A DNA stretch of 64,000 nt from assembly GCF_947495725.1 (NCBI RefSeq), contig NZ_CANLZZ010000003.1, forward strand, positions 366,341 through 430,340, given 5' to 3'. The notes beneath the pieces were generated by a model. That model was not told the DNA's origin, ran no database searches, and worked only from the letters and a program-made list of their open reading frames with translations. The DNA comes from an uncultured Lutibacter sp. (GTDB taxonomy: Bacteria > Bacteroidota > Bacteroidia > Flavobacteriales > Flavobacteriaceae). The stretch's first letter is position 1. Each line of letters opens with the position of its first letter. Shown here piece after piece: positions 1 through 64,000 of this stretch. The position numbers were made by a program, and so were the translations under genes.

Positions 1-1
1 G

Positions 2-1261
2 TGGGACGCTATGGCTGTAAAATTAGAAAACAAAACAGTAATGGCATATTCTTTATTCCCAAAAGAAGGAAAAGAATTATGGGAAGAGCATTCAACACGC
101 GTAGTCGCAAATACTTTAAAAGTATATTCAAAGCACACTTTTGATTATCCTTATCCGCAAGCAACATCAGTAAACGTTCAAATGGGAATGGAATACCCTA
201 TGATTTGCTTTAACTTTGGTCGAGTAGAAAAAAACGGAAGATATAGCGAACGAACAAAAAAAGGAATGATTGGAGTTATAACTCATGAAGTTGGCCATAA
301 TTTCTTTCCTATGATTGTTAATTCAGATGAAAGACAATGGACTTGGATGGATGAAGGCCTTAATTCTTTTGTTGAAATTTTAGCTGAATTTGAGTACAAT
401 CCTAGCCTTTTTCCAATGAGTAAATATCCAAAAAACATTATAGGCTATATGAAAGGAGATCAAAGTAAATTAGCTCCTATTATGTCACAAGGAGATAATG
501 TTTTTAACTTGGGAGCAAATGCTTATAGCAAACCTGCTGCTGGCTTATTTATATTACGCCAAACTATAATGGGACCCGAATTATTTGACTATGCCTTTAA
601 AACATATGCAAAAAGATGGAAATTTAAACATCCTACACCAGCCGACTTTTTTAGAACTATGGAAGATGCTTCTGCAATGGATTTAGATTGGTTTTGGAGA
701 GGTTGGTTTTATACAACAGGAAATAATGATATTGGAATAAAAGATGTTAAAAAGTACCATGTAACCAACAAACCAACGGAAGCTGCCGAAAAAACTTATG
801 CTCGTTACGGAATAACAAAAGATCAAATTCCCCCTTCATTATTCCTAATTTCTGAAGATAGTGATGACTTTTCAAAAGATTTAAAAAGTGAAAAACCAGA
901 AGATTTTAAGATTCTTAATGATTATATTCAATCAAATTTTTCGAAATTAGAACAGGCTACTCTTAAAACACCAAAATATTTTTACGAGTTAAAATTTGAA
1001 AAACCAGGTGATTTGGTAATGCCTATTATTGTTGAATTTGAATTTGAAGACGGCACGAAAGAAACAAAACAATATCCCGCTGAAATTTGGAGAAAAAACG
1101 ATTCTGAAGTTACAAAAGTATTTCCTTCAACAAAAGCCATTAAAAAAATTACCATTGACCCAAATGAACAAACCGCAGATGTAGATTTAAGTAATAATAG
1201 TTGGCCAAAAAACACCGAAAATAAATTTGATCAATTTAAAAATAATCGGCTAAAAAGCTAA
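2..1261 (+). CDS. M1 family metallopeptidase, C-terminal part (cut by window start)
   Basis: Zinc-dependent metallopeptidase of the M1 (gluzincin) family. The reading frame is open to the left edge: codons at 2-10 read W-D-A before the first ATG at 11, and the same W-D-A-M-A-V string occurs inside the next gene at its residues 338 onward, so the ATG at 11 is internal and about 340 N-terminal residues lie outside the window. The catalytic HEVGH and the third zinc ligand Glu 18 residues later (in the string WMDEGLNSF) are intact, and a GMEYP string stands where the M1 exopeptidase motif GAMEN is expected. The C-terminal part after the catalytic domain matches the next gene closely. It lies 45 bp upstream of a paralogue in the same orientation, probably one transcription unit. 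The substrate is unknown; export is inferred from the paralogue's signal peptide. Confidence 0.9.
   Translation, partial: WDAMAVKLENKTVMAYSLFPKEGKELWEEHSTRVVANTLKVYSKHTFDYPYPQATSVNVQMGMEYPMICFNFGRVEKNGRYSERTKKGMIGVITHEVGHNFFPMIVNSDERQWTWMDEGLNSFVEILAEFEYNPSLFPMSKYPKNIIGYMKGDQSKLAPIMSQGDNVFNLGANAYSKPAAGLFILRQTIMGPELFDYAFKTYAKRWKFKHPTPADFFRTMEDASAMDLDWFWRGWFYTTGNNDIGIKDVKKYHVTNKPTEAAEKTYARYGITKDQIPPSLFLISEDSDDFSKDLKSEKPEDFKILNDYIQSNFSKLEQATLKTPKYFYELKFEKPGDLVMPIIVEFEFEDGTKETKQYPAEIWRKNDSEVTKVFPSTKAIKKITIDPNEQTADVDLSNNSWPKNTENKFDQFKNNRLKS
647..765 (+). repeat. 119-bp exact direct repeat, copy 1 (inside first M1 peptidase)
   Basis: Bases 647-765 are identical to 2951-3069 in the paralogous gene, 2304 bp apart and in the same frame. 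Similarity extends further on both sides with scattered, mostly synonymous differences. The perfect block contrasts with the more divergent remainder of the two genes, which suggests recent gene conversion within an older tandem duplication. Confidence 0.95.
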
Positions 1262-1306
1262 TTTTAAAAGTCAATTCTAGCAGCTTTACTATTATAAATA
1301 CCATTT

Positions 1307-3565
1307 ATGAATAACATAATTTTTAGATTAATACTTGTTCTTTGTTTTTCCTCTAATTTATTTGCTCAAAATAATACTAATCAAAAGGGACATTATAATA
1401 CCAGTAAGTTTAAACAATTACAAGAAGAATTACCAACTCCAAATTCACAGCATACAGCATCAGGGGCTCCAGGACATGAATATACCCAACAAAAAGTTGA
1501 TTATGAGATGGACATTATTTTGGATGATGAAAATCAACGTATTTATGGCGAAGAAATTGTTACCTACCACAATAACTCAAAAAATAATTTAGAATATTTG
1601 TGGCTACAACTAGATCAGAATATTAGAGCTAAAGATTCAAAAACTCCAGATATTAAAGGAAATGAAATAAAAACTTTATACTCTCCTACTCAATTTTCAA
1701 ATAAGTTTATTAAAAATAAATTTGATGGTGGTTTTAAAATTCAATATGTAAAAAATATTGACAATAGTGATGTTTCGTATCTTATCAACCAGACAATGAT
1801 GAGAATAAATTTAGAAAAACCTCTTGAATCTGGAAAATCTTATTCCTTTAAAATAAAATGGTGGTATAATATTAATGATCACGTTAAACAAGATGGCCGA
1901 TCTGGTTTTGAACATTTCTCTGAAGACAATAATAACAATTATGTAATTGCACAGTTCTTTCCAAGGCTTTGTGTTTATAATAATGTTGAAGGATGGCAAA
2001 ACGATCAATTTTGGGGAAGAAGTGAATTTGCACTAGAATTTGGAGACTACAAAGTAAATATTACAACACCCAACGATCATATTTTAGGTGCCACAGGTGT
2101 ATTAATAAATGAGGCTGAAGTACTAACTTCCATACAACAGAAAAGACTTGCAAAAGCAAGAAAATCATTCGATAATCCAGTTATTATAGTTTCCCAAGAT
2201 GAAGCCATAAAAGCTGAAAAAAATAAAGCTAAAAAAACAAAGACTTGGAAATTTTACGCAAAAAATGTACGAGACTATGCCTTTGCAACTTCTCGTAAAT
2301 TTATTTGGGATGCAATGGCAGTTGATATAAATGGAAGAACTGTTATGGCTTATTCCTATTATTCAAAGGAAGCAAACCCATTATATGGAGATCATTCTAC
2401 AAGAGCAGTTGCACAAACCTTAATTACTTATTCTAAACATACTTTTGATTATCCGTATCATAAAGCAATTTCGGTTGACGGTCAAATGGGAATGGAATAT
2501 CCACAAATTTGTTTTAATCCGGGAAGACCAAATCCTGATGGAACATATAGCAACAGAACAAAATACCGAATGATTGGTGTAACTATTCACGAAGTTGGGC
2601 ATAATTTCTTTCCTATGATTGTAAATTCTGACGAACGTCAATGGACTTGGATGGATGAAGGCTTAAATTCCTTTGTTCAAATGTTGGCCCAAATGGAATA
2701 TGAAAAAGGTTATCCTTTAACAAGAGGACTGCCAAAAAATATTATCCCTTATATGAAAGGAGATCAATCTAAAATTGCACCAATTATGTCCAAAGGAGAC
2801 GATTTGTTTGAATTTGGAAATAATGCATACGCTAAACCAGCTACAGCATTATGGATTTTGAGACATACTATTATGGGACCAGAATTATTTGATTTTGCTT
2901 TTAAAACCTATGCAAATAGATGGAAATTTAAACATCCTACACCAGCAGATTTTTTTAGAACTATGGAAGATGCTTCTGCAATGGATTTAGATTGGTTTTG
3001 GAGAGGTTGGTTTTATACAACAGGAAATAATGATATTGGAATAAAAGATGTTAAAAAGTACCATGTAACAAACAAACCAACGGAAGCAGCTGAAAAAGCT
3101 TATGCTCGCTATGGAATTACAAAAGATCAAATTCCTCCTTCATTATTCCTAATTTCTGAAGATAGTGATGAATATTCTGAAAAAATAAAAGATATAAAAC
3201 CACAAGATTTCGAAGTTTTGAGCAACTACATTAAACAAAACTTTTCTTCAGAAGAGCAATTAACATTAAAAGCTCCTAAGTATATTTACGAAATAAAATT
3301 TGAAAAACTAGGAGAATTGGTAATGCCAATCGTTGTTGAATTTGAATATGAAGATGACTCAAAAGAAATGAAACAATATCCGGCAGAAATATGGAGAAAA
3401 AACGACAAAGAAGTTACAAAAGTTTTTTCTTCAACAAAGGCAATTAAAAAAATCACTATTGATCCTAAAGAAGAAACAGCAGATGTTAACCCATTAAACA
3501 ATAGTTGGCCAAAACCAACCGAAAATAAATTTGAAAAATTTAAGAAAAGAAAACTTAAAAGTTAA
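1307..3565 (+). CDS. M1 family metallopeptidase, exported
   Basis: Full-length 752-residue zinc metallopeptidase of the M1 family. An N-terminal signal peptide (hydrophobic stretch about 4-18, cleavage probably after FA before QNN) predicts export to periplasm or surface. Residues about 50-300 form the N-terminal beta domain; the catalytic domain has GMEYP at 395-399 (M1 GAMEN position), HEVGH at 428-432 and the third zinc ligand Glu451, so it should be active. A C-terminal region of about 200 residues follows. It is a tandem paralogue of the preceding gene, with a 119-bp exactly identical segment. Transcription ends at a strong hairpin shared with convergent sucC. Probable role: aminopeptidase-type digestion of peptides; substrate not deducible. 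Confidence 0.93.
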   Translation: MNNIIFRLILVLCFSSNLFAQNNTNQKGHYNTSKFKQLQEELPTPNSQHTASGAPGHEYTQQKVDYEMDIILDDENQRIYGEEIVTYHNNSKNNLEYLWLQLDQNIRAKDSKTPDIKGNEIKTLYSPTQFSNKFIKNKFDGGFKIQYVKNIDNSDVSYLINQTMMRINLEKPLESGKSYSFKIKWWYNINDHVKQDGRSGFEHFSEDNNNNYVIAQFFPRLCVYNNVEGWQNDQFWGRSEFALEFGDYKVNITTPNDHILGATGVLINEAEVLTSIQQKRLAKARKSFDNPVIIVSQDEAIKAEKNKAKKTKTWKFYAKNVRDYAFATSRKFIWDAMAVDINGRTVMAYSYYSKEANPLYGDHSTRAVAQTLITYSKHTFDYPYHKAISVDGQMGMEYPQICFNPGRPNPDGTYSNRTKYRMIGVTIHEVGHNFFPMIVNSDERQWTWMDEGLNSFVQMLAQMEYEKGYPLTRGLPKNIIPYMKGDQSKIAPIMSKGDDLFEFGNNAYAKPATALWILRHTIMGPELFDFAFKTYANRWKFKHPTPADFFRTMEDASAMDLDWFWRGWFYTTGNNDIGIKDVKKYHVTNKPTEAAEKAYARYGITKDQIPPSLFLISEDSDEYSEKIKDIKPQDFEVLSNYIKQNFSSEEQLTLKAPKYIYEIKFEKLGELVMPIVVEFEYEDDSKEMKQYPAEIWRKNDKEVTKVFSSTKAIKKITIDPKEETADVNPLNNSWPKPTENKFEKFKKRKLKS
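2951..3069 (+). repeat. 119-bp exact direct repeat, copy 2 (inside second M1 peptidase)
   Basis: Second copy of the block at 647-765; it encodes the segment after the catalytic Glu that contains the string FFRTMEDASAMDLDWF. See copy 1. Confidence 0.95.
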
Positions 3566-3580
3566 AAACCTTATAACTAA

Positions 3581-3615
3581 AAAAGCTCAATTGAATAAAA
3601 TCAATTGAGCTTTTT
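3581..3615. terminator. Bidirectional intrinsic terminator between M1 peptidase and sucC
   Basis: A perfect 14-bp stem (AAAAGCTCAATTGA, 3581-3594) with a 6-base loop pairs with 3601-3614, flanked by A-run and T-run on either side, so it can stop transcription from both convergent genes. Confidence 0.9.
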
Positions 3616-3632
3616 TAATATATTAAATTACT

Positions 3633-4826
3633 TTAAGATAAAACTTCCTGTACTTTGTCAGCAGCTTCTTGAAATTCAGTTGCAGATATTACATCCAATC
3701 CACTATCGTCAATTAATTGTTTTGCTTCAATTGCATTTGTACCTTGCAAACGAACAATTATAGGAACTTTTATAGCATCTCCCATATTTTTGTATGCATC
3801 TATAACACCTTGTGCAACTCTATCACAACGTACTATTCCACCAAATATATTAACTAAAATAGCCTTAACATTTGGATCTTTTAAAATAATTCTAAAAGCA
3901 GTTTCAACACGTTTAGCATCAGCTGTTCCACCCACGTCTAAAAAGTTTGCAGGCTCACCTCCCGATTGCTTAATTAAATCCATTGTACTCATAGCCAAAC
4001 CAGCGCCATTTACCATACAACCAACGTTACCGTCTAAATCTACATAATTTAAACCAGCAGCATTTGCTTCAACCTCAATATCATTTTCTTCTCTTAAATC
4101 TCTTAAAACAGCTAAATCTTTATGACGGAATAAAGCATTATCATCTAAAGTAACTTTTGAATCTACTGCTAAAATTTTATCATCTGAAGTTTTTAACACT
4201 GGATTAATTTCAAATAATGAAGAATCCGATTCTACAAAGGCCTTATATAATGAACTTACAAATTTCATCATTTCTTTTAACGCCAAACCCGACAACCCTA
4301 AATTAAATGCTATTTTACGAGCTTGAAATGCTAATAAACCTAGATGAGGATCTACATCTTCTGTGAAAATTAAATGAGGCGTTTTTTCAGCAACTGTTTC
4401 AATATCCATTCCCCCTTCTGTAGAATACATAATCATATTTCTACCAGTACTTCTATTTAAAAGAACTGACATATAATATTCTTCTGGTTCATTTTCTCCT
4501 GGATAATATACATCTTCTGCAATTAAAACTTGATGAACTTTTTTTCCCTGCGGCGGTGTTTGTGGAGTTTTCAACATCATTCCTATTATATCTTCAGAAA
4601 TACTCTCAACTTCTGCTAAACTTTTGGCTAATTTTACTCCACCTCCTTTACCTCTACCACCGGCATGAATTTGAGCTTTAACAACCCACCAACCAGTACC
4701 AGTTTCAGTAGCTAATTGTTTTGCTGCTTCAACAGCTTTTTTATGATTATCGGCAACAATTCCTCGTTGAATTCTTACACCAAAACTATTCAATAATTCT
4801 TTTCCTTGGTATTCGTGTAAATTCAT
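3633..4826 (-). CDS. sucC: Succinyl-CoA synthetase (ADP-forming) beta subunit
   Basis: Beta subunit of succinate-CoA ligase, the TCA-cycle enzyme that makes ATP from succinyl-CoA; cytoplasmic, partner SucD is not in the window. The 397 residues match the usual length (about 388-400). The start MNLHEYQGKELL is the family's standard N-terminus. An ATP-grasp domain occupies about residues 1-230 (glycine-rich AGGRGKGGG early; GGMDIETVAEKTP string), and the C-terminal CoA-ligase domain includes FGGIVRCDRVAQG. It stands alone, convergent with the M1 peptidase gene; the sequence upstream is a 491-bp non-coding gap carrying a candidate -7 box. Confidence 0.97.
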   Translation of the reverse strand: MNLHEYQGKELLNSFGVRIQRGIVADNHKKAVEAAKQLATETGTGWWVVKAQIHAGGRGKGGGVKLAKSLAEVESISEDIIGMMLKTPQTPPQGKKVHQVLIAEDVYYPGENEPEEYYMSVLLNRSTGRNMIMYSTEGGMDIETVAEKTPHLIFTEDVDPHLGLLAFQARKIAFNLGLSGLALKEMMKFVSSLYKAFVESDSSLFEINPVLKTSDDKILAVDSKVTLDDNALFRHKDLAVLRDLREENDIEVEANAAGLNYVDLDGNVGCMVNGAGLAMSTMDLIKQSGGEPANFLDVGGTADAKRVETAFRIILKDPNVKAILVNIFGGIVRCDRVAQGVIDAYKNMGDAIKVPIIVRLQGTNAIEAKQLIDDSGLDVISATEFQEAADKVQEVLS

Positions 4827-5317
4827 TAGTATCTAAATTTTATTAAGGTTTAAACAAATGTAATAAATCAAAACTTAAATTTTATGTGGAATTTTTAATT
4901 TTTTTTGCAATATGGAAAATATTCGTAATTTCTAATTTATGCTTTATATTACCCACCAAATATGCAATTCTTAACGTTTAAAATGGTTTATTATTAATTT
5001 AAATTTTTACTTTTTTATAAGCAAACCATTGAATTACAAATAATTCTATTTTTTAAATTTAATATTCCCTTTTTATTAACCCTTAGTTTTGTTAAAAAAT
5101 ATATTAGATATTTGTTAATTAATAATCTTAAATCTTGCGTAAAAGTAAAATTATTTAAAAATTAGCAATATTGAGTTTGTTTAATATTAATATTCAATAA
5201 TTTTTTAAAAGAACTAATGTTTCACATCCTATTTTCTATAATTTCTAAATTATATTAAAATTAAAAATTGGTTGTAATTAAATTTTAATTGTATTTTCAC
5301 GGCTAGTATTTAAACAA
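4827..5317. other. Non-coding divergent intergenic region
   Basis: Extremely A+T-rich 491-bp gap between divergent sucC and the ABC ATPase gene. No ORF, tRNA or stable hairpin is seen. On the plus strand TTG at 5272-5274 followed after 17 bases by TATTTTCA (5292-5299), a partial match to TAnnTTTG, may serve the ABC gene. Confidence 0.5.
4855..4862 (-). promoter_or_regulatory. Candidate sucC promoter -7 box
   Basis: On the minus strand the bases read TACATTTG, a perfect Bacteroidota -7 box (TAnnTTTG), 29 bp upstream of the sucC start. No TTG -33 element is seen at the usual 17-23 base spacing, so this is only a candidate. Confidence 0.4.
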
Positions 5318-5980
5318 ATGATAGAAGCAAAAAACATTCATAAATTTTACGGCGAATTAGAAGTTTTAAAAGGAGTTGATTTAAAAATTAATAAAGGAGA
5401 GGTGATTGCTATTGTTGGCCCATCTGGAGCTGGAAAAACAACACTTCTTCAAATTTTAGGCACCTTAGATGTCCCTTCTAACAACAATAATTCTGCGCTT
5501 TCTATAAACAATATTAACTTATTAGATTTAAAGGATAAAGCGCTCTCAAAATTTAGAAATAAACATATAGGTTTTATTTTTCAATTTCATCAATTATTAC
5601 CTGAGTTTACAGCTATTGAAAACGTATGTATTCCGGCATATATAGCAAACAAATCCAAAAAAGGTGCGGAAAGCAAAGCTATTGAATTACTCGATTTTTT
5701 AGGACTATCACACAGATTACATCATAAACCTAATGAATTATCTGGAGGTGAACAACAACGAGTTGCTGTAGCAAGAGCTTTGGTTAATAATCCCGATGTT
5801 ATTTTTGCCGATGAACCAAGTGGAAATTTAGATTCTACTTCTGCCAAAAATTTACATCAATTATTTTTCGAACTTCGAAATAAGTTTAACCAAACTTTTG
5901 TAATTGTAACTCACAATCAAGAATTAGCAAATATGGCCGACAGAAAATTGGAGATGAAAGATGGTAAAATAATCAATTAA
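5318..5980 (+). CDS. LolD-like ABC transporter ATP-binding protein
   Basis: ATPase of an ABC system of the LolD/MacB/FtsE group, which drives lipoprotein release from the inner membrane or similar export. The 220 residues hold the full nucleotide-binding set: Walker [10 protein letters not shown] at 34-42, signature LSGGEQQR at 141-148, Walker B ending in FADEP with Asp165-Glu166, and a switch His (VTHNQ) near 200. Length and motif spacing fit LolD (about 230 residues). No permease partner (LolC/LolE) is adjacent, so it must pair with one elsewhere; specificity for lipoproteins is inferred from family resemblance only. It is followed after 10 bp by the MTA/SAH nucleosidase gene, likely co-transcribed. 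Confidence 0.85.
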
Positions 5981-5990
5981 AAAACTGTAA

Positions 5991-6728
5991 ATGATTGGAA
6001 TTATTAGTGCAATGCAGGAAGAAATTCAGGCTTTGTTAAATGAACTTAAAAATGTTTCGACATCAACAAAAGGTATGAGAACCTATTACGAGGGAACATT
6101 ATTAGATAAAAAAGTAGTTTTAGTTTTTTCTAGATGGGGAAAAGTTGCCGCATCAGCTACTACCACACAACTTATTAACGATTTTAAAGTTAAAGAAATT
6201 ATTTTTACTGGAGTTGCAGGAGGTATTAAAGACGATTTAAATATTGGAGATGTTGTTATTGGAAAAAAACTATTTCAACATGATTTAAATGCCAAACCAT
6301 TTTATAAAAAATTTGAAATCCCAATTTTAAAAAAGAAATCTATAAAAACGCAAAATAAGGATAAACTAGTAGAAGCAACTAATAGTTTTCTGCAAGATTA
6401 TAATAGTTATATTAAAAGTTCCGATGCGTCTCTGTTTAATATAACTAAACCCAAATTTATTTATGGAAATATTGCAAGTGGAGATCAGTTTATATCAAGT
6501 TTAAAAAAAATTAAACAATTAAATAAGGATTTACCAAGTGCTGTTTGTGTTGAAATGGAAGGTGCTGCAGTTGCTCAAATTTGTTATGAATATGAAATTC
6601 CATTTTCTATTATTCGAATCATTTCCGATAAAGCCAATGATAATGCAAAAATTGATTTTTCTAAATTTGCAAATACAATTGCCAGTAATTATGCATTTGG
6701 AATTTTAAAACACTATTTCAAATCTTAA
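5991..6728 (+). CDS. mtnN: 5'-methylthioadenosine/S-adenosylhomocysteine nucleosidase
   Basis: Hydrolyses methylthioadenosine and S-adenosylhomocysteine to adenine plus the thioribose sugar, part of methyl-cycle recycling; cytoplasmic. The 245 residues show the nucleoside phosphorylase fold: MIGIISAMQEEI start with the catalytic-region Glu (10 or 11), TGVAGGI phosphate-site-like loop near 73, SGDQFI near 163, VEMEGAAVAQ around 183 that binds the ribose, and Asp213 in ISDKAN, which matches the catalytic Asp197 of the E. coli enzyme. There is a short insertion of about 10-15 residues after the LFQHDLNA string compared with the E. coli enzyme (232 residues). Spaced 10 bp from the ABC ATPase gene. 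Confidence 0.93.
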   Translation: MIGIISAMQEEIQALLNELKNVSTSTKGMRTYYEGTLLDKKVVLVFSRWGKVAASATTTQLINDFKVKEIIFTGVAGGIKDDLNIGDVVIGKKLFQHDLNAKPFYKKFEIPILKKKSIKTQNKDKLVEATNSFLQDYNSYIKSSDASLFNITKPKFIYGNIASGDQFISSLKKIKQLNKDLPSAVCVEMEGAAVAQICYEYEIPFSIIRIISDKANDNAKIDFSKFANTIASNYAFGILKHYFKS

Positions 6729-6771
6729 TTTTTAAGCTTTTAAATTAACCAATATTCAAGTAAAAAATTAA

Positions 6772-6779
6772 TATCTTTG
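6772..6779 (+). promoter_or_regulatory. -7 promoter box upstream of BatA-domain gene
   Basis: TATCTTTG matches TAnnTTTG perfectly, 17 bp upstream of the ATG at 6797, giving a very short leader. No clear TTG at -33. Confidence 0.5.
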
Positions 6780-6796
6780 AAAAACTAAATTGAACA

Positions 6797-8755
6797 ATGC
6801 AATTTAAATATCCCGAAATTTTATATGCACTTTTTGCATTAATCATCCCGATTATTGTTCATTTATTTCAATTACAACGCTTCGTTAAAGTTCCATTTAC
6901 GAACGTGAAATTTTTAAAAAATATTGAACAACAAACTCGCAAAAGTGCTCGTTTAAAAAAATGGCTGGTATTGCTTTCTAGATTACTCGCATTTGCTTGT
7001 TTAATTATTGCTTTTGCCCAACCTTATTTTTCTAAATATTCTACTGAATATAATTTTAACACAAACATATATTTAGATAATTCATTTAGTATGCAAGCCA
7101 AAGGGGAAAATGGTGAATTATTAAAAAGCACAATTCAAAAAATTATAGAAAAAAACACTACTAAAAATAATTCTATTTCTATAATTACTAATAATGAAAA
7201 CTATTTAAATTTAGATTCAAAAAATTTAAAAACCAGCTTATTAAGCATCAATTATTACCCTAATAAGTTGGATTTAAGCACTGCTATTTTAAAATTAAAT
7301 AGCAACAAAATCACATCAACTAAAACTTTAAATAAAAATATTTTAATATCTGATTTTCAAGAATATAATTACGGTAATAAAAATTTATTTACAAATGTAA
7401 ACACTCCTATTGATTTTATTAAAGTTTCGCCTGTAAAGCCAAATAATATTTTTATTGATAGTGTTTACATTGAGCCTCTAAATTCAATTGAATCTAACTT
7501 AATTGTAGTAATAAAAAACTCTAATTCAGGCAATCAAAATGTTCCAATTTCTTTGTTTAACCAAGACAAATTAATTGGTAAAACTACGGCCCGTATTAAA
7601 AATAATGATGCATCTAAAGTGAATTTTTCCATTCCAAATACAACAGAATTTAATGGTAAAATACAGTTGATAGATGACGGATTAGAATTTGATAACGAAT
7701 TATTTTTTACACTTTCAAAACCTCAAAAAATAAACATTTTAAACATAGGTATTGATTCGGAATTCCTATCGAAAATATACACTAATGACGAGTTTAATTA
7801 CAGTAGTTTAAACATTAATAATTTAAATTATAACAACATCCAAAATCAACATTTAATTATACTCAACGAAATTGAAGAATTTCCAATAGAATTAATATCA
7901 GAATTAAATGAGTATACAATTAACGGTGGTAATTTAGTAATAATTCCATCGCAGAATTTTGACATGTCATCTTACAATAACTTGTTATCCAAATTGGGTA
8001 TTGGACGCTTTATCACATCTAATTCTTCCGAACATAAGATAACAGCTATAAATTACGACCATCCGTTAATGAAAGGAGTTTTTGAAAAACAAGTTAAAAA
8101 CTTTGAATATCCAAAAACAAAATTTCAGCTAAATGGAAGTTTTAAAAATTCCTCGGCAATTATCAACCTCGATAATAACAAGCCATTTATATCTTTAATA
8201 CCGATAAAAAAAAGTAATATTTATATAATAGCATCACCTTTAAACAATACCATATCTAACTTTACACAATCTCCATTAATTGTTCCTGTATTCTATAATT
8301 TTGCAAAATATAGCCTACAATTTTCTAATTTATATTACACCATTAATCCAGAAATTATAATTGATATAAACGCTTCTATAAAAAAAGATAAAGTTTTAAA
8401 AATGAGCAATGGAACTAACGAATTTATTCCTTTGCAAGAAGTATATCAAAATAAAGTTCGCTTAATTTTACAAAATAATATCTTAAAAAGTGGTTTTTAC
8501 AACATAATTGAAAACAATGAAACCATTAAAACATTAGCTTTTAATTATAATAGAAAAGAAAGTAATTTATTTTATACCAATATAGAACAATTTAGTAAAA
8601 ACAATAAAAACATTTCACTTTCATCATCAATTGATGATTTATTTAGTGAAATTAACAATCAACAAAAAATCAATTGGCTTTTTAAGTGGTTTTTAGCTTT
8701 TTCTGTCCTATTTTTGTTAATTGAAATACTGTTATTAAAATATTTCAATATATGA
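6797..8755 (+). CDS. BatA-domain (double-transmembrane N-terminus, vWA-like) membrane protein
   Basis: Membrane protein of 652 residues with the N-terminal double-transmembrane domain typical of the Bacteroidota BatA/Aerotolerance group: hydrophobic segments about 6-24 and 56-76, the latter followed by AFAQPYFS. A von Willebrand A-like domain follows, with a MIDAS-type D-N-S-F-S at 94-98. A long, poorly conserved middle part (Asn/Ile-rich) probably contains a class-I glutaminase-like fold as in other members, but I cannot show catalytic residues. A final transmembrane segment covers about 628-650. Its stop overlaps the next gene's start (ATGA, 8752-8755), so the two are translationally coupled. 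Function is not established for this family in this context; a role in envelope assembly is only inference. Confidence 0.8.
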   Translation: MQFKYPEILYALFALIIPIIVHLFQLQRFVKVPFTNVKFLKNIEQQTRKSARLKKWLVLLSRLLAFACLIIAFAQPYFSKYSTEYNFNTNIYLDNSFSMQAKGENGELLKSTIQKIIEKNTTKNNSISIITNNENYLNLDSKNLKTSLLSINYYPNKLDLSTAILKLNSNKITSTKTLNKNILISDFQEYNYGNKNLFTNVNTPIDFIKVSPVKPNNIFIDSVYIEPLNSIESNLIVVIKNSNSGNQNVPISLFNQDKLIGKTTARIKNNDASKVNFSIPNTTEFNGKIQLIDDGLEFDNELFFTLSKPQKINILNIGIDSEFLSKIYTNDEFNYSSLNINNLNYNNIQNQHLIILNEIEEFPIELISELNEYTINGGNLVIIPSQNFDMSSYNNLLSKLGIGRFITSNSSEHKITAINYDHPLMKGVFEKQVKNFEYPKTKFQLNGSFKNSSAIINLDNNKPFISLIPIKKSNIYIIASPLNNTISNFTQSPLIVPVFYNFAKYSLQFSNLYYTINPEIIIDINASIKKDKVLKMSNGTNEFIPLQEVYQNKVRLILQNNILKSGFYNIIENNETIKTLAFNYNRKESNLFYTNIEQFSKNNKNISLSSSIDDLFSEINNQQKINWLFKWFLAFSVLFLLIEILLLKYFNI

Positions 8756-10005
8756 ATGTACTCATAAAATCTGCAACAATTATTGATCCTTCTGGTCCGT
8801 TTAACAAAAAAACGCAAGACATATTAATTGAAAATGGCATTATAAAAAAAATTGACAATTCAATTAAAAATAGTGAAGGATACAACGAAATTAAACTAGA
8901 TAGCTTACACATTTCACCAGGTTGGTTTGATACTAGCGTAAGTTTTGGAGAACCTGGATTTGAAGAACGAGAAACTATTGAAAATGGCTTAAATACCGCA
9001 GCTAAAAGTGGTTTTACAGCTGTTGCAATTAATCCAAACACCTATCCAATGGTAGACAACAAATCGGCCATTGAATTCATAAAAAACAAAGGAATCGACA
9101 GTGCAACTTCATTATTTCCAATTGGAAGTTTAACTAAAAATGCTGAAAGCAAAGATCTTGCAGAATTATATGATATGCAAAACTCAGGAGCAATAGCATT
9201 TGGAGATTATTGCAAACCCGTTTCTAATGCTAATCTTTTAAAAATAGCATTGCAATACGCTCAAAACTTTGACGCATTGGTTTTTAGTTATCCACAAGAC
9301 GATTCTATTGCTGGAATTGGTTTGGTTAACGAAAACGTTAATAGCACAAAACTAGGTTTAAAAGGAATGCCGTCAATGGCCGAAGAAATGCAAATTGCTC
9401 GTGATTTATTTCTTTTAGAATATACCGGAGGAAAATTACATATACCAACAATTTCAACTGCAAATTCTGTAAAATTAATAGAAGAAGCTAAAAAGAAAGG
9501 CTTAAATGTAACCTGTAGTGTTACTGCACATCACTTAATATTAACCGATGACGAACTTGTTAACTTCGATTCGAACACTAAAGTTTTACCGCCTTTAAGA
9601 ACAAAAAAAGACACAAAAGCACTTATTAAAGGTGTTGAAAAAGGAGTTATTGATATAATTACAAGCGATCACAACCCTATTGATATTGAACATAAAAAAG
9701 TTGAATATAATAACGCTAAATTTGGAACTATTGGATTAGAAAGTCTGTTTGGAGCTTTAAATAAAACTATTTCATTAGAAAAATTAATTAGTTGTTTATC
9801 TGAAAATCCAAAAAGTAGATTTAACATAGACTGTCCACCTATTAAAGAAGGAGAAAAAGCCTCGTTAACATTGTTTAATCCAGATTTCGAATATGTTTTT
9901 ACAAAAGATTGTATTTCTTCTACTTCAAAAAACGCTATATTTTTGAATAAAAAAATGAAAGGAAAAGTGTACGGAATTATTTCTAACAATAAAAAAGTTT
10001 TGTAG
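8752..10005 (+). CDS. Dihydroorotase homologue lacking the zinc-binding histidines
   Basis: The 417-residue protein has the cyclic amidohydrolase fold and overall sequence of class I dihydroorotase (pyrimidine synthesis): N-terminal beta domain, GFEERETI string after the metal motif, STANSVKLIEEAKKKG, VTAHHLILTDDEL, KVLPPLRTKKD and TSDHNP. However the metal ligands are largely replaced. The canonical D-x-H-x-H-x-R-E-P-G reads D60-T-S62-V-S64-F-G66-E-P-G; the H of the H-x-E-D motif is Tyr180; the H before S-T is Thr233. Only Asp306 of TSDHNP remains. It is therefore probably catalytically dead, or uses different chemistry. Inactive dihydroorotase homologues are known to act as structural partners of aspartate transcarbamoylase in some bacteria (PyrC-prime of Pseudomonas). 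It is translationally coupled to the BatA-domain gene. Confidence 0.85.
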   Translation: MNVLIKSATIIDPSGPFNKKTQDILIENGIIKKIDNSIKNSEGYNEIKLDSLHISPGWFDTSVSFGEPGFEERETIENGLNTAAKSGFTAVAINPNTYPMVDNKSAIEFIKNKGIDSATSLFPIGSLTKNAESKDLAELYDMQNSGAIAFGDYCKPVSNANLLKIALQYAQNFDALVFSYPQDDSIAGIGLVNENVNSTKLGLKGMPSMAEEMQIARDLFLLEYTGGKLHIPTISTANSVKLIEEAKKKGLNVTCSVTAHHLILTDDELVNFDSNTKVLPPLRTKKDTKALIKGVEKGVIDIITSDHNPIDIEHKKVEYNNAKFGTIGLESLFGALNKTISLEKLISCLSENPKSRFNIDCPPIKEGEKASLTLFNPDFEYVFTKDCISSTSKNAIFLNKKMKGKVYGIISNNKKVL

Positions 10006-10040
10006 TTTTAAAAAAATATTAAAAATTAAAAAATCAATAA

Positions 10041-10367
10041 ATGGAAAATCAAACAGTTAATGAAGGAAAAACAATGGCAATAATATCCTATTTCTGGTGG
10101 ATAGGCTTAATAATTGCTTTTATTATGAATAATTCTAAAAAAAATACTTTTGCCTCGTTCCATATTCGCCAAATGTTGGGTTTACTTTTATTAAATGTTG
10201 CTGTAAGTTTATCTTATAAATTTTTGGGATCTTCTATTGGAATGATTCTAGGTTTAGGAACATTTGTTTTATGGGTAATTGGTTTAATTGGAGCATTTCA
10301 AGGAGAAGAAAAAAGAATTCCCTTATTAGGAGATATGTTTCAAGATTGGTTTAAATCAATTGGCTAA
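10041..10367 (+). CDS. DUF4870 (Tic20-like) small membrane protein
   Basis: The 108-residue protein has the family's hallmark order: a short polar N-terminus, KTMAIISYFWWIGLIIAF transmembrane segment (about 10-29), a polar F-A-S-F-H-I-R-Q-M stretch, then two further hydrophobic segments (about 47-65 and 67-86) and a basic C-terminus. This fits DUF4870/Tic20-like proteins of unknown function in the inner membrane. It lies 35 bp downstream of the dihydroorotase homologue in the same orientation and is followed by a terminator. No function should be inferred beyond membrane location. Confidence 0.8.
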   Translation: MENQTVNEGKTMAIISYFWWIGLIIAFIMNNSKKNTFASFHIRQMLGLLLLNVAVSLSYKFLGSSIGMILGLGTFVLWVIGLIGAFQGEEKRIPLLGDMFQDWFKSIG

Positions 10368-10390
10368 TAGTAATTAAAATTATACTTTTG
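10360..10390 (+). promoter_or_regulatory. Promoter for the esterase gene
   Basis: TTG at 10360-10362, 20-base spacer, then a perfect -7 box TACTTTTG at 10383-10390. The -33 lies within the end of the DUF4870 gene, and the -7 box abuts the upstream gene's terminator, so new transcripts begin in or just after the hairpin's left arm. Confidence 0.65.
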
Positions 10391-10416
10391 AAGTCGCTCT
10401 AAAAGGGCGACTTTTT
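10391..10416 (+). terminator. Intrinsic terminator after DUF4870 gene
   Basis: Stem AAGTCGC (10391-10397) pairs with GCGACTT (10407-10413), followed by a T-run. It directly follows the -7 box of the next promoter. Confidence 0.8.
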
Positions 10417-10427
10417 AGTTTATCTAT

Positions 10428-11081
10428 ATGGAAAATTTATCATTAAAATATTTAGTTAGAGAGCCTAACGAAATTAACGAGCAAACATCATTACTAATTC
10501 TATTACACGGTTATGGCAGCAACGAAGAAGATCTATTTTCTTTTGCTACAGAATTACCAGAAAACTTAATAATTGTTAGTGCTAGAGCTCCAAGAACATT
10601 AGGTTTTGGAAGTTATAGTTGGTACACCATAAACATAGATGGAAGCGGCGGCAAATTTTCTGATGATGAAGAAGCTATCGAATCTTTAAATAAAATTTCT
10701 ACATTTATTACTGAAGTTCAAGAACGTTACGGTAAAACTCCTGAGCAAACTTTTTTATTAGGTTTTAGCCAAGGTTGTATTTTAAGTATTGCTACTGCCC
10801 TAACCTATCCTGAAAAAGTTCAAAAAGTTATTGGTTTGAGTGGTTATGCTAATTTTGATATTTTACCTTCTAATTACAACAATCCATTATATAAAAACTT
10901 AGACTTCTTTTTATCTCACGGAAGCGTAGATCAAGTTTTACCAGTTGAATGGGCACGACAAACTCACGAGTTCTTAAGTAAAATAGATATTAAACATAGC
11001 TATCAAGAATATCCTGTAGGGCACGGAGTAGCGCCTCAAAATTTCTTTGCTTTCAAAAAATGGATTGAAGAAAGATTGTAA
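10428..11081 (+). CDS. Phospholipase/carboxylesterase family alpha/beta hydrolase
   Basis: Serine hydrolase of the Abhydrolase_2 (phospholipase/carboxylesterase, YpfH-like) family, 217 residues, cytoplasmic (no signal peptide). The LLHGYGSNEEDL string near 27-38 gives the oxyanion-hole loop; the nucleophile elbow GFSQG places Ser114; the remaining triad members are Asp168 (HGSVDQVLP) and His199 (PVGHGV). Length is typical for the family (about 200-220). It has its own promoter and is followed by an AraC-type regulator gene. Natural substrate (short acyl ester or acyl-protein) cannot be told. Confidence 0.88.
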   Translation: MENLSLKYLVREPNEINEQTSLLILLHGYGSNEEDLFSFATELPENLIIVSARAPRTLGFGSYSWYTINIDGSGGKFSDDEEAIESLNKISTFITEVQERYGKTPEQTFLLGFSQGCILSIATALTYPEKVQKVIGLSGYANFDILPSNYNNPLYKNLDFFLSHGSVDQVLPVEWARQTHEFLSKIDIKHSYQEYPVGHGVAPQNFFAFKKWIEERL

Positions 11082-11086
11082 CTTTG
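11079..11086 (+). promoter_or_regulatory. -7 promoter box upstream of araC-type gene
   Basis: TAACTTTG is a perfect TAnnTTTG box; it overlaps the stop codon of the esterase gene and lies 16 bp before the TTG start of the regulator. No TTG at standard -33 spacing. Confidence 0.45.
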
Positions 11087-11102
11087 TTATAAAGTTTAAA
11101 TT

Positions 11103-11996
11103 TTGAGAAATTCAGAAATAAAAAAACTTACGGTTAATGATTTTATTGAAATTTTAGGTGAAGAACCACAACCTGAAGGACTTTTCGTTTATATTTCTGA
11201 AAAAAATGAGGAAATTCCATTTACATTTCCATTTAAATCACCTGATTATAGTTTAGTACATATAATTAGTGGCTCAATAAAACTAAGAGTTAACCTAATT
11301 TCAAAAACACTTTCAAAAAACGAAACTATCTCATTATCACCTAAAAATGTGATTCAAATTTTGGAAATGAGTACAGATTTACAATTTATTAATATTAATT
11401 TTTCTACTGATTTTATTTTGGAAAGTTTCTTGTCTAAAACAGGTGTTGAAGCTTTTGATTATTTCACAGTGAGTAATACACCTAAGCTAAAACTAACCGA
11501 TAACGAAGGAGAAACTTTACTAACACTTACTAAATTACTTCGTCATTTTAATAAGCTAAAAAAAGCTGTTTTTAAAAAAGAAATTGTAAAAAACATATTT
11601 GGAACTATAATGTATAGTTATGCAGAATTATTCAAAAGACATTATCCAGATATGAAAGTTGAACTTACGCGTCAAGAAGAATTAGCGTTTAGGTTTTGGA
11701 AAATTTTAGAAGAAAACGCAACAACAGAAAGAACCGTTAAATTTTATGCCGATGCTTTATGCGTAACAACAGGCCACCTTTCAAAAACCTTAAAACAATT
11801 AACTGGCAAAACTGCTTCTCAATTAATTGATGACTCCGTAATAATGGAAGCGCGTTTATTACTGGAAAATCCTCAATACTCTATTGCACAAATTGCGGAA
11901 AATCTAAATTTTAGTGACCAATCCTTCTTTGGAAAATATTTTAAAAAGCACATTGGTTTGTCTCCATCTCAATATAGAAATGAGAAAAGAAAATAA
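11103..11996 (+). CDS. AraC family transcriptional regulator
   Basis: The 297-residue protein ends in an AraC/XylS double helix-turn-helix (about 195-297), with the second HTH in IAQIAENLNFSDQSFFGKYF and the conserved G-L-S-P-S-Q-Y-R end. Residues 1-170 are a cupin-like ligand/oligomerisation domain. The start is a TTG: an in-frame TAA lies 6 bp upstream at 11097-11099 and the first in-frame ATG is far inside, so TTG 11103 (or a later non-ATG) must be used. It precedes the RND efflux genes in the same orientation with a 242-bp gap, which makes it a plausible activator of that operon; this is inferred from position only. Confidence 0.88.
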   Translation: MRNSEIKKLTVNDFIEILGEEPQPEGLFVYISEKNEEIPFTFPFKSPDYSLVHIISGSIKLRVNLISKTLSKNETISLSPKNVIQILEMSTDLQFININFSTDFILESFLSKTGVEAFDYFTVSNTPKLKLTDNEGETLLTLTKLLRHFNKLKKAVFKKEIVKNIFGTIMYSYAELFKRHYPDMKVELTRQEELAFRFWKILEENATTERTVKFYADALCVTTGHLSKTLKQLTGKTASQLIDDSVIMEARLLLENPQYSIAQIAENLNFSDQSFFGKYFKKHIGLSPSQYRNEKRK

Positions 11997-12238
11997 ACGT
12001 TACTGCAAATATAGTTAACAATTTGCTAGTTAATTAACAAACTAATTTATTACTCCTCTCATCTCAACAAGGTTTAACACCAAAAATAGACCAACAAAAT
12101 CACACTTTTACTTGTTTTTATTACTTTAAATCATAATAATAACTGATTTTGACCAATTTTAGCATTTTACAAACCTGTTGAGAAACTTAAAATAAACGGA
12201 ATTTTGTACCATAATTTTAAGATAAAACTCAAAGGAAA

Positions 12239-13255
12239 ATGAAAATTACAAATCTGTTAGCTATAACAAGTCTTGTACTTTTTTTTGGTTGTTCTGAAAA
12301 AAAAGAAGAAACCAAAAAAGTGAAAATTTATAAAGTTGAAGTAGCTAAAATAACCGCAAATACAGAAAAAGAAGTTTTAAACTATAGCGGAACTATTGAA
12401 GCTGACAACACAGTTTCTTTAGGTTTTATGGCTTCAGGAAGAGTTTCTAATATATTAGTTCAAGAAGGACAAAAGGTTAAAAAAGGGCAACTTTTAGCAA
12501 TAATTGATGCTACATCTTATAAAAATGCATTTGATATTGCAAATGCAGGTTTAGAATTAGCAAACGACAATTATACCCGTTTAGAACAGCTTTATATAAA
12601 AGGAAGTTTACCAGAACGTGATTTTATAGCTGTTAAAGTCGCTGTTGCACAAGCCAATGCTAATAAAAATTTAGCGGCTAAAAATTTAACCGACACTAAA
12701 CTTTACGCTCCTTTTTCAGGAATGATTACTCAAAAACAAACCGAAATTGGAGCAATTACTGCCCCTAGTGTACCTGCATTTACCATAATGAAAACTGATA
12801 AAGTATACGCAACTGCAGCTATTAGCGAATCAGAAATTTCAAAACTTAAAATTGGTTCTGAGGCAATGGTTGAAATTCCTTCAATGAATAAAATAGTTAA
12901 CGGAAAAGTAGCAATTATCAATCATAGTGCCGATGCTTTAACAAGAACATTCACTGTTAAAGTTCGCTTAGATAATTTAGAAAATGAATTGCTTCCAGGA
13001 ATGATTTCAAACATAAAAATTAATACAAACAATACACAAAATGTAATCTCTATTCCTGCAAACACAGTGTTAAGAGACGCCAATGATATTACCTATGTAT
13101 ATGTAGTTCAAAACAATATAGCAACAAAAAAACGAGTAACTATTGGAAACTTTATGGGAAATAATGTGATTGTAACCAATGGTTTAGCAATTAACGATGT
13201 ATTGGTTTCAAAAGGTTATACAAATATTAAGGATGGACAAAAAGTAACGTTTTAA
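12239..13255 (+). CDS. RND efflux periplasmic adaptor (membrane fusion protein), lipoprotein
   Basis: HlyD/AcrA-type adaptor of 338 residues that links an inner-membrane RND pump to an outer-membrane channel. The N-terminus MKITNLLAITSLVLFFGC is a lipoprotein signal with lipid-modified Cys18. A biotinyl-lipoyl-like half-motif (GRVSNILVQEGQKVKKGQLLA) near 65-85, a short alpha-hairpin (about 90-145), a second lipoyl half (DTKLYAPFSGMI) near 150, and a beta-barrel/membrane-proximal domain follow. The gene lies 142 bp upstream of the fused permease; the gap carries a palindromic repeat. Substrate class is probably drugs or organic toxins (HAE-type) rather than metals, inferred from the permease. 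Confidence 0.92.
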   Translation: MKITNLLAITSLVLFFGCSEKKEETKKVKIYKVEVAKITANTEKEVLNYSGTIEADNTVSLGFMASGRVSNILVQEGQKVKKGQLLAIIDATSYKNAFDIANAGLELANDNYTRLEQLYIKGSLPERDFIAVKVAVAQANANKNLAAKNLTDTKLYAPFSGMITQKQTEIGAITAPSVPAFTIMKTDKVYATAAISESEISKLKIGSEAMVEIPSMNKIVNGKVAIINHSADALTRTFTVKVRLDNLENELLPGMISNIKINTNNTQNVISIPANTVLRDANDITYVYVVQNNIATKKRVTIGNFMGNNVIVTNGLAINDVLVSKGYTNIKDGQKVTF

Positions 13256-13282
13256 CCACTAATCTACTGAAAAGTTTCAATT

Positions 13283-13360
13283 GTCATTCTGATTTTTTTA
13301 TCAGAATCTCATCAAACTGGTTATCAATTATTATGAGAACCTGAATCACTTTCAGGTTGA
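13283..13360. repeat. REP-like double-hairpin element within the efflux operon
   Basis: Two perfect 8-bp stems: ATTCTGAT/ATCAGAAT (13286-13293 with 13300-13307) and AACCTGAA/TTCAGGTT (13338-13345 with 13351-13358). Between them CTCAT (13308-13312) can pair with ATGAG (13333-13337), and the outer strings TCATTCTGA and TCAGGTTGA are imperfect inverted copies, so the whole 78 bp can fold as one cruciform. The wording resembles the TCATTCTGA...TCAGGATGA type intergenic palindromes scattered in Bacteroidota genomes. No T-run follows, so it is not an obvious terminator. Confidence 0.7.
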
Positions 13361-13397
13361 AGAAAGGTTAGAAATTAAAATCGAAAAAGACAAAACA

Positions 13398-16300
13398 ATG
13401 AAAAAACCAAAAATAAACTTTATAGAGGCAGCAATGAAAAACCGTCAGGTTACTATTACATTGACTGTTTTATTAATGTTCTTCGGGCTTTATGCAGTAC
13501 TCACAATGCCACGAAGTGAAGATCCAGAAATTGTATTTAATCAAGCATTGGTAGTAGCTGTATATCCAGGAGCTGATGAACTCCAAGTAGAGGAACAAGT
13601 TACCGATAAAATAGAACAGTTTTTATTCAGTTTTGAAGAAATAAAAAAAGCTAAAACATATTCAAGAACCAAATCCGGACAAGTAGTAATTACCGTTGAA
13701 TTAAATGATAATGTAAAAAATAGAGATCTGTTTTGGTCAACTTTACAACACGGTTTAAATACAACCTTCAGGTTAAATTACAACTTACCTCCTACTATCA
13801 TTGGGCCCATTGTAAACAGTAACTTTGGAGATGTTGCAGCTCAAATGATTACAGTTGCTGCTCCTGGAAGAAGTTATGCTGAAATGAAAACGTATCTTGA
13901 TTTGCTAGAAGATGGAATAAAACTGATTCCTGAAACGTCTAAAATTAACCGTTATGGTGAACAAGAAGAACAAATTTATGTAACGCTTAACAACGAAAAA
14001 TTAAAACAATATGGCTTTGATATTACAACCATAGCTAAAATAATTAGTACACAAAATTCAACTTCCTATTCGGGAAATATTACACTTCAAAATAACGATG
14101 TTTCGATTTTCGCCAAAAATCAATATAAAACTATTGCTGATATTGAAAATCAAATTATTTACAGCACCCCAGAAGGGAAGGTAGTTCGTTTAAAAGATAT
14201 TGCTTTGGTTGAACGTAGATATCAGGAAGAAGAAAGCTTTATACAAGTTGACAATCAACGAGTAACAATGCTTTCGGTTGAAATGCAACCAGGAAACAAC
14301 ATTGTAAAATTTGGTGAAAAAGTAGAAGAAAAAATTGCTATAATTGAAAATAAACTTCCAAGTGATGTACAAATAAAAACTATCGTTAATCAACCTGAAG
14401 TTGTAAAGGAAAGCATCAATCACTTTATGCTAGAATTTATAATTGCAATAACGGCTGTAATTATTGTTGTTATTATTCTATTACCTTTTAGAGTGGCAAT
14501 TGTTTCGGCTTTGGCTTGTCCTATTTCTATCTTAATCACCTTCGGAATATTAAACATTCTTGGAATTCAAATTCACCAAGTAACATTAGCTGCCTTAATT
14601 ATCGTGTTAGGAATGATTGTAGACAACGCCATTGTGGTAGTTGATAATTATATTGAAAAATTAGATGAAGGAACCGAACGCTGGACAGCTGCATGGCAAG
14701 CTGCAACACAGTTGATGATTCCTATTTTTACAGCAACAGCAGCTATTATTTTTGCCTTTGTTCCGTTAGCAATTTTCTTAACAGGTTTATCTGCTGATTT
14801 TATTATTTCATTACCAATTGCAGTTGCTGTAGCATTGTTTACTTCATTTTTAGTAGCAATTTTACTAACACCTTATATGTGTTACGTTTCCATTAAAAAA
14901 GGATTGAAACACAAAGTAACCTACAGACCTCCAAAACTTTCTGTTTTAGATCGCTTACAAAAATTCTATAATAATTGGCTAGATTACAGCTTTAGATATC
15001 CCAAAATAACCTTAAGTATTGGTATTTTATCTGTAGTAATCGCCATAATTTTAGCAAGATCTACCGAACAAGAATTATTTCCTTTTTCAGAAAGAAATCA
15101 ATTTAATTTAGAAGTTTGGCTACCAAACGGAACTAGTTTAGAGGAAACTGAAAAAGTTGTAAACCAAATAGAAACAAAAATTAAAACCGACGAACGCATT
15201 ACTAAAATTGCGAGTTTTGTTGGAACAAGTTCACCTCGTTTTCACGTAACTTATGCACCTGAAGTTCCTCGAAAAAACTTTGCGCAAATCTTTATCACAA
15301 CTATTGATAATGAAGCAACTAATGAGATAGTACAAGAATATATTAAAGAATTTGAAGACTATATTCCTGATGGTTACATTAGAGTACGCCAATTATCCAT
15401 GAAAAGCGCTTTGGCCCCAGTTGAAGTTAGAATTGTAGGCGATAATATTAACAACCAAAAGAAAGTTGCCGAACAAGTTAAAACCATTCTTGAAAATACA
15501 GAAGGAACAAATTGGGTGCGTACAACTTATCAAGATGATTATTATGGTGTAAAAATTAATTTAAATGATACTAAAGCAAACCGAGTTGGTGTAACCAATG
15601 AAATGGTAGCACAAACTTTAGGTGCTGGATTAACGGGTTACCCTGTTTCAACTTTATATGAAGGCGATAAACCAATTGATATTCTATTGCGTTTAAATGC
15701 TGAAAATCGAAATAACATTCAGGATATTGGAGAAATATCAATTTCCACTTTATACGGAACAAAAGTTCCTTTAAAAGAAATTGCAGACATTACACCTGAA
15801 TGGCATACAGGAGTAATTGCTCGTAGAAATGGGTTACGAACTTTAACGGTTCAGTCTGAAGCTCAAAAAGGAATAAAAGCTGCTACAATTTTAAATAATA
15901 TAGACGCTGAAATTCAAAATTTAGAATTGCCTAACGGCATCGATATTCATTATGGAGGCGAGTACGAAAGTTCTGCTGAGACTATGCCTCAAATGGGAAT
16001 GTCGTTATTAGTGAGTTTAATTCTAATCTTTATGGTTTTACTATTTCAATTTAAAAACTTCACAAAAGTAATGATCATCCTAGCAACATTTCCTTTGAGT
16101 TTGTTAGGTGCATTCCTTGGTTTAAAATTAACAGGAAATCCATTTGGATTTACAGCTTTTATGGGGATTATTAGTTTAATTGGTATTGTAGTTAGAAACG
16201 GAATTATACTTGTTGATTATGCCGATGAACTAGCAATTAAACACAATTATTCTATTAAAGGAGCTGCAAAAGCTGCAGGAAAACGAAGAATGAGACCAAT

Positions 16301-17813
16301 ATTTTTAACCTCTGCAGCTGCCGCTGTTGGAGTAGTACCAATGATTGTTGGTAAATCGCCACTTTGGGCGCCATTAGGAAGCGTATTAGCTGTTGGATTA
16401 ATAATTTCTATGATACTTACCTTATTTGTAGTGCCAATTCTGTATTACAAATTTGCTAATAAAGAATATCCTAAAAAACACCCAAGACCTGAAGATGATG
16501 AAATTTTATACAAACCTAAAAGTAGAATTGAAAAATTAAAATTGAAATTAGCAAAACTAGCTCCAATATTCTTTATGTTATTTGCAATCCATTTTACAAA
16601 TGCACAAGAACAAACTTATAGTTTAAATGCTTTTAAAACTTTGGCTATTCAAAATAATAAAAAAGTTGTACAAGCACAGCACAATTTAGATGCTGCAAAA
16701 GCTGCTGAAAAATCTGCAAAAACATTAAACAAGCCGAAATTAGATGCGAGCGTCTATGGAATTTATATAGATGAAGTTCCAATGGATATCATTCCTAATT
16801 CAGATTTATATTCTTCCATTGGAGTTACTCAAGTGTTGTATGCTGGCGGACGCATAAATTCCGGTAAAAAAATGGCTTCAAAAGCTGTAAACATTCAAAC
16901 GTCTCAAAAGAAATTGACAGATAGCGAAGTATTATTAAATGTTGAAACTACCTACTGGCAATTGGTAAATTTAAAAGGTCAAGTTGAATTGGCTAAGAAA
17001 TATAAGAAGTTATTAAATGAATTATTGACTGATTTAACCAATTTATATGAAGCCGGAATTATTTATAAAAACGACTTGTTAGAAGTTCAAGTTGAAGCTA
17101 ATCAAGCTGAATTAAACTTAACAACAGCAAACGATACTTTCAAAATTTTAAAATTAAGTTTAGCACAACAAACTGGATTAGAAACCATTGATTTTTATGT
17201 TGAAGATTCTATAAATGAAGCCACGTTTTTTATTGAAGAAGAATCAACTGAAAATGCTTTAAAAAATCGCCCAGAAATTGCAATGCTTGAAAACGCTGTT
17301 GAAATTGGCGACTTACAAACCGATTTACTAAAAGCTGAACGCAAACCATCCTTGGGAATTAATTTATCAGGCGCATATTTGTATGGTGATAATTTGAATG
17401 CCGCTGCAGAAGAAAACCATATAACCAATTTTGTAGGACTAGCTAATTTAAGTATTCCCATTTTTGATTGGGGAGGACGCAAACAAAAAGTAAAAGAGCA
17501 ACAATATAAAGTGGAAGCTCAAAAAGCACAATTGGAAGAAACCAAAGAGTTAGTAGCAATTGAAATTCAGAATGCCTATTTAGAGATGAATCAGGCTTTA
17601 AAACGAATTGAAATTGCTCAAAAATCGTTAGCTCAGGCTGATGAAAATTTAAAATTGAATCAGGATAGATTTGAAGTTGGAACGGTTAAAGGTAGCGATG
17701 TTTTAGAAGCTCAAGTACTTTGGCAAAAAGCAAACTCGAATTTAATTGATGCTAATGGAAACTATCATATTAAAAAAGCATTTTATTTAAAAACAACTGG
17801 AAATTTAAAATAA
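13398..17813 (+). CDS. RND efflux permease fused to TolC-like outer-membrane factor
   Basis: A single 1471-residue frame joins two efflux components. Residues 1 to about 1035 are an AcrB/HAE-type proton-driven RND permease: 12 transmembrane segments in the usual 1+5 and 1+5 layout, two large periplasmic loops, TM4 motif GMIVDNAIVVVDN with proton-relay Asp409-Asn410. After a basic cytoplasmic linker (about 1036-1052) comes a signal-peptide-like hydrophobic stretch ending T-N-A at 1069, followed by a TolC/OEP coiled-coil and barrel region to 1471. The internal signal suggests the outer-membrane part is translocated and probably cleaved off after Ala1069. Permease-TolC fusions of this size occur among CusA/CzcA-type proteins of Bacteroidota; here the permease looks drug- rather than metal-type. 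The gene follows its adaptor and is followed after 5 bp by a TetR headpiece gene. Confidence 0.9.
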   Translation: MKKPKINFIEAAMKNRQVTITLTVLLMFFGLYAVLTMPRSEDPEIVFNQALVVAVYPGADELQVEEQVTDKIEQFLFSFEEIKKAKTYSRTKSGQVVITVELNDNVKNRDLFWSTLQHGLNTTFRLNYNLPPTIIGPIVNSNFGDVAAQMITVAAPGRSYAEMKTYLDLLEDGIKLIPETSKINRYGEQEEQIYVTLNNEKLKQYGFDITTIAKIISTQNSTSYSGNITLQNNDVSIFAKNQYKTIADIENQIIYSTPEGKVVRLKDIALVERRYQEEESFIQVDNQRVTMLSVEMQPGNNIVKFGEKVEEKIAIIENKLPSDVQIKTIVNQPEVVKESINHFMLEFIIAITAVIIVVIILLPFRVAIVSALACPISILITFGILNILGIQIHQVTLAALIIVLGMIVDNAIVVVDNYIEKLDEGTERWTAAWQAATQLMIPIFTATAAIIFAFVPLAIFLTGLSADFIISLPIAVAVALFTSFLVAILLTPYMCYVSIKKGLKHKVTYRPPKLSVLDRLQKFYNNWLDYSFRYPKITLSIGILSVVIAIILARSTEQELFPFSERNQFNLEVWLPNGTSLEETEKVVNQIETKIKTDERITKIASFVGTSSPRFHVTYAPEVPRKNFAQIFITTIDNEATNEIVQEYIKEFEDYIPDGYIRVRQLSMKSALAPVEVRIVGDNINNQKKVAEQVKTILENTEGTNWVRTTYQDDYYGVKINLNDTKANRVGVTNEMVAQTLGAGLTGYPVSTLYEGDKPIDILLRLNAENRNNIQDIGEISISTLYGTKVPLKEIADITPEWHTGVIARRNGLRTLTVQSEAQKGIKAATILNNIDAEIQNLELPNGIDIHYGGEYESSAETMPQMGMSLLVSLILIFMVLLFQFKNFTKVMIILATFPLSLLGAFLGLKLTGNPFGFTAFMGIISLIGIVVRNGIILVDYADELAIKHNYSIKGAAKAAGKRRMRPIFLTSAAAAVGVVPMIVGKSPLWAPLGSVLAVGLIISMILTLFVVPILYYKFANKEYPKKHPRPEDDEILYKPKSRIEKLKLKLAKLAPIFFMLFAIHFTNAQEQTYSLNAFKTLAIQNNKKVVQAQHNLDAAKAAEKSAKTLNKPKLDASVYGIYIDEVPMDIIPNSDLYSSIGVTQVLYAGGRINSGKKMASKAVNIQTSQKKLTDSEVLLNVETTYWQLVNLKGQVELAKKYKKLLNELLTDLTNLYEAGIIYKNDLLEVQVEANQAELNLTTANDTFKILKLSLAQQTGLETIDFYVEDSINEATFFIEEESTENALKNRPEIAMLENAVEIGDLQTDLLKAERKPSLGINLSGAYLYGDNLNAAAEENHITNFVGLANLSIPIFDWGGRKQKVKEQQYKVEAQKAQLEETKELVAIEIQNAYLEMNQALKRIEIAQKSLAQADENLKLNQDRFEVGTVKGSDVLEAQVLWQKANSNLIDANGNYHIKKAFYLKTTGNLK

Positions 17814-17818
17814 GTTTT

Positions 17819-18004
17819 ATGGATTCAACTAAAAAAGATTTGATTTTACAAACTGCTTTAGAATTGTTTTCAGAATATGGAACACAACAAACCACAATGG
17901 ATGCTATTGCCAATGATTGTGAAATTTCAAAAAAAACAATTTACAAGTATTTCAACAATAAATCTGATTTAATAAACCGAGTTTTCGAAACTTTAAATAT
18001 TTAA
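17819..18004 (+). CDS. TetR-type DNA-binding domain alone (61 residues)
   Basis: Only the N-terminal TetR helix-turn-helix is encoded: residues 1-58 match the standard headpiece, including the recognition-helix string SKKTIYKYFNNKSDLI, then a stop at 18002. The ligand-binding/dimerisation helices are absent, and further stops follow at once in frame. The next gene begins with a homologous headpiece that shares nearly the same recognition helix, so this is the remnant of, or a minimal product from, a tandem duplication. It starts 5 bp after the efflux permease stop, so it is translated with the operon if at all. It could be a decayed copy or a small competitor of the full repressor. Confidence 0.7.
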   Translation: MDSTKKDLILQTALELFSEYGTQQTTMDAIANDCEISKKTIYKYFNNKSDLINRVFETLNI

Positions 18005-18027
18005 TATAAATCTAAAAATTAACTATT

Positions 18028-18630
18028 ATGGAAGACAGCACTAGTGAAATAATTATTGAAACTGCCAGCAAAAAGTTTAGACAATATGGTTTACATAGTT
18101 TATCTATGGATGATTTAGCAAAATTCTGTGGCGTATCAAAAAAAACCATTTATAAGTATTTTCAGAATAAATCTGATTTAATTGATACTATTTTAGATAA
18201 AAAAATTGAATTTTTAAAAACAGATTTTGAAGAATTACATTCAGTTTCAAAAAATGCCGTTTCAGAAATGTATTGCTTTTTAAATATGATAAATGATTTT
18301 GCAAATGATTTACCTACTGCACTTCATAGAGATTTAAAAAAGTATCATTTAAACCTATTTGTAAAGTACAACCATGTACAAAATGATGTTTACAAACCTT
18401 TTATTGTAAGAAATTTAGAAAGAGGAAAACAAGAAGCTTTATACAATAATGATTTTAATATAGAAAATATAACAAAATCTATTTTAGATGTAATTGATAT
18501 GATTTTTATTGAAGGGTTAAGAAATGATAGAGCTTCTATAAAAACAGTTGAGTTTTTTGAAAATATGCTCATTCACAAAATTGCTACCATTAAAGGTTTA
18601 AAAAAACTAAATGCCTTAATTGAAGAATAA
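18028..18630 (+). CDS. TetR family transcriptional regulator
   Basis: Full-length TetR-type regulator of 200 residues: N-terminal headpiece with recognition helix SKKTIYKYFQNKSDLI (about 33-48) and an all-helical C-terminal ligand-binding domain. It is the last gene of the efflux unit (adaptor, permease-TolC fusion, TetR headpiece, TetR) and ends before a strong terminator. Regulators placed this way usually repress their own efflux operon and release on substrate binding; no operator could be identified with certainty upstream of 12239. Confidence 0.92.
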   Translation: MEDSTSEIIIETASKKFRQYGLHSLSMDDLAKFCGVSKKTIYKYFQNKSDLIDTILDKKIEFLKTDFEELHSVSKNAVSEMYCFLNMINDFANDLPTALHRDLKKYHLNLFVKYNHVQNDVYKPFIVRNLERGKQEALYNNDFNIENITKSILDVIDMIFIEGLRNDRASIKTVEFFENMLIHKIATIKGLKKLNALIEE

Positions 18631-18654
18631 TATTTATTATTAAGTTTATTGTTT

Positions 18655-18699
18655 AAAAGAAGTTAAAAGAATAAAAACTATTCTTTTAACTTCTTTTTT
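18655..18699. terminator. Strong bidirectional terminator
   Basis: Perfect 19-bp stem: 18655-18673 pairs with 18679-18697 across a 5-base loop, flanked by A- and T-runs. It separates the plus-strand efflux operon from the minus-strand permease/M29/TonB operon. Confidence 0.92.
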
Positions 18700-18754
18700 A
18701 TATGTAAAACGTGATTTTCTGAAGAAATACAAGCAAACTCTTTTGAGTTAACGA

Positions 18755-20023
18755 TTATTTTAAAAAAAATAATTCCTTTCGCTTAAAGAACAAATAAAAT
18801 AATCCTCCTAAAATAAAAGAATCTATAAAATATGCTTGTGTGAGTTCAAACACTTCCAAATATGTAAAAACCGTAATTACCGAACTCAAAACCCAACTAA
18901 ATAACGCCGGTGATTCCCATTTGTTTAAATTACCTAAATCATATTTTTGTTTTTTTATCCAAAAGAAATGTATAAAATAAATTGAAGATATTGATGGAGC
19001 TAAAATTCCTAAAAATTCCAGAAAATCAAAAAGATATTGAGCAAAACCCAAAAGCGCTAAAATAGTTCCAAAAACACTAGATAAAATAGCAACCAATTTG
19101 AAACTCCATTTTTTGTTTATTGTTGCAAAAGTTAAACTTGCCGAATATAAATTTGTAGCGTTAGTTGTCCAAGTGGCTATAAAGAGTAATAAAAAAGCAG
19201 GAATAACCAAATTGTACTGCTCCATAATTTTAATAATATCTACTTCTCCTGTTGTAATTGAAGGTACGGCACTTAAAATAAGAGCCAATGGCGTACCAAT
19301 TGTAAGCCCCAATACTGCTCCTAAACTTTGTTTATCAGTTTTTACAAATCTTGAAAAATCTGCCATTAATACAGGAAACAATATAGCTGCTCCAACTAAA
19401 ATTGATGTTGCATCAAAAAGTGTCATTGTACTTTCTTTTGGAACATAATTAAAAAGTTGTTCCCAAGGATTTTCCAATTTCTCTATAGAAAGATAGAAGA
19501 CATATATTAAAAAACCCGTTAAAATTGGAATTGAAATATTTGCAAGTTTTTCTATACTTCTTATACCATAAACAGTTGTAATTGTTATAAATACACTAGT
19601 TACAATAATTATAAGTTCTTTTGAAACTTCAACTTTAAATGTACTTATGGTAGTATCAAAAATAGCAATTGCTAAAAGTTCAAGAGCAACAGCAAACCAA
19701 CCTACCAAAGTAACTCCAAATATAAAATTTACAATTTTAGCTCCATATTCTCCAAAACTAAAATGCAAAATCATATAAGTAGATAATCTTGAACGATTAC
19801 CTATTAAAGTGGTAGCCATACACATTATAGTTAATACTAATGTTGACACTCCAAATGCAATAAGTGCTTTTTTAAGACCTAAATTAAGTGCTATTTCTGA
19901 ACCTAAAAATAATGTAGAAACTGATAAGCCAGTACTTGCAATTATTAAAGCAACAACCCAACCTGAGACAAAATCTTTTGGTTGAACCTTAGTAGTAGCA
20001 TATTGATCGCCTTCTTTAGACAT
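18755..20023 (-). CDS. NCS1/cytosine-permease-like transporter
   Basis: Inner-membrane secondary transporter of 422 residues with about 12 hydrophobic segments and the NCS1 (CodB-like) layout: N-terminal QPKDFVSGWVVALIIASTG, GNRSRLSTYMILHFSFG in the second/third helix region, and NATNLYSASLTFATI in the eighth. NCS1 proteins import nucleobases, hydantoins, thiamine-like or pyridine-type compounds with sodium or protons. It is the third gene of a minus-strand operon: its start overlaps the stop of the M29-like gene by 8 bp, and a TonB receptor comes first. That context suggests it carries the same small molecule across the inner membrane. Substrate unknown. Confidence 0.82.
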   Translation of the reverse strand: MSKEGDQYATTKVQPKDFVSGWVVALIIASTGLSVSTLFLGSEIALNLGLKKALIAFGVSTLVLTIMCMATTLIGNRSRLSTYMILHFSFGEYGAKIVNFIFGVTLVGWFAVALELLAIAIFDTTISTFKVEVSKELIIIVTSVFITITTVYGIRSIEKLANISIPILTGFLIYVFYLSIEKLENPWEQLFNYVPKESTMTLFDATSILVGAAILFPVLMADFSRFVKTDKQSLGAVLGLTIGTPLALILSAVPSITTGEVDIIKIMEQYNLVIPAFLLLFIATWTTNATNLYSASLTFATINKKWSFKLVAILSSVFGTILALLGFAQYLFDFLEFLGILAPSISSIYFIHFFWIKKQKYDLGNLNKWESPALFSWVLSSVITVFTYLEVFELTQAYFIDSFILGGLFYLFFKRKELFFLK

Positions 20024-21053
20024 TTATATTTTTTAAAAGGTTTTCGGCTAAAGGTCTTAAATCTTTATGACAAACCTCACCATTATCTGTTATTTGTACA
20101 TCATCTAAATAAATGCTTGTATTAATAACAACACCATCAAAATGAGATTTAGCTTCTTGACCTAACGGAGGCATATCCATTGCGCTTGTATGTCCAAAAC
20201 CAAAATCAACTCCTCCCCAAATTCTTTCATCTTCAACAAGTTCATGTGTTAATTTGTTTACTTTTGGATTTAATCCTAACATATTATGAGATATCTTATA
20301 CATATTTTTATCATTGAAAGAAACTAAATATTCTTTAAATCTTTCTGCGGCTTCACCTCCTATTACTTCTGTAATATTTCCTTCTTTTAATTTAAATTTA
20401 ATTTGGCTATTCTCTTCTGAATGTTGCAAATGATCAAAAACAATAGTTCCATTCATACTATTTAATTTAGGAACAATATTTACAAACCCCGGTGCGGTTC
20501 CAAATTTAGGCTTTGAAAAATCTCCATCATCATAATCAAATGCATAGTTTAGGTCTATATCATATGAAACATCTGTACCATTTTTGCTTGTTATGCGTAT
20601 TTTTTTTGACGCCATAACCATATCCGTAACTTTAACTAATAAATTTTTAAGTGATGCAATTTCATATCCCGTAAAAACTCTATGCAATGATTCTACAGAA
20701 CTGTCTGCAATAATTAAATAGCGTAATTTTTTATTTTCTTTCATTGCTGTTTCCCAAATATCTGAATACAATAACACTACCGAATTTGCTTCAATCCAAA
20801 CATCTGCTTTACAAAGTGCTGCCGTTAATGATTCTGAAGGCCAATCTTTCATTCCGGCCTGACTATCTTTTTCTGCTTTTGGTATCCACATTAATAATGG
20901 AAGTCCGCCAACATCTTGTGTTGCTTGCGCTAATGCTTCTACTATTTCTCTTTTTGATCCTAAATCTACTGTAATGGCTACCGTTTCACCTTTCTTTACC
21001 TGAAACATTTCTTCAATTAATACCTTTGAGAAATGTGCTGTTTTTGATTGCAT
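20016..21053 (-). CDS. M29/NicX-like metalloenzyme (aminopeptidase T or ring-cleaving dioxygenase fold)
   Basis: Cytoplasmic 345-residue protein of the superfamily that contains M29 aminopeptidases (aminopeptidase T, about 410 residues) and the iron-dependent 2,5-dihydroxypyridine dioxygenase NicX (about 350 residues). Its length is closer to NicX. Candidate metal ligands in the C-terminal half include His288 (FGFGHTSAMDM) and His304-x-Asp306 (SHFDG), with acidic residues in IGGEAAERF. The N-terminal region VKKGETVAITVDLG resembles the family's Rossmann-like entry. It sits 9 bp after the TonB receptor gene and overlaps the permease gene, so it most likely acts on the molecule they import. Whether it is a peptidase or a ring-cleaving or hydrolytic enzyme cannot be decided by reading. 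Confidence 0.72.
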   Translation of the reverse strand: MQSKTAHFSKVLIEEMFQVKKGETVAITVDLGSKREIVEALAQATQDVGGLPLLMWIPKAEKDSQAGMKDWPSESLTAALCKADVWIEANSVVLLYSDIWETAMKENKKLRYLIIADSSVESLHRVFTGYEIASLKNLLVKVTDMVMASKKIRITSKNGTDVSYDIDLNYAFDYDDGDFSKPKFGTAPGFVNIVPKLNSMNGTIVFDHLQHSEENSQIKFKLKEGNITEVIGGEAAERFKEYLVSFNDKNMYKISHNMLGLNPKVNKLTHELVEDERIWGGVDFGFGHTSAMDMPPLGQEAKSHFDGVVINTSIYLDDVQITDNGEVCHKDLRPLAENLLKNINV

Positions 21054-21062
21054 AGTACTTTC

Positions 21063-23423
21063 TTAAAATTTAAATGAAATTGATGTTCCAACAGTTAATG
21101 GTTGTCCTCTCCAAGCTACATCATCAGGACTTCCAACAAATTCTCCTGGTGAAAACTCTTGATAATATTGTTTATCTGTTAAGTTTTTACCCCATAATTC
21201 TAATTTCCAATTATTGTATGTTAATCCAATTCGAGCATCTAATAATGAATAGGCATTTGTAGTATGTGCATCTAAATTGCTTTCATGAAAATATGTTTTT
21301 CCTGTAGTGTCAAGATTTAAAAAACCGTTGAATTTTAATTCGTTGGTTATATTAAATGAAGATTCTAAACCAACTGCAAATGTACTTATTGGTACAAAAG
21401 GAGTTTTATTACCATTGTATTTGGTATTATCTGTTACATCTCCATTATCTCCACCTGTTTTACCTCCATCTACTATTTCAGCATCTGTAAAACCATAATT
21501 TGCAAATACATCTAAAAAGTTTGTTAGTCGTGCTCTTGACTCTAATTCAAAACCAAAAACCTTCGTTTCATTATAATTATAAACTCCTGCAATAAACGTT
21601 TCTAAGTCTAAAATATACTGTTGTTGGTTGTTAAGTATTGAACTAAAAATTGATCCGTTGAAAATTAAACGATCATTCATTGAAGTAGTTTTAAACCCAA
21701 ACTCATAATTATCGGAAGTTTCATCATTAAATTCTCTATCAAATAAGTTTGTTGCTTGTGCATTAAAACCTCCATTTCTATATCCTTTACCATAATTAGC
21801 ATAGAATAATACTTTATCCGATGCTTGGTATGATAACGAAACTTTTGGTTGAAACTCATTATTATCTCTATCTGAATTGGTTACAAATAAAAAGTCATCT
21901 TGTTCAAATTTATCTATATCATATCTAAATCCTGCTGAAACCGTTAGTTTCTCTGTTAATTTATAGTCCCCAAATCCAAACAAAGCTATTGTTTGTGTTT
22001 CATTTAAATAATCTGCTGTATCATCTTCAAATGGCCCACCAAAATCAACACCAACACCTGTGTTTGCATAATAATCTTTTTCAATTTTTTGGTAGAACCC
22101 ACCTAAACTCCAATTAAATTTAGTTTCAGAATTTGTGTTATTGATTCTAATTTCTTGATTAAAGGTTTTGGTTGTAATATCTTCGGTTTGGGTTAATCCA
22201 TCAAGTGATAAAAAATCTAAATCTCCAATTGTTGAACGCTCAACTTTATTTATAGATGTAATACTTTGTAACTTTACATTACCTAAATTATAGTCCATTT
22301 TGAAATTACCATAATTGTTAATCATATCCGATTTTCCTATAACATCAGCGTCTATAACATTATTTCCATCTTTAGGATTTGGATCTAATATACCTCCAGT
22401 AAATTCTCCATCAGTTCCAATTGGGTTTACAGAATAGTAAGTTGCACCTCCATCAATTTTAAAATGTTGAAGCGTAGCAGAAATTGTAAAATTATTAGAA
22501 ACTTTAGCTTTAATTTGACCTCTTATGTTGAAATTTTCAGAAAAATCTACTTTTTCGTTCAAAAATTCATTTGTTAACAATCCGTCAATATTCTTATACT
22601 GCGTAGAAAATCGATAAAAAACTTTATCTTTTGTTATTGCTCCCGATGATACGAATTGTCCTTTAAAATATCCTCCATTACCAATTCCTAATTTCACTTT
22701 ATTTGTAAGCTTATTAGTTGGATCTTTAGAGTAAATATTAACTGCTCCACCAATGGCATTTTTACCATATAACGCACCTTGTGGGCCTTTCACAACTTCA
22801 ACCAAAGCAATATCGTACAAATCTTGACTTAATAAACTTGGATCTGGTATGGTTACTCCATCAATTACAAAAGCCAAGGGTGCATCTCCTCCTCTAACTT
22901 GTGGAATACCTCTAACTGTAATAAAGTTTAAACCTACAGCTTGTGCTGTATTAAATTTTAAATTGGGCACTAAACTGGAAAAAGAACTTACATCTGAAAT
23001 TCCTGCATTTTCAATACCTTCCGAATTTAAAGCCGTAACAGATTCTGCCGTATTTTGAATTGTTGCTGTACGTTTTCGAGATTTCCCTATTACACCAGAA
23101 AATCCTTTAATGGTTACTTCTTTTAAAGATTGCGACGATTCTTTTAAAACGACTTCTATTTGATTTTTACCTTTTACGTTTATTTCTAATGTATCAAAAC
23201 CAACAAAAGAAAATGTTAAAATAACATCATTATTTGAAACTAAAATTTGAAAATTCCCGTTAAAATCAGAAATTACACCCGTTGAAGTTCCTTTTTCAAT
23301 AATATTTGTTCCGGGAATTGGTTCTCCTTTTTCGTCAATTACTTTTCCAGATATAGAAATTTGAGAAAACCCTATAGTTGAAAGTAATAAGAATATGATT
23401 ATAATGTTTTTTTTCATGTCCAT
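21063..23423 (-). CDS. TonB-dependent outer-membrane receptor
   Basis: Outer-membrane active transporter of 786 residues. A signal peptide (about 5-22, ending GFSQ) is followed by a carboxypeptidase-regulatory-like domain (about 22-100, VIDEKGEPIPGTNIIEKG), a plug domain (about 115-230, with VRGIPQVRGGDAPLAFVIDG and VEVVKGPQGALYGKNAIGG), and a 22-strand barrel ending in aromatic S-F-K-F. The alternative start MKK lies 6 bp downstream and is equally possible. It is first in an operon with an M29/NicX-like enzyme and an NCS1-type permease; no SusD-like partner is present, so the ligand is probably a small molecule or metal complex rather than a polysaccharide. Confidence 0.93.
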   Translation of the reverse strand: MDMKKNIIIIFLLLSTIGFSQISISGKVIDEKGEPIPGTNIIEKGTSTGVISDFNGNFQILVSNNDVILTFSFVGFDTLEINVKGKNQIEVVLKESSQSLKEVTIKGFSGVIGKSRKRTATIQNTAESVTALNSEGIENAGISDVSSFSSLVPNLKFNTAQAVGLNFITVRGIPQVRGGDAPLAFVIDGVTIPDPSLLSQDLYDIALVEVVKGPQGALYGKNAIGGAVNIYSKDPTNKLTNKVKLGIGNGGYFKGQFVSSGAITKDKVFYRFSTQYKNIDGLLTNEFLNEKVDFSENFNIRGQIKAKVSNNFTISATLQHFKIDGGATYYSVNPIGTDGEFTGGILDPNPKDGNNVIDADVIGKSDMINNYGNFKMDYNLGNVKLQSITSINKVERSTIGDLDFLSLDGLTQTEDITTKTFNQEIRINNTNSETKFNWSLGGFYQKIEKDYYANTGVGVDFGGPFEDDTADYLNETQTIALFGFGDYKLTEKLTVSAGFRYDIDKFEQDDFLFVTNSDRDNNEFQPKVSLSYQASDKVLFYANYGKGYRNGGFNAQATNLFDREFNDETSDNYEFGFKTTSMNDRLIFNGSIFSSILNNQQQYILDLETFIAGVYNYNETKVFGFELESRARLTNFLDVFANYGFTDAEIVDGGKTGGDNGDVTDNTKYNGNKTPFVPISTFAVGLESSFNITNELKFNGFLNLDTTGKTYFHESNLDAHTTNAYSLLDARIGLTYNNWKLELWGKNLTDKQYYQEFSPGEFVGSPDDVAWRGQPLTVGTSISFKF

Positions 23424-23537
23424 AATTATTTCTAGTTTGAATTAATTTACGACCAAAGTAAATTATTAATAATATATTTTTATTCATTCTTAATATTAAA
23501 AATATTTTTAATAATTTTATTATATAAATAGGAATTT

Positions 23538-24767
23538 ATGAAAACTCAATCAAAATCGCTTACATTAACAGCACATTACTTTGAAATTATTCTAAATAAT
23601 ATACACAACAAATTTCTAAAAAAGCATAATCTTCATAAATTACCAAAAAACTTCCAGCTATATGGCTATGGAGCTCATAATGAAAATAAACCAAGTTTAA
23701 AGAATGATTTTGAAGAAATTGGTTCAGAATTTATCAATGGAAAATACCTTTATGACAAATCTAGAGAATTAGAAAAAGGAAAAATTCTTATTAAATTAAA
23801 TAGTTTTTATAAATCAACTATACTTTTATATTTAGGTTATAATGATATTAAATCATTTCTTGATGATAACACTTTATCCGAAAAAGAATTAGAGAAGCAA
23901 CTTTCATTAATATCGGATCATAATGAAAACATTACTTACTATTATTTAAACTATTATTTTGGAGAAGACAATGTAATATTAAAAGGACAAACAATTATTT
24001 CAAATAATTGGAAGAAACTTCGACATATATTTTTATATCCGCTTGAAGATGGAACCATAAGAGAACATCACAGTAATGGAACTATTAGTAGAGATGGCGA
24101 TACTATTAGTATAAAAACAAAAACATTATCAGATGGTAAGTATATTGATGGCGCAAGTGAAATTTACTATGTAGGTCACAAAGCACTTTCTAGTATTAAC
24201 TTTTTGGTTGGAACTTACTGTAATTTTGATGTGTATAATAATACCGTAGCAGGTAGGTCTATTTTAGAAAAATGTGAAAGCGAAGAAGAAATGGAAGAAA
24301 AATCTAATTCGCCTTACATACCTCCATATATTGCACAAGAAATAAGAGATAAACGAATTGTTAATAGTAGAGTTGTTCCTAAAAATTCGTTGGAACTATC
24401 TAATAACAGCCCGTACGCTTCATTGTATGGTAAAATTCCAGGTTATTATAAAATTATTTTTGAATTTGGTGATGGTTTTAAAGAAACACTTGAATTTAAA
24501 TTATTACCAACAAATTTTAAAATAGAAACCTTAACTGAAAACGTTTACATCGATAAGGATAGAATTGAGCTGATTAACAAAGGATCCGTTATAAACTTTA
24601 GATTTGCTTTTTCTGGAATTATAGCTTTGGAAAGAGTAAATATTTACTTTAAATCTTATTATTTAAAAGGAAATGTAAACACTCAAAAAGGCGTGTTTAG
24701 CGGAATTGACAATGAAAATAGACTTGTTAATGGAACTTTAAATATAATTTATAACGAACTTATATAA
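23538..24767 (+). CDS. Unrecognised 409-residue protein
   Basis: I do not recognise this protein. It has no signal peptide or membrane segment, so it is probably cytoplasmic. The first 150 residues are charged and helical; the part about 150-235 looks beta-rich (alternating polar/hydrophobic, with GDTISIKTKTLSDGKY and FLVGTYCNFDVYNN) and could be a small barrel domain; after an acidic linker (about 245-260, EEEMEEK) the C-terminal 130 residues again look beta-rich. Two Cys occur at about 231 and 248. It is transcribed divergently from the TonB operon (114-bp gap) and its last 8 bp overlap the convergent DUF58 gene. No functional assignment is possible. Confidence 0.75.
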   Translation: MKTQSKSLTLTAHYFEIILNNIHNKFLKKHNLHKLPKNFQLYGYGAHNENKPSLKNDFEEIGSEFINGKYLYDKSRELEKGKILIKLNSFYKSTILLYLGYNDIKSFLDDNTLSEKELEKQLSLISDHNENITYYYLNYYFGEDNVILKGQTIISNNWKKLRHIFLYPLEDGTIREHHSNGTISRDGDTISIKTKTLSDGKYIDGASEIYYVGHKALSSINFLVGTYCNFDVYNNTVAGRSILEKCESEEEMEEKSNSPYIPPYIAQEIRDKRIVNSRVVPKNSLELSNNSPYASLYGKIPGYYKIIFEFGDGFKETLEFKLLPTNFKIETLTENVYIDKDRIELINKGSVINFRFAFSGIIALERVNIYFKSYYLKGNVNTQKGVFSGIDNENRLVNGTLNIIYNELI

Positions 24768-26091
24768 TTCCTTTCGCCTTAAACTCTAAGTATTTATTTA
24801 TTACGTTTATTGTTAAGTTTTTTGGCTTTGTTAAAATAGCGTAAATACCATTGCGCTCTAATTCTTTAACAATTAGTCGTTTTTCGAAAGTAAATTTCTC
24901 TGCAATTGTTTTATGATAAATTTCTTGAACGTCTTTGGCATTATTGTTTAACAACTGGTCTAATTCTGTATTTTCAAAAAACACTACAATTAATAAATGA
25001 TTTTTTGAAATAGCTTTTAAATATGGTAATTGTCGGTTTAAACTAGAAATATGCTCAAAATTTGTATAAATAGTTAACAAACTACGCTGTGCAATCTTGC
25101 GCTTTATAAATGCATATAAATAGCCAAAATCCGCATCGGTATATTTTGTTGTAATATTATACAAAGCATCATTTATGGTATTTAAATGCGTTCTTTTATT
25201 ACTCGCAGGTATAATAGTATCCACTTTTTTTGAAAAAGTTATTAATCCAGCTTTGTCATTTTTTCGCAATGCAATATTTGAAAAAGCTAGAGTTGAATTT
25301 ATTGCATAATCCAACAATTTTAACTCCTCAAATGGCATTTTCATAACACGACCCAAATCAATAATTGAATAAATAGGTTGTGACTTTTCATCTTGGTATT
25401 GATTTACCATTAATTTAGATTGCTTAGCAGTAGCCTTCCAATTAATAGTTCGAACATCATCACCTGCTATGTAGTTTTTTATTTGTTCAAATTCTAGAGT
25501 ATGACCTATTCTCCTTATTTTCTTTAAACCAAATTCTGTTAAACGATTACTCATAGCCAAAAATTCATACTTTTTCATCTGAATGTATGAAGGATAAACA
25601 GCTACCATTTCATTTTTATGAAAAACAGTTCGTTTTGCAATAATTTTTAATGGAGATGAAACATATACATTTAAATTACCAAAATGATACTCACCTCTTT
25701 CAACTGGTTTTACTTCATATTCGAAATTATAGTTTTCTGAAGGGTTTAATTTAGCTAGATACTCAAAATCTCGTTTTTGAAATTGTGAAGGTAACTCATC
25801 TATAATTTTAGCTGAAATTTTAAAACCATAATTATTTTTTAAAGTTATTGGAACCGGATTTTCATCTGAATTTGAAAACTTTTCAGATAAAATACGTCTA
25901 GCTTCAATTCCTTTAGTTTTTTTGAATAATAAAAAAACATCAGCAACAACTAAAAACAATAATATTAAAACTAAAAACCAAGCAAGCATATACAATGCAG
26001 TAAACCAAAACGAAAGTAAAAAAACAGCCGAAATTATACTGATGTAAACAAAAAATTGTTGATGAAAATATATGCTTTTAATTAGTTTCAA
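24760..26091 (-). CDS. DUF58 domain protein
   Basis: The 443-residue protein has two N-terminal transmembrane segments (about 10-55), an Ig-like region (about 60-180) and the DUF58 core with its signature GDDVRTINWKATAKQSKLM near 215-235 followed by a vWA-like fold (YSIIDLGRVM). DUF58 genes stand next to MoxR ATPases across bacteria, and the protein is thought to be the partner or substrate of the MoxR chaperone. It is the last gene of a six-gene minus-strand cluster (SpoIIM-like, membrane protein, DUF4129, DUF4350, MoxR, DUF58), 35 bp after moxR. Confidence 0.9.
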   Translation of the reverse strand: MKLIKSIYFHQQFFVYISIISAVFLLSFWFTALYMLAWFLVLILLFLVVADVFLLFKKTKGIEARRILSEKFSNSDENPVPITLKNNYGFKISAKIIDELPSQFQKRDFEYLAKLNPSENYNFEYEVKPVERGEYHFGNLNVYVSSPLKIIAKRTVFHKNEMVAVYPSYIQMKKYEFLAMSNRLTEFGLKKIRRIGHTLEFEQIKNYIAGDDVRTINWKATAKQSKLMVNQYQDEKSQPIYSIIDLGRVMKMPFEELKLLDYAINSTLAFSNIALRKNDKAGLITFSKKVDTIIPASNKRTHLNTINDALYNITTKYTDADFGYLYAFIKRKIAQRSLLTIYTNFEHISSLNRQLPYLKAISKNHLLIVVFFENTELDQLLNNNAKDVQEIYHKTIAEKFTFEKRLIVKELERNGIYAILTKPKNLTINVINKYLEFKAKGII

Positions 26092-26126
26092 ATGTATTTT
26101 TTTATAATAAAACCTTAGTTAATTAT

Positions 26127-27110
26127 TTATCTTGGAACTTCTACCGATTGCAAAATCATTTCAATTACTTTATCTGCCGTCATACCTTCCATTTCACGTT
26201 CTGGCGTTAATATAATTCTATGACGCAATACTGGGTAAATAACTTTTTTAATATCTTCTGGAATTACAAAATCTCTACCATTTATTGCAGCCCAAGCTTT
26301 AGATGAATTTAATATTGCAATACTTGCTCTTGGTGAACCTCCTAAATATAAATGCGGGTGATTTCTTGTTTTTATTATTAGCTCTGCAATGTATTTCATA
26401 ATTTTTTCTTCAACCAAAATATCAAAAATCTTATTTTTATATTCCAATAAATCCGATTCTGAAATTAAAGATGAAATTAATGCTTGAGGCAATGCCCCTT
26501 TTCTATCTTGATGTGTTTGAAGTATTAAAAATTCTTCATCCAAATTTGGATAACCAACATCTATTTTAAATAAAAAGCGGTCTAATTGTGCTTCAGGTAA
26601 AGCATAAGTTCCTTCTTGTTCAATTGGATTTTGAGTTGCCAACACCATAAAAGGTGGTTTCATTTTATAGGTATTTCCGTCAATAGAAATTTGGCGTTCT
26701 TCCATAACTTCAAACAACGCGGCTTGTGTTTTTGCCGGTGCACGGTTTATTTCATCAATTAATACCAAATTAGAGAAAATAGGACCTTCTCTAAATTCAA
26801 ATTCAGAAGTTTTCATGTTTAAAACTGACGTTCCTAAAACATCACTAGGCATTAAATCTGGCGTAAATTGTAACCTGCTAAAACCTGTATCAATTGTTTT
26901 TGAAAGTAATTTAGCTGTAATAGTTTTTGCAACTCCAGGAACACCTTCTATTAACACATGACCATCGGCTAATAAGGCCACAATTAATAAATCAATAAAA
27001 TTATCCTGACCTACAATAATTTTACCTAATTCTGCTTTAATTTTAATTACAGCTTCTTTTAATTTTTCTAAATTTATTCTACTATCAAAATTCAAATCGT
27101 TAGTTTCCAT
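26127..27110 (-). CDS. MoxR family AAA+ ATPase
   Basis: Cytoplasmic AAA+ chaperone-like ATPase of 327 residues, normal for MoxR (about 320-335). Walker A is GVPGVAKT at 56-63, Walker B is LVLIDEINRAP near 115-125, and the sensor region ATQNPIEQEGTYALPEAQLDRF is present. MoxR proteins work with neighbouring vWA/DUF58 proteins in maturation of envelope or enzyme complexes. Its start overlaps the DUF4350 stop by 11 bp, showing translational coupling within the cluster. Confidence 0.95.
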   Translation of the reverse strand: METNDLNFDSRINLEKLKEAVIKIKAELGKIIVGQDNFIDLLIVALLADGHVLIEGVPGVAKTITAKLLSKTIDTGFSRLQFTPDLMPSDVLGTSVLNMKTSEFEFREGPIFSNLVLIDEINRAPAKTQAALFEVMEERQISIDGNTYKMKPPFMVLATQNPIEQEGTYALPEAQLDRFLFKIDVGYPNLDEEFLILQTHQDRKGALPQALISSLISESDLLEYKNKIFDILVEEKIMKYIAELIIKTRNHPHLYLGGSPRASIAILNSSKAWAAINGRDFVIPEDIKKVIYPVLRHRIILTPEREMEGMTADKVIEMILQSVEVPR

Positions 27111-28305
27111 ATTGAATTGTTTTTTTAAATTTTTCTATCATTTTATTAAGTTGAATCAATTCATCGCTCGAAATTTCATTTTTAAGATGAATTACATCAC
27201 AAAACTTAAAAAGTTTTTCAACTTCTTTTAATTCGTTTCCACTTCGCAAAGCGACATAGTTATAAAAATTATCATCAATTGTTGTAGTTGGTATATGTAA
27301 TTTTGTTCGTACAAATTCTAATAAATAACTAATTTTATGTTCTGCAATATTTTTATGTTCTTGCTTTTCGAAATACATATTAGCAATGGTTTGCGTAAAT
27401 GCCACCGTTTGGTTTTTTAACGGAGTAATTATTGGAATACTTCGCTGTTTTCTTTTTCCTTCAAAAATTACAAATAATAAAATACCAATTAACGCCATAT
27501 AATAAGCCCATTTTAAGTGTTTTGAACTTAATAGATATTTTATTGGAGAGGTAATTTTACTTTTTCCTGTTTTATAATACGAATCCCATAAAATTGGAAT
27601 GTCTTCTCTTAAATAAGATAAAATATTTGCTGCGTGCTGATGATTATTTTCTGATAAAATTGAGTAATTGGTAAAAACCTCAGGAAAAGTATGTAAATAA
27701 AAATTACCTTTTCCATATTTAAATTTAACAAAATTTACACCTTCCTCTGTTCTTTCTTCATTTTCGTTTACATATCCCGAAATACCTAAAACTGTTGTAT
27801 TTATTGTATCTATTTTTGTAAAAACCTGATTTACAAGTGGTCGCTTAAAAGAATACTCTTTTCCTTTAAATGATGTGTTTAGGAGTTTAAAAAATAACTT
27901 TTCATCCAAATTTTTACTTATCAATCTTTCGGTTTCAAAATTTAAAGTATCAATGTTCATTCCGTGTGTCGAAATAAAAACATCATTACCTCTATTTACA
28001 AAATTCATTAACCTCAAAAATTCATCATCTCCAAAATTTAATTTTTCATCAACAAAAAAATAAGTGCCAACTAATGAAGTATCTTGTAAAAAAATATAAG
28101 GCGGAATATTGACTGATGATACTTCTGTTTTTGGAAATAAGGTTTTTAATTCCTTTTTTAAAATATAGGTTCCATAAGGAATTTTATGCTTTGCAGTATA
28201 ACTTGGAAACCAATTAACTGGTTGTTTTTTTGTGCTTTCAAGATATAAAAACCCTAAAATTAACAGCACTAAAGCAACTATGTATATTTTCGATCTTTTA
28301 TCCAA
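27100..28305 (-). CDS. DUF4350 domain membrane protein
   Basis: The 401-residue protein has an N-terminal transmembrane anchor (about 7-22), a periplasmic DUF4350 domain resembling a class-I glutaminase/ThuA-like fold (LVGTYFFVDEKLNFGDDEFL, FVNRGNDVFIST), a second transmembrane segment (about 267-283, YYMALIGILLFVIFEG) and a helical cytoplasmic tail. DUF4350 proteins accompany MoxR and DUF4129 proteins. The gene is tightly packed: 1 bp after DUF4129 and overlapping moxR by 11 bp. Function unknown. Confidence 0.85.
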   Translation of the reverse strand: MDKRSKIYIVALVLLILGFLYLESTKKQPVNWFPSYTAKHKIPYGTYILKKELKTLFPKTEVSSVNIPPYIFLQDTSLVGTYFFVDEKLNFGDDEFLRLMNFVNRGNDVFISTHGMNIDTLNFETERLISKNLDEKLFFKLLNTSFKGKEYSFKRPLVNQVFTKIDTINTTVLGISGYVNENEERTEEGVNFVKFKYGKGNFYLHTFPEVFTNYSILSENNHQHAANILSYLREDIPILWDSYYKTGKSKITSPIKYLLSSKHLKWAYYMALIGILLFVIFEGKRKQRSIPIITPLKNQTVAFTQTIANMYFEKQEHKNIAEHKISYLLEFVRTKLHIPTTTIDDNFYNYVALRSGNELKEVEKLFKFCDVIHLKNEISSDELIQLNKMIEKFKKTIQYGN

Positions 28306-28306
28306 A

Positions 28307-29047
28307 TTAGTTTTTATTTATTAATTCTGCTGCCTTTTGAAAATCGGCAACTACTTTAGAGAATTCTATTTCACTAATTTCAAAGTTTCCGTACCATACA
28401 AAATCGTACAACCTAGTTAGTTTTTTAAAAGATGTTCCAATTGTTGGTTTTGATATTTCTTTAATATAATCTTCGTTTGTTTTTTGTTGTTCCCAAGCTA
28501 TTAACTGTTTATTTTCTAATTGTCTTAAAATATTTAAGTAGTAATACCTAATTGCCAGCCTAAAATTTTTCTGTTCTATTGCTTGCGAAATTAATTTTAA
28601 CAAATCACTTCTTTTTATTAATGCTTCATCTTCTGTAATGGTAACTATTGCTTCGTTAGCAGAATTTGAAACTATTGAGTTTGAATTTACTTTTAAAAAG
28701 AATTTTAGGATAAAAAACAATAACAAACCAACAATTATATAAGGTATCGATTTTAAAATGCCTGCAAAAACTCCTTTAGCATATTTCATACCAAAAATCC
28801 ACTCTAAAAATCCCATAAACTGCCTAACGAGCCAATTAAAAACACGTTCTAAAAAGGTAGGTTCTCTTTCTATTTTTTCTTCTAAATAATCAAAATCTTT
28901 ATCTAATTTGTATTCATTTAATTTTTTTAAATCAAACTTTTTTTGAACAATAGTACTTTTGTCATTTTTCACCATTAATGAATCCGTTTGAGCATAAATC
29001 CCAACGAAAAACATTAAAAAAAACATTAAAATGACTGATTTGTACAT
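28307..29047 (-). CDS. DUF4129 domain protein
   Basis: A 246-residue membrane protein: a signal-like hydrophobic start (about 4-20, ending VGIYAQ), a soluble stretch, a transmembrane segment around 97-118 (PYIIVGLLLFFILKFFL) and a C-terminal DUF4129 helical domain (IRYYYLNILRQLENKQLI, about 160-178). DUF4129 in other bacteria is fused to or next to transglutaminase-like and MoxR/DUF58 proteins. It lies 3 bp after its upstream neighbour and 1 bp before DUF4350. Function unknown beyond cluster membership. Confidence 0.82.
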   Translation of the reverse strand: MYKSVILMFFLMFFVGIYAQTDSLMVKNDKSTIVQKKFDLKKLNEYKLDKDFDYLEEKIEREPTFLERVFNWLVRQFMGFLEWIFGMKYAKGVFAGILKSIPYIIVGLLLFFILKFFLKVNSNSIVSNSANEAIVTITEDEALIKRSDLLKLISQAIEQKNFRLAIRYYYLNILRQLENKQLIAWEQQKTNEDYIKEISKPTIGTSFKKLTRLYDFVWYGNFEISEIEFSKVVADFQKAAELINKN

Positions 29048-29050
29048 TAA

Positions 29051-29941
29051 CTATTCTTCAATTTTTGAGTTACCTAAACTATCAATTTTTTCGAAAGTTC
29101 CTGTTAAGTTTTTTTGTTCATTTAAATCGAAATAAATAAAAACTGTAGAAATAAGTGGAATTGAATATAATATAAATTGAAATATATAAGAGCCAATTGT
29201 TAAAGCCAAATATATTGGATCTTTAAACATTGAAAATACCGCAGTTGGATCGTCTCCACCCATTGCAGTTCCCATTTTAATAAATTGATAAATCATTGCA
29301 GGAATAGAAAATGCTTGCCCTAAAATCATTAATAAAATCCAAACAACTAATAAAACTCCAAAAGTATTCCACCACTCTCCTTTTATTAAGGTAAAACAAT
29401 GTGAAAATGTATCGCCAACACTTTTATTTTCAAAAACCATTATTGAAGTAGCAATGGAGAACACAGTTCCTAAATATATTCCTGGTGCGTAACAAAATAT
29501 CATACCAAATACGGTTACAATTGTAATTAAAACTCCTAATCCTAAAAACTTCCATACATTTTTTAGTATATTTTCTTTAACTTCAGAAAATTGAGGTTTC
29601 CCATTATTATTTATATAGGATTTTATAAAATATAAGGATGACATTGATAGTAAGGTATACAACAAAATATAAACGAATATAATTCCAAAAACCCAAGAAA
29701 ATATTTGTGACAAAAAACCAATTGGGTTAGATTCTACTTCGTCCATATTTGTAAATAAATCGGCCATTGTAAACATATACAATACTAAAACCGCTAGTCC
29801 AATTAATAAAACAGGTCCAACAATTTTTAATACGGTTAAAAAATACTCCTTCCAATTCTCTCTTATAAATTTAAACGTATCGGAAATAATAGTTCCTAAA
29901 TCGCGTTCTTTTTTAAATTCTATAAAATTATTATTCTCCAT
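29051..29941 (-). CDS. Polytopic membrane protein of the MoxR cluster
   Basis: A 296-residue protein with about six hydrophobic segments (starting about 40-60, 85-110, 140-165, 195-215, 250-275) and a short polar N-terminus KKERDLGTIISDTFKFIRENW that resembles the start of YciC/glycerophosphodiester-phosphodiesterase-membrane-domain type proteins of Bacteroidota. I cannot assign it a role. Its start overlaps the SpoIIM-like gene by 11 bp and it is 3 bp from the DUF4129 gene, so it is co-translated with the cluster. Confidence 0.8.
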   Translation of the reverse strand: MENNNFIEFKKERDLGTIISDTFKFIRENWKEYFLTVLKIVGPVLLIGLAVLVLYMFTMADLFTNMDEVESNPIGFLSQIFSWVFGIIFVYILLYTLLSMSSLYFIKSYINNNGKPQFSEVKENILKNVWKFLGLGVLITIVTVFGMIFCYAPGIYLGTVFSIATSIMVFENKSVGDTFSHCFTLIKGEWWNTFGVLLVVWILLMILGQAFSIPAMIYQFIKMGTAMGGDDPTAVFSMFKDPIYLALTIGSYIFQFILYSIPLISTVFIYFDLNEQKNLTGTFEKIDSLGNSKIEE

Positions 29942-30896
29942 TTACTTTTAATTTATTTAATTTAATTGGGTAAATTATATAGTAGTATACTATAACTGTT
30001 AATGATGTTAAAATTATAATAATTGCTAACCAATCTGGCATTTCTGTATGTCTGGTAACAAAACCTTCCAAAAAACCAGCAACAATAAAAAATGGAATTG
30101 TACTTACCATAATTTTTAAACCAGCTTTAAAACTTCTTTTAAAAGATTCTAACCGAGTATAAGTTTTTGGAAACAAAAGTCCATTCCCTAAAACCAAGCC
30201 TGCGCAACCAGCAATTATTATTACCGAAATTTCTATGGTTCCGTGTATCCATATTGTTCTTGAAGATTCCCAAAGTAGGCCTTTATCATAAAAAAAATAT
30301 AAAAACGAACCCAACATTATTCCATTTTGCATCATCACATATAAGGTTCCAACAGAAAACAACATTCCAAAAACAAAAGCCATCATTGCCACTTTAATAT
30401 TATTCAAGGTAATTTGAATAAACATACTACTTTCATCCATTTTTTTATAAACCGCCATTGGATCGCCACTATCTATGTTTTCTAGGGTCATATTTACATA
30501 GTTATCACCTAAAATTAACCTAACAAAATCGCCATCGTTTGCTGCAGAATAAGCTCCAATTATTGCAAAAAACAAAAAGGTTACAAATGCTATATATAAT
30601 TGTTTATGATAAACATAAAATTGAATTGGAAATTCATGTTTAAAAAAATTTACTAATCTATTTTTATTTTCTTTTTTGGTTTTATAAATTTTTTGATGCG
30701 CCTTAGAAGCAATTGAATTTAAATATAAAACAGTATTACTTTGAGGATAAAAGGTTTTTGCATAACTTAAATCATCTGTAATTTCAATGTATAAATCAGA
30801 TAGTTTATCAGGTGAAACTTGCTCTTTTTTTTCAAGAACATTTTCAAATAACAACCATTTATTTTTATTTCTTTTTACAAATGATGCTTCACGCAT
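29931..30896 (-). CDS. Stage II sporulation protein M-like (SpoIIM) membrane protein
   Basis: The 321-residue protein has a charged N-terminal cytoplasmic region (about 1-95) and five or so transmembrane segments, with the SpoIIM-family strings NNIKVAMMAFVFGMLFSVG and FLYFFYDKGLL and the WIHGTIEISVIIIAGCAGL helix. SpoIIM homologues are widespread in non-sporulating bacteria next to RDD and MoxR genes; in Bacillus SpoIIM is part of a peptidoglycan-degrading complex, but that role cannot be transferred here. First gene of the minus-strand cluster, divergent from an RDD-domain gene. Confidence 0.88.
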   Translation of the reverse strand: MREASFVKRNKNKWLLFENVLEKKEQVSPDKLSDLYIEITDDLSYAKTFYPQSNTVLYLNSIASKAHQKIYKTKKENKNRLVNFFKHEFPIQFYVYHKQLYIAFVTFLFFAIIGAYSAANDGDFVRLILGDNYVNMTLENIDSGDPMAVYKKMDESSMFIQITLNNIKVAMMAFVFGMLFSVGTLYVMMQNGIMLGSFLYFFYDKGLLWESSRTIWIHGTIEISVIIIAGCAGLVLGNGLLFPKTYTRLESFKRSFKAGLKIMVSTIPFFIVAGFLEGFVTRHTEMPDWLAIIIILTSLTVIVYYYIIYPIKLNKLKVNGE

Positions 30897-31003
30897 TTTT
30901 TATATTTTTGCTTTTTCAATATAGCAATAAATTATATTGATATTTTTAAGTTAACGAATGTAAAAAATCAATTCGTTTCAGCCAAAAAGATTAAACACTA
31001 TTA

Positions 31004-31723
31004 ATGGATAATTTTAAAATAGAAACTGCCCAAAACATTACTATTCAACAAAATGTTGCTCCCTTAAGTACTCGTATTGGTGCTTTTTTAATTGATATGC
31101 TTATTATTGGAGGTTATTATACATTAATTTTAGTTGTTTTAAATGCCTTAGGGTTTATGCCTACCGAGAATATTTTTGTTTATTATTCAATTGTAAGTTT
31201 ACCTGTATTCTTTTATAGCCTAATTTTTGAAACTTTAATGAATGGGCAAACTCCTGGTAAATATTTTAACAAAATTAGAGTTACAAAAATTGACGGTTCA
31301 AAACCCACATTTGGAAGTTTTTTAATTAGATGGATGTTGCGTTTAATAGACATAACTTTGGCATCTGGTTCTATTGCGTTATTAACTATTTTATTAAATG
31401 GAAAAGGACAACGATTAGGTGATTTAGCAGCTGGTACTACTGTAATTACAGAGCGTAAAACGGTATCAATTAATAATACCTTAATTGTTGATTTACCAGA
31501 GGAATACACTCCTACTTTCAGTCAAGTTACAATGCTTAGCGACACTGATATTCAAACTATTAAAGAGCTTTATTTAAAAGCGAAAAGAAATGGAAATCAC
31601 AATACAATAGTTAAATTACACGAAAAAATAATTGATTTAACTGGTATAAATTCAGATTTAAAACCAATTGAATTAATTGATATTGTTATTAAAGATTACA
31701 ATTATTTCACTCAAAAAATGTAA
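31004..31723 (+). CDS. RDD family membrane protein
   Basis: A 239-residue protein with the RDD domain: RIGAFLIDMLII (Arg and Asp hallmark residues) at about 24-35, two further hydrophobic segments around 50-70 and 110-130, and GQTPGKYFNKIRV plus QRLGDLAAGTTVI strings typical of the family. The C-terminal 75 residues are soluble and helical. It is divergent from the SpoIIM-like gene with a 107-bp gap; RDD and SpoIIM genes are usual companions of MoxR clusters. Possible ion or small-solute transport role is known only for a few members. Confidence 0.88.
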   Translation: MDNFKIETAQNITIQQNVAPLSTRIGAFLIDMLIIGGYYTLILVVLNALGFMPTENIFVYYSIVSLPVFFYSLIFETLMNGQTPGKYFNKIRVTKIDGSKPTFGSFLIRWMLRLIDITLASGSIALLTILLNGKGQRLGDLAAGTTVITERKTVSINNTLIVDLPEEYTPTFSQVTMLSDTDIQTIKELYLKAKRNGNHNTIVKLHEKIIDLTGINSDLKPIELIDIVIKDYNYFTQKM

Positions 31724-31836
31724 CTAAATCTTTTTTTAAACAACGATTTAAAAACGATTTAATAAATTGATTTTAATACTAATAAATAACTTAAAAAAAC
31801 TTTGTATTTTTTAAGTTTAAGAATTCCGAACTTAAT

Positions 31837-31844
31837 TATATTTG
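31837..31844 (+). promoter_or_regulatory. -7 promoter box upstream of TRIC-type gene
   Basis: TATATTTG matches TAnnTTTG perfectly, 22 bp before the ATG at 31867. No clear TTG at -33. Confidence 0.45.
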
Positions 31845-31866
31845 CTAAAATTTTAACACAACTAAA

Positions 31867-32481
31867 ATGTCCTTTTTTGAAATATTAGATATTACAGCTG
31901 TTGTCGCATTTGCAATTTCTGGAGCATTGGTAGCAATGAGAAAAAGATTAGATCCTTTTGGTGTTTTTATAATTGCTTTCTCTACATCTGTAGGCGGAGG
32001 TACCCTAAGGGATGTTTTAATAGATAAACCTGTTTTTTGGATTGAAAATGTAATTTACTTTTACCCAATATTAATTGGAGTTTTATTAGCAATATTTTTT
32101 AGAAAAAAGTTAAAATATTTAAGTAAATCGTTGTTTTTATTTGATACTATAGGTTTAGGTATATATACAATTGTTGGAACTGAAATAGGAATAGTGTATG
32201 GTTTACATCCTATAATATGTATTTCTCTTGGTACAATTTCCGCATCATTTGGAGGAGTAACACGCGATATTTTATGCAACAAAATTCCAATAATTTTTCA
32301 AAAAGAAATTTATGCTACAGCTAGTATTGCTGGGGCTATTGCTTTTTTAGTTCTAACACATTATAAAGTTGATGAAACTGTTGCATATATATTAACTTCG
32401 AGCATTGTAATAATAATTAGGTTAATCTCTGTAAAATTTAAATTACAACTTCCTACTTTTTATACACATATGATTTCATAA
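31867..32481 (+). CDS. TRIC-family (UPF0126) cation channel protein
   Basis: Inner-membrane protein of 204 residues, built from two homologous three-helix halves (UPF0126 repeats). Each half carries the glycine-rich motif: SVGGGTLRDVL at about 41-51 and ASFGGVTRDIL at about 124-134, which line the pore in characterised TRIC channels. A seventh helix ends the protein. TRIC-type proteins conduct potassium or other monovalent cations, and some bacterial ones were proposed as glycine transporters (YicG-like). Its stop shares one base with the start of the Nudix gene (TAATG), implying translational coupling. Confidence 0.9.
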   Translation: MSFFEILDITAVVAFAISGALVAMRKRLDPFGVFIIAFSTSVGGGTLRDVLIDKPVFWIENVIYFYPILIGVLLAIFFRKKLKYLSKSLFLFDTIGLGIYTIVGTEIGIVYGLHPIICISLGTISASFGGVTRDILCNKIPIIFQKEIYATASIAGAIAFLVLTHYKVDETVAYILTSSIVIIIRLISVKFKLQLPTFYTHMIS

Positions 32482-33116
32482 TGGATTTTAATAAATTTAA
32501 ACATATAATTTCAAAAATTGAAACTGCTAAATTAGGTGGATTAGAAGCACAATTTAAATTGGCTCCAGAAATTCGAAGACCTTTTTCTGAAGAAATTATA
32601 AATTCTAAAAACCCTAAAAAAGCAGCTGTATTAGTAGTTTTTTATCCAAATAATTTTGGTGAGGTAAACTTTTTATTAACTGAAAGAGCAAGTTATAAAG
32701 GCACTCATTCTGCACAGATTAGTTTTCCTGGAGGAAAAGTTAATAATACGGATTACTCTATTAAGCACACTGCACTGAGAGAATCTAATGAAGAAGTTGG
32801 TTTAATTGAAAAGGATATTGTTGTTTTTAAAGAAATGACCAATGTGTATATTCCTCCAAGTAATTTTTTGGTAACACCATTTCTCAGTTATTTAAATTAC
32901 ACTCCTACTTTTAAAAAAAATTATGAAGTAAAAGATTTAATTGAAGTAAAATTATCCGATTTTTTAAGTGAAGATGCACAAACTTCAACAACCTTATCTA
33001 CATCTTATGCTAAAAACATGAAAGTACCTTGCTATAAATTAAACAGTTACATTGTTTGGGGAGCAACAGCAATGATGCTAAGCGAGATAAAGGAACTGTT
33101 AAAAAAGTATCATTAA
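32481..33116 (+). CDS. Nudix hydrolase, CoA pyrophosphatase type
   Basis: The 211-residue cytoplasmic protein fits the NudL/YeaB coenzyme A pyrophosphatase family, which splits CoA into phosphopantetheine and 3',5'-ADP. The Nudix box is visible as GGKVNN followed by HTALRESNEEVGL (about 85-110); as in other NudL proteins the region before it reads ISFPGGKV, and LLTERASYKGTHSAQ upstream corresponds to the CoA-binding UPF0035 signature. Start overlaps the TRIC gene stop. An acyltransferase gene follows 35 bp later, so the three genes likely form an operon. Confidence 0.9.
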   Translation: MDFNKFKHIISKIETAKLGGLEAQFKLAPEIRRPFSEEIINSKNPKKAAVLVVFYPNNFGEVNFLLTERASYKGTHSAQISFPGGKVNNTDYSIKHTALRESNEEVGLIEKDIVVFKEMTNVYIPPSNFLVTPFLSYLNYTPTFKKNYEVKDLIEVKLSDFLSEDAQTSTTLSTSYAKNMKVPCYKLNSYIVWGATAMMLSEIKELLKKYH

Positions 33117-33151
33117 TTTTTAGTAAGTTTGTACTAATCAAAACTAACTAC

Positions 33152-33958
33152 ATGCCTCTATTTAAACGTAATCCATTTGGACATATTTTATTTCTTAAAA
33201 AATGGCTAATTAGATTTTTTGGACTTGTTTCACATGGACGTTATAGAAGATTTAATGATTTAACCATAGAAGGATCGGAAATAATTAGAAGTTTACCCGA
33301 AAAAAATGTGTTATTTGTATCAAATCATCAAACTTATTTTGCTGACGTAGCTGCAATGTTACACGTTTTTAATGCTTCTTTAAAGGGACGCGAAAACACC
33401 CTAAAAAATGTTGGTTATATTTGGAATCCTAAGTTAAACATATATTATATAGCAGCTAGAGAAACTATGAAAGCTGGACTATTACCTAAAATATTTGCAT
33501 ATGCTGGTTCTATTTCAATTCAACGTACTTGGAGAAGTGCCGGAAAAGATGTAAATCGACAAGTAAAAATGTCGGACATTAGTAATATTGGAGTTGCTTT
33601 AAATGATGGTTGGGTTATAACATTTCCACAAGGAACAACAACACCCTTTAAACCACTACGAAGAGGAACAGCACATATTATTAAAACATATAAACCTGTT
33701 GTAGTTCCAATTGTAATAGATGGTTTTAGAAGAGCCTATGATAAAAAAGGACTAAATATAAAAAAGAGAAATGTTTTACAATCAATGGTAATTAAAGAAC
33801 CGATGAAAATTGATTATGAAAATGAATCTTTTGATGAAATAGTTTCTAAAATAGAAATGGAAATTGAACAACATCCATCATTTTTAAAAGTACTGTCTGT
33901 TGAAGAATACAAGAAACAAGAAGACGAATTAAACGCCAAAAGAAAGTTTTGGAGTTAA
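33152..33958 (+). CDS. PlsC-like 1-acyl-sn-glycerol-3-phosphate acyltransferase, divergent motifs
   Basis: Membrane-associated acyltransferase of 268 residues. The frame is open further upstream to 33056, but that part overlaps the Nudix gene; MPLFKRNPFG at 33152 is the sensible start. The catalytic His-Asp motif reads N58-H59-Q-T-Y-F-A-D65, with five residues between His and Asp instead of four, and the FPEGT motif reads F158-P-Q160-G-T. The rest (VVPIVIDGFRRAY, C-terminal helix) fits the PlsC family. The changes may be a clade-specific variant with a different acceptor; activity is not certain. Ends at a strong terminator. Confidence 0.8.
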   Translation: MPLFKRNPFGHILFLKKWLIRFFGLVSHGRYRRFNDLTIEGSEIIRSLPEKNVLFVSNHQTYFADVAAMLHVFNASLKGRENTLKNVGYIWNPKLNIYYIAARETMKAGLLPKIFAYAGSISIQRTWRSAGKDVNRQVKMSDISNIGVALNDGWVITFPQGTTTPFKPLRRGTAHIIKTYKPVVVPIVIDGFRRAYDKKGLNIKKRNVLQSMVIKEPMKIDYENESFDEIVSKIEMEIEQHPSFLKVLSVEEYKKQEDELNAKRKFWS

Positions 33959-33960
33959 AA

Positions 33961-33993
33961 AAAAGGGTCACATATGTATGTGACCCTTTTTTT
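33961..33993. terminator. Bidirectional terminator between acyltransferase gene and dps
   Basis: AAAAGGGTCACATA (33961-33974) pairs with TATGTGACCCTTTT (33977-33990); A- and T-runs on both sides. Converging genes share it. Confidence 0.92.
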
Positions 33994-34002
33994 ATGTTTC
34001 AT

Positions 34003-34473
34003 TTAATTTAACCAAGCATTCAACATCCAAATTGTTTTTTCTTGCTCTCCAATAAAATCACTCATCATAGAATTTGTTCCTTCATCGCTAGCCTCATCAG
34101 ATTCTGCTAAAATAATTCTTTCAACCTTAAGTAATTCAGAAAGAGAATCTACTACTAATTGAACTGCAATTACATCGTTATTAATATTTTCACCAACCGG
34201 GACTTTGGCTAATTCAGTATATTTTTCAAATGTATGTAGAGGTACACCTCCTAGAGTTAAAATACGTTCTGCAATTAAATCAATTTTCTCTTGTGAATCT
34301 GTATATAACTCCTCAAATTTAATATGTAATTCAAAAAAAGATTTCCCTTTAATATTCCAATGTAATCCTCTTAAACTTTGATAATACACTTGAAAATTAG
34401 CTAATAACTCGTTCAATCCTATTACTAAGTTTTCTGTTTCTTTTTTATCTAAACCAATAATTGTTTTATTCAT
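34003..34473 (-). CDS. dps: Dps-family DNA-binding/ferritin-like protein
   Basis: Protects DNA from iron and peroxide by oxidising Fe2+ with H2O2 inside a 12-mer. The intersubunit ferroxidase ligands are visible in HWNIKGKSFFELH (two His 12 apart) and in the following helix (D and E of KIDLIAERI, with Glu in place of one Asp). Start chosen at MNKTIIGLDKK (156 residues, usual length); the frame runs on to an ATG at 34524, but that would place the start upstream of the -7 box at 34511-34518. It is divergent from an oxyR-type gene, as expected for a peroxide-stress pair. Confidence 0.93.
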   Translation of the reverse strand: MNKTIIGLDKKETENLVIGLNELLANFQVYYQSLRGLHWNIKGKSFFELHIKFEELYTDSQEKIDLIAERILTLGGVPLHTFEKYTELAKVPVGENINNDVIAVQLVVDSLSELLKVERIILAESDEASDEGTNSMMSDFIGEQEKTIWMLNAWLN

Positions 34474-34510
34474 AATATGTATATTTAATTTATTTTTTAT
34501 TTCTACACCA

Positions 34511-34518
34511 CAAAAATA
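34511..34518 (-). promoter_or_regulatory. dps promoter -7 box
   Basis: Minus-strand TATTTTTG, a perfect TAnnTTTG, 38 bp upstream of the chosen dps start. No TTG at standard spacing, consistent with an activator-dependent (OxyR) promoter. AT-rich ATAG-type repeats (GATAG near 34555, ATAG near 34585) lie upstream but I cannot define an OxyR operator. Confidence 0.55.
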
Positions 34519-34590
34519 TTTCAAAAAACATCAATTAAAGTATAATTATAATCGATAGTTTTAATATCTTTATCGTAAATATTTATAGTT

Positions 34591-35535
34591 ATGACAATTA
34601 CTCAATTAAAATATGTGTTAGCAGTTGCAGAATATCAAAATTTCACAAATGCTTCAGAGCATTGTTTTGTTACTCAACCAACACTTAGTATGCAAATTCA
34701 AAAACTTGAAGATGAACTTGATACAAAAATTTTTAATAGAAACAAAAAACCTATTCAACTTACGGAAATTGGAAAAAAGATAGTTGAACAAGCAAAAATT
34801 ATTGTTGATGAAAGCATTAGAATTAATGATATTGTTGAACAACAGAAAGGATATATAGGCGGTGATTTTAAATTAGGTATTATTCCAACAATAATGCCAA
34901 CACTTTTACCAATATTTTTGAAAACATTTATAAAAAAATACCCAAAAGTTAATCTAAAAATTGAAGAGCTTACCACAGAAGAGATTGTTAAAAAATTAAG
35001 TGAAGGACATATTGATGTTGCAATTGCTGCTACCCCTTTAGAAAATGAGAACATTAAAGAAAAAGTACTTTATTATGAGCCATTTGTAGGCTTTGTGCCT
35101 AATGATCACCGTTTACATGATTTGAAAAAGATAGATATTGAAAATTTAAATATTGAGGATATTTTATTGTTAGAAGACGGGCATTGCTTTAAAGAAAGTG
35201 TTATTAATATTTGTAGTGCAATTGGAAATAAGAATCAACATTTTCAATTACATAGTGGAAGCTTTGACACTTTAATAAAACTATCCAAAGAAGGATTAGG
35301 AATGACATTATTGCCATATCTTCAAACTTTAGATTTAAATGAAAAAGACAAAAAATATTTAAAAGAATTCCAAGAGCCAGTTCCGGCAAGAGAAGTAAGT
35401 ATTATTTATCATAAATCGCATTTAAAAATACACTTAATTGATGCTCTTAAAAATGTAATTGACGGACTTATTAGGGGTGTAATAGCTTTTAATAATGTTA
35501 AAATAATAAGTCCACTGCAAAAAAAAGGAGCCTAA
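34591..35535 (+). CDS. oxyR: OxyR-type LysR regulator (hydrogen peroxide sensor)
   Basis: LysR-type regulator of 314 residues. The N-terminal winged HTH (about 1-60) is MTITQLKYVLAVAEYQNFTN followed by the usual recognition helix (TQPTLSMQIQKLEDEL). The regulatory domain has the peroxide-sensing pair at exactly the E. coli OxyR positions: Cys199 in DGHCF and Cys208 eight residues later in INICSA; these form the disulphide that activates OxyR. Divergently transcribed from dps, a classic OxyR target. Its last codons and stop lie inside the terminator hairpin shared with the convergent small gene, and the two genes overlap by 4 bp. Confidence 0.93.
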   Translation: MTITQLKYVLAVAEYQNFTNASEHCFVTQPTLSMQIQKLEDELDTKIFNRNKKPIQLTEIGKKIVEQAKIIVDESIRINDIVEQQKGYIGGDFKLGIIPTIMPTLLPIFLKTFIKKYPKVNLKIEELTTEEIVKKLSEGHIDVAIAATPLENENIKEKVLYYEPFVGFVPNDHRLHDLKKIDIENLNIEDILLLEDGHCFKESVINICSAIGNKNQHFQLHSGSFDTLIKLSKEGLGMTLLPYLQTLDLNEKDKKYLKEFQEPVPAREVSIIYHKSHLKIHLIDALKNVIDGLIRGVIAFNNVKIISPLQKKGA

Positions 35536-35546
35536 AGGCTCCTTTT
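35523..35546. terminator. Terminator overlapping the stop codons of two convergent genes
   Basis: AAAAGGAGCC (35523-35532), loop TAAA, GGCTCCTTTT (35537-35546). The loop contains the oxyR stop codon and the hairpin also encodes the last residues of the convergent 70-residue gene. Confidence 0.85.
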
Positions 35547-35744
35547 GTTATTTTGGACTAGGGTTAAGCATTTTTGAAGTTCTGGTTTAGTTCGAGTAAA
35601 TTCTTGTAACCAAAAATACAACTCTTTAACTTCATAAGGTAACAACCTTTCAAATGCCTTTTCTAATTCTTTTTTAAATAAATCTAAATTAAAGCTAACT
35701 TTTTCGAGTACAGTTTTTGTATACTCAAACATTGCTCTCGCCAT
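35532..35744 (-). CDS. Small helical protein (70 residues), conserved-looking
   Basis: A 70-residue protein without signal or membrane segment, strongly helical and charged (SFNLDLFKKELEKAFERLLPYE, EVKELYFWLQEF, KPELQKCLTLVQ). I recall similar short proteins of about 70 residues in Flavobacteriaceae but know no function. Base composition and amphipathic pattern support a real gene, and its stop falls in a terminator stem, as expected for a transcribed gene end. Confidence 0.7.
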   Translation of the reverse strand: MARAMFEYTKTVLEKVSFNLDLFKKELEKAFERLLPYEVKELYFWLQEFTRTKPELQKCLTLVQNNKRSL

Positions 35745-35864
35745 AAATTAAAAATTTTAGTTGTTAAAAATAAGAACGTTTGTGGTTTATAATTATTGTA
35801 CTAATTTACAAAAAAAATAAAACTTAAACGACTTAAAAAAATGTTAATTCTAAAATTTTTAAAA

Positions 35865-36131
35865 TTAAAGATTATTTACTTTTTCAATTAACATACTTGC
35901 TTTTTCTTCTAACTCTTTATTAATTGATTTAAAATGAGTTTTATAATTATCAACTTTTTTATTATTAATTTTAGCAACCAACTCATCAAACACTAAAATT
36001 GCCTCGTCAATAATTGCCTCTGAAGCCTTTTTATCCGCTTTTGGATTCAACATTTCCCACGAATAACACTCTTCAATAATATCACCTAAAACATAGTTAA
36101 TATCCTTTTTTAAATTTTTTATACTTGCCAT
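35865..36131 (-). CDS. Small helical protein (88 residues), unknown function
   Basis: An 88-residue acidic-basic helical protein (SIKNLKKDINYVLGDIIEECYSW near the start, SMLIEKVNNL at the end), with no membrane segment. Its own perfect -7 box lies upstream at 36151-36158, which supports expression. One Cys in EECYSW. Function unknown; resembles small uncharacterised flavobacterial cytosolic proteins. Confidence 0.7.
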   Translation of the reverse strand: MASIKNLKKDINYVLGDIIEECYSWEMLNPKADKKASEAIIDEAILVFDELVAKINNKKVDNYKTHFKSINKELEEKASMLIEKVNNL

Positions 36132-36150
36132 AATAATTATTAATTTTTTA

Positions 36151-36158
36151 CAAATTTA
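36151..36158 (-). promoter_or_regulatory. -7 promoter box for the 88-residue gene
   Basis: Minus-strand TAAATTTG, perfect TAnnTTTG, 20 bp upstream of the ATG. No TTG at standard spacing. Confidence 0.5.
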
Positions 36159-36219
36159 CACAATATGTTTATTAACTTTTAATTAATGTGTTTTTTCTTT
36201 CCTATTTAAAAAAAATTTA

Positions 36220-36227
36220 TAAATTTG
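36220..36227 (+). promoter_or_regulatory. -7 promoter box of the small-gene unit
   Basis: TAAATTTG, perfect TAnnTTTG, 8 bp before the ATG at 36236. Such close spacing means the transcript would be leaderless or nearly so. Confidence 0.5.
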
Positions 36228-36235
36228 AAGTAATT

Positions 36236-36385
36236 ATGAAAGCATTATTAAATACATATTCAGTTTTATCATCAATTAAGATGATAGCCAAGTCGATTTC
36301 AACTTCGATTTGTAATGTCTATGTTATGCATAATTTTAAGCTACAACAGATTCCAGTTACAAAAAGCACTTTCAATAAACATTGA
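36236..36385 (+). CDS. Putative small protein (49 residues) in a self-contained transcription unit
   Basis: Small ORF of 49 residues: a moderately hydrophobic start (LLNTYSVLSSIKMIAKSIST) and a basic C-terminus ending K-S-T-F-N-K-H. The frame extends upstream to 36188, but a perfect -7 box at 36220-36227 places transcription start after that, so ATG 36236 is preferred. A terminator follows at 36411-36444. The unit of about 210 nt could instead be a small RNA. I recognise no family. Confidence 0.45.
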   Translation: MKALLNTYSVLSSIKMIAKSISTSICNVYVMHNFKLQQIPVTKSTFNKH

Positions 36386-36410
36386 ATATAAAATTTAAAT
36401 ATAAAATTTC

Positions 36411-36444
36411 AAAAAGGTGCTTTTAACAAAAAGCACCTTTTTTT
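36411..36444 (+). terminator. Terminator of the small-gene unit
   Basis: AAAAAGGTGCTTTT (36411-36424), 3-base loop, AAAAGCACCTTTTT and further Ts to 36444. A partial echo of the right arm (AAAAAGCACTTTC) occurs 60 bp upstream at 36361. Confidence 0.88.
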
Positions 36445-36475
36445 ATACAATAAACATTAATTAAAATAGAAAATT

Positions 36476-36592
36476 ATGAAACAATCGAACATTTACCAAC
36501 AGACAAAAGCCGTCATTAATATGCTATGTAAGCATTTATTAGCATCAACCGTTAAAAGACCAATACCCATACCTATTAGAATAAACCCATAA
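36476..36592 (+). CDS. Putative 38-residue protein
   Basis: Short ORF ATG 36476 to TAA 36590-36592. The product starts MKQSNIYQQTKAVINMLCKH and ends in a proline/isoleucine repeat (PIPIPIRINP). It lies 11 bp before the start of the next gene in the same orientation, so could be a leader peptide or a real small protein. Evidence is only the intact frame, the position between terminator and next gene, and the absence of any other content. Confidence 0.4.
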   Translation: MKQSNIYQQTKAVINMLCKHLLASTVKRPIPIPIRINP

Positions 36593-36603
36593 ATAAAAAA
36601 GAC

Positions 36604-36969
36604 ATGAAAAATTTTGAAAATATAATTGCTATTCCTAAAAAAAGCTTCACTGTAACGTCAAAAGACATCAACAATAATAACGCCTTATTGTCCAATATTT
36701 TATATAATGAAATGGAAGGATTTTCAAAAAATACGGTGTTGTCTAAGTCAGATATTGCATCTCCTAACCCTCGTTTATATAAACTTCAAATTTTAAAAAA
36801 CGCGTATTTAAATGATACGTTGTTATTAAAATCTCAGATTAAAAAATTGAACGAATCTGAACTACACTTATTAGTATCTGTAGAAGTTGAAAAAAATGTA
36901 AAAGACAATATTATTTGTAAGGCAGTATTCAAATTTCCACTAAAAAATGAAATTGCAAAAGCATCTTAA
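36604..36969 (+). CDS. Hotdog-fold-like small protein (121 residues)
   Basis: The C-terminal half (AYLNDTLLLKSQIKKLNESE then LHLLVSVEVEK and ICKAVFKF) has the long antiparallel strand pattern of thioesterase/hotdog proteins, and the LKNAYLNDTL string matches their substrate-entry strand. The N-terminal half lacks the usual catalytic Asp/Asn-containing helix motif, so activity is uncertain. Cytoplasmic. It follows a 38-residue ORF by 11 bp and ends at a terminator that also covers the end of the convergent membrane-protein gene. Confidence 0.6.
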   Translation: MKNFENIIAIPKKSFTVTSKDINNNNALLSNILYNEMEGFSKNTVLSKSDIASPNPRLYKLQILKNAYLNDTLLLKSQIKKLNESELHLLVSVEVEKNVKDNIICKAVFKFPLKNEIAKAS

Positions 36970-36972
36970 AAT

Positions 36973-37004
36973 AATAAGGCTACTTTATTTTAAGTAGCCT
37001 TATT
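36973..37004. terminator. Terminator overlapping the 3' end of the CBU_0592-like gene
   Basis: AATAAGGCTACTT (36973-36985) pairs with AAGTAGCCTTATT (36992-37004) around a 6-base loop. The right arm encodes the last four residues and the stop of the minus-strand gene. Confidence 0.88.
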
Positions 37005-37235
37005 AATATATATTTTTAACAAAGAATTGAGTGATATTAATGCCCATATTCCTTCCAAAATAATAAATGGAATATAATTAATTAATATAGAAGCAATACA
37101 AGCAATTCCTGCTCCAAAAAAATTCAACAATAAAAAAGGTAAACTATTGTTTAAGATTTTATTGTAGACATTTAATATATAGGCAACAAGAATTAAAGAA
37201 ACACCAATAAAACCTAACCAATCAGAAAAATTCAT
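36990..37235 (-). CDS. CBU_0592-like small membrane protein
   Basis: An 81-residue protein with three hydrophobic segments (about 7-25, 32-52, 55-75). The start MNFSDWLGFIGVSLILVAYILN, then NNSLPFLLLNFFGAG, matches the layout of the CBU_0592 family of small inner-membrane proteins of unknown function. It lies 3 bp downstream of a hotdog thioesterase gene on the same strand. Function unknown. Confidence 0.72.
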   Translation of the reverse strand: MNFSDWLGFIGVSLILVAYILNVYNKILNNSLPFLLLNFFGAGIACIASILINYIPFIILEGIWALISLNSLLKIYINKAT

Positions 37236-37238
37236 AGC

Positions 37239-37640
37239 TTAATTTTGTAAAATGTGATTACTCAAAACAAAACAGGTAAATATTCCTTCAAATACTAATT
37301 CATTTTTAGCATTAACCACCGTAACCGAAACTGGAATTTTTTTCCCATTTGTATCTTCAGTAATTTTAGCAACTGCAGTAATCTCATCCCCTACAACAAC
37401 TGGTTTTGTAAATTTAACTTCTGCTTTTCCTAAAACTACTGTTGGTTCATTAATTGCAACCATTGCTGCATAATCTGCCAATCCAAAAGTAAAACTTCCA
37501 TGGGCTAAACTAAATTCATCAACCGCCATTTCACTTGTAATTTTCAAAAATACCGTTGCTTTATTTTTTTCAATAGAAACTACTGAACCAATTAATTTTT
37601 CGGATGCTAATAAATGTGTATTTTGTTTAATTTTATTCAT
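37239..37640 (-). CDS. Hotdog-fold (PaaI-like) thioesterase
   Basis: A 133-residue cytoplasmic protein with the single hotdog domain. AHGSFTFGLADYAAMVAIN (about 46-64) is the family's signature helix, with the H-G pair and the Asp preceding A-A-M; KAEVKFTKPVVVGDEITAVAK is the following strand. PaaI/4HBT-type enzymes hydrolyse acyl-CoA or acyl-ACP thioesters. The substrate is unknown. It is followed after 3 bp by the CBU_0592-like gene. Confidence 0.85.
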   Translation of the reverse strand: MNKIKQNTHLLASEKLIGSVVSIEKNKATVFLKITSEMAVDEFSLAHGSFTFGLADYAAMVAINEPTVVLGKAEVKFTKPVVVGDEITAVAKITEDTNGKKIPVSVTVVNAKNELVFEGIFTCFVLSNHILQN

Positions 37641-37766
37641 ATTTAACTTATAAATTATTATTGTTTGGATTGTTAATCGATGAAAATAATCTCATTTTTA
37701 ACAAAGGCACAAAATTACAGAAAGTAATTAAAAATATTTCTACTAATTGAATTGATTTATTGTTTT

Positions 37767-38648
37767 TTATAAAATAAATTCAAGAATTTTTTCAAGTATT
37801 GGATTTCTATTATTCTTACTCCAAACAGCCGATAAAATTGTTCGATGAGGAATTGACCCCAACTCAATAAATTTAACATTTAACCCATACCCTATTTGTA
37901 ATGAACTTGGCACAATAGATATTCCAAAATTATTTTCAACCAATTTATAAATTGAAGAAGCATGTACTGTTCTATGATTTACTGCTGGACTAAAACCATA
38001 ATAATCAAATATTTGCATTATTTTTTGATGATAATTAGGACTATATGATGGATCGAACATTATAAATGATTCGTCCTTTACTTGCGCAAGATCTTTAAAA
38101 TTTGAAGCATTTAAAAAGTGATTATTTGGTAATACCAAAGAAAATGTATCCTCCAAAATTGGAGTAATTTCCAAATCGTTTGGTACACGTTCTAATCTTA
38201 CAAATCCAATGTCAATTTCCTGAGATTGCAAACTCTCTAATTGTCTTTGATTATCCATTTCCTTTAAATTAAAATGAATATTTGGAAATTCACTTCTAAT
38301 TTTAACCAATAATTCTGGAATTATATTTTGCATTGCCGAGCCAACATAGCCAAAATTCAAATTTCCATCTACACCATCATGTATTCTTTTAGAATTTTTA
38401 AAAATAGAATCTAAAACCTTTAAATTAACTTCCAATTCCTTTTTAAGGTACATTCCGGCTTTTGTCAATGTAACATTTCTATTATCTCTATAAAATAATT
38501 CAACACCCAAATCTTCTTCCAGTTGCTTAATTTGCCTACTTAATCCTGGCTGAGAAATAAACAATTTATCAGCAGCTTTTCTAAAATGCAGCTCTTCGGC
38601 AACAGCCAAAAAGTACTTTATATGTCTAATTTCAATTTGATAACTCAT
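37767..38648 (-). CDS. LysR family transcriptional regulator, divergent from hutH
   Basis: A 293-residue LysR-type regulator: N-terminal winged HTH (EIRHIKYFLAVAEELHFRKA then SQPGLSRQIKQLEEDLGVEL) and a periplasmic-binding-protein-like effector domain. It is transcribed divergently from hutH across a 76-bp gap to the chosen hutH ATG, the usual arrangement for a LysR activator and its target, so regulation of hutHU (perhaps by urocanate) is a fair inference, not shown by sequence. Confidence 0.92.
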   Translation of the reverse strand: MSYQIEIRHIKYFLAVAEELHFRKAADKLFISQPGLSRQIKQLEEDLGVELFYRDNRNVTLTKAGMYLKKELEVNLKVLDSIFKNSKRIHDGVDGNLNFGYVGSAMQNIIPELLVKIRSEFPNIHFNLKEMDNQRQLESLQSQEIDIGFVRLERVPNDLEITPILEDTFSLVLPNNHFLNASNFKDLAQVKDESFIMFDPSYSPNYHQKIMQIFDYYGFSPAVNHRTVHASSIYKLVENNFGISIVPSSLQIGYGLNVKFIELGSIPHRTILSAVWSKNNRNPILEKILEFIL

Positions 38649-38698
38649 AGTTATTATTAATTGATTTAATTAGTATTAATAAGCATCAAATATAATCG

Positions 38699-38706
38699 TA
38701 AATTTG
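38699..38706 (+). promoter_or_regulatory. hutH promoter -7 box
   Basis: TAAATTTG, perfect TAnnTTTG, 18 bp before the ATG at 38725; no TTG at -33 spacing, which fits an activator-dependent promoter in the LysR/hutH intergenic gap. Confidence 0.55.
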
Positions 38707-38724
38707 AATAAAACCTTATACAAT

Positions 38725-40272
38725 ATGTTTAAATACGGAATTGATCATTTAACAGTTGGTAAAATTTTGCAAATTTTAAATGGCAAATCAAAAGCAGTTA
38801 TTACTGAAAAAGCACTTGAAAACATTCTAAATGCCCATAAAATAGTTTTAAGTACAGCTAAAAAAGATAAAGCTGTATATGGAATTAATACAGGTTTTGG
38901 CCCATTATGCGATACTAAAATTTCAAAAGAAAACACGAGCGAATTACAACGTAAAATTTTATTAAGTCACGCAGTTGGTGTTGGAAATCCAATTGAAAAA
39001 GATATTTCTAAACTAATGCTAATTTTAAAAGTACAATCACTATCAAAAGGATATTCTGGTATTTCCATTGAGATCTTAAAACGTATTATTTGGCATATTG
39101 AAAATGACATTATTCCTATGGTACCAGAGCAAGGATCGGTTGGAGCCTCAGGAGATCTTTGTCCATTAGCTCATCTTTTTTTACCTCTAATTGGTGAAGG
39201 TGAAGTTTATTATAATAATGAATTAACAGCTACTAAAAAAGTGCTTAAAAAGTTTAATATAAAGCCTTTAGAATTACACCCAAAAGCAGGTTTAGCACTA
39301 ATAAACGGAACACAATTTATTTTGGCACATGCAGTTATGGCAGTTGATAAATTATATAAGTGTTTATCTCACGCCGATTTAATTGGGAGTTTAATGATAG
39401 AAGGTTTAATGGGTTCACAAACACCATTTTATAAAGAATTGCATGAAACAAGACCTTTTAAAGGTAACATACACGTTGCTAGTAGAATGCGATTATTCCT
39501 AAACAATTCTGAAATAGGAAATTCACATTCTAATTGCGGAAAAGTTCAAGATCCATATTCTTTAAGGTGTATTCCACAAGTGCATGGTAGTTCTAGAAAT
39601 GCCTGGTTACATTTAAAAGAAGTTGTTGAAATTGAAATGAACTCTGTAACTGACAACCCCGTAATTATTTCTGAAGATTTAATAGTTAGTGGAGGAAGTT
39701 TTCACGGACAACCTTTGGCAATGCCATTAGATTATGCTTGTTTGGCTGCTGCCGAATTGGGAAGTATTTCTGATAGAAGAACTTATTTATCTTTAGAAGG
39801 AAAATATGATGGTACTCCCCGATTATTATTAAAAGACACTGGATTAAACTCTGGATTTATGATCTTACAGTATACTACTGCTGCTTTAGTTAGCGAAAAT
39901 AAAGGTCTTTGTTTTCCAGCAAGTGCAGATAGTATTCCAACCTCATTAGGTCAAGAAGATCACGTAAGTATGGGTTCTATTTCTGGAAGAAAAGCATTAA
40001 GAGTTATTGATAATTTAAATAAAATTTTAGCCATTGAATTACTTTGTGCCGCACAAGCTTTTGACTATAGAAAACCTTTAAAATCTAGTATTATTTTAGA
40101 TAAAGTTCATGAAGAAATAAGAAAACATATTTCACATACAACCGAGGATAGAATTTTCGCCTTGGATATTGAAAAATCAATTAAAATTCTAAAATCTAAT
40201 GTGTTACTAAAAATAGTTAAAAAGAATATTAATAAATTTAGTGCATTTGATACTGAATTTGAAACGTATTAA
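38725..40272 (+). CDS. hutH: Histidine ammonia-lyase
   Basis: Converts histidine to urocanate and ammonia, first step of histidine degradation; cytoplasmic tetramer. The product of 515 residues carries the MIO cofactor-forming triad Ala141-Ser142-Gly143 in SVGASGDLCPLAH. Substrate selectivity residues read Ser81-His82 (LLSHAVG), the histidine-type pair, rather than those of tyrosine or phenylalanine lyases. A TTG at 38704 is in frame but overlaps the -7 box; ATG 38725 (MFKYGIDHL) is preferred. Followed after 10 bp by hutU. Confidence 0.96.
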   Translation: MFKYGIDHLTVGKILQILNGKSKAVITEKALENILNAHKIVLSTAKKDKAVYGINTGFGPLCDTKISKENTSELQRKILLSHAVGVGNPIEKDISKLMLILKVQSLSKGYSGISIEILKRIIWHIENDIIPMVPEQGSVGASGDLCPLAHLFLPLIGEGEVYYNNELTATKKVLKKFNIKPLELHPKAGLALINGTQFILAHAVMAVDKLYKCLSHADLIGSLMIEGLMGSQTPFYKELHETRPFKGNIHVASRMRLFLNNSEIGNSHSNCGKVQDPYSLRCIPQVHGSSRNAWLHLKEVVEIEMNSVTDNPVIISEDLIVSGGSFHGQPLAMPLDYACLAAAELGSISDRRTYLSLEGKYDGTPRLLLKDTGLNSGFMILQYTTAALVSENKGLCFPASADSIPTSLGQEDHVSMGSISGRKALRVIDNLNKILAIELLCAAQAFDYRKPLKSSIILDKVHEEIRKHISHTTEDRIFALDIEKSIKILKSNVLLKIVKKNINKFSAFDTEFETY

Positions 40273-40282
40273 AATATAAAAT

Positions 40283-42298
40283 ATGGAAGATTTAAATTAC
40301 ACATCATTTCAAAAAGATATAATTGCCGGAATTCCTTCTGAATTACCAGAACTAAAACCATATCCTAAAAATAGTAATTCTGCACCCAAAAGAAAAGATA
40401 TTCTATCTAAAAATGAAAAAGAATTAGCTATAAGAAATGCATTGAGATATTTTCCAAAAAAATGGCATAAAATACTTTCAAAGGAATTTGCTGATGAGTT
40501 AAAAAATTTCGGACGAATTTACATGCATAGATTCAAACCAAATTATGACCTCTTTGCACGTCCTATAGATGCATATCCGGCTAAATCTAAACAAGCTGCT
40601 GCAATAATGTTAATGATTCAAAATAATTTAAATCCTGCTGTGGCTCAACATCCCGATGAATTAATTACCTATGGAGGAAATGGAGCTGTATTTCAAAATT
40701 GGGCTCAATATTTACTTACAATGCAATATTTAGCAACTATGACAAATGAGCAAACATTACATCTATATTCTGGTCATCCAATGGGTTTGTTTCCTTCTTC
40801 TAAAGAAGCGCCAAGAGTGGTAGTTACTAATGGCATGATGATCCCAAATTACTCTAAACAAGACGATTGGGAAAAATTTAACGCTTTAGGAGTAACACAA
40901 TATGGACAAATGACAGCTGGATCTTTTATGTATATTGGCCCACAAGGAATTGTACATGGTACCACAATAACTGTAATGAATGCTTTTCGAAAAATATTAA
41001 AACCAAATGAAAATCCAGCCGGTAAAATATTTTTAACATCTGGATTAGGTGGAATGAGTGGAGCTCAACCAAAAGCAGGGAACATTGCTGGCTGTATAAC
41101 AATTTGTGCCGAGGTAAATGCAAAAGCTGCAACAAAAAGACATGAACAAGGCTGGGTTGACCTTCTTATCAACTCTATGGATGAATTAATAAATCGCACA
41201 AAAAAAGCAATTAAAAATGAAGAAATAATTTCCATTGCTTTTATTGGAAATATTGTAGATGTTTGGGAGCGTTTTTATAATAAAAACATATATATTCATG
41301 TTGGATCAGACCAAACTTCATTACATAATCCATGGTCCGGAGGCTATTACCCAGTAGATTTAAGTTATGAAGAAAGCAATAATTTAATTAAAAACAATCC
41401 CGATATTTTTAAAGAGCACGTTAAAAAATCACTTGTTCGCCAAGCAAATGCAATAAATAAACATGCCACAAAAGGCACTTATTTTTTCGATTATGGCAAT
41501 GCATTTTTATTAGAAGCCTCAAGAGCTGGAGCTGATATTTTTTCAGAAAATAATATTGACTTTAAATACCCATCATACGTACAAGATATATTAGGCCCAA
41601 TGTGTTTTGATTATGGGTTTGGCCCTTTCAGATGGGTTTGTACATCTGGAAAACCAGAAGATTTAGATAAAACTGATGCTATTGCAGTACAAGTATTAAC
41701 CGAAATAATGAAAAATTCTCCGGAAGTAATTAAACTGCAAATGCAAGATAATATTACCTGGATTAAGAATGCAAAATCAAACAAATTGGTTGTTGGTTCT
41801 CAGGCTCGTATTTTATATGCTGATGCAGAAGGACGAGTTAAAATTGCAGAGGCTTTTAATAACGCTGTTGCAAATGATGAAATTGGCCCTGTAGTTCTTG
41901 GTCGAGATCACCACGACGTAAGCGGAACCGATTCTCCTTACAGAGAAACAAGCAATATTTATGATGGAAGTAAATTTACAGCAGATATGTCTATACATAA
42001 CGTAATTGGAGATAGTTTTAGAGGTGCAACTTGGGTTTCTATACACAATGGCGGAGGTGTTGGCTGGGGAGAAGTTATTAATGGTGGATTCGGAATGTTT
42101 TTGGATGGTTCAGAAGAAGCTAATACTAAGTTAAAAAACATGCTATTTTACGATGTAAATAACGGAATCGCAAGAAGAAGTTGGGCTAGAAACGAAGAAG
42201 CATTATTTGCAATTAAACGAGAAATGCAACGAAGACCCGATTTAAAAGTAACATTACCAAATTTAGTTGAAGACGAAATTCTTAGAAATCTTTTTTAA
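40283..42298 (+). CDS. hutU: Urocanate hydratase (long form)
   Basis: Adds water to urocanate giving imidazolone propionate, second step of histidine degradation, with bound NAD+. The Rossmann-type NAD motif GLGGMSGAQPKAGNIAG is near 254-270, and the conserved GFGPFRWVCTSG string (about 449-460) holds the active-site Cys. At 671 residues it is the long form similar in size to animal urocanase, about 110 longer than the Pseudomonas enzyme (557), with extra N-terminal sequence. It is the second gene of a hutH-hutU pair; hutI and hutG are not in the window. Confidence 0.95.
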   Translation: MEDLNYTSFQKDIIAGIPSELPELKPYPKNSNSAPKRKDILSKNEKELAIRNALRYFPKKWHKILSKEFADELKNFGRIYMHRFKPNYDLFARPIDAYPAKSKQAAAIMLMIQNNLNPAVAQHPDELITYGGNGAVFQNWAQYLLTMQYLATMTNEQTLHLYSGHPMGLFPSSKEAPRVVVTNGMMIPNYSKQDDWEKFNALGVTQYGQMTAGSFMYIGPQGIVHGTTITVMNAFRKILKPNENPAGKIFLTSGLGGMSGAQPKAGNIAGCITICAEVNAKAATKRHEQGWVDLLINSMDELINRTKKAIKNEEIISIAFIGNIVDVWERFYNKNIYIHVGSDQTSLHNPWSGGYYPVDLSYEESNNLIKNNPDIFKEHVKKSLVRQANAINKHATKGTYFFDYGNAFLLEASRAGADIFSENNIDFKYPSYVQDILGPMCFDYGFGPFRWVCTSGKPEDLDKTDAIAVQVLTEIMKNSPEVIKLQMQDNITWIKNAKSNKLVVGSQARILYADAEGRVKIAEAFNNAVANDEIGPVVLGRDHHDVSGTDSPYRETSNIYDGSKFTADMSIHNVIGDSFRGATWVSIHNGGGVGWGEVINGGFGMFLDGSEEANTKLKNMLFYDVNNGIARRSWARNEEALFAIKREMQRRPDLKVTLPNLVEDEILRNLF

Positions 42299-42675
42299 TT
42301 TATTTTCAAGATTTAAAAATCATAAAGGATAATAATACGCGATCCAAACCCATAAAAGAAACATATTAAATGTTAAAAATGGATCAAAGTTAGAAGATAA
42401 ACTTATAGAAATCATTAAAATTGATAATTGGATGGTTGAAGTATTGAAAATTGTTAAAAACTTAACTTGAATAATTGTTGAATTGTAGCAGATTTTGTTA
42501 GAAATAAAATTTAAGACAAAGTTCGATCTAAGCCAATTTATATAAACCTGATATCTTTTAACAACTTGAATAGGACTAAAGAATATGACTTACAGATGGA
42601 AAACAAATTAAGAACCATTTGCAAAAATCTCAATTGATCGGTAAATATCAATTTATATAATGTCCCTAAAACTAC
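42299..42675. other. Non-coding region between hutU and tRNA terminator
   Basis: About 375 bp without a plausible ORF, repeat or RNA motif that I can identify. No hutU terminator hairpin is evident at its start. It could be decayed sequence. Confidence 0.5.
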
Positions 42676-42711
42676 AAAACCCTGTAAATCATAGGATTTA
42701 CAAGGTTTTTA
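42676..42711 (-). terminator. Terminator of the tRNA operon
   Basis: AAAACC-C-TGTAAATC (42677-42690) pairs with GATTTACA-A-GGTTTT (42695-42709) with one internal mismatch. It lies just downstream of tRNA-Arg on the minus strand and may also stop transcription from hutU. Confidence 0.7.
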
Positions 42712-42733
42712 CACTATTTGATAAGTGCTGTAG

Positions 42734-42807
42734 TGATCGCGATAGGATTCGAACCTATGACCGTCTGCTTAGAAGGCAGATGCTCTATCCAGCTGAGCTA
42801 CGCGACC
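42734..42807 (-). tRNA. tRNA-Arg (anticodon TCT)
   Basis: Minus strand: acceptor GGTCGCG pairs with CGCGATC; D-arm GCTC..GAGC; anticodon stem CTGCC/GGCAG-type with loop CTTCTAA (TCT); T-arm with GGTTCGAATCC. 3' CCA is not encoded. Confidence 0.95.
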
Positions 42808-42815
42808 ATTTTAAG

Positions 42816-42890
42816 TCGGGGTGGCAGGATTCGAACCTGCGACCTCCTCGTCCCAAACGAGGCGCGATAACCGGGCTACGCTACACCCCG
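42816..42890 (-). tRNA. tRNA-Pro (anticodon TGG)
   Basis: Minus strand: acceptor CGGGGTG pairs with CACCCCG; anticodon stem CTCGT/ACGAG with loop TTTGGGA (TGG); T-loop GGTTCGAATCC. The CGGGGTGTAGCGTAGCCCGG start is typical of bacterial tRNA-Pro. No encoded CCA. Confidence 0.95.
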
Positions 42891-42912
42891 AATGGTTATC
42901 TGTTATTTTTTG

Positions 42913-42996
42913 CGGAGAGACAGGGATTCGAACCCTGGCGACAGTTACCCGTCGACAGATTAGCAATCTGCTCCATTACCACTCTGGCACCTCTCC
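42913..42996 (-). tRNA. tRNA-Ser (anticodon GCT)
   Basis: Minus strand: acceptor GGAGAGG pairs with TCTCTCC; anticodon stem-loop CAGATTGCTAATCTG with GCT; a long variable arm (GTCGACGGGTAACTGTCGCC region) marks a class II serine tRNA; T-loop GGTTCGAATCC. First gene of the three-tRNA operon. Confidence 0.95.
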
Positions 42997-43029
42997 TAAA
43001 ATATGTCTATGAACGTATTTTTGCGAGTG

Positions 43030-43060
43030 CAAATGTAACATTAGAAATGGATTCTCACAA
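43030..43060 (-). promoter_or_regulatory. tRNA operon promoter
   Basis: Minus-strand TTG (43058-43060), 20-base spacer, perfect -7 box TACATTTG (43030-43037), about 33 bp upstream of tRNA-Ser. This is one of the best full promoters in the window. Confidence 0.75.
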
Positions 43061-43097
43061 CATTTTTCATCCTTTTTTTCATATTTTTTTTAATTAT

Positions 43098-45152
43098 TTA
43101 TTCAGGGTATTCAATTCTAAGGTGATAAATATTTTTTAACTTCTTTTTTAAAACTTTTTTTATCAATTGTAATTCCTTAAAAGTGATATCCGCATTCATA
43201 AATTGTCCATCTTCCATTTGTTTATTAACAATCTTCTCTACCAAATTATCAAATGCCTGAGCGCTAGGTTCTTTTATACTTTTTGAAGCTGCTTCTACCG
43301 AATCACACATCATTAAAATAGCTGTTTCTTTTGAAAATGGTATTGGCCCCGGATATTGAAAATATTTAATATTCACCTCTCCTCCACTCAATTTTTCTTC
43401 CATTTTATAAAAATAGTATACTAAAGATGTTCCGTGATGTGTTCTAATAAAATCAATTATCCTGTCTGGTAATCTATTCTTTTTTGCTAATTCAACACCA
43501 TCAATAATATGATTTATAATAATTTGAGCACTATCCTTTGGTGTTAACTCATTATGCGGGTTAACGTTTGTAGACTGATTTTCGGTAAAATACATTGGAT
43601 TAACAAGTTTTCCAATATCATGATATAATGCACCTGTACGAACCAACATAGAATTTGCATTAATTTCATTTGCCGCTGCCTCCGCTAAATTGGCAACTTG
43701 TAAAGAATGTTGAAAAGTTCCTGGAGCCTTTTCAGACAATTCTCTTAAAAGTTTAGAATTGGTGTTGGAAAGCTCTTTTAAAGACTCGTCAGACACCAAA
43801 CCGAATAGTTTTTCAAATACATAAATTAATGGCAATACAAAAAGGGTTGCCCCACCATTAATTGTAAAATATATATACTTTTCCCAATCTAAATTTTGTG
43901 CGTTTCCTTCTTGAATTATAGAAAATGCAAAATAAGATACAAAGTAAACGAACGTAATTTGAAACACCGAAATAAACAAATTTGCTCTTTTATACAATTC
44001 AGAAATGGTTAATATTGTTACAATACCGGCAATTATTTGTAAGAATATAAATTCGAAACTATTTGGAACAATAAAACCCAGTAATAGTACCGTTAAAACG
44101 TGAGTAAACAAACCTAAACGAGCATCAAAAAATGCTTTTAAAACTAATGGTAATATTACAATTGGAGCAATATAAATGTATTTTGCATCGTACTTTACTA
44201 TTAATGTAATTAACAATACAATTAAAATTATATTAAAAAATAGAAATGTAACTTTTGTGTTATTCTCAAAAATATCTACCCTATATTTTTTCAAAAACAA
44301 CAGTAACATTAAAAATGCCAACGCTACTAAAATGGTATAACCAAATACTATCCAATTGTAGTTGGATTTACTCCAAACCTGCGATTCAAACTCACTTTTA
44401 ATTGAATTCAGTATTATTAATTTATCACCTTCAACAATATCTCCTTTAAAAATTATTCGTTCATTTTCAGCAACTAAACCTTTTGTATAGGATATTTTAC
44501 TAAGGTTTTCTTGTAAAACTCTTTCAGTAAAACTATCGTCAAATGTAACATTGGGTTTTAATTCGTCATAAAGAATATTCATAACAGCATTTTCTTCTTG
44601 TGTATATGGCTGAATACCCATTTTTGAATTTATAAAATTCAATATTTGATTTGATTCAAATAATTTATTGGATTCTATTTCTTGACTTTTATTTCCTTTT
44701 TTTAGTGTTATTACTTCAGGCGCATCATTTAATTGATTAATATCACTTAAATACCCAAATTCATAAATCTCGTTTCTTACTTCTTCTGCTAAAATTCTTA
44801 TTTTATTCTTTTCTTCCTCATTTAAACTCGAATTTGATAATAAACTCTCAACTTTCTCATTAATAGCGGTTTTAACCTCATTAACAGTATTCTCATTAAA
44901 CTCATAATAGTGCTTTGATGCTTTCGAAATTTGTTCCTTTTCTAGAGCTATTTCTTCTGCTGATTTTTGAATGGCAAAATCAAAAGGCGCATAATAATTG
45001 TCATATTCCCAAGGTTTTCCTTTCTGAAACTCGTATTTAAATTGTCCTCCTTTTGGAAACAAATAAACCACTACAATTAAAGCTGCTATGTATAAAAAAA
45101 GCTTGTATATTAATGAATGGTTGGCAAGTAATTTATTAATTATATTTTTCAC
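43098..45152 (-). CDS. PgpH-type 7TM-HD phosphodiesterase (probable cyclic di-AMP hydrolase)
   Basis: Membrane protein of 684 residues with the 7TMR-HD layout: an N-terminal transmembrane anchor (about 15-32), an extracytoplasmic 7TMR-HDED domain (about 40-270), seven transmembrane helices (about 275-460) and a cytoplasmic HD phosphohydrolase domain. The HD pair is His511-Asp512 in ALYHDIGKL, preceded by GTFQHSLQVANLAEAAA. Homologues such as Listeria PgpH hydrolyse the second messenger c-di-AMP. The gene stands alone between the tRNA promoter and a divergent thiolase gene; its own regulator is not evident. Confidence 0.93.
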   Translation of the reverse strand: MKNIINKLLANHSLIYKLFLYIAALIVVVYLFPKGGQFKYEFQKGKPWEYDNYYAPFDFAIQKSAEEIALEKEQISKASKHYYEFNENTVNEVKTAINEKVESLLSNSSLNEEEKNKIRILAEEVRNEIYEFGYLSDINQLNDAPEVITLKKGNKSQEIESNKLFESNQILNFINSKMGIQPYTQEENAVMNILYDELKPNVTFDDSFTERVLQENLSKISYTKGLVAENERIIFKGDIVEGDKLIILNSIKSEFESQVWSKSNYNWIVFGYTILVALAFLMLLLFLKKYRVDIFENNTKVTFLFFNIILIVLLITLIVKYDAKYIYIAPIVILPLVLKAFFDARLGLFTHVLTVLLLGFIVPNSFEFIFLQIIAGIVTILTISELYKRANLFISVFQITFVYFVSYFAFSIIQEGNAQNLDWEKYIYFTINGGATLFVLPLIYVFEKLFGLVSDESLKELSNTNSKLLRELSEKAPGTFQHSLQVANLAEAAANEINANSMLVRTGALYHDIGKLVNPMYFTENQSTNVNPHNELTPKDSAQIIINHIIDGVELAKKNRLPDRIIDFIRTHHGTSLVYYFYKMEEKLSGGEVNIKYFQYPGPIPFSKETAILMMCDSVEAASKSIKEPSAQAFDNLVEKIVNKQMEDGQFMNADITFKELQLIKKVLKKKLKNIYHLRIEYPE

Positions 45153-45171
45153 GAAGTGTTTGTTTGCATTT

Positions 45172-45179
45172 CAAAAATA
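45172..45179 (-). promoter_or_regulatory. Candidate promoter -7 box of the HD phosphodiesterase gene
   Basis: Minus-strand TATTTTTG (45172-45179), perfect TAnnTTTG, 20 bp upstream of the start; a second perfect box TACTTTTG lies at 45193-45200. No well-spaced TTG. Confidence 0.4.
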
Positions 45180-45352
45180 ACAATTATTATTACAAAAGTA
45201 TTTGCAATCTCTTATTTTTTATTCATTGTAATTACTATTTTTATTTATTTAACTATCAGTAAAATATTATTTTATAACAATTTGTCAAAAGTCTAATTTA
45301 AAATTAAAAATCATTAGTTATACAAACTAACCTATAAAACTAAAAGATTGTT

Positions 45353-45360
45353 TAATTTTG
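45353..45360 (+). promoter_or_regulatory. Candidate thiolase promoter -7 box
   Basis: TAATTTTG, perfect TAnnTTTG, 30 bp before the thiolase ATG. No clear TTG -33 element. Confidence 0.45.
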
Positions 45361-45389
45361 ATTAAATTCGCACATAGAAAGATTTAATT

Positions 45390-46565
45390 ATGAAGGAAAT
45401 TGTTATTGTTTCTGTAGCACGAACACCAATTGGAAGTTTTTTAGGAAGTTTATCTGGAATTTCGGCTACAAAATTAGGCGCAATTGCTATTAAAGGAGCT
45501 TTGGAAAAAATAAATTTAAATCCAAACAAGGTGGATGAAGTTTTCATGGGAAATGTTATTTCGGCCGGTTTAAAACAAGCTCCAGCAAAACAAGCGGCTT
45601 TATTCGCTGGAATTCCAAATACTGTGCCTTGCACAACTATTAATAAAGTGTGTGCATCTGGAATGAAATCTATTATGATTGCGTGCCAAACTATAAAAGC
45701 TGGTGATGCTGAAATTGTTGTTGCCGGTGGTATGGAAAGTATGAGTAATATACCTCATTATATGTCGGGAAGAAGAGCTACTAAATTAGGAAACATAACT
45801 ATTTCAGACGGATTACTTGTTGATGGATTAACTGATGTTTACGATCAAAAACATATGGGAACCTGTGGTGATTTATGTGCTAATGATCATAATTTCACAA
45901 GAGAAGATCAAGATAATTTTGCGATAGAATCTTATAACCGATCGGCAAAAGCTTGGAAAAATAATTTGTTTAAGGATGAAATTGTTCCGGTTGAAATTCC
46001 ACAAAGAAAAGGAGATACTTTAATATTTTCTGAAGATGAGGAGTACAAAAATTTTAATAAGGACAAAATGGCTTTATTAAAACCCGTTTTTAGCAAAGAT
46101 GGTACCGTAACAGCTGCAAACGCTTCAACTTTAAACGATGGAGCAGCAGCACTTGTTTTAATGAGTTTAGATAAAGCAAAAGAACTTAACTTAAAACCAT
46201 TGGCAAAAATAAAAGGTTACGCAGACGCATCACTTGAACCTAAGTATTTTACTACTGCACCAGCAAAAGCATTACCAAAAGCAATAGAAAAAGCTGGTAT
46301 TTCGCAAAATGAGGTTGATTACTATGAGTTAAATGAAGCCTTTTCAGTAGTTGGGTTAGCAAATATTAAGCTACTTAATTTAAATCCAGAAAAAGTAAAT
46401 GTAAACGGAGGAGCTGTTTCTTTAGGTCATCCGCTTGGAATGTCAGGAGCTCGAATTGTAATCGCTCTTACTTCAATATTAAAACAAAAAAATGCTAAAA
46501 TTGGTGCTGCTGGAATATGTAACGGTGGTGGTGGCGCAAGTGCAATTGTAATTGAACAAATGTAA
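45390..46565 (+). CDS. Acetyl-CoA C-acetyltransferase (thiolase)
   Basis: Biosynthetic-type thiolase of 391 residues that condenses two acetyl-CoA to acetoacetyl-CoA or runs in reverse; cytoplasmic. Active-site residues are in place: nucleophile Cys88 (NKVCASGMKS), His347 (GHPLGMSGAR) and the second Cys377 (GICNGGGGAS). Length is standard. It is followed after 9 bp by an NlpC/P60 hydrolase gene, an arrangement with no obvious metabolic link. Whether it serves fatty-acid or amino-acid degradation or ketone metabolism cannot be told. Confidence 0.95.
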   Translation: MKEIVIVSVARTPIGSFLGSLSGISATKLGAIAIKGALEKINLNPNKVDEVFMGNVISAGLKQAPAKQAALFAGIPNTVPCTTINKVCASGMKSIMIACQTIKAGDAEIVVAGGMESMSNIPHYMSGRRATKLGNITISDGLLVDGLTDVYDQKHMGTCGDLCANDHNFTREDQDNFAIESYNRSAKAWKNNLFKDEIVPVEIPQRKGDTLIFSEDEEYKNFNKDKMALLKPVFSKDGTVTAANASTLNDGAAALVLMSLDKAKELNLKPLAKIKGYADASLEPKYFTTAPAKALPKAIEKAGISQNEVDYYELNEAFSVVGLANIKLLNLNPEKVNVNGGAVSLGHPLGMSGARIVIALTSILKQKNAKIGAAGICNGGGGASAIVIEQM

Positions 46566-46574
46566 TTTTATTGT

Positions 46575-47345
46575 ATGCAATACGGTATTTGTAATTTAAG
46601 TATAATCCCTGTTAGAATAGAGCCTAATGATACCACAGAAATGGTAACTCAACTTTTATTTGGAGAATACTTTAAAGTTTTAGAAAAAAGAAAAAAATGG
46701 AGTAGAATTAGAAATGCCTTCGATAATTATGAAGGATGGATTGACAATAAACAATATGAAGAAATTTCAGAAGAAATATACTCCAACATTAAAAAATCCC
46801 CTACTAACCTATCGGCCGAATTAATTGATTTTGTAACGGATAAAAATGGTGTGTTTTCAACTGTTTTAATTGGATCTAATTTACCGTTTTATCAAAATAA
46901 AAACTTACTTATTAACAATACCTCCTTTCACTATGAAGGAGAAATTTTTGACCGTTTATTACCTAAGGACTCTTTAATTGAAATAGCTTTTAAATTTTTA
47001 AACTCTCCTTATTTATGGGGTGGAAAGTCACCTTTTGGAATCGATTGCTCTGGTTTTACTCAAATGGTTTATAAGCTTTGTGGTTATAAATTATTACGTG
47101 ATGCTTCGCAACAAGCAACACAAGGAGAAGTTTTAAGTTTCATTGAAGAAAGTGAACCTGGAGATTTGGCTTTTTTTGATAATAATGAAGGTGAAATTAT
47201 TCATGTTGGGATTATTATGAAGGATAATTATATTATACATGCTCACGGAAAAGTACGAATTGATATGATTGACCATAGTGGAATTTTTAATCTAGATTCC
47301 CAAACACACTCTCATAAACTTCGTGTAATTAAAAAGATTATATAA
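46575..47345 (+). CDS. SH3-NlpC/P60 peptidoglycan endopeptidase
   Basis: A 256-residue cysteine peptidase of the NlpC/P60 family that cleaves the peptide stems of peptidoglycan. Residues about 1-70 and 80-125 look like bacterial SH3-type domains (VTQLLFGEYFKVLEKRKKWSRI, W-I-D-N-K); the catalytic domain holds Cys158 (GIDCSGFTQMVY), His210 (IIHVGIIM) and a third His222 (IIHAHGKVR). No signal peptide is visible, as in the similar Bacteroidota dipeptidyl-peptidase VI-type enzymes that act on released D-Glu-containing peptides inside the cell. A terminator follows. Confidence 0.92.
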   Translation: MQYGICNLSIIPVRIEPNDTTEMVTQLLFGEYFKVLEKRKKWSRIRNAFDNYEGWIDNKQYEEISEEIYSNIKKSPTNLSAELIDFVTDKNGVFSTVLIGSNLPFYQNKNLLINNTSFHYEGEIFDRLLPKDSLIEIAFKFLNSPYLWGGKSPFGIDCSGFTQMVYKLCGYKLLRDASQQATQGEVLSFIEESEPGDLAFFDNNEGEIIHVGIIMKDNYIIHAHGKVRIDMIDHSGIFNLDSQTHSHKLRVIKKII

Positions 47346-47377
47346 AAAAAACCTCTCAAAAATGAGAGGTTTTTTTT
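47345..47377. terminator. Bidirectional terminator between NlpC/P60 and TPR genes
   Basis: AAAAAAACCTCTCA (47345-47358), loop AAAA, TGAGAGGTTTTTTT (47363-47376); perfect 14-bp stem. Confidence 0.93.
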
Positions 47378-47394
47378 ATAATTTGTTCGTATTC

Positions 47395-48669
47395 TTATTT
47401 TAATTTTTCGTAAACTTCCTTAATTGCAGTCAATTTATCTTGCATATCAAGATTTTCATACAATCCCATTAAAGTTTGAACAGCATTAATATTGTCTGGT
47501 TTTAATTCATAAGCTTTTTCATAATAAGGTAAAGCTTCTTTATAAATTTCAAATTGCTGAACTTGTAATTTATCATATTTATCAAAATCAGATAAACTTT
47601 TATTCATTTCTTCAATAATTGGTCCTGCTTTTTCAATAATAGCTGCACCAATATTATTGTAAGAATCTGCATATTCTGGATTTAACTCAATTGACTTTTT
47701 AAAGAAACCAATTGCTTCGTCAATATTTCCCTGATCCATATTCATCACTCCTACATTATAATAAAGTGTTGGCTCTGTTGGATTTAAACTAATTGCTTCT
47801 TCTAATTTTTCTTTAAATTTTTCGTTATCACCAGCTTTATAATACATATTTGCCTCATCTATTAATAATGAATAACTTTCAGGAAATTCTTTTCTTCCTT
47901 CTGCAATTGTTTCAAAAGCTTTTTCATTTTGTTCTAATTTAGAATAATTTTGAGCTAAATTCTTAAAAATTAGTTCACGTCTAGAATCTTTCACCTCATC
48001 TCTTGGATTTTCAACTAAACCAAGTTTTAACTGCATCGCTCTAGCCTTTTTATCTGGATAAGCAACTTCTTTTCCAGTTTGTTTGTTTGTTGCTAAATAT
48101 TCAGTTGCAATACCAGTATAATTCAAATCTAAAAGTTTAGAATATGCATTTTTAGAACTTTCATAATCCTCTCCTAAGTAGTAAACCAAAGCTGCATTAT
48201 CTAAAAATGTGGTATCGGTAGAGCTTAAAGCAAAAACTTGCTCAAATCCTTTTGCCGCATTCACATAATCTTTTGGATCTTTTGATTCTGCTGCTTTTCT
48301 ATAATTTTCACTAGCTCTTTCTGCTGTTTTTTGAATTAAGGCATTTTTTAATACATTAATTTCATTAGTGTATTTAAGTTTTTTAGAGTCTTTTTCAAAT
48401 TTCACTAATTCATTAAAAGCCGATGCAATTGCATCAACATTTTTACCATTTCCATTTTTGTATAAAGCCATTGACTTTAAATAATAAAACTTGGCTTTGG
48501 TTTTTTGATCAGCATTTCCAATTAACCCTTCTGCTTGTTTAATTGAAGAAATAGCAGTAGCAAAATCACCTGATTTTATCGCCTTCTCTGCAGATTTAAT
48601 TTCATTTTTTTGTCCGAATATTGTCATACTGATTAAAAAAGCTGACAAAATTAATAGTTGTTTTTTCAT
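47395..48669 (-). CDS. Exported TPR-repeat protein
   Basis: A 424-residue protein with a signal peptide (about 1-20, LLILSAFLISMTIFGQ) and tetratricopeptide repeats along its length; the clearest are in the C-terminal half (EPTLYYNVGVMNMDQGNIDEAI then GFFKKSIELNPEYADSYNNIG, and ALPYYEKAYELKPDNINAVQ). Expected in the periplasm as a protein-interaction scaffold. It lies 27 bp after gyrA on the same strand and is probably co-transcribed with it; no functional link is obvious. Confidence 0.88.
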   Translation of the reverse strand: MKKQLLILSAFLISMTIFGQKNEIKSAEKAIKSGDFATAISSIKQAEGLIGNADQKTKAKFYYLKSMALYKNGNGKNVDAIASAFNELVKFEKDSKKLKYTNEINVLKNALIQKTAERASENYRKAAESKDPKDYVNAAKGFEQVFALSSTDTTFLDNAALVYYLGEDYESSKNAYSKLLDLNYTGIATEYLATNKQTGKEVAYPDKKARAMQLKLGLVENPRDEVKDSRRELIFKNLAQNYSKLEQNEKAFETIAEGRKEFPESYSLLIDEANMYYKAGDNEKFKEKLEEAISLNPTEPTLYYNVGVMNMDQGNIDEAIGFFKKSIELNPEYADSYNNIGAAIIEKAGPIIEEMNKSLSDFDKYDKLQVQQFEIYKEALPYYEKAYELKPDNINAVQTLMGLYENLDMQDKLTAIKEVYEKLK

Positions 48670-48696
48670 TCCTTGATTGATTTATTCTTAATATAT

Positions 48697-51210
48697 TTAT
48701 TCTTGAGCTAAATTCTCATCATTATTCTTTTCAATTTCTGTGCCATTCTCACCTTCTTCAACATCTTCTTCTTCTTCACGCATCACTTTTGCTACAGCTG
48801 CAATTGAATCATCACCTTTAATATTTATTAACTTTACACCTTGAGTTGCACGTCCCATAACTCTTAAATCTCCAACAGCCAATCTAATTGTAATTCCTGA
48901 TTTATTGATAATCATTAAATCATCTTCATCAGTTACTTCTTTAATTGCAACTAAACCACCAGTTTTTTCAGTAACATTTATGGTTTTAACTCCTTTACCT
49001 CCTCGGTTTGTAATTCTGTAATCTTCTAAACTTGAACGTTTTCCATAACCATTTTCAGAAACTACTAATATGTTACTTTCTAAATTATTAACAGCAATCA
49101 TACCAACAACTTCATCTTGATCATTCGATAATGTAATACCTCTAACCCCAGAAGCATTTCTACCCATTGGTCTTGTTTTACCTTCTTCAAAACGTATAGA
49201 TTTACCAGATTTTAACGCTAACATAACTTGACTATCACCAGTTGTTAGTTTTGCCTCTAGTAATTCATCTTCTTCTTTAATTGTAATTGCATTAATTCCA
49301 TTTAATCTAGGACGAGAATATTGTTCTAAAGAAGTCTTTTTAACTTGACCATTTTTAGTTGCCATAATTATATAATGACTATTTACATATTCTTCATTCT
49401 TTAAATCTTCGGTTACCAAGAAAGCTTTTACTTTATCATCTTGCTCAATATTAATTAAGTTTTGAATTGCTCTACCTTTTGAAGTTTTTCCTCCTTCTGG
49501 GATTTCGTAAACACGCATCCAAAATACCTTACCTTTTTGAGTAAAGAACAACATATATTGGTGGTTAGTACCAATAAATAAGTGTTCTAAGAAATCTTCA
49601 TTTCTAGTACTTACACCTTTTTGTCCACGTCCTCCTCTATTTTGAACTTTATATTCGTCTAAATTTGTACGTTTTACATAACCTGCGTGTGAAATAGTAA
49701 CAACAACATTTGAATTTGGAATCATATCTTCAATAGATAAATCTCCTCCTGCATATTCAATTATAGATCTTCTATCGTCACCATATTTATCTCTTATTGC
49801 TACTAATTCTTCTTTTATAATATCATAACGTCTTTCTTCGTTACTTAAAATATCTTTTAAATCTGCGATTAATTTTATAATGTCTTCATACTCTGCACGC
49901 AACTTATCTTGCTCTAAACCAGTTAATTGACGTAGGCGCATTTCAACAATTGCCTTAGCTTGAATTTCAGATAATTCAAAACGTTCCATTAAACTTTCTC
50001 TTGCTTCATCTGCATTTGAAGAGCCTCTGATAATTTTAATTACTTCATCAATATTATCACTAGCAATTATTAAACCTTCTAAAATATGTGCTCTAGCTTC
50101 CGCTTTTTTAAGTTCAAATTCAGTTCTTCTTACAACTACTTCGTGTCTATGCTCAACAAAATAATGTATTAATTGTTTTAAGTTTAATTGTTCTGGTCTT
50201 CCATTTACTAATGCAATATTATTTACACTAAATGAAGTTTGAAGAGCTGTATATTTAAATAATTTATTTAAAACAATATTTGGAATTGCATCTCTTTTAA
50301 GAACATATACAATTCGCATTCCATTTCTATCCGACTCATCTCTAATATTAGCAATTCCTTCTAATTTCTTTTCGTTAACTAAATCAGCTGTTTTTTTAAT
50401 CATATCTGCTTTGTTAACCTGATATGGAATTTCAGTAACAATTATGCATTCACGACCTTTTACCTCTTCTATAGTAGCTTTTGCTCGCATTACAATTCTA
50501 CCTCTACCAGTTTCAAAAGCTTCTTTAACACCATCGTAACCATAGATTATTCCACCCGTTGGAAAATCTGGAGCTTTAATATGCTGCATTAATTCAGAAA
50601 TTTCAATATCTCTATTATCAATATAAGCTAAAGTTCCGTTTATTACCTCGGTTAAATTATGAGGTGCCATATTAGTAGCCATCCCAACTGCAATACCCGA
50701 AGCTCCATTAACTAAAAGATTTGGAATTCTTGTTGGTAATACTGTTGGTTCATTTAAGGTATCATCAAAATTTAATTTATGATCAACTGTATCCTTTTCA
50801 ATATCTGACAGCATTTCTTCAGATATTTTTTGCATACGCACCTCAGTATAACGCATTGCTGCTGGGCTATCCCCATCAACAGAACCAAAGTTACCTTGAC
50901 CATCAACCATCATATAACGTACACTCCAATCTTGAGCCATACGCACCATTGAATCATATACTGAAGTATCACCGTGTGGATGATATTTCCCCAGTACTTC
51001 CCCAACTATTCTTGCTGATTTTTTATAGGAACCTGTTGCCTTTATACCTAATTCGTGCATACCATATAATACCCTTCTGTGTACTGGTTTTAAACCATCT
51101 CTTACATCTGGTAATGCTCTCGAAACAATAACCGACATTGAATAATCAATGTACGCTGATTTCATTTCATCTTCAATATTTATTGGAATCAGTTTTTCTC
51201 CGTCTGCCAT
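48697..51210 (-). CDS. gyrA: DNA gyrase subunit A
   Basis: Cleavage/reunion subunit of gyrase, 837 residues. The active-site Tyr121 is in [10 protein letters not shown]; the quinolone-resistance region reads [15 protein letters not shown], with Thr82 and Asp86 (E. coli 83 and 87), the usual wild-type in flavobacteria. The C-terminal beta-pinwheel includes a GyrA-box-like NRGGRGQKG near 549-557, and the protein ends in a strongly acidic tail (about 812-837, [14 protein letters not shown]). Divergent from clpC across 259 bp; the TPR gene follows. Confidence 0.98.
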
Positions 51211-51469
51211 ATGTTTTTTAATTTATTTTAGTGTCTTAATTTAACAAAGCAATATACAATTTTTCACTTTTTTACAACCTAAATCACCCAATGTTTTTAT
51301 ATTATTTATTAACAATAAACAACAACACAAGAGTAGCTTTACAATACTGACAATCAGTCACTTTAATGCATATATTTTATATCTTTTTGATAATAAGAAA
51401 AAAGTGGTTCCATTTTTGTACTAAAAAAAGAAAAAAATCAGTTAAATTTACAGTATAAACATAATAAAT

Positions 51470-54004
51470 ATGGACGATAATTTTTCACCAAAAGTTAAAG
51501 ATGTGATTGCATATAGCAAGGAAGAAGCGCTTAGATTAGGTCATGATTTTATTGGCACGGAGCATTTGATGTTAGGGTTAATTAGAAAAGGAAAAGGTAA
51601 AGCAATTGATATATTAAATACTTTAGATATTAATCTTGATCATTTACGAAGAAAAATAGAAAGCTTAAGCCCTATTAGTTCGGTAATTGAACCTCAAAGC
51701 GATTCAAAAAGTTTAAGATTAACAAGGCAAGCAGAAAAAGCTCTAAAAACAACCTTTTTAGAAGCTAAACTGTATAAAAGCCCTTCTATAAATACTGCGC
51801 ATTTATTGCTTTGCATTTTAAGAAATGAGAACGACCCAACTACTAAGCTATTAAATAATTTTGATGCTAGTTATGAGGACGTTAAAACTATTTTTAAACA
51901 ACTATTTTTAGAAGAGGAAATAGATTTGCCTAAAGCAGAAAATAAATCGGATGATGATTTTGATAAACCAAAACCAAATCCGTTTGACCAACCAAAAGCA
52001 GATCAAGGCGCTGCAAAGAAGTCTAAAACACCTGTTTTAGATAATTTTGGACGTGATTTAACACGTTTAGCAGAAGAAGGAAACTTAGACCCTGTTGTAG
52101 GTAGAAAAAAAGAAATAGAACGTGTTTCTCAAATTTTAAGTAGAAGAAAAAAGAACAACCCAATGCTTATTGGTGAGCCTGGAGTTGGTAAATCTGCCAT
52201 TGCTGAAGGATTGGCACTTAGAATTATACAGCGTAAAGTTTCTAGAATTTTATTTAATAAACGTATTGTTTCTTTAGATTTGGCAAGTTTAGTTGCGGGT
52301 ACAAAATACCGAGGTCAGTTTGAAGAACGTATGAAAGCATTAATGAATGAGTTAGAAAAAAATGAAGATATAATTCTTTTTATAGATGAAATTCACACCA
52401 TTGTTGGTGCTGGTGGTGCTACTGGATCACTAGATGCTTCTAACATGTTAAAACCTGCTTTAGCTCGTGGTGAAATTCAATGTATTGGAGCAACTACCTT
52501 AGATGAATTTAGAACAAACATTGAAAAGGACGGTGCTTTAGAAAGAAGATTTCAAAAAGTAATTGTAGAACCAACTTCGGTTGAAGAAACAATTCAAATT
52601 CTTCAAAATATAAAAGACAAATACGAGGATCATCACAATGTAGATTATACCGACGATGCTATTAAAGCTTGTGTAACCTTAACTAACAGATATATGACAG
52701 ATAGGTTTCTTCCAGACAAAGCAATTGATGCTTTAGATGAAGCCGGATCTAGAATTCATATTACAAACATTGTAGTTCCTAAAGAAGTTCTTGCTTTGGA
52801 ATCTCAGCTCGAAAAAATTAAGGAAGATAAAACTGCAGCCGTTAACGGACAAAAGTATGAAGAAGCAGCAAGATTACGTGATGATGAAAAACGAATTGAA
52901 AGCTCATTAAAAGTTGAACAAACCAAATGGGAAGAAGCTTCTAAATTAAATAGAGAAATTGTAACTGAAGATAATGTTGCTGAAGTAGTTTCTATGATGA
53001 CAGGAATTCCTGTAAACAGAGTTGCAGAAGCCGAAAGTCATAGACTACACGATTTACCAAACTTAATTAAAGGGAAAGTTATTGGACAAGATGATGCAGT
53101 TGCAAAGGTTGTTAAAGCAATTCAACGAAATAGAGTTGGACTTAAAGACCCTAATAAACCAATTGGTTCATTTATATTTTTAGGTCAAACTGGAGTTGGA
53201 AAAACTCAACTTGCTAAAGTGTTAGCAACAGAATTATTTGATAATGATGATGCTCTTGTTAGAATTGACATGAGTGAGTATATGGAAAAATTTGCAATTT
53301 CTAGATTAATTGGTGCGCCTCCAGGATATGTTGGTTATGAAGAAGGCGGGCAATTAACCGAAAAAATAAGACGTAAACCATATGCTGTTGTTTTATTAGA
53401 TGAAATTGAAAAAGCACATCCAGATGTTTTTAATATGTTATTACAAATTTTAGATGATGGACATATAACAGACAGTTTAGGAAGAAAAATTGATTTTAGA
53501 AATACAATTATTATAATGACATCGAATATTGGTTCTCGTCAATTAAAAGACTTTGGAACTGGTGTTGGTTTTGGAACTGCATCGAAAAAAGAACAAGCTG
53601 ATGCAAATGCTAAAAAAGTAATTGAAAATGCTCTTAAAAAATCATTTGCTCCAGAATTTTTAAATAGAATTGACGATGTAATTGTATTTAATGCGTTAGA
53701 ACGTGAAGATATTCATTCTATTATTGATATTGAATTAAAAAAATTAGTAAAACGTATTGAAGGTTTAGGTTATAATTTAAATTTATCTCCTGAAGCTAAA
53801 GACTATATTGCTGACAAAGGTTTCGATAAACAATATGGAGCAAGACCTTTAAAACGTGCTATTCAAAAATATATTGAAGATGCCTTAGCAACAGAAATCG
53901 TGAATTCAAAATTAAATGAAGGAGATACCATATTTATGGATCTTGATAAAGATAAGGATGAATTAACCATTAAAATTAAAAAAGGCAAAAAAAAGGTTGA
54001 ATAA
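51470..54004 (+). CDS. clpC: ATP-dependent Clp protease ATP-binding subunit ClpC
   Basis: Hsp100-type unfoldase of 844 residues working with ClpP. Order: Clp N-repeat domain (about 1-145), Pro/Lys-rich linker, AAA1 with Walker A GEPGVGKS at 235-242, a UVR-containing middle domain (QKYEEAARLRDDE, about 455-480) that identifies ClpC rather than ClpA or ClpB, AAA2 with Walker A GQTGVGKT at 572-579, and the C-terminal D2-small domain (GFDKQYGARPLKRAIQ). Alone on its strand, without ctsR or mcsAB neighbours. Divergent from gyrA. Confidence 0.97.
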   Translation: MDDNFSPKVKDVIAYSKEEALRLGHDFIGTEHLMLGLIRKGKGKAIDILNTLDINLDHLRRKIESLSPISSVIEPQSDSKSLRLTRQAEKALKTTFLEAKLYKSPSINTAHLLLCILRNENDPTTKLLNNFDASYEDVKTIFKQLFLEEEIDLPKAENKSDDDFDKPKPNPFDQPKADQGAAKKSKTPVLDNFGRDLTRLAEEGNLDPVVGRKKEIERVSQILSRRKKNNPMLIGEPGVGKSAIAEGLALRIIQRKVSRILFNKRIVSLDLASLVAGTKYRGQFEERMKALMNELEKNEDIILFIDEIHTIVGAGGATGSLDASNMLKPALARGEIQCIGATTLDEFRTNIEKDGALERRFQKVIVEPTSVEETIQILQNIKDKYEDHHNVDYTDDAIKACVTLTNRYMTDRFLPDKAIDALDEAGSRIHITNIVVPKEVLALESQLEKIKEDKTAAVNGQKYEEAARLRDDEKRIESSLKVEQTKWEEASKLNREIVTEDNVAEVVSMMTGIPVNRVAEAESHRLHDLPNLIKGKVIGQDDAVAKVVKAIQRNRVGLKDPNKPIGSFIFLGQTGVGKTQLAKVLATELFDNDDALVRIDMSEYMEKFAISRLIGAPPGYVGYEEGGQLTEKIRRKPYAVVLLDEIEKAHPDVFNMLLQILDDGHITDSLGRKIDFRNTIIIMTSNIGSRQLKDFGTGVGFGTASKKEQADANAKKVIENALKKSFAPEFLNRIDDVIVFNALEREDIHSIIDIELKKLVKRIEGLGYNLNLSPEAKDYIADKGFDKQYGARPLKRAIQKYIEDALATEIVNSKLNEGDTIFMDLDKDKDELTIKIKKGKKKVE

Positions 54005-54024
54005 CTTATAAATAATGCGTTTTT

Positions 54025-54061
54025 AAAAATCCAGATTGAATTAATTTAATCTGGATTTTTT
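54025..54061. terminator. Bidirectional terminator between clpC and glycosyltransferase gene
   Basis: AAAAATCCAGATT (54025-54037) pairs with AATCTGGATTTTT (54048-54060) with A/T-rich loop and flanking runs. Confidence 0.88.
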
Positions 54062-54077
54062 ATTAAAATAATTATAA

Positions 54078-55028
54078 TTATTTCATAATTATTCCTTTTA
54101 AAAAACCTAAACCATATCCAATAAATTGAATTAATGATGTAATTACACTTACAAATGCTACAATAAAATTTTTGTTTTTAATTAATGAATCAATAAATAA
54201 AATTGAAAAATAAATTAGATATAAACAAATAAATAAATGCGCTCCATTTATCAAAAAAATAAAAGAAATTACCAATCCCATTAAAAACAATGAAGGAAAC
54301 CAATAAGTTAGTTTTGCTGTTTCGGGATATTTTCTATTTAAAAAAGGTCTACCATTTCCAAAAGCAAATGTTTGCTTAAAAAATTGCTTAAAAGTTGTTC
54401 TTCGCTTATGATATACGAATGCTTTTTCTATAAATTGAGTCTCAAATTTAAGTTCCCATAGTCGAAAAGTTAAATCAATATCTTCACCTATTTTAAGTTT
54501 ACTAAAACCACCTGTTTTATAAAATGCTTGTTTAGAAATACCAAAATTAAAACTTCGCGGCTGAAATTTATCTATTGCTTTTTTACTTCCTCTAATTCCG
54601 CCGGTAGTAAAAAAAGAAGTCATACTATAATTTATTGCCTTTTGAATTATTGTAAAAGAATGATGTGCAGCATCTGCACCTCCATAAGCATCTGTATATT
54701 TTTTTAATAAAGCTTTTTCAACTTCTTTAAAATAATTATCTGGAATAATACAATCAGAATCAAAAATTATAAAGTAATTTCCTGTGGCTTTTTGCATTCC
54801 AAAATTACGGCTCTCTCCTGCTCCACTATTCTCTTTAAAATAATATTGAACATTTAATTTTTCAACATATTTTAAAACTACTTCATTAGCTTTATTTTTT
54901 GAGCCATCTTCAACAACAATAACTTCAAAAGAATGGGCATAAGTTTGCTTTGTTAAACTTTCCAACAGCTCATCGATTTCATTTGGACGGTTGAAAACTG
55001 GAATTATAATTGAAAACTGAATATTCAC
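54078..55028 (-). CDS. Family 2 glycosyltransferase with membrane anchor
   Basis: GT-A fold inverting glycosyltransferase of 316 residues: FSIIIPVFNRPNEI start, VVEDGS nucleotide-binding string near 39-44, metal-binding DSD in FIIFDSDCIIP near 93-95, GGFSKLKIGEDIDLTFRLWE acceptor/catalytic region near 193-212, then two or three transmembrane segments at the C-terminus (about 243-310). The protein probably adds a sugar to a lipid- or envelope-linked acceptor. It stands alone; no surrounding glycan cluster is present, so its target cannot be named. Confidence 0.9.
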   Translation of the reverse strand: MNIQFSIIIPVFNRPNEIDELLESLTKQTYAHSFEVIVVEDGSKNKANEVVLKYVEKLNVQYYFKENSGAGESRNFGMQKATGNYFIIFDSDCIIPDNYFKEVEKALLKKYTDAYGGADAAHHSFTIIQKAINYSMTSFFTTGGIRGSKKAIDKFQPRSFNFGISKQAFYKTGGFSKLKIGEDIDLTFRLWELKFETQFIEKAFVYHKRRTTFKQFFKQTFAFGNGRPFLNRKYPETAKLTYWFPSLFLMGLVISFIFLINGAHLFICLYLIYFSILFIDSLIKNKNFIVAFVSVITSLIQFIGYGLGFLKGIIMK

Positions 55029-55089
55029 AAATTGATTTTTTACGGTCTCAAATTTACTTTATTTATGGTAAACAACATAGCAATATAAA

Positions 55090-55125
55090 AAGTAAAACCT
55101 GCCTTAATAAATATTAAAACAGGCT
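55090..55125 (-). terminator. Candidate terminator of the etfB-etfA-acd operon
   Basis: Imperfect hairpin with CCTG/CAGG ends and TTAATA/TATTAA inner pairing, followed on the minus strand by T-runs, 26 bp downstream of the acyl-CoA dehydrogenase stop. Confidence 0.45.
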
Positions 55126-55150
55126 TTTAAAAGATTCATTAAATAAGAAA

Positions 55151-56878
55151 TTAATGTTGCAATACTGCTAAATCTACATCTTTGTACAGTTCTAAATTTT
55201 CTAATCTAAAATTATCCATATATTCAAATTTCTCTCTATTCTCTGAACGTACTAAATTTACATAAAGCCTTGCTGATTTAATAAACTTATCATCCTTTTG
55301 GCTATTTAAAACCAATAAATATCCCATAATTATGTTTCCGGCCATTTCAACTAATCTAGTTGAATGAAAATCTAATAATTCTGTATTTTCAAAATCCATT
55401 ACTCTTTTAACCGAGTTTTCATATTCTTCAGTCATTTTATGAAGCTTAGTCCTAATTTCACAATTTTTATCAGAAACCATACTATCATATTCCTTTATTT
55501 GTTCTAAGAAAACTTTAGTTGTAACCCCCTTAATAGCTGCCACAGCTTGTAGTTGTGATGTACCTTCATAAATTGAAGTAATACGTGCATCTCTATAAAT
55601 ACGTTCAATAGGAAAATCTTTCATAAATCCAGTTCCCCCGTGTATTTGTAGAGAGTCGTAAGCTATTTTATTACAAGATTCACTTGCTGTTAATTTTATT
55701 AAAGGTGTAAACACATTAGCTAATTTTGCAAAGTGTTTCATTTCCATTCGCTCATCTTTTTCCAGTTTTCTCTTACTCATAGTGTCCTCATATGCTTTGG
55801 AAACATCTACAAATCGAGTAGTTTCATATAGTAATGAACGTAATGCGTCAACACGTATTTTCATATTTGTTAGCATCTCATAAACAGCTGGAAAGTTTAC
55901 AATTTCTTTTCCAAATTGCGCTCTCTCTTCTGCATATTTTAACGCTTCTCTATATGCTGCATCTGCTATTCCAACAGATTGAGCTCCTACTCCTAAACGC
56001 GCAGAATTCATTAATGCCATTACGTACTTTATCAAACCAAAACGTTCCTTACCTACCAATTCAGCTGGTGCATCTTTAAAAACTAATTCGCAAGTTGGTG
56101 AGCCTTTAATTCCTAATTTTTTTTCTAAATGACGAACTTCTACAGCGTGATCGTTTCTATCATAAATAAACATTGATAATCCTCTAGCATCAGTTGTTCC
56201 TTCTTCTGAACGTGCAAGAACTAACGAAATATCAGCATCACCATTTGTTATAAAGCGTTTTACACCATTTAAAATCCACGTATTCTTTTCTTCATTAAAA
56301 ACTGCTTTCAATTTTACAGATTGTAAATCTGAACCAGCATCAGGTTCTGTCAATACCATTGCTGCAGTTGCTCCGTCTCTATTAAAACGTGGTAAATATT
56401 TTTCTCGTTGTTCTTCTGAACCAAATTCATAAATAGTTTCTGCACAATCTTGTAATCCCCAAATATTTGCAAAACCTGCATCTGCACGAGCAACCATCTC
56501 GGCTGCCATAACATAAGGCAACAAAGGAAAATTTAAACCTCCATATTTACGAGGTAAGGCCATTCCAACGAGTCCAGCCTCGTATAATGCTTTATAATCT
56601 TCAGTAGTCCCCTTAGCATAAATTACTTCATTATTTTCTAAATGCGGACCTTCTACATCTACACCTTCAGCATTTTTAGAAATAGTATTTGCACAAATAT
56701 CTCCTACAATTTCTAATATTTTTTCATAAGAATCTATGGCATCTTCATGATTTAATGGAGCATAATCAAACTCTTCTGATTCTATAAAATTTTGCTCTTT
56801 TAATTTTACTATTTTAGCCACAATGGGATCTTTAAGGTGAAACTTAAAATCCGGTGTGTCTGTGAAAAAATTATTCAT
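55151..56878 (-). CDS. Acyl-CoA dehydrogenase, extended form
   Basis: FAD enzyme that oxidises an acyl-CoA to the 2-enoyl-CoA and passes electrons to ETF. The core (about 60-445) has AMVLTEPDAGSD (FAD/substrate contact), WILNGVKRFITNGDADI and catalytic Glu438 in YEGTSQLQ. At 575 residues it is about 190 longer than typical members: an extra N-terminal stretch of about 60 and a helical C-terminal domain of about 130 after the catalytic motif. It forms an operon with etfA and etfB just upstream, which suggests a dedicated dehydrogenase-ETF complex rather than generic beta-oxidation. Confidence 0.92.
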   Translation of the reverse strand: MNNFFTDTPDFKFHLKDPIVAKIVKLKEQNFIESEEFDYAPLNHEDAIDSYEKILEIVGDICANTISKNAEGVDVEGPHLENNEVIYAKGTTEDYKALYEAGLVGMALPRKYGGLNFPLLPYVMAAEMVARADAGFANIWGLQDCAETIYEFGSEEQREKYLPRFNRDGATAAMVLTEPDAGSDLQSVKLKAVFNEEKNTWILNGVKRFITNGDADISLVLARSEEGTTDARGLSMFIYDRNDHAVEVRHLEKKLGIKGSPTCELVFKDAPAELVGKERFGLIKYVMALMNSARLGVGAQSVGIADAAYREALKYAEERAQFGKEIVNFPAVYEMLTNMKIRVDALRSLLYETTRFVDVSKAYEDTMSKRKLEKDERMEMKHFAKLANVFTPLIKLTASESCNKIAYDSLQIHGGTGFMKDFPIERIYRDARITSIYEGTSQLQAVAAIKGVTTKVFLEQIKEYDSMVSDKNCEIRTKLHKMTEEYENSVKRVMDFENTELLDFHSTRLVEMAGNIIMGYLLVLNSQKDDKFIKSARLYVNLVRSENREKFEYMDNFRLENLELYKDVDLAVLQH

Positions 56879-56935
56879 TTTTTTCTATTTTTTGGTTGGA
56901 GTTATATTTCAAACTCATCAATTCTTTTTATAACT

Positions 56936-57964
56936 CTATTTAGCGTTTTCCTTGTAATATTTAATCATTTTAGGAAGAACAACTCCCAAATCGCCAGTAA
57001 TTACATAATCTGCAATATCATTTATTGGGGCTTCAGGATCATTATTTATTGAAATAATCATAGAAGCATCTTGCATTCCAGCCGTATGTTGAATAGCTCC
57101 AGAGATACCTGCAGCAATGTATAGTTTTGGCCGAACTGTGGTTCCTGTTTGTCCAATTTGACGATTATGATCAATAAAACCTGCATCAACAGCTGCTCTT
57201 GAGCCTCCAACTTCACCACCTAAAATATTTGCCAAATTTCGTAGTAAATCAAAGTTTTCTTTTGAACCTACACCGTATCCTCCAGCTACAATAATTGGTG
57301 CTTCTTTTAAATTTACTCCAGATTCTTCTATATAGCGCTCAATAACTTCAACTATTAAATCTTCATCTTTTAAAATTTCATTTGCATTTATTTCAATTAT
57401 TTGAGTTTTATAATTTGCATCAAAAATTTCTTTTTTCATAACACCTTCTCTAACTGTTGCCATTTGAGGGTGCATATCCCAGTTTATAATGTTTGCCATT
57501 ATACTTCCTCCAAAAGCTGGACGAATGGCATATAATAAATCTTTATATTCTTTCTTTTCTTTTTTATCAAAATGATCACCAATATCTAATATGGTAGTAT
57601 CAGCTGTCAATCCACAGTTTAATTTTGAAGCCAATCTTGGAGCTAAATCTCTACCAACTGAAGTTGCGCCAAACAATACTATTTGAGGATCTTGTTCCTT
57701 CAATACTTTATGAGCTAAAGCCGCATGTGGCAAGGTTTTGTAAGGTTCTAATCTCGCATCGTCAGAAATAAATAATTTATCAACCCCATAAGGAGATATT
57801 TGATTTTCAATTCCTTTTAAGTTTTTGCCAAAAACCATTGCATCTAAAGGACAACCAAGTTTTTGAGCTAATCGTTTTCCTGCTGATAATAACTCCTGAC
57901 TTATTTCTGCTACTTCTTGATTTTCTACTTCGCAATAAACAAATACACTTTTCATTTTATTCAT
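56936..57964 (-). CDS. etfA: Electron transfer flavoprotein alpha subunit (FixB-like)
   Basis: FAD-binding subunit of ETF, 342 residues. The C-terminal FAD motif is complete: GGSRAAVDAGFIDHNRQIGQTG then YIAAGISGAIQHTAGM and the NNDPEAPI loop. The N-terminal domain is FixB-type (VFVYCEVENQEVAEISQELL). A second ATG 9 bp downstream (57955, MKSVFVYCE) could be the true start. Lies 15 bp after etfB and 57 bp before the acyl-CoA dehydrogenase gene on the minus strand. Confidence 0.94.
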   Translation of the reverse strand: MNKMKSVFVYCEVENQEVAEISQELLSAGKRLAQKLGCPLDAMVFGKNLKGIENQISPYGVDKLFISDDARLEPYKTLPHAALAHKVLKEQDPQIVLFGATSVGRDLAPRLASKLNCGLTADTTILDIGDHFDKKEKKEYKDLLYAIRPAFGGSIMANIINWDMHPQMATVREGVMKKEIFDANYKTQIIEINANEILKDEDLIVEVIERYIEESGVNLKEAPIIVAGGYGVGSKENFDLLRNLANILGGEVGGSRAAVDAGFIDHNRQIGQTGTTVRPKLYIAAGISGAIQHTAGMQDASMIISINNDPEAPINDIADYVITGDLGVVLPKMIKYYKENAK

Positions 57965-57979
57965 TTTAAGTTATATCAA

Positions 57980-58855
57980 CTACCCAATGGTGTGATGTTT
58001 AATTAATTCTTTAATCATTCCTTCAATATCGCTATCCGAATCCGTTAATACTTTAGATTCATTTGCTGTTAGCACAATACTTGAAACGCTTTTTACTTTA
58101 GTAGGAGAACCAGCTAAACCAATTTTGGTTACATCTGCTTCAATATCTTCAACACTCCATTCTGGAATAACTAAATATGGTCGCTTTTTATGTAATTCTT
58201 CAAGTACGGGATCTCCTTTTCTCATTTCAGTATTGGTTCTTGCGTATTTGTATTTCATTACATTTTTTGCAATTCGAGATCTACATTTAGGTGAAGAACC
58301 GTGAACTGTCATTAAACAAGGATATGGGGAAGACACTTTTTCTATACCCTTTTCTAAACGTCGTCTTGCAACAATTTTATCTTCATTTATTTCTAATATC
58401 TCTTCTACATAAGTAACTTGAGGAATATTTAACTTATCAGCACACTGAGGTCCTACTTGTGCGGTATCGCCATCAATAGCTTGTCTACCTCCAACAATTA
58501 AATCGAAATCTGCTATTTTTTTAATTCCCTGAACTAAAGTATAACTTGTTGCTAAGGTATCTGCTCCTCCAAAACGTCTATCTGAAATCATAATTCCATC
58601 ATCAACACCTCTATAATATCCTTCTCGAACAATATCTGCCGCTTTTTGAGGTCCCATTGTTAATATTGTAACTTTGGTTCCTGGAATACGGTCTTTTATA
58701 TTTAATGCTAATTCCAGAGCATGTAAATCATCTGGATTGAAAACGGTTGCAAGCTTACCTCTATTTACTGTACCATCTGGTTTCATGGCATCTGGACCCA
58801 CATGACGTGTATCCGGGACTTGCTTTGCAAGTACAACAATTTTAAGTGGTCTCAT
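57980..58855 (-). CDS. etfB: Electron transfer flavoprotein beta subunit, bifurcating-type motif
   Basis: Partner of EtfA, 291 residues (longer than the 248-260 of common ETF beta). The start LKIVVLAKQVPDTRHVG is FixA-like. The diagnostic string V-G-G-R-Q-A-I-D-G-D-T-A-Q-V-G-P-Q (121-137) matches EtfB of electron-bifurcating ETFs, where this loop binds the bifurcating FAD; non-bifurcating EtfB has G-K-Q-A-I-D-D-D at this place and binds AMP. This is family knowledge applied to the sequence, not proof. First gene of the etfB-etfA-acd operon; a minus-strand TATTTTTG box at 58935-58942 may be its -7. Confidence 0.94.
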   Translation of the reverse strand: MRPLKIVVLAKQVPDTRHVGPDAMKPDGTVNRGKLATVFNPDDLHALELALNIKDRIPGTKVTILTMGPQKAADIVREGYYRGVDDGIMISDRRFGGADTLATSYTLVQGIKKIADFDLIVGGRQAIDGDTAQVGPQCADKLNIPQVTYVEEILEINEDKIVARRRLEKGIEKVSSPYPCLMTVHGSSPKCRSRIAKNVMKYKYARTNTEMRKGDPVLEELHKKRPYLVIPEWSVEDIEADVTKIGLAGSPTKVKSVSSIVLTANESKVLTDSDSDIEGMIKELIKHHTIG

Positions 58856-58971
58856 AAAAAAATTTACTGTTATATATTTGATTTCTTAAAATTAAAGGAA
58901 TTATTTGACCAAAATGCTGACAATACTCATACTTCAAAAATATATTTCAATGTCTTCTATTTTTTAGGCAC

Positions 58972-59006
58972 AAAAAAAGCGATGATTTTAAATCACCGCT
59001 TTTTTT
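58972..59006. terminator. Terminator between etf operon start and fabI end
   Basis: AAAAAAAGCGATGATTT (58972-58988) pairs with AAATCACCGCTTTTTTT-type arm (58990-59006) with one mismatch. It ends fabI transcription on the minus strand, upstream of the etfB promoter. Confidence 0.85.
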
Positions 59007-59027
59007 AATTTATTAGAAAATTAATTT

Positions 59028-59873
59028 CTATTTACCTTTGCTCTCATCTTTTTTTTCTGCTTCCATTTCCATAAACTCATTCATTACAGCCGTACTAACT
59101 CCCATATTTGAGAATCCTCCATCGTGATATAAATTTTGTAGAGTAACCTTTTTTGTTAAGTCTGAAAATAATGAAATTGTATAGTCTGCGCACTCTAAAG
59201 CACTTGCATTTCCAAGTGGTGACATTTTTTCTGCGTAAGCAATAAAACCATCAAATCCTTTAACCCCACTTCCTGCAGTAGTTGGAGTTGGTGATTGAGA
59301 AATTGTATTTACTCTTACTTTATTGTCACGTCCAAAAAAGTATCCAAAACTACGTGCAACTGATTCTAAATATGCTTTATTATCAGCCATATCATTATAA
59401 TCTGGGAATACACGTTGGGCTGCCATATATGATAATGCAACAATACTTCCCCACTCATTCATTGCTTCTTTTTTGTACAACATACTCATTACTCTATGAA
59501 AAGATAATGCTGAAACATCAAATCCAGTTTTTGTAAAATTATAATCTTGATTGGTATAGTGATTTCCTCTTCTAACATTAACAGACATACCTATTGAATG
59601 TAAAACAAAATCTATTTTACCTCCTAAAATCTCCATTGATTTATCAATAAGATTCTCTAAATCCATCATAGATGTGGCATCTGCAGGAATAACTTGTGAA
59701 CCTGTTTTTTCAGCTAATTCAGAAATAGTTCCTAGCCTCATTGCAACTGGCGCATTTGTTAAAACAAATGTAGCTCCTTCTTCATGAGCTCGTTCAGCAA
59801 CTTTCCAAGCAATAGAATTTGAATCTAAAGCACCAAAAATTATTCCTTTTTTACCCTTTAATAAATTATACAT
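59028..59873 (-). CDS. fabI: Enoyl-[acyl-carrier-protein] reductase (NADH)
   Basis: Last reduction step of fatty-acid elongation; short-chain dehydrogenase superfamily, 281 residues. The N-terminal nucleotide motif GALDSNSIAWKVA is the FabI variant of GxxxGIG; catalytic Tyr159 and Lys166 are in YNDMADNK (Y-x6-K); HSIGMS near 92 and SQSPTPTTAGSG near 206 are FabI-like. Length is slightly more than E. coli FabI (262) with a Lys/Glu-rich tail. A full promoter (TTG-17-TATATTTG) lies upstream, overlapping the end of recN. Confidence 0.95.
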   Translation of the reverse strand: MYNLLKGKKGIIFGALDSNSIAWKVAERAHEEGATFVLTNAPVAMRLGTISELAEKTGSQVIPADATSMMDLENLIDKSMEILGGKIDFVLHSIGMSVNVRRGNHYTNQDYNFTKTGFDVSALSFHRVMSMLYKKEAMNEWGSIVALSYMAAQRVFPDYNDMADNKAYLESVARSFGYFFGRDNKVRVNTISQSPTPTTAGSGVKGFDGFIAYAEKMSPLGNASALECADYTISLFSDLTKKVTLQNLYHDGGFSNMGVSTAVMNEFMEMEAEKKDESKGK

Positions 59874-59910
59874 AGTAGTTTTTTGATTTCAGTTTTAAGT
59901 TAATTGGCTG

Positions 59911-59938
59911 CAAATATAGTAAATTCTTAATTTAACAA
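59911..59938 (-). promoter_or_regulatory. fabI promoter
   Basis: Minus-strand TTG (59936-59938), 17-base spacer, perfect -7 box TATATTTG (59911-59918). The -33 lies inside the last codons of recN, so fabI has its own promoter within the recN gene end. Confidence 0.75.
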
Positions 59939-61579
59939 TTGTTTTGCGTGTTCAATTGCTGTTTCCGAGGCATTTTTACCGCTCAACATTTCAGCAATTT
60001 CATTAATCCTTTCCTGTTTCCCTAGCTCTTTTAACTTTGTAACTATATTGTTATTAATATCTTCTTTATAAACTTTATAATGTTGTTTTCCTTTTGCCGC
60101 TATTTGAGGTAAATGCGTTATTGTTATAACTTGCATATTTGCACTCAAAAGTTTCATGATATCTGCCATTTTTTGAGAAACATCTCCTGAAACACCAGTG
60201 TCTATTTCATCAAAAATTATGGTTGGTAATTTAGAATATTCGGAAAGAATAGTTTTTACCGATAACATAATTCTAGATAATTCTCCTCCTGAGGCTACCT
60301 TTTTTAACTCTCCAAAATTTAAACCTTTGTTTGCCGAAATTAACAATTCTAAAGTATCTTTTCCATTGGAAAAATATTGGTTCGTATGTTTTAAATTTAG
60401 TTTTAACCTTGTGTTTTCCATTCCAAGGTTTGATAATATGGTTTCCATTTTTTTTATCAAAACAGGAATTGCTTTTTCTCTTTTGGAAAATATTGTTTTT
60501 GCTAATTTATCTATCTTTAATGAAACTTCTTTAATTTCATTTTCTTTTTCTAATATTTTAACAGCCGAATTTTGAACCGCATCTACCTTAACAGAAAGTG
60601 ATTCTTGAATATCTAGTAACTCTTTAATTGTTGATACCGAATGCTTCTTTTGCAAATTATAAATTAATTGCAATCTATCATTTAATTTTTCTAATTCAAT
60701 TGGATCAAACTCCACATTTTCATTTATAACTTCTATTTCATTCGAAATATCATCAAGTTCAATTTTTAAACTCGCTGCCCTTTCAAACAAATTATTATAC
60801 TCCTTTGAAAATGATTTTATCCTATTTAAATTGGATGTAAATGAAACCAATAAGGCTTGTAATCCTATTTCCTCATTTAAGGCCAATGCTTGAGCCTCGT
60901 CTAAATTCAATTTTATTTCCTCTACATTGTTTATCTTATCTAAACTTTCCTCTAATTCTTCTTGCTCTTCAATTTTAAAATTGGCCTTAGACAATTCTTC
61001 ATATAAGTGCAAATTATATTCATACTGTTCTTTTGCCGCTTGTTCAGCATTTTTAAGAGCTGTATGTTCTTTTGTTAGCTGGTTAAATAATTTTAAACCC
61101 CTTTTATACGATTCAATTTTCTGAAAATTTCCAGCCAAAGCATCAATTATTTGAAATTGAAAATTTTCATCAGAAAGTTGAAGCGTTTGGTGTTGCGAAT
61201 GAATATCTATTAATTTTTCTCCTAGTAATTGCAATACTTGAAGCGTTGTTGGAGTATCATTAATAAACGCTCTAGATTTACCGCTTGGTAAAATTTCTCT
61301 TCTTATTATAGTCTCCTTCTCAAAATCAATATCATTTTCTAAAAAATAAGATTCCAAGTCGTAATTTAAAATTGAAAATTGTGCTTCAATAATACATTTG
61401 TTTCCAGTATCTTTTAAAGTTGAAGAATCTGCACGTTTACCCAAAACCAAACCAAGGGCACCTAATAAAATAGATTTACCAGCTCCTGTTTCTCCAGTTA
61501 TAATAGATAAATCATCTTGAAATTTTACAGATAAACTTTCAATTAAGGCATAATTTTTTATAGTAAGATGTGTAAGCAT
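59927..61579 (-). CDS. recN: DNA repair protein RecN
   Basis: SMC-like ATPase acting in double-strand break repair, 550 residues, the family's usual length. Walker A GETGAGKSILLGALG near 30-44, a long coiled-coil region (about 150-370, Leu/Glu/Lys-rich), ABC signature VASGGELSRIMLSVK near 425-440 and Walker B TIIFDEIDTGVSGDV near 455-470. Lies 23 bp after the DUF4835 gene on the same strand, in an order (rpoZ-like, coaBC, DUF4835, recN) I recall as conserved in flavobacteria. Confidence 0.96.
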   Translation of the reverse strand: MLTHLTIKNYALIESLSVKFQDDLSIITGETGAGKSILLGALGLVLGKRADSSTLKDTGNKCIIEAQFSILNYDLESYFLENDIDFEKETIIRREILPSGKSRAFINDTPTTLQVLQLLGEKLIDIHSQHQTLQLSDENFQFQIIDALAGNFQKIESYKRGLKLFNQLTKEHTALKNAEQAAKEQYEYNLHLYEELSKANFKIEEQEELEESLDKINNVEEIKLNLDEAQALALNEEIGLQALLVSFTSNLNRIKSFSKEYNNLFERAASLKIELDDISNEIEVINENVEFDPIELEKLNDRLQLIYNLQKKHSVSTIKELLDIQESLSVKVDAVQNSAVKILEKENEIKEVSLKIDKLAKTIFSKREKAIPVLIKKMETILSNLGMENTRLKLNLKHTNQYFSNGKDTLELLISANKGLNFGELKKVASGGELSRIMLSVKTILSEYSKLPTIIFDEIDTGVSGDVSQKMADIMKLLSANMQVITITHLPQIAAKGKQHYKVYKEDINNNIVTKLKELGKQERINEIAEMLSGKNASETAIEHAKQLLN

Positions 61580-61602
61580 TCTTTAGGTTTTTATTTAAAA
61601 AA

Positions 61603-62499
61603 TTACTTTATTTCATCCCATTTAGAACTATTAATTGGAGACATTCTTAAAAGGTCATCCTTTAATTTACTCGTGTCAAATCGAGGACCATCTGAAAAAA
61701 TATCTACTATTTCATCTGCTTTTGAATCCATAAAAATTCGTAGTAAAAATGCATTTGGACGCGAGTCGTAAATAGATTTCAATGTTAAAACTGATTGGTA
61801 AATATTTTGTTTCGCCTTTTTCTTATCCTTACTCATTATATCGAGCCCTTTTAAATGGTAATTAAATAAAGTTTCTCTATATAATTTATATGTTGGCGAC
61901 AACAAATTATCAATTAATGTAAATCTTGTCTTTGATCCGTCATTTTGGTTCCAGCCCTTATAACCACTTTGCTGTGCTTGTACTAAAACATTTTGTGCTT
62001 TAGTGTAAAACTCACTACCTCCATTTAAGGCAAATGTGTCGGCATCCATTCCTAATATAGTATAAACATAGAATGTCACTATAGAAACTAGGTTGGATTC
62101 AAATGTGTTTTCATTAAATTGTAACGGTTCAAACTCTGTATATTTAAATGAAAAATTATCGTCTTTAAAATTAAAAACTGGAGTTAAATATGTTGAATTA
62201 TAAACTGGACGTGAAGATTGTATTTGTATATGTCCTTTAAAATCTGCTCCTGTTTGTTCTAAAATTGTAAGTGTTAAATTACAATTTATTAATTCTTGTG
62301 GCTTATAACTAAAATTTGTCCATCTTTTTTGATTTACAAATTCGTTTAAAGATGTTTCTAAAGTATTAAATATTTGTTTGTTTGAACCTGGAATTTTATC
62401 CGAATTTAATGTAATAGTGCAATTTAACTCCTGAGCATTTAGTTGAATACCCAGTATAAAAATTAGAAAACCCTGAATTATTTTACGCATAAATTCCAT
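61603..62499 (-). CDS. DUF4835 family exported protein (PorD-like)
   Basis: A 298-residue protein with a signal peptide (about 5-23, IIQGFLIFILGIQLNAQ). The mature start ELNCTITLNSDKIPGSNKQI and the WTNFSYKPQELINCNLTLTI region are typical of DUF4835, a Bacteroidota family for which a link to the type IX secretion system (PorD) has been used as a name; I treat this as tentative. Its start overlaps coaBC by 17 bp (8 bp if MRKIIQ at 62490 is used), showing translational coupling. Confidence 0.85.
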   Translation of the reverse strand: MEFMRKIIQGFLIFILGIQLNAQELNCTITLNSDKIPGSNKQIFNTLETSLNEFVNQKRWTNFSYKPQELINCNLTLTILEQTGADFKGHIQIQSSRPVYNSTYLTPVFNFKDDNFSFKYTEFEPLQFNENTFESNLVSIVTFYVYTILGMDADTFALNGGSEFYTKAQNVLVQAQQSGYKGWNQNDGSKTRFTLIDNLLSPTYKLYRETLFNYHLKGLDIMSKDKKKAKQNIYQSVLTLKSIYDSRPNAFLLRIFMDSKADEIVDIFSDGPRFDTSKLKDDLLRMSPINSSKWDEIK

Positions 62500-63697
62500 C
62501 TAAAATTTCATTAAAAATATCCTTAGCTACCTTTGCTTTAGATTTTACACCAAATTCCGAAATATTTTCCAGTTTATCAATTATTGTAACTTTATTTGTT
62601 TCTTTTTTAAATCCAGCTCCTGTATCATTCAATGAATTCAAAACAATTAAATCTAAATTCTTTGCTTTTAATTTCTTTTTAGCATTTTCCAGTTCGTTGT
62701 TTGTTTCTAATGCAAAACCAACTAAAAACTGCTTCTTCTTTTCTTTTCCTAATGAAGCTAAAATATCATGAGTTTTAATTAATTCAATAGACATTTTATC
62801 TGAAGATTTTTTAATCTTTACATCTGAAACATCCTTAGGCTTATAATCTGCTACCGCAGCAGAAAGTATTGCTATATCAACTAAATTATAATATTTATGT
62901 ACCTCGTTATACATATCTTCAGCAGAGATAACGTTAATTCTATGAATTAAATTATTTGAAACCGTTTCATTTGAAGGTCCTGTAACTAAATAAACATTTG
63001 CACCAAGATTAGCAGCTCTTTTTGCTAATTCAAATCCCATTTTACCTGATGAATGATTTCCAATAAAACGAACCGGATCAATCGCTTCGTAAGTTGGACC
63101 TGCTGTGATTAACACTTTTTTATTATAAAGTGGAAGCCCTTTAACAATGTCTTTTTCAATAAAAGAAATAATATTTTCTGGTTCTTCCATGCGACCTTCG
63201 CCTTCTAAACCACTTGCTAAAAACCCAGAAGATGGCGCTATAAATATGTTGCCAAATGATTGCAATTTTTCAATGCTCTTTTTTGTGGATGGATGTTTAT
63301 ACATATCCAAATCCATAGTTGGAGCAAAATACACCTTGCACTTTGCCGATAAATATACTGCTAATAATAAATTATCGCACACACCATTAGACATTTTAGC
63401 CAAAGTGTTTGCAGTAGCCGGAGCAACCAACATATAGTCGGCCCAAAGACCTAATTCTACATGACTATTCCATTCTTCAGTTTCCTCTTCACCTTTTTCA
63501 AAAAATGAAGAATATACAGGATTGTTAGATAGTGTAGATAATGTTAAAGGTGTAACAAAATCTTTTGAAGCAGGTGTCATTACAACTTTAACTTGTGCAC
63601 CTGCTTTAATAAAAAGTCGTACTAAATGAGCTGTTTTATAAGCAGCAATTCCAGCAGTAACTCCTAATAGAATATTTTTACCGCTTAATACAGACAT
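62483..63697 (-). CDS. coaBC: Bifunctional phosphopantothenoylcysteine decarboxylase/phosphopantothenate-cysteine ligase
   Basis: Two steps of coenzyme A synthesis in one protein of 404 residues. CoaC domain (1-190): FMN-binding start GKNILLGVTAGIAAYKTAHL, catalytic His79 in HVELGLWADYMLVAPATANT, and the substrate-recognition motif reading P126-T-M-D129-L-D-M instead of the usual P-x-M-N-x-x-M; the N-to-D change occurs in flavobacterial homologues I recall. CoaB domain (190-404): KVLITAGPTYEAIDPVRFI and NHSSGKMGFELA with the ligase's ITAGPT nucleotide site. Starts 2 bp after the rpoZ-like gene. Confidence 0.95.
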   Translation of the reverse strand: MSVLSGKNILLGVTAGIAAYKTAHLVRLFIKAGAQVKVVMTPASKDFVTPLTLSTLSNNPVYSSFFEKGEEETEEWNSHVELGLWADYMLVAPATANTLAKMSNGVCDNLLLAVYLSAKCKVYFAPTMDLDMYKHPSTKKSIEKLQSFGNIFIAPSSGFLASGLEGEGRMEEPENIISFIEKDIVKGLPLYNKKVLITAGPTYEAIDPVRFIGNHSSGKMGFELAKRAANLGANVYLVTGPSNETVSNNLIHRINVISAEDMYNEVHKYYNLVDIAILSAAVADYKPKDVSDVKIKKSSDKMSIELIKTHDILASLGKEKKKQFLVGFALETNNELENAKKKLKAKNLDLIVLNSLNDTGAGFKKETNKVTIIDKLENISEFGVKSKAKVAKDIFNEILDGIYA

Positions 63698-63699
63698 AA

Positions 63700-64000
63700 T
63701 TACTCTTTAGTATCTGTTTCTGGATTTCTATAATATACCTTACCTTCTAACCATTCTTGAACTGCAATAGCTGTTGGTTTAGGTAATTTTTCATAAAATT
63801 TAGATACTTCTATTTGTTCTTTGTTTTCAAAAACTTCATCCAAACTATCAGTATATGTAGCAAATTCTTCTAATTTTTCAATTAATTCACTTTTTAAATC
63901 ACCACTAATTTGTTCAGCTCTTTTGGCCATAATAGTTATAGCCTCATAAATGTTATTAGTTGGAGCTTCTATTTTTGTTTTATCGTAAGTAATAGTTGTA
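63700..64000 (-). CDS. RNA polymerase omega-subunit-like protein (cut by window end)
   Basis: The frame is open through the right edge: upstream of the ATG at 63930 codons continue as ...TYDKTKIEAPTNNIYEAIT-I-M, which matches the start region of flavobacterial omega-like proteins (about 105 residues), so 63930 is internal and the first few residues lie outside. The visible part (about 100 residues) has ITIMAKRAEQI (omega motif I), LIEKLEEFATYTDSLDEVFEN and EVSKFYEKLPKPTAIAVQEWLEG. Assists RNA polymerase assembly. Directly precedes coaBC with 2 bp between. Confidence 0.88.
   Translation of the reverse strand, partial: TTITYDKTKIEAPTNNIYEAITIMAKRAEQISGDLKSELIEKLEEFATYTDSLDEVFENKEQIEVSKFYEKLPKPTAIAVQEWLEGKVYYRNPETDTKE

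Follow-up and report, generated by a model that had tools for sequence, protein, structure and literature searches.

The window, i.e., the whole stretch of 64,000 nucleotides that was analysed, carries on its minus strand three genes in the order etfB, etfA and acyl-CoA dehydrogenase (ACAD), separated from one another by 15 and 57 bases. The first, etfB (57980..58855), encodes a 291-aa protein with a PF01012 domain (125 bits), which sequence scores, a tree and a fold comparison assign to the small subunits of group-2 (bifurcating-type) ETFs. The open reading frame, profile and PDB sequence scores identify the second as etfA (56936..57964, 342 aa) and the third as an ACAD (55151..56878, 575 aa). 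This ACAD contains the usual ACAD domains followed by a C-terminal extension matching the PF12186 profile (residues 453-562, 55193..55522, minus strand). Glu438 of its YEGTS motif, which we take to be the catalytic residue, is kept in all 77 relatives whose alignment reaches it (79 relatives in total). Among the solved dehydrogenases nearest to it, 5ol2_C from the C. difficile complex ranks second, 9w60 fourth and 1buc seventh, the latter two both being labelled butyryl-CoA dehydrogenase. A FabI-type gene, fabI (59028-59873), lies 172 bases upstream of etfB, and a glycosyltransferase gene (54078-55028) is found past the ACAD gene.

Excerpts of PMC9232219 describe four sequence marks of bifurcating ETFs, each of which was mutated in that work: the DGDTAQVGP loop that binds b-FAD, the RXFXG loop that binds NAD, the SPT motif that anchors the EtfB arm, and an EtfA arginine at N5 of b-FAD. 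All four are present in the window. By alignment, the b-FAD loop is GGRQAIDGDTAQVGPQ at EtfB residues 122-137 (58445..58492, minus strand; role in excerpts of PMC9232219 and PMC12630350), so that the original prediction was right about the loop and one residue off in placing it at 121-137. DGDTAQVGP occurs once across the six frames of the window, and its nine positions are invariant in the 59 aligned Bacteroidota rows (window counted in), except residue 132, with a single change from A to D. Gly129, which corresponds to position 123 of A. fermentans EtfB, is found in 59/59 rows; a glycine making room for the flavin is used as a criterion of bifurcation in PMC12630350. The NAD loop is RRFGG (residues 93-97, 58565..58579, minus strand), giving R93-F95-G97, and S250-P251-T252 occupies the place of the arm anchor (58100..58108, minus strand), both by alignment and with roles as in the PMC9232219 excerpts. 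Across the 59 rows the R is kept in 57, the F in 53, the G in 59 and the SPT in 59. In the alignment, the canonical EtfB from this genome carries a Tyr at the place of Gly129 and lacks the NAD loop; neither of these canonical marks, a bulkier residue for Gly129 and a missing RxFxG loop, was found in the window EtfB.

In EtfA, the alignment places RPAFGG at residues 148-153 (57506..57523, minus strand), and Arg148 matches the Arg beside N5 of b-FAD (excerpts of PMC10734219 and PMC9232219); it is kept in 82/82 rows. PMC10734219 sets the N5 Arg within an RPXFGG motif, uses swapped subunit names, reports this Arg in some other ETF groups too, and also names an RXGV motif, which is reported for most group-2 sequences and hence not taken as defining. 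RXGV is not kept in any of the 59 Bacteroidota EtfB rows, where Arg32 stays but another residue always replaces the Gly, and Leu stands in for the Val.

Both ETF subunits also carry additional segments. In EtfB, alignment and model reveal an extra stretch at residues ~207-229 (58169..58237, minus strand), past the dehydrogenase-recognition loop as this loop is described in the PMC9232219 excerpts. It is absent from A. fermentans EtfB, the sole bifurcating EtfB aligned over that part, and is modelled confidently by AlphaFold (pLDDT block means 83-94) within a model of mean pLDDT 81.9 in which residues 248-266 and 288-291 fall below 50. The alignment of EtfA shows an insert of ~11 aa (residues ~131-141, 57542..57574, minus strand) shortly before RPAFGG. 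This insert is shared with B. thetaiotaomicron 3ih5, missing in 5ol2, 6fah, 7koe and 4kpu, and seen in Bacteroidales relatives as well. Together with the PF12186 extension of ACAD, the two segments suggest, judging from sequence and model, a co-adapted partner surface.

In order to place EtfB among the ETFs, three comparisons were used. Sequence scores against the EtfBs of bifurcating PDB entries reached 179 bits for CarD, 167 for LctB, 161 for C. difficile, 141 for T. maritima and 139 for A. fermentans, as against 47 for 1efv, 47 for 2a1t, 45 for 1efp, 44 for 1o94 and 28 for 5ow0 among canonical-type chains. A quick EtfB tree of 77 rows was built from 30 of 80 named loci, 19 genome-search loci, 10 rows of the genus, among them the window, 7 fragments from the PDB and 11 rows of canonical flavobacterial EtfBs. 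In it, 13 canonical rows separate from group 2 with a support of 96 (starred), and the 59 group-2 rows from Bacteroidota stay in one cluster at 100 (starred); since long branches were flagged, only the canonical/group-2 split is used here. In the fold comparison, where the Foldseek matches of the EtfB model were re-examined, five bifurcating EtfBs came first (Z 26.6-27.0, 34-40% identity) ahead of canonical EtfBs (Z 23.0-25.9, 20-26% identity), Z values so nearly tied that Z alone hardly separates the two kinds. EtfB is thus placed with group 2 and not with the canonical ETFs by sequence score and tree, and the fold comparison agrees. The original prediction that the loop is the bifurcating b-FAD form and not the AMP-binding one is borne out in this way, and so is its claim that EtfB is encoded with EtfA and an extended ACAD, in an arrangement that is conserved.

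A scan of named genomes returned at least 585 relatives, and the best 80 of these belong by title mostly to Bacteroidales and families of that order. From 85 loci, 11 with less than 3.2 kb downstream were set aside; in all 74 counted, EtfA lies within 200 bases of EtfB and a same-strand ACAD follows downstream, within 400 bases in 67 loci and within 1.6 kb in the other 7. No other cluster of open reading frames, and so no neighbour naming the substrate, recurs in more than 10 of 83 loci (78 of the best 80 of at least 585, plus 5). The same three annotated genes are found in records of Bacteroides finegoldii and Parabacteroides distasonis that are filed as plasmids, and group-2-like EtfBs below 60% identity occur on rhizobial and other plasmids (275 records). 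At the level of the phylum, 17/296 genomes have a match (E up to 1e-25). Among 246 sampled Flavobacteriales genomes, a match below 1e-100 was obtained in four, namely the one that holds the window and three from a different family, while the remaining matches in the order (3e-13 to 1e-5) belong to the canonical length class where fetched. The three genes therefore form a conserved Bacteroidota module that is rare in Flavobacteriales. On Bacteroidales as a possible donor, the trees disagree: the genus is nested among Bacteroidales-type sequences in the EtfB tree, but a three-gene tree (39 of the 80 named loci, plus 5) makes it sister to all Bacteroidales-type sequences (support 89, not starred).

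Within the genus, the cassette was detected in 24/38 genomes, in none of them with an internal stop. In G260, G273 and G277 the PF12186 domain was detected without an EtfB match, and in G262 the reverse; because the two kinds of match disagree in these four genomes, some non-carriers may be broken assemblies. The locus was examined in 22 of the 24 carriers (window included) and in 8 of the 14 non-carriers. In the 21 carriers besides the window, the same glycosyltransferase gene follows ACAD in 21/21, and fabI precedes etfB in 19, the contig ending first in the other two. In 8/8 non-carriers, fabI lies directly next to the glycosyltransferase gene. Other genera of the family show the same arrangement at 15 of 16 loci, the glycosyltransferase gene not having been seen at the sixteenth. 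The junction of fabI and the glycosyltransferase gene is therefore a fixed site at which the cassette is either present or cleanly absent. Between fabI and etfB, a terminator-like hairpin followed by a T run was recognized by eye (58972..58999, minus strand), and similar hairpins, also by eye, follow fabI in congeners devoid of the cassette. When compared with the window's fabI-etfB gap, only G271 and G272 of seven gaps stood above all shuffles, and G248 tied. Co-transcription with fabI was rejected as unlikely because of the hairpin between the two genes.

On a tree of the flanking genes, the distribution takes five presence/absence changes, with a non-carrier at the base. One gain and four losses fit this tree, a count of changes being unable by itself to tell gain from loss. 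The tree of the cassette unites G000 (the window's genome), G247, G249, G251, G254, G265 and G266 at 100/100. The flanking genes reject this group of seven with a p-AU of 1e-8, a value weakened by the fact that the group was named after the EtfB identities had been seen. From this conflict between the two trees, the cassette seems to have passed from congener to congener, presumably through recombination in the flanks that they share. The accessory cassette would have entered the genus probably once and then have been lost from, or exchanged between, species. Base composition gives no sign of recent import, third-position GC being 0.157-0.172 for the three cassette genes and 0.167 for fabI.

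In the same genome, the second, canonical ETF that was looked for following the original prediction was found as an EtfBA pair at G000:C4, 515486-517275. Of the haem-copper oxidase genes, one is a fusion with FixO (cbb3 type), and the other two encode COX1 proteins, which are read as aa3 type and NorB, Pfam giving just COX1 for both. A complete rnfBCDGEA operon lies at G000:C2 (about 480299-485367), each of the six subunits scoring over its TIGRFAM cut-off. A pyruvate:ferredoxin oxidoreductase (PFOR) reaches 1165 bits on the part read, for a cut-off of 911, and a VorB-type oxidoreductase also exceeds its NCBIfam cut-off, so that genes to make reduced ferredoxin and, with Rnf, to re-oxidise it are present. 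An OAFO-type alpha subunit is encoded as well, and an IorA-like protein scores below its own cut-off; with PFOR, the OAFO type, VorB and the IorA-like protein, the POR_N-type 2-oxoacid oxidoreductase genes come to four, which makes for a rich ferredoxin metabolism in an organism presumed to be aerobic. The description of the organism as an aerobic-type flavobacterium stands as far as the oxidase genes go and has to be amended for PFOR, the VorB-type enzyme and the Rnf operon; with canonical EtfBA, a full Rnf operon, PFOR and haem-copper oxidase genes together, the host looks facultative. Rnf as a companion of the cassette was not retained: among the 38 genus genomes, incomplete ones included, 14 have both, 10 the cassette only, 6 Rnf only and 8 neither, showing no clear association.

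Taken with the motifs and the placement, these data lead us to favour, on balance, a complex of EtfAB and ACAD that would bifurcate electrons from NADH to ferredoxin and enoyl-CoA, with Rnf as one sink. In this reading, the cassette encodes an EtfAB of group 2 (bifurcating type) together with a dedicated, extended acyl-CoA dehydrogenase. The FAD in EtfB, b-FAD, would receive a hydride from NADH; one electron would then pass through the mobile FAD of EtfA and the FAD of the dehydrogenase to reduce enoyl-CoA, and the second would go to ferredoxin or flavodoxin. Reduced ferredoxin could be re-oxidised by the Rnf encoded in this genome. Running in reverse, the complex might also confurcate electrons from an acyl-CoA and reduced ferredoxin to form NADH.

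The loop alone is no proof of bifurcation, because the acryloyl-CoA reductase complex of C. propionicum has both FADs and appears to be non-bifurcating (excerpt of PMC5861303). By analogy, a group-2 EtfAB with two FADs might pass both NADH electrons to enoyl-CoA without ferredoxin, a reading that we regard as possible but rather unlikely. An insertion described for the C. propionicum complex may keep ferredoxin from binding (excerpt of PMC9232219), and the EtfA described here has its ~11-aa insert near RPAFGG. Acryloyl-CoA reductase models are also the best or second-best NCBIfam matches of all three proteins: AcrA is the best for EtfA (310 bits), AcrC the best for ACAD (272 bits), and AcrB comes second for EtfB (200 bits) behind NF040731 (227). 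These scores are nevertheless far from the equivalog cut-offs of 600, 640 and 475 bits, respectively. Moreover, the EtfA insert is also found in the Bacteroidales relatives, which are strict anaerobes and for which bifurcation would be useful. The Acr matches, the changed RXGV and the inserts close to functional parts of both subunits also count against the bifurcating NADH/ferredoxin/enoyl-CoA complex, as do the independent distribution of Rnf and cassette in the genus and the want of a shared neighbour pointing to a substrate.

The original prediction had further allowed for quinone reduction, as in an NADH/ferredoxin/quinone complex like FixABCX or EtfABCX. Such systems have an EtfAB of the same group as here (141 bits between our EtfB and T. 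maritima EtfB of EtfABCX) but work with FixCX or EtfCX and quinone. PF05187 (ETF-QO/EtfX type) was not found in the genome by domain search, although the control search did detect it in the EtfABCX-carrying Thermotoga maritima and in 2 of 13 further controls. This absence argues against a quinone branch, and ACAD is the constant partner of EtfAB, other neighbours not being widely shared; we therefore dropped this proposal as very improbable. Also very improbable is an ordinary canonical beta-oxidation ETF merely resembling the bifurcating form, whose electrons the products of the host's oxidase genes could accept. The tree and the alignment (Gly129 for a bulkier residue, full b-FAD and NAD loops) led us to reject it, and a canonical EtfBA is already encoded elsewhere in the genome. 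As to the latter, adjacent genes on G000:C7 encode a 437-aa 4Fe-4S protein (membrane segments by eye) and a 259-aa CCG protein, a split Fe-S/CCG pair that could replace ETF-QO as the quinone link of the canonical ETF.

Compared with known systems, the proposed bifurcating complex belongs to the same EtfB/EtfA group as C. difficile Bcd-EtfAB (5ol2), A. fermentans EtfAB (4kpu) and the caffeyl-CoA reductase CarCDE (6fah). It shares with them the b-FAD loop, the NAD loop, the EtfA Arg and an ACAD-family dehydrogenase partner, and its EtfA, like that of 5ol2, is devoid of an N-terminal ferredoxin domain. It differs from the three by the EtfB segment past the recognition loop, the EtfA insert before RPAFGG and the changed RXGV, and its ACAD has 575 aa with PF12186, against 378 aa for 5ol2_C and 379 aa for 6fah_C. 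C. propionicum AcrABC likewise has a group-2-like EtfAB with an ACAD, and EtfA and EtfB align nearly full-length to the corresponding NCBIfam models; scores below the equivalog cut-offs and the extension of ACAD set the window proteins apart. B. thetaiotaomicron 3ih5, the structure entry of a single domain (EtfA N-terminal domain), is of the same subtype with the same EtfA insert, and no functional study of it was found in the literature searched.

According to PMC6085437, 98% of the genomes predicted to encode bifurcating Bcd-EtfAB belong to anaerobic taxa. Where a complex of bifurcating type stands beside oxidase genes, Rnf and a canonical ETF, one may ask to what use the host puts b-FAD chemistry, and whether this serves as a switch for anoxia. 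The kind of complex is known. Its variant described here is a Bacteroidota subtype with an extended dehydrogenase, which in a flavobacterium possessing oxidase genes takes the form of a movable cassette. In the open-licence literature searched, we found neither a report of this variant nor a study of the function of the subtype. More tentatively, flavobacteria with genes for oxygen respiration may possess a horizontally exchanged, fixed-site bifurcation cassette in which the PF12186 extension would dock on the EtfB insert, and which would feed ferredoxin and Rnf at low oxygen and be lost or regained between close species. Since congeners with and without the cassette differ at one locus, its role is testable by comparison, and as the subtype is frequent among Bacteroidales genomes, a single enzyme study would inform many of them. 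Finally, three genomes of another Flavobacteriales family (G030, G008 and G021), of ~1.7-1.8 Mb, encode a group-2 EtfB whose place in the tree is among Bacteroides sequences, perhaps the result of a separate transfer.
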